Shown piece by piece: positions 1 through 10,502 of a DNA stretch of 10,502 nt. The stretch is from Bryobacterales bacterium. Its GTDB lineage: Bacteria; Acidobacteriota; Terriglobia; Bryobacterales; Bryobacteraceae. The notes beneath the pieces are model-generated. The model did no database searches. It saw only the letters and a program-made list of their open reading frames with translations, and was not told the DNA's origin. The stretch is from the NCBI GenBank assembly GCA_003164075.1, contig PLRZ01000644.1, forward strand, positions 1-10,502. Reading direction: 5' to 3'. Within the stretch, counting starts at the first letter, position 1. Each line of letters opens with the position of its first letter. A program made the position numbers and the translations under genes.

Positions 1-624
1 AACCGCCCCGATTGCCTCAGTCTGCAGCCGGAAGAAATTACTCCGGAGCAGATCGCGTGCGCACGTCTGCTGCACATCGACGGGCACGATACCGCGGCGG
101 TGGCGCGCGCGGCGGGCATCGCGCACCAGCACGGCATCCCCGTCACCGTGGATGTGGATACCATCTACCATGGCTTCGACCGCGTGTTGCCCTTCGTCGA
201 CTACCTGGTGGCCAGCTCGGAATTTCCCAGCGCCTGGACCGGCCGCAGCGATCCGTTTCGCGCGCTCGAGACCCTGCAGGAGGAATACGGCATGAAAGTG
301 GCCGCCATGACTCTGGGGTCGCACGGCGCTTTGGCGCGCTGCCAAGGCAAGTTCTTTTACTCTCCGGGGTTCGTTGTGGATTGCGTGGACACCACCGGCG
401 CCGGAGACGTGTTCCACGGGGCGTTCTGCTATGCTGTTTTGCAGGGAATGCCGATGCTCGAAGCGCTCGAGTTTTCCAACGCCATGGCTGCCCTGAACTG
501 CACCTCACTGGGCGCCCGCAGCGGTATTCGCGGGGTGGATGAAGTCCGCGGTCTCATGGCGCGCGCGGAAAGGCGCTCGCAAGCGGATTTTGCCGCCCGC
601 GCGGCGGTATCCATCGTCAAGTAA
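1..624 (+). CDS. PfkB-family (ribokinase-like) sugar kinase, 5' partial
   Basis: This is the C-terminal 207 residues of a PfkB/ribokinase-family carbohydrate kinase, which phosphorylates a sugar or nucleoside with ATP in the cytoplasm. The reading frame is open from base 1, so the true start lies outside the window; the family is usually about 300 residues, so roughly a third is missing. The family signature DTTGAGDVFHGAF is at bases 388-426. The Asp of GAGD (bases 406-408) is the expected catalytic base and the Gly-rich stretch forms the anion hole. Upstream, VTVDVD and an LVASSEFP stretch fit the Rossmann-like core. The N-terminal substrate-binding lid is not visible, so the substrate cannot be assigned. 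An internal ATG start at base 100 is possible but would cut into the fold. The rhomboid gene follows 11 bases after the stop, consistent with one transcript. Confidence 0.9.
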   Translation, partial: NRPDCLSLQPEEITPEQIACARLLHIDGHDTAAVARAAGIAHQHGIPVTVDVDTIYHGFDRVLPFVDYLVASSEFPSAWTGRSDPFRALETLQEEYGMKVAAMTLGSHGALARCQGKFFYSPGFVVDCVDTTGAGDVFHGAFCYAVLQGMPMLEALEFSNAMAALNCTSLGARSGIRGVDEVRGLMARAERRSQADFAARAAVSIVK

Positions 625-635
625 TCGTTACGTAA

Positions 636-1295
636 ATGTTCCCCATCAAAGTTACACAGCCGAGTTACTCCCGGCCGGTCGTCACGGTGCTGTTGATCGC
701 GGTCAACATCATGGTATTTCTGCATGAGGTCTGGCTCGATCCTTATTCGTACAACCACTTCCTGCGGCTCTATAGTCTGCGCCCGGCCTACTTCCACGCG
801 GAAAATCTTGTGACCCACATGTTTCTGCATGCCGGCTGGCTGCACGTACTGGGCAACATGCTGTTCCTGTGGGTGTTCGGCGACAACGTGGAAGATATCC
901 TGGGCCATGGCAAGTTTCTGGCTTTTTACCTGCTGTGCGGAGTGACGGCGGGGCTGGCGCAGATACTCATCGACCCGTATTCGCGCGTTCCCATGGTGGG
1001 GGCCAGCGGCGCCATCGCCGGCGTGATGGGCGCGTACCTGGTGAAGTTCCCGCGGTCGGAAGTCAAGATACTCGCGTGGTTCCTGTTCATCTTCACTTTC
1101 GACGTGCCCGCCTGGGCGATGCTGGTCTACTGGTTCGGCATTCAGCTTTTCGAAGGTTTCGGCAGCCTCGGCGAAGCGTCGACGGGCGGGACGGCGTTCT
1201 TCGCCCACATTGGCGGCTTCATCGTGGGCATCGTCCTGATTCATGTAATGGGAACGCGCCAGCGCTACTGGCGCCGCAGGGATCTCTCCTGGTGA
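636..1295 (+). CDS. Rhomboid-family intramembrane serine protease
   Basis: A 219-residue polytopic inner-membrane protein of the rhomboid family, which cleaves transmembrane substrates within the bilayer. The catalytic serine is Ser124 in GASGA and the partner histidine is His191 in AHIGG on the last membrane helix. The oxyanion-hole pair is His70 and Asn74 (HVLGN), with the same four-residue spacing as in E. coli GlpG. Hydrophobic segments fall near residues 14-32, 60-80, 92-112, 121-136, 145-172 and 188-206, matching the six-helix rhomboid core without an extra domain. A basic tail (RQRYWRRRD) follows the last helix, which suggests a cytoplasmic C-terminus. The ATG at 636 has no strong Shine-Dalgarno sequence, and the gene begins 11 bases after the PfkB stop, so translational coupling is likely. 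The physiological substrate cannot be read from the sequence. Confidence 0.93.
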   Translation: MFPIKVTQPSYSRPVVTVLLIAVNIMVFLHEVWLDPYSYNHFLRLYSLRPAYFHAENLVTHMFLHAGWLHVLGNMLFLWVFGDNVEDILGHGKFLAFYLLCGVTAGLAQILIDPYSRVPMVGASGAIAGVMGAYLVKFPRSEVKILAWFLFIFTFDVPAWAMLVYWFGIQLFEGFGSLGEASTGGTAFFAHIGGFIVGIVLIHVMGTRQRYWRRRDLSW

Positions 1296-1314
1296 TAAAG
1301 CCGTGGGCCTGGTA

Positions 1315-1560
1315 ATGAAGCCGCTAGTCACTCTCTACACGCGCGCCGGCTGCTGCTTGTGCGACGAGGCCAGGCAGGTGCTGGCCGAAGCGCGCCGGCG
1401 CGCCGATTTCGACTACCAGGAACTGGATATCGATCTCGACCCGGAACTCCGCCGCCGCTACAATGACGAAGTGCCGGTAATCGCCATCAATCGGGTGAAG
1501 GCATTCAAATATAAAGTGAATCGGGACGAATTCCTGAAGAAGCTGGCGGCGCGCGCATGA
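1315..1560 (+). CDS. Glutaredoxin-like thiol-disulfide protein (DUF836 type)
   Basis: A small 81-residue thioredoxin-fold protein. The N-terminal strand VTLYTRAGCCLC carries Cys13, Cys14 and Cys16, so a CxxC redox pair (Cys13/Cys16) is present. VPVIAI at residues 53-58 supplies the cis-proline (Pro54) that faces the active site in this fold. The length and the pattern of basic and acidic residues fit the compact glutaredoxin-like DUF836 family rather than classical GrxC. I chose ATG at 1315; an in-frame GTG at 1303 would add four residues of no family resemblance. It lies 19 bases after the rhomboid stop. Its TGA overlaps an ATG (ATGA at 1557) that begins a possible deacetylase remnant. It probably acts in cytoplasmic thiol redox balance; the partner thiol is unknown. 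Confidence 0.85.
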   Translation: MKPLVTLYTRAGCCLCDEARQVLAEARRRADFDYQELDIDLDPELRRRYNDEVPVIAINRVKAFKYKVNRDEFLKKLAARA

Positions 1561-1589
1561 GCCTGGATGTATTGGCCATCGCCGCAAAT
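1557..1589 (+). pseudogene. Possible 5' remnant of a PIG-L/BshB1-type deacetylase
   Basis: The ATG overlaps the glutaredoxin stop as ATGA, the arrangement expected of a real downstream operon gene. The first residues, MSLDVLAIAAN, resemble the N-terminal strand of PIG-L family deacetylases such as BshB1, which usually continues with a His-Pro-Asp-Asp metal motif. Here the resemblance stops after about ten residues, the HPDD motif is absent, and the frame continues antisense to hicA. I infer a gene truncated by arrival of the hicAB segment or by deletion. The match is short, so chance cannot be excluded. Confidence 0.3.
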
Positions 1590-1624
1590 GGGCCGAGCCG
1601 TTCCTTGCAAGGATGCCGAACCGT

Positions 1625-1843
1625 CTACAACTTCTCCCACTCAACTCGATCGATGCCGGCGTCACGAAGAATCCTGGCCAACAGGCCGGCGCCGATGTCT
1701 GCTCCGTGCGGGTTCGGAACACGAACCGTTTGTGCGCCCTTCTGCATGATCTGGTGTCTGCCCCCGGCGTAGGGGCCTTCAAATCCCATTCGCCGAAGAT
1801 AGAAAAGGAAATCCTTGCGCCGGATCGGTCCGATTCGCGGCAT
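1625..1843 (-). CDS. hicA: HicA-family toxin (mRNA interferase)
   Basis: A 72-residue protein of the HicA/YcfA family, which adopts a double-stranded-RNA-binding-like fold and cleaves mRNA when freed from its antitoxin. The N-terminal half, with IRRKDFLFYLRRMGF followed by GGRHQIM, matches the family layout: a helix that packs on the sheet, then the Gly-rich strand with the catalytic His30. The second half (VPNPHGADIGAGLLARILRD and then AGI) is the usual HicA ending. Its ATG overlaps the hicB stop by one base (TGATG, 1845-1841 on the minus strand), so the pair is translationally coupled. Here the antitoxin comes first, the reverse of E. coli hicAB. The gene runs convergent to the glutaredoxin gene. 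Confidence 0.88.
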   Translation of the reverse strand: MPRIGPIRRKDFLFYLRRMGFEGPYAGGRHQIMQKGAQTVRVPNPHGADIGAGLLARILRDAGIDRVEWEKL

Positions 1844-2082
1844 CAGGCAACTTCGCGCACTACCAGGTCAATCCCGTCGACGATCGGCACCGGCAACTGA
1901 CGCGACAAGCGGAACAGCAGCCATTCCTCGAGGACTTCCTCGAGTTCGTCCCGGCATTCTTCCAGGGAAGCCGCATCTGCCCAGACTCCCTCAAAACCGG
2001 GTATTGAAGCGTAATGCCTATCCTCTTCCGTCAGCTCGTATTTGGCGCCGTGCATGGCGGCCCGGAGGTACTTGGTAAGCAT
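1843..2082 (-). CDS. hicB: HicB-like antitoxin
   Basis: A 79-residue acidic protein with the partial RNase H-like fold of HicB antitoxins. Visible marks are the strand AKYELTEEDRHYASIPGF, then the region EGVWADAASLEECRDELEE that forms the long helix, and the closing strand PVPIVDGIDLVV. It ends soon after that strand and has no recognisable C-terminal ribbon-helix-helix or helix-turn-helix. Either operator binding is done by another region or this is a minimal antitoxin. The protein should neutralise HicA by direct binding. The start is ATG at 2082, preceded by only a weak purine stretch (AGAACAAG), and no clear promoter could be fixed. Confidence 0.85.
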   Translation of the reverse strand: MLTKYLRAAMHGAKYELTEEDRHYASIPGFEGVWADAASLEECRDELEEVLEEWLLFRLSRQLPVPIVDGIDLVVREVA

Positions 2083-2181
2083 GATCTTGTTCTACCAGAT
2101 CTGAGGGGCGCGTGGGTATCGCGGAGAAATGGTCACTGGAACGAACAGCCCAGGACGCAGGGTAGGTTTGAATCCGTGTCT

Positions 2182-2339
2182 ACTTAGCTTCTGGCGCGAA
2201 ACTCAAGAAACCGCTCCCTTGCGGTCGCGGCTCGGTAACAAGTCCCGTGGAATCATCGCTGCGTTACCGAGCCGCGACCGCAAGGGAGCGGTTTCTTGCC
2301 ATTTGCAGTGAGTTTCGCTACAGAAACCACTTAGCTTCT
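2182..2339. repeat. 11-bp direct repeats flanking the palindromic element (putative target-site duplication)
   Basis: The sequence ACTTAGCTTCT occurs exactly at 2182-2192 and again at 2329-2339, on either side of the inverted-repeat element. The right copy contains the end of rpiA (codons Arg-Ser and the stop, read on the minus strand). This is what a target-site duplication made by insertion at the rpiA stop codon would look like: the gene stays intact and a spare copy of its last bases lies beyond the element. Confidence 0.6.
2193..2328. mobile_element. MITE-like element with perfect 35-bp inverted repeat
   Basis: A 136-bp non-coding segment. Its arms at 2205-2239 and 2263-2297 are exact reverse complements over 35 bases and enclose a 23-base loop. 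Outside them, GCGAAACTC at 2196-2204 pairs with GAGTTTCGC at 2310-2318; the right side carries 12 extra bases between the two paired blocks. Flanking 11-bp direct repeats suggest movement. It encodes nothing plausible and no transposase is nearby, so it would have to be moved in trans. As RNA it would form a very stable hairpin just past the rpiA stop and might end or protect that transcript. The rest of the gene-free stretch, 2083-2192, holds nothing else I can recognise. Confidence 0.6.
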
Positions 2340-3026
2340 CCGCAGTATGAGCGGCTCCCCCGCGCTGCGGCCGACGATCGCTTCGCTGATCATATCCAGG
2401 AACAGGCCGTGCTCCATCACTCCCACCGTGGAGTCCAGCCGCTGCTGTAACAAGCGGGCGGAATCCAGGGACTGGAACCGGCAGTCCAGAATGATATGTC
2501 CGCCGTCGGTGATGAAGGGCTGTCCGTCAGGTGCGAGTCTCCGGGTCCACTCCGCTCCGAGCGCGCTCAGGCGCCTCGCCGTGGTTTGCCAGCCGAAGGG
2601 GGCCACCTCCACCGGAATCGGCCCGGCGCCTGCGCCCAGCCGGTCCACCAACTTGTCTTCGCCGGCCACAATCACCAGGCGCCTGGTGACGCTGGCCACA
2701 ATCTTCTCGCGGAGCAGCGAGCCGCCCAGTCCCTTGACCAGATTGAGCGACCCGCGTTCGATCTCATCGGCCCCGTCGATAGTCAGGTCGATGTGGTCGC
2801 GTTCCTCCAGCGTGACCAGCGGGATCCCCAGGCCGCGCGCCTGCCCGGCGGTCTTTTCGGACGTGGGAATACCCACGATGCGAAGGCCTTGGGCCGTCCG
2901 TCTCCCAATGGCCGCCACCGCCAATGAGGCCGTCGAGCCGCTGCCCAGCCCCACGATCATGCCGTCTTCCACCAACGCTGCCGCAGCCTCGGCGGCCGCC
3001 AGTTTTCTTGTGTCCACGATTGCCAT
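2331..3026 (-). CDS. rpiA: Ribose-5-phosphate isomerase A
   Basis: This enzyme interconverts ribose-5-phosphate and ribulose-5-phosphate in the non-oxidative pentose phosphate pathway. With the ATG at 3026 the protein is 231 residues, the normal RpiA size. A longer frame to 3056 adds ten residues unlike the family. Motifs in order are GLGSGSTA (26-33) for phosphate binding, PTSEKT (54-59), DGADEI (84-89), LVKGLGGSLLREK (96-108), PVEV (138-141), GGHIILD (175-181) and TVGVMEHGLF (200-209). Asp84, Asp87, Lys98 and Glu107 correspond to the active-site Asp81, Asp84, Lys94 and Glu103 of E. coli RpiA. GGAAA lies about five bases before the start as a weak ribosome site. Its last codons lie inside the direct repeat of the adjacent palindromic element, but the reading frame is undisturbed. 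Confidence 0.96.
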   Translation of the reverse strand: MAIVDTRKLAAAEAAAALVEDGMIVGLGSGSTASLAVAAIGRRTAQGLRIVGIPTSEKTAGQARGLGIPLVTLEERDHIDLTIDGADEIERGSLNLVKGLGGSLLREKIVASVTRRLVIVAGEDKLVDRLGAGAGPIPVEVAPFGWQTTARRLSALGAEWTRRLAPDGQPFITDGGHIILDCRFQSLDSARLLQQRLDSTVGVMEHGLFLDMISEAIVGRSAGEPLILRRS

Positions 3027-3077
3027 AGATTTCCGCGCCGATTCTTTAAGGTACACCGCGCGGCGGACCGATGCCTA

Positions 3078-3428
3078 TTACGCCGCCAGATCCTGGCGCG
3101 CGCCGCCGCTTTCGGCTTCCTCCTGGCAGGCCAGACAGAGCCGGGCCCACGGTACGGCCGCCAGACGCTTGGGGGCGATGGGCTCGTCACAATAGGCGCA
3201 GGCGCCGTACGTGCCGGCGTCGATGGAATCGAGCGCCGCGCGAAGGAGGCGCCCCATTTTCGCTTGGCGGTTCAGGTCGCGACAGGCCATTTCGCGGTCG
3301 ATGGACTGCTGGGTGGTGTCGACCACGTCGCCAATCGGGCCGATGGCGATCGAATCCGGCCAATCGGGCGAGGGATTCAGTTCCTGCAATCTGGTTTCGA
3401 TGAGTTGTTTGATGGAAGCGATGTGCAT
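3078..3428 (-). CDS. DksA/TraR-type C4 zinc-finger protein
   Basis: A 116-residue protein of the TraR/DksA family, whose members bind in the RNA polymerase secondary channel and tune transcription, often with ppGpp. The zinc finger is complete: Cys77 and Cys80, a 17-residue spacer, then Cys98 and Cys101. It is preceded by the family phrase IDAGTYGACAYC and contains the I-x3-RL-x3-P pattern. The N-terminal part (about 1-70) is predicted helical and could form the coiled coil, but it is shorter than in E. coli DksA (151 residues). This may be a DksA-like paralog rather than the main DksA. It lies 51 bases upstream of the rpiA start on the same strand, so the two may share a transcript. Confidence 0.9.
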   Translation of the reverse strand: MHIASIKQLIETRLQELNPSPDWPDSIAIGPIGDVVDTTQQSIDREMACRDLNRQAKMGRLLRAALDSIDAGTYGACAYCDEPIAPKRLAAVPWARLCLACQEEAESGGARQDLAA

Positions 3429-3587
3429 TACGAAACCGAGGGTCGCATGGAGGCTCTGGAAACTGTTTTCCGCAGCGCCACGAAATCGCCGAAACGCCGA
3501 CGTTTCAACGACATAAAATATTTCGAAATGGTGTGAACGACATCGCGCCCCCTACAGGAATGGCCGGTTCCCGCCGATGGTATCGAC
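3429..3587. promoter_or_regulatory. Divergent upstream region with short palindromes
   Basis: This 159-base gap separates the dksA-like gene from the divergent protease gene and should hold promoters for both. It contains a locally AT-rich stretch (about 3511-3529, ACATAAAATATTTCGAAAT). Two small dyads are visible: GAAACG at 3491-3496 pairs with CGTTTC at 3501-3506 across a four-base spacer, and ATTTCGAAAT at 3520-3529 is a perfect palindrome. TAAAAT at 3514-3519 could be a -10 element for the protease. No matching -35 box was clear, so the assignment rests mainly on position. Confidence 0.3.
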
Positions 3588-6068
3588 GTGGCATCAGGGA
3601 ACTGGCGTTATGCTCTGTGGGGCGGCCTCCTGCTGATTTCCGCGTCCGGGACCGCCCATCCCGGCGGTACGACGGAACCGGGGTTGCGCGCACAGTTGGA
3701 GGTCCTGAACCGGGAACTGGCGCGGGCGGCTTCTTTTTCTCCCGGACCGGCCCAATTTGCGGACCTGCTCCGTACCCGTGCCCAATTGTTGGTGGAATTG
3801 ATGGATGTGGATCCATTCCAGGCCGGTGAGTTGAGTTTGCCCCCGGAGGTGGTGGCGCGGGCCCGCCGGATCGGCGCCGGCCTGGCGGTGGAGCAGAGCG
3901 GGGAATGGACGGGCACGCTCGAAACGGCCGTGGCGGACGACACGGCGCACGGGCGCAGCCGGAGCGAGTGGTTCCTGTGGGCCGGCGGCCAGCGGCTTCA
4001 GTTGCATTTCGGCTATACGCCGCATGAACGTGCCGGCGCAACGGTGAAAGTGAACGGATTGACGGTTGCCGGGCATGTCGCCGTTTCCGGACTGGCTTCC
4101 TCGGCGGAGAGGCCGGCGGTGCAATGCGTCCAGCAGTGTACTACTACCGGGCCGCAGAACATTGCGGTTCTGATGCTGACCTCGCCATCCTACCCGTCTC
4201 TGCCCGCGGGCTATTCGGCGGCGAGTTTGCAGGAGGCCTTTTTCGGAAGCCCGTCGGATGCCAGGAACACCGACTCGCTGAACGGCTACTGGAAGGAAAT
4301 GTCGTATGGCCAGACTAGCGCCACCGGGCAGGTGTTCGGTCCGTTCGCTCTCGGCCAGGATTACACCTGCGACCAAACCTCTCAGATCGAAACGGCGGCG
4401 ATCGCTGCCGCCGACGCCACCGTCGATTTCAGTCAATTCACCCGCATCGCGCTGTTTTTTCCGGTTGGGGCCTGCTCCAGCTACAGCGGTTTGGGTAGCG
4501 TCGGCTGCTGGACCGTCACGTCTCCCAGTAAGGGGCTCTTGCCGGCCTCGGTGGGCTGGTTTCCCGCGGTCCCCGGGGGTTCCTCCAATACAGCGCTGAT
4601 CTCGCATGAACTGGGACACGCCCTTGGCCTGAACCATTCCAGTAGCGATGTTTACGACGGCGCCGCGCTGGGCCCGATCGGCTCGCCCGGCGCCCTCGCC
4701 GAATATGGCGACCCTTTCTCGGTGATGGGATTTTGCAGCACCTCGGTACCCGGTCAATACACCGCGGAACATAAGAGTCTTCTGCTGAAATGGCTGCTTC
4801 CCGGCGATTATGTGGAGGTCACCGGCGCGGGAACCTATCAGCTCAAACCGTATGAAGCCACGGCGAATCCGCGGGCCCTTCGCGTGCTGCGCGATGCTGC
4901 CAGCGGTGCGTGGCTGTGGCTCGAATACCGCCAGCCGCTGGGGGACATCGATAGCTTGCTGGTGGGGTGGGGAGGCAACCTTTTTTCGGGCGCCCTCATC
5001 CACTACGAAGATCCCACGCTCGATCCGGAGCATAGCTACCTGCTGGACTTCACGCCGGGTTCGGGGAACGTTCTCGATGCCGCGCTGGCTGCCGGCTCGT
5101 CCTGGTCGGACCCGTATTCGTTGGTGACGCTGTCAGTGGGCAGCGCCAACGGGGATGGCCTGGTGGTGAATGTCAACTACGACCGGCCGTGCGCCTCGCT
5201 GCAATTTGCGTCGACCGTTTTCTCCGCATTGGCCAACAACGGCTCGGTCGCCATCACGGCCCCGCCGTCGTGCGCCTGGACGGCTTCCACCGGCGCCGGT
5301 TGGATTCATCTGTCGGGCGCCACCTCGGGCCAGGGAAACGGTACGGTCGCGTTTGCGGTGGATCCCAATTCCACCGCCGTTCAGCGCAATAGCTATCTCA
5401 CGGTCGCCCGCCAGAGTACCCCGGTTGTGCAAACCGGCGGTATCCTTTCGATTTTGAGTGTGAGCCCGGGTTTTGGCGCCGGCGCCGCCGGCCAGTTCAC
5501 GTTCCAGCTTAGCGATCAAAACGGTTACGGCGACATCGCCGGTCTGTTGGTGGACTTCACCAACTCGCCGGATTGCATGGTGGAAGCGACCAAAGCGGCC
5601 GGCATCGCGCTCATGGGCGATACCGGTGTGTGGTTGGGGCCGATTCCCATGGGTGTGCCGGGGCAGACGCTGTCGAATAGCATCTGCTCGGTCTCCTCGG
5701 GAAGTTCGTTCACCGGGTCGGGCGGCCAGTTGCAGGCGACTCTCCAAATGAAGTTCTCCGCCGCGTTTGCCGGTTCTCATCGCATCACCGCGGAGGCGTG
5801 GGCCTCCGCCGGTGTCGACACCGGAACCGTGCCGTTGGGGACCTGGAGCGTTCCGGCGCTGTCGGTGGCGGCATCGGGATTCAGCCCTTGCGACGTCAAC
5901 CAGGATGGGAGTATGAACGTAGGCGACGTCCAGTTTGTCATCAATCCGGCATTGGGAGTATCCGCATCCCTATCGGCCCTCGATCTGAACCAGGACGGGG
6001 TGGTGAACGTTGTGGACGTCCAGACCGTAATAAACGCAGTCCTGGGGCCGGGCTGTTTGGCCAAGTGA
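3588..6068 (+). CDS. Secreted metzincin protease (M11/gametolysin-like) with BACON-like module and C-terminal dockerin
   Basis: An 826-residue exported zinc protease. The GTG start at 3588 gives a basic N-terminus and hydrophobic core (residues 9-20) ending near SGTA, a plausible signal peptide; an in-frame stop lies at 3534. The zinc motif is SHELGHALGLNH, with His340, Glu341, His344 and His350. Thirty residues later, EYGDPFSVMG gives the metzincin Met-turn at Met380, and the YGD-x3-VMG form is closest to peptidase family M11 (gametolysin). Residues about 535-615 resemble a BACON module (CAWTASTGAGWIHLSG), often linked to binding of carbohydrate or protein. Residues about 618-755 form a beta-rich module of unknown role. 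Residues 768-820 are a type I dockerin with two calcium loops, DVNQDGSMNVGD and DLNQDGVVNVVD. The dockerin implies docking onto a cohesin partner, and a cohesin gene is the next gene downstream. The exact peptidase family is less certain than the metzincin assignment. Confidence 0.88.
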   Translation: MASGNWRYALWGGLLLISASGTAHPGGTTEPGLRAQLEVLNRELARAASFSPGPAQFADLLRTRAQLLVELMDVDPFQAGELSLPPEVVARARRIGAGLAVEQSGEWTGTLETAVADDTAHGRSRSEWFLWAGGQRLQLHFGYTPHERAGATVKVNGLTVAGHVAVSGLASSAERPAVQCVQQCTTTGPQNIAVLMLTSPSYPSLPAGYSAASLQEAFFGSPSDARNTDSLNGYWKEMSYGQTSATGQVFGPFALGQDYTCDQTSQIETAAIAAADATVDFSQFTRIALFFPVGACSSYSGLGSVGCWTVTSPSKGLLPASVGWFPAVPGGSSNTALISHELGHALGLNHSSSDVYDGAALGPIGSPGALAEYGDPFSVMGFCSTSVPGQYTAEHKSLLLKWLLPGDYVEVTGAGTYQLKPYEATANPRALRVLRDAASGAWLWLEYRQPLGDIDSLLVGWGGNLFSGALIHYEDPTLDPEHSYLLDFTPGSGNVLDAALAAGSSWSDPYSLVTLSVGSANGDGLVVNVNYDRPCASLQFASTVFSALANNGSVAITAPPSCAWTASTGAGWIHLSGATSGQGNGTVAFAVDPNSTAVQRNSYLTVARQSTPVVQTGGILSILSVSPGFGAGAAGQFTFQLSDQNGYGDIAGLLVDFTNSPDCMVEATKAAGIALMGDTGVWLGPIPMGVPGQTLSNSICSVSSGSSFTGSGGQLQATLQMKFSAAFAGSHRITAEAWASAGVDTGTVPLGTWSVPALSVAASGFSPCDVNQDGSMNVGDVQFVINPALGVSASLSALDLNQDGVVNVVDVQTVINAVLGPGCLAK

Positions 6069-6080
6069 GGGCCGCCCGGA

Positions 6081-6122
6081 GAGTTTCTGTCGCGAAACTC
6101 ACGTCAACTGGCAAGGAACGCT
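6081..6122 (+). repeat. Second, partial copy of the rpiA-side repeat
   Basis: GTTTCTGTCGCGAAACTCAC, at 6083-6102, closely matches the reverse complement of the right end of the element near rpiA (about 2309-2327), and similarity continues through TGGCAAG to about 6122. This copy lacks the long inverted repeat. Internally GAGTTTC (6081-6087) pairs with GAAACTC (6094-6100) around a six-base loop, forming a small hairpin 12 bases after the protease stop. No T-run follows, so a classical terminator is unlikely. Confidence 0.55.
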
Positions 6123-6172
6123 TGCTGAATGGGTGCTTTTCCGTTTTGGGGCAATAGGGGGGCGGATTGCGT

Positions 6173-6293
6173 GTGGGGCAGCCAATCTTGGCTGCAGCCG
6201 GCTTTCAGCCGGCTCTTTCGGGACACGAACGCTTGCCGACCGCCCGGAAGGCCGCCTGGAAAGGCGGCTGCAAGGCAAGATTGCCTGCCCCAC
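6173..6293. repeat. 121-bp GC-rich palindromic intergenic repeat
   Basis: The outer arms at 6173-6190 and 6276-6293 are reverse complements at 17 of 18 positions (GTGGGGCAG...CAATCTTG). Inside, CAGCCGGCT occurs twice (6195-6203 and 6206-6214). GCCGCCT (6251-6257) pairs with AGGCGGC (6262-6268) around GGAA. The whole block is a compound hairpin resembling REP- or MITE-type repeats. Short open frames across it on both strands look spurious. Together with the repeat at 6081-6122 it fills most of the 312-base gap after the protease gene. Confidence 0.6.
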
Positions 6294-6340
6294 CAGCCTA
6301 TTTCGCTACTTCCCCCAATCCGGTTAAGCACTGCCTTGGC

Positions 6341-6380
6341 TTGGTCCGCGTCGCGCAGTTAAGGGTATAGTGAGTAGGAC
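6341..6380 (+). promoter_or_regulatory. Possible promoter of the cohesin gene
   Basis: TATAGT at 6366-6371 resembles a -10 box; TTGGTC at 6341-6346 could be a weak -35 with a long 19-base spacer. If used, transcription would start only a few bases before the ATG at 6381, giving a very short leader containing AGTAGGA. The same arrangement, TATAGT exactly 15 bases before an ATG, recurs at 7286-7301 in front of the decayed cohesin copy, which supports a conserved role. Confidence 0.35.
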
Positions 6381-6836
6381 ATGTTTCTGAAATGTGCGAT
6401 TGCGCTGGCGATGTTCGCCTGGGCGGGGAATGCCGCGGAATTGATCCTTGATGGGGGCTCTTTAGCCCCAGGCAGGCCATGTACGCTCAACGTGAGGGTG
6501 GCCGTCGGCCAGGACGTTCCAACGGGGATTCAATTCGATCTGGAATATGACGCCGCCTCCCTGGATATCAGGGTCGAAGCGGGGCCGGCAGCGAAACAGG
6601 CGTCGAAGAACCTGCAATCGGCGAAGATTCGCGACGGCAAGCTGAGGGTACTGATCATCGGGTTTAACCGGAACGCGATCTCCGACGGCGTGCTGGCCCT
6701 CGTCCACGTGTCTTATAAAGGACAGGATGCCGGCAAGACTTTACCGATTCATGTAACGGCCTCATCCGGGACCAACGAGAAGGCCCAATCGGTGGCCGTG
6801 ACGGCGAAGGATGGCAGCGTGACGGTGGAAAAGTGA
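6381..6836 (+). CDS. Secreted single-domain cohesin-like protein
   Basis: A 151-residue protein with a signal peptide (hydrophobic residues 5-16, likely cut after GNA or NAA near residue 19) followed by a single cohesin-like domain filling the rest. Visible cohesin marks are the early strand CTLNVRVAVGQ, the phrase GIQFDLEYDAASLDI that forms the first sheet, the stretch LRVLIIGFNRNAISDGVLALVHV, and a final strand VAVTAKDGSVTVE. Cohesins bind dockerins in calcium-dependent extracellular complexes; the upstream protease ends in a dockerin, so direct pairing is a reasonable inference. No sortase motif, membrane anchor, S-layer module or second cohesin is present, so it is not a conventional scaffoldin. 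It could instead be a cohesin-fold protein with another binding role. A decayed paralog lies downstream. Confidence 0.72.
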   Translation: MFLKCAIALAMFAWAGNAAELILDGGSLAPGRPCTLNVRVAVGQDVPTGIQFDLEYDAASLDIRVEAGPAAKQASKNLQSAKIRDGKLRVLIIGFNRNAISDGVLALVHVSYKGQDAGKTLPIHVTASSGTNEKAQSVAVTAKDGSVTVEK

Positions 6837-7265
6837 ACCGCCTCTCAATCGGCCAAGCCTATCGTCCTGATAAGCAGTTCCGTAGAACGGGGATCGCTGC
6901 GAAGAGGGTCCATCATGGGAGGCGCCTTTGGGAATAAGGTCCGCCGCTCGAAACGCATGGCCAGGTGTGGATTCGGAAGCTCTCCACTGACTGCTTTCCG
7001 GTGGTTGCCGCCACAGGGTTCGTCTGGTACTGGGTAGTCCAGGCTCTCCGATCTGGAGGAACGGGCCGTGATCGAATACCTGCTCCGCTTCCGCGAAAAG
7101 TCCGGTCGCAGAGTTACGGACGGCCAGCCACCTGCGACTCCGAATGAGAAACTTGCCACCCCAATGGCACTAGATATCTGCCGGATTGCTCTTGATGTGG
7201 ACAAGGAGAGGTTCACGATCCCGGATATCCGGGTTGTCATGCAAAATAGCCCAAAAATTGGCTGG
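6837..7265. other. Gene-poor interval between the cohesin gene and its decayed copy
   Basis: No recognisable gene, repeat or RNA was found here apart from a doubtful short frame at 7068-7268. Open frames on both strands (for example a 131-codon minus-strand frame at 6845-7240) are rich in Arg, Ser and Pro and match no family I know. The interval may be debris from a duplication or an older gene, as the decayed cohesin copy lies immediately downstream. Confidence 0.4.
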
Positions 7266-7268
7266 TAG
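7068..7268 (+). CDS. Doubtful short ORF with a good ribosome site
   Basis: A GTG start at 7068 is preceded by GGAGG at 7055-7059 with eight bases between, which is well placed for translation. The 66-residue product begins with a helical, charged stretch (VIEYLLRFREKSGRR) and continues into an unremarkable sequence ending SPKIGW. I do not recognise it. The same frame is open back to a TAG at 7035, and the bases covering the GGAGG themselves translate to a coding-like LEERA, so this could be the tail of a decayed larger gene rather than a functional small one. Confidence 0.22.
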   Translation: MIEYLLRFREKSGRRVTDGQPPATPNEKLATPMALDICRIALDVDKERFTIPDIRVVMQNSPKIGW

Positions 7269-7300
7269 GCGCAATAGTTCAGAGCTATAGTAAGGAGGAT

Positions 7301-7659
7301 ATGCTCAGGCCAACAGTGATCGCGCCAGCGGTGTACGCTGCCGTGGCGGACGCTTTGGGACTGAACACGGAGCGAAGAATTCCGCTGCCGGGACCTGCCT
7401 CGACCGGGACTCCGCTCAATCGAATCGTGACGCTGGATCCGGGGATGGCCGGGGCTTCGAAGCGGCTGGGATTCATGCCTCCGATAAAAAGATCAAGCAA
7501 AATAGTGGACCATCAGGTATTATATCCCCTTAGACATGTCGGCGATTGTCCGCGTCGAACAACGGACGAGACGCTGGTGACACCGTCCCTATCCGGATCG
7601 CGCCCAAGTCCGGGGCGATGGCCGTGGCGGGGAAGGATGGTAGTATAAGGATCGAAATC
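7301..7659 (+). pseudogene. Decayed paralog of the cohesin-like gene
   Basis: Three parts match the intact gene at 6381-6836. The 18 bases up to and including the ATG at 7301 agree at 15 positions with those ending at 6383, including TATAGT at the same distance. The first residues (ML-x4-IAPAVYAA) resemble the intact signal peptide (MF-x4-IALAMFAW). Near the end, GRDAGDTVPIRI and later KDGSIRIE match GQDAGKTLPIHV and KDGSVTVE. The tail lies in a different frame from the start; a preceding stretch SAIVRV (frame of 7536) matches LALVHV, so a frameshift falls near 7555-7566. About five residues are missing between the two tail matches. The middle is barely recognisable. The final codons run in frame into the next gene without a stop. 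Confidence 0.45.
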
Positions 7660-7674
7660 GGAGGAAGCGCAGTG
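7660..7674 (+). promoter_or_regulatory. Ribosome binding site fixing the start at 7672
   Basis: GGAGG at 7660-7664 stands seven bases before GTG at 7672, and the codons that follow (VKQLSWMVLLLGTAMGLTAQ) form a clear signal peptide. The frame is open further upstream to a TTG at 7546, but those extra 42 codons match the tail of the decayed cohesin copy, so the long form is an artefact of a fused remnant. Confidence 0.8.
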
Positions 7675-9039
7675 AAGCAATTAAGTTGGATGGTTTTATT
7701 GCTGGGCACGGCGATGGGCCTGACAGCGCAAACGTTGTCGTTCGGCGAGATCACGCTGGTTACGCCGGCGACAACTCCGCCGACCTATACTGTGAACGTC
7801 ATATTGACGACTTCGGGAACGGCTGCCGGGGCGCAGTTTGACCTCAATTACGATCCGACGCAACTCACCGTCACCGTCGGACTCGGCAGTTCTGCCACCG
7901 CGGTCTCGAAGGAACTCAGCACCATTTGTCTGGGGCAGGCTCTGCCGGGATGCTCGCAGCCGGCGCAAAACAACCCGTCCACCAAGGCGACGATAAACAA
8001 CGGACCCGGATGGCGCGCCATCATCGCCGGTGTGAGTCTGGCCGACAGTTCTACCGGGACGGTTGGGGCCGGCGGCCCAACCCTCATCGCCGACGGCCCG
8101 GTGGCGACTTTGACCATCCAGCCTACTTCCACTGGGGCGCCGACGGGCACGACGGGCCAAAAGATAACGTTCTTGAATCAGGTGGGGACCACCGCCGGCA
8201 ATGGCCAAACGGCGCCCTCGCAGATTACCTTGGCTATCGGCGCCGGCTCCAGCGATCCGGGCGCGACCGGAGTATTGGACATGTACAAGATCTATCAGGC
8301 GGGCGATACCTTCCCTTACACTGGCGACAACCTGCCAAATTTCGGAAATGGTTTGGACGTCAACGACGCGATTCAGGTTCTGTTTGCCGTCGACAGTGTT
8401 AAGGGCTATACAAAGCCGGCGGCCTGCACCGATCGCTTCGACGCTATGGATAGCTTCCCGCAGGACACCCCGACAGTCCGCGGCGGGAACCAGGCGATAG
8501 ACGTTAACGACGCGATCGTCACGCTATTCCGAGTGGACAGCGTCAGCGGATATAACACTCACCCTGTACGGACCAGCCTGGGGTATAACGGCGTCTGCCC
8601 GACCAAGACTACCGCCAACGTCAGGACTCCGAACCGCCAGCCGATCTCCAGTCCCCCGGTCCAGGGCACGCTGGTATTGGGGAATGCCGAGCCGTCTGCG
8701 AATGGACAGGTTCGGGTTCCGGTATACCTGGAGGCTGGGCGCGATCTGGCACGCCTGGCGTTCACATTCGGGCTCGGTGATGAGCAGTCGCAGTTGCACT
8801 TTCAGGCCGCGCCAGGTATCGCCTCCCCCTTTGTAGTGGACAGCGTGAGGGGGGTAGTGGTGGCGGCTTGGTTCGGCGGCTTGGACGTTATCGCCGGACA
8901 GCGACCCCTGCTTGGGTATGTCGTGGGGCCGTCCGGATTCGCGTCGAACCTGAAGGTTTTCGGTATGTCGGCCGCCGGCTTGAATGATCATGAATTAGTG
9001 GGCCTGGACGTTTCGGGCGCGCCGTTAGCGCAGCAGTAG
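7672..9039 (+). CDS. Secreted protein joining a cohesin-like domain, a tandem dockerin-like module and a C-terminal beta domain
   Basis: A 455-residue exported protein. The signal peptide is residues 1-20 (cut near LTAQ). Residues about 21-190 are cohesin-like: VNVILTTSGTAAGAQFDLNYD, then WRAIIAGVSLADSS and a closing ITFLNQVG strand. Residues about 200-300 hold two dockerin-like repeats with DVNDAI at 229-234 and 277-282 and DSV-x-GY at 241-246 and 289-294, both 48 residues apart. Acidic residues before each (DTFPYTGD, DAMDSFPQD) could bind calcium. These are not canonical dockerin loops. Residues about 330-448 form a further beta-rich domain, perhaps another cohesin-like fold. A protein with both binding partners could link into chains or bind itself; this is inference. 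No catalytic domain or anchor is visible. The next gene starts 46 bases later and may be co-transcribed. Confidence 0.7.
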   Translation: MKQLSWMVLLLGTAMGLTAQTLSFGEITLVTPATTPPTYTVNVILTTSGTAAGAQFDLNYDPTQLTVTVGLGSSATAVSKELSTICLGQALPGCSQPAQNNPSTKATINNGPGWRAIIAGVSLADSSTGTVGAGGPTLIADGPVATLTIQPTSTGAPTGTTGQKITFLNQVGTTAGNGQTAPSQITLAIGAGSSDPGATGVLDMYKIYQAGDTFPYTGDNLPNFGNGLDVNDAIQVLFAVDSVKGYTKPAACTDRFDAMDSFPQDTPTVRGGNQAIDVNDAIVTLFRVDSVSGYNTHPVRTSLGYNGVCPTKTTANVRTPNRQPISSPPVQGTLVLGNAEPSANGQVRVPVYLEAGRDLARLAFTFGLGDEQSQLHFQAAPGIASPFVVDSVRGVVVAAWFGGLDVIAGQRPLLGYVVGPSGFASNLKVFGMSAAGLNDHELVGLDVSGAPLAQQ

Positions 9040-9072
9040 GCGCCAGCCCTTGGGGTTAGCAAGCGGAATCTC

Positions 9073-9088
9073 GGAGGAAATTATAATG
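9073..9088 (+). promoter_or_regulatory. Ribosome binding site of the terminal gene
   Basis: GGAGG at 9073-9077 precedes the ATG at 9086 by eight bases and is the strongest and best-placed Shine-Dalgarno in the window. It supports a real start here although the frame has no stop before the window ends. Confidence 0.8.
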
Positions 9089-10502
9089 TCTTTGAACGGC
9101 TTTTTCTGCAAGTTAGGGCTTCTGACCGCCGTATTAGCAGCCGCCCCGCTTTGGGCGCAGGACACGATCAGTGTGAATTGCCCCTCCTCTGCTGCGGTTA
9201 ACGGCACCACCGTCACGCAGTATAAGAATAAACAAGGAACTGTAGTCGGAACCCAGGTGACCTGTGCGGTCACCGCGAATTTCGGGTCGGATCTGTCCGA
9301 CACGTTCAGCATCTCCTTCGGGGTTACGCCAAACGCTGCGGCACCGACTCCAACGGCAAGCATAGTTTTCACGGACAACTCGTTGTCATGTAACGCCGGA
9401 AATGGTTGCGGCGCGTCCGGACCTGGTCTCTCGGGCGTCCAGGACGCTGCGGCCTGGGGGCCTGGCCTCATCCCAGCGCAGACCGGGAATTCGATCGTCG
9501 GTACTTTTGCATTCATTATTCCTCTCGCTGCAGTCGGCGGACAGTCCTACACGGTCGCCCTGAGCGGTGGCAACTATTCCTACCAAGGTAGCCTGGGCAT
9601 AAACTTTGCCGTTACCGGCACATCGCAAACCGTCACCCTCCCCACTGTCCTCGCGATCAATTCCCCAGGAGCGGGCACGCTTCCCGTACAGGCGACGGTC
9701 GGCAGGCCGTACTCCCAGCCCTTCACCGCAAATGGAGGCAACTCTATCTACTCCTGGTCGGAGACCGGTACCTTGCCATCCGGGTTGAGCATCTCGACCA
9801 ACGCCGGCAACGCCTATAGCGGCGCCATCAGCGGTACGGTGGGCAGTTCGGTGACTGCCGGCACCTTTAGCAATATTAGTGTAAAGGTCACAGACACCGA
9901 AACCACCCCCGAGACGGCTACCCAGATTTACAGCCTTGTGGTCAACCCCGTGGTATCGAATATCACTCCCACAACTCTGACGCCGGCCACCCAAAGCGTA
10001 TCTTACACGTCGCAGAACATCACCGTAACGGGAGGCACGGGACCGTACACGTGGTCCACGACAACGAATCTGGGGAATTACGGGCTGGCTCTTAACACCG
10101 GCCCGACCGCCGCTGCCGTAACAACGATTACCGGTACACCGAATCAGGCCGTCAGCAGCGGCCTCACTATCCCCCTGACGGTTACGGACTTCAACGGATC
10201 CAGCACAAGCGCGAACCTTACCCTCGTAATCGGCGGGCCTCTGGCACTTGCCCCCGCGAACAGCAGCTCCCTGGCGATAGGAACGCGGGGCTATCCTTAC
10301 ACCACCGGTTCGGCTATAGCGGCCTCGGGAGGCACACAGGGCTCGGGCTACATCTATTCCGTGAACGGCGGCCTGCCTGCCGGGCTGGGTATCAGTTCGA
10401 CCACCGGCGCGATCACCGGTACGCCGACCGTCAACGGCACCTTCAGCAACGTTCAGGTGACGGTAACCGACCACGCCACCCCCACCGCGGCCTCCGTAAC
10501 CA
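9086..10502 (+). CDS. Large secreted protein with repeated Ig-like (He_PIG-type) modules, 3' partial
   Basis: The frame opened by ATG at 9086 has no stop up to the window end, giving 472 residues of a longer protein. Residues 1-25 are a signal peptide (LGLLTAVLAAAPLWAQ). Residues about 26-190 are a Ser/Thr/Gly-rich beta domain with Cys32, Cys60, Cys102 and Cys108, which may form disulfides outside the cell. Then come three similar modules, about 192-287, 288-382 and 384-472. Each has a YSW, YTW or YIYSV strand, and the first and third have LPSGLSIS or LPAGLGIS followed by GxIxGT, the hallmark of the putative-Ig He_PIG family. The second module is more diverged. Such proteins are usually adhesins or surface or extracellular binding proteins. 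No enzyme domain is seen in this part. Ligand unknown. The long antisense frame at 9386-10474 is a shadow. Confidence 0.78.
   Translation, partial: MSLNGFFCKLGLLTAVLAAAPLWAQDTISVNCPSSAAVNGTTVTQYKNKQGTVVGTQVTCAVTANFGSDLSDTFSISFGVTPNAAAPTPTASIVFTDNSLSCNAGNGCGASGPGLSGVQDAAAWGPGLIPAQTGNSIVGTFAFIIPLAAVGGQSYTVALSGGNYSYQGSLGINFAVTGTSQTVTLPTVLAINSPGAGTLPVQATVGRPYSQPFTANGGNSIYSWSETGTLPSGLSISTNAGNAYSGAISGTVGSSVTAGTFSNISVKVTDTETTPETATQIYSLVVNPVVSNITPTTLTPATQSVSYTSQNITVTGGTGPYTWSTTTNLGNYGLALNTGPTAAAVTTITGTPNQAVSSGLTIPLTVTDFNGSSTSANLTLVIGGPLALAPANSSSLAIGTRGYPYTTGSAIAASGGTQGSGYIYSVNGGLPAGLGISSTTGAITGTPTVNGTFSNVQVTVTDHATPTAASVT

Follow-up and report, generated by a model that had tools for sequence, protein, structure and literature searches.

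We regard the window, i.e., the whole stretch of 10,502 nucleotides analyzed here, as a cohesin-dockerin locus of the noncellulosomal kind, from an acidobacterium that resembles Bryobacteraceae, and give this reading a probability of about one half. The locus would be a docking kit that consists of a tagged cargo protein and its own cohesin: a dockerin bracketed by two cysteines may act as a portable tag for secreted proteins, and the adjoining solo cohesin as its putative partner, with a binding predicted to depend on calcium. A hybrid of cohesin, dockerin-like region and cohesin would be a small linker that could bridge two partners, and the protease would be one cargo, recurrent yet exchangeable, which may be kept near the cell or the Ig-repeat protein rather than diffusing off. 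Such a two-gene unit of a tagged cargo and its own cohesin supplies matched pairs for binding tests outside cellulosomes. It also points to how Gram-negative soil bacteria might retain at their surface the enzymes that they secrete, and protein engineering would gain new orthogonal pairs of cohesin and dockerin. The features of the window are as follows.

3588..6068, + strand: M6-like metzincin protease with a C-terminal Cys-bracketed type I dockerin and a BACON-like region below the cut-off (profile search, motifs)
5892..6056, + strand: dockerin of the protease, loops at residues 769-780 and 799-810, inside Cys 768 and Cys 823 (PF00404, A3 alignment)
6173..6293, no strand: inverted repeat between the protease and cohesin genes, 21-nt arms, 90% complementary (sequence scan)
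6381..6836, + strand: single-cohesin protein of 151 aa with no visible anchor; its start looks signal-like by eye (PF00963, predicted fold)
7555..7656, + strand: 3'-terminal remnant of another solo cohesin gene, approximately 34 codons (tblastn and blastn with the 6381 gene as query)
7672..9039, + strand: hybrid of 455 aa, cohesin at 7723-8289, dockerin-like middle at 8290-8607, apparent second cohesin fold at 8659-9024 (predicted structure, alignments)
9086..10502, + strand: Ig-like (He_PIG) repeat protein, truncated by the window end (PF05345)

The first gene encodes the motifs HELGHALGLNH (residue 340) and SVMG (residue 378). As its match to TIGR03296 (E = 4e-13, 49.9 bits) fell below the cut-off of 110.8 bits while the metzincin motif was present, we name the product metzincin-type, M6-like. 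The tail matched PF00404 over residues 769-819 (E = 3.5e-9, 37.1 bits against a cut-off of 22.9) and retains both calcium loops intact, DVNQDGSMNVGD (from residue 769) and DLNQDGVVNVVD (from residue 799); profile match and loops together identify it as a type I dockerin. The Cys pair is kept in 15 of the 15 chosen rows of the alignment of this dockerin class (A3). Thus, the dockerin-tagged metzincin protease of the original prediction was confirmed, and so was the placement of the elements in a row, all five being on the + strand. The cohesin gene begins 312 bp downstream of the protease gene, and the inverted repeat that parts the two speaks against a simple operon; there is no sign of cotranscription, and a promoter/terminator scan gave no signal above shuffled sequences.

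The 6381 protein matched PF00963 (E = 9e-9, 36.1 bits against a cut-off of 24.1), and its predicted structure (pLDDT 90) found cohesins as the top PDB matches, 5nrm_A (E = 8.3e-12, TM 0.78) among them. Both profile and fold are those of a type I cohesin, and the free single-cohesin protein claimed earlier is therefore real. Its family comprises 109 listed proteins, the closest among them being 99% identical. The C-terminus (...DGSVTVEK) is not of the PEP-CTERM kind, i.e., a PEP motif, a helix and a basic end, and none of the 109 listed relatives bears a PEP motif near the C-terminus. What had been called a decayed cohesin copy is indeed derived from a cohesin (17 of 40 positions aligned by local tblastn are identical to the 6381 cohesin), but only about the last 34 codons remain.

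The juxtaposition of cohesin and dockerin recurs in the relatives of the order Bryobacterales. Taking matches of the solo-cohesin profile (A2) in 237 genomes of the family as the cohesins, we found 10 cohesin-dockerin pairs within 5 kb and in different frames, distributed among 7 genomes, against approximately 0.28 expected; three of these loci gave two pairs each. Both a cohesin and a dockerin were present in 29 of the 237 genomes against 18 expected (Fisher p = 5e-4). A search of the phylum with A2 gave matches in 7 of 396 genomes at a threshold of E 1e-8. The order of a dockerin-ended gene, a solo cohesin gene and a cohesin-starting gene was found in five other genomes, in which the place of the cargo is taken by giant repeat proteins or by a propeller protein that has CxxCH motifs. 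The gene order thus recurs with cargo other than the protease, and the idea of a unit built around the protease was not supported.

The profile A3, built from 15 chosen rows of which 14 are of relatives, detected the dockerin class of the window at 100 places in 61 of the 257 genomes of the order, part of these places being its own seeds. The dockerin sits on GH44, heparinase-like and CBM proteins, on giant repeat proteins and on proteases, and HepII_C, GHL15 and CBM96 proteins of relatives are tagged as well; no plant-cell-wall enzyme lies in the window. For this class, the Pfam scans covered pieces of up to 576 aa (at 16 of the 21 loci L182-L202) and would miss more distant domains. In three relatives, a GH44-matching protein with an A3-class dockerin is encoded divergently from a cohesin gene; thus, the lack of glycoside hydrolases put forward in the original prediction applies to the window but not to the relatives. 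As the same dockerin occurs on many other proteins in the relatives, a general docking kit, with the protease as one passenger among several, is suggested.

A second dockerin class was found next to solo cohesins. A solo cohesin, usually with a PEP-CTERM-like tail, adjoins 16 of the 20 best loci of this class, or 13 of 17 when the three loci that seeded the profile are set aside (the PEP-tail solo-cohesin profile had five seeds chosen for a PEP-containing tail, three of them within the 20 best loci). Among the four loci with no adjacent solo cohesin (L075, L081, L087 and L090), the gene at L075 has a divergent one at a greater distance (L149), and the contig ends at L081. The anchorless solo cohesin was initially seen as a departure from the cellulosome plan; no anchor is visible in the window, but related loci also use solo cohesins, most of them PEP-CTERM-like. 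Besides, three related genomes encode an outer-membrane secretin with a fused cohesin. In the class of 760-920-aa cohesin frames, for which the secretin identity was established in only three members, a dockerin was found in 39 of the 109 listed genomes versus 101 of 257 overall, and the secretin-fused cohesin as the receptor was dropped, there being no association with dockerins.

Combining both dockerin classes, we put forward a broader reading only tentatively, as its odds are somewhat worse than even. Acidobacteriota of this order would run a docking system not reported so far, in which solo cohesins, many presumably anchored by exosortase through the PEP-CTERM-like tail, may be dedicated receptors for the dockerin-tagged neighbor, and cargo (protease, GH44, lyase-like, propeller and giant Ig proteins) would be exchanged between loci. 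The window would then represent an anchor-free branch with the hybrid linker replacing a scaffoldin, and the secretin-fused cohesin might allow additional docking right at the export channel. The open-licence literature yielded no case of PEP-CTERM joined with dockerin and cohesin, of a secretin with a cohesin domain in type II secretion, or of the autonomous cohesins of Ruminococcus flavefaciens.

The hybrid begins at the GTG codon at 7672 rather than at 7546. Residues 18-206 of its model fold as a cohesin, of type I by both profile and fold, and residues 330-451 appear to fold as a cohesin as well; the two are unlike each other. The middle (residues 207-312) gave no PF00404 match, its hhalign comparison with dockerins aligned 10 columns at a probability of 1.8, and its calcium loops are interrupted by insertions; we did not uphold it as a true dockerin and call it dockerin-like. 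The cohesin/dockerin-like hybrid of the original prediction was right as to the cohesin, but the start had to be moved and the middle fails as PF00404. Relatives of the middle and end of the hybrid were found to close giant repeat proteins, and it was mainly this terminal module that a scan of reference genomes returned, along with weaker matches in Verrucomicrobia and Omnitrophota, so that the hybrid was abandoned as a locus marker there. The extra matches of a search across the order were mostly to the cohesin part. With the length of the longest contig as a proxy for common source, clusters of the hybrid and the solo cohesin agree in 13 of 69 hybrid clusters, and those of the hybrid and the protease in 0 of 69; the same proxy gave one chance agreement of cohesin and protease (2719) from different sources. 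The large Ig-like protein predicted to be last in the row, a putative adhesin, has its repeats verified (He_PIG, E = 5.2e-17), and the gene is incomplete at the window end.

The relatives possess at least three two-cohesin frames, nine same-frame cohesin-dockerin pairs and a 206-aa protein made of one cohesin, one dockerin and little more. The latter two observations, the succession of cohesin, dockerin-like region and cohesin in the hybrid, and the giant repeat proteins ending in relatives of its middle and end are what would be expected if chains with both modules self-assembled head to tail into a surface fibre, which the solo cohesin may cap or branch and in which the protease may be incidental or trimming. 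We consider such a fibre unlikely, as a neighboring cohesin and dockerin may pair inside one chain, and the hybrid middle is only dockerin-like.

The protease itself was found at 67 places in 54 of the 257 genomes of the order. The dockerin occurs on 8 of its 120 listed homologues, including the four closest, and on 2 of the 67 places (43% identity). A 66%-identical orthologue diverges after residue 763, where its contig stops, and a dockerin may follow further on. No A2 cohesin was found within 20 kb of any of the 67 places, albeit draft genomes may hide neighbors. At three places, two in one genome and one in another, a PF00963 cohesin that belongs to a separate 800-aa class occurs at a distance of 4-15 kb, such places on the same contig being picked out by eye from the place lists. 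The protease was not upheld as a fixed core: A2 cohesin neighborhoods do not track it, though its dockerin recurs. The protease-centred complex proposed originally retains this recurrence in the family but not the neighborhood. A dedicated extracellular proteolytic complex of the protease, solo cohesin and hybrid, to which the adjacent genes and the recurring dockerin would point, is thus doubtful to us, given the other cargo in the same gene order and a window with one protease and no second enzyme.

Most dockerins of the class of the window have no cohesin partner next door. At least 16 of the 100 A3 places lie no more than 3 kb from a listed cohesin that is in another frame, as counted with 15 PF00963 matches picked among the matches listed, and 5 of 30 A3 loci have a cohesin in flanks of approximately 1.5 kb, a count to which seven loci (among L173-L202), whose cohesin shares the frame or is more distant, do not contribute. 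The PF00404 places were the best 35 of 113 plus two lower ones, added since a cohesin was seen nearby; for at least 7 of the best 35, the distance to a listed cohesin is below 3 kb. That there is no docking at all, with the dockerin-type module as a calcium-dependent stabilizing or sorting tail and the cohesins as merely secreted beta-sandwich domains, would agree with these solitary dockerins, with a Cys pair fitting a folded tail and with the secretin-fused class not being commoner in dockerin genomes, but appears quite improbable against the surplus of adjacent pairs and of genomes with both modules, the solo cohesins that adjoin dockerins of the second class and the retained calcium loops.

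The proposed docking kit resembles the noncellulosomal modules, i.e., cohesin and dockerin proteins in a microbe with no cellulosome, that Peer and colleagues reportedly described in 2009; it differs from these in that a solo cohesin gene recurs beside a dockerin cargo that is swapped, and in the conserved Cys pair of the dockerin class. The Archaeoglobus fulgidus cohesin 2xdh is a fold match to the predicted cohesin structures, and the PDB matches include 4n2o and 4wkz, autonomous cohesins of R. flavefaciens by their entry titles. With cellulosomes the locus shares the type I-like fold of its cohesin, the attachment of dockerins to peptidase-type modules and the existence of single-cohesin proteins, but the window encodes no scaffoldin with several like cohesins, and the proposed kit would have one cohesin partner per tagged cargo. 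For R. flavefaciens FD-1, a table of 222 dockerin proteins contains 16 of the peptidase type, 10 of them transglutaminase-like (PMC2930009). In Ca. Stygibacter (Cloacimonadota), S8/S53 and C25 peptidases bear C-terminal dockerins as the protease here does, with polypeptide degradation inferred, but a scaffoldin of 3,755 aa, which carries its cohesins in tandem, stands in place of the solo and paired cohesins found here (PMC8542988). Some proteins of ANME archaea combine one dockerin with several cohesins (PMC9012536). In the order examined here, the number of dockerins in a genome with a match is 1-5 when PF00404 is used and 1-6 when A3 is used.

The original prediction had placed five elements in a row on one strand of the window. 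All five were found on the + strand, but what had been called a decayed cohesin copy is a short remnant only.

3588-6068, + strand: metzincin-type protease gene with a dockerin tail
6381-6836, + strand: solo cohesin gene (PF00963)
7555-7656, + strand: short cohesin remnant
7672-9039, + strand: hybrid gene (cohesin, dockerin-like middle, probable second cohesin fold)
9086 onward, cut by the window end, + strand: Ig-repeat gene

Between the solo cohesin and the remnant (6837-7554), the sole frame scanned (7301, 115 aa) had no Pfam match. Upstream of the rpiA end, at 2204-2298, two 36-nt arms form a perfect inverted repeat around a loop of 23 nt. Bryobacteraceae is the most likely host family. 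The source names of several homologues are Bryobacteraceae or Solibacter, others being Terriglobales or merely Acidobacteriota, and the top four loci in genomes come from MAGs of Bryobacterales, Acidobacteriia and Terriglobia.

The protease contains the metzincin motif HELGHALGLNH and SVMG, presumably the Met-turn; TIGR03296 matched it at 4e-13, yet below the cut-off of the profile. Its predicted dockerin tag was confirmed as a type I dockerin (PF00404, 3.5e-9), in which both calcium loops are intact and bracketed by Cys 768 and Cys 823. Among the 120 homologues listed, eight bear the tag: four are the nearest of all, at 54-99% identity, and the other four are shorter, at 40-43%; a ninth, weak match (P0051) lacks such a tail, and none of the 120 carries a cohesin. 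The single cohesin without an anchor also held: PF00963 matched at 9e-9, the AlphaFold2 model reached a pLDDT of 90, and no anchor is visible because the chain ends with the last strand. The N-terminal start is signal-like, as judged by eye. Type I cohesins were on top of the PDB matches to the model, with 2xdh (a noncellulosomal cohesin of A. fulgidus) and 4n2o (an autonomous cohesin of R. flavefaciens) lower down. Its relatives among the matches listed comprised 109 proteins, 99 of them 138-175 aa long.

The neighbourhood around the protease is not conserved in the order. Searched at E 1e-30 in 257 genomes of the order, the protease was found at 67 places in 54 genomes, none of them within 20 kb of a cohesin matching the solo-cohesin profile (A2); at three places, a PF00963 cohesin belonging to the 800-aa class sits 4-15 kb away. 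A dockerin follows the protease at two of the 67 places (G106:C516 and G180:C61), the latter detected by the profile of the window's dockerin class (A3) and absent from the PF00404 listing. Thus, the protease recurs as a cargo but has no cohesin that regularly accompanies it.

What the relatives do conserve is the dockerin-cohesin logic. In 237 genomes of the family, cohesins were found at 141 places in 54 genomes and dockerins at 113 places in 79 genomes, and the two occurred together in 29 genomes against 18 expected (Fisher p 5e-4). Nineteen pairs lay less than 5 kb apart, nine in the same frame and ten in different frames; the ten, spread over seven genomes, compare with about 0.28 such pairs expected. 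The order of a dockerin-ended gene, a solo cohesin and a cohesin-starting gene recurred in G017, G011, G010, G019 and G266, the last from the phylum search. The dockerin-ended gene is a frame of 972-4154 aa with a C-terminal cohesin and dockerin in the first four genomes (one frame cut by a contig end), and a YncE-propeller protein with CxxCH motifs in G266. A 206-aa protein with one cohesin, one Cys-bracketed dockerin and little else was also seen (L170:600-1217).

The window's dockerin class (A3) was detected at 100 places, some of them its own seeds, in 61 of the 257 genomes. Among the cohesins listed, one lay within 3 kb in another frame at 16 of these places (15 genomes) and in the same frame only at a further seven; at 30 loci with flanks of roughly 1.5 kb, an other-frame cohesin was found at five. 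The cargo includes GH44 at three loci, each with a divergent cohesin gene, CBM96, heparinase II C-terminal, GHL15 and beta-helix domains and, below the cut-off, a PL4-like domain and M10/M11-like proteases. Eight of the 16 Pfam-scanned pieces (up to 576 aa) had no family of telling function, and in L185 and L187 the dockerin is N-terminal to the other domain. A second class gives the top PF00404 scores, and a solo cohesin is directly adjacent at 16 of its 20 best loci (L072-L091, L146-L165), or 13 of 17 without three seeds of the profile. These cohesins bear a PEP motif in 13 of 16 cases by pattern and 15 by eye, the remaining one being cut by a contig end; PF07589 scored below the cut-off on the two PEP-CTERM-like tails tested. 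Exosortase (PF09721) was present in all 20 genomes asked, of both classes, and therefore permits such a tail but fails to discriminate between them.

Binding between cohesin and dockerin is established in cellulosomes, and both modules are also known from outside them, as Peer reportedly described in 2009. In the most likely scheme, the dockerin would tag secreted cargo, a solo cohesin of the same locus, secreted or envelope-bound, would capture it with calcium, and the hybrid could link two partners. An ANME paper (PMC9012536) describes archaeal versions that bind, and PMC2930009 and PMC8542988 describe dockerin peptidases in R. flavefaciens FD-1 and Ca. Stygibacter, respectively. Dockerin peptidases and noncellulosomal cohesins and dockerins are already known, and what is of interest is less the protease than the proposed plan, in which a cargo comes with a receptor of its own. 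No paper combining PEP-CTERM, dockerin and cohesin was found in the open-licence literature.

PF00963 matched in 206 of the 257 genomes, many matches lying in frames of 760-920 aa, and in L027, L028 and L029 (one each in G001-G003) a type II/III secretin (PF00263) is followed by a C-terminal cohesin. These 760-920-aa frames, a third cohesin class, are not commoner in dockerin-bearing genomes (39 of the 109 listed vs. 101 of 257 overall), which leaves a receptor for dockerins at the export channel possible but unsupported. Large proteins weakly matching the dockerin-like module of the hybrid, often encoded by tandem genes, were seen in Verrucomicrobia MAGs (L013-L026; L025 is Omnitrophota).
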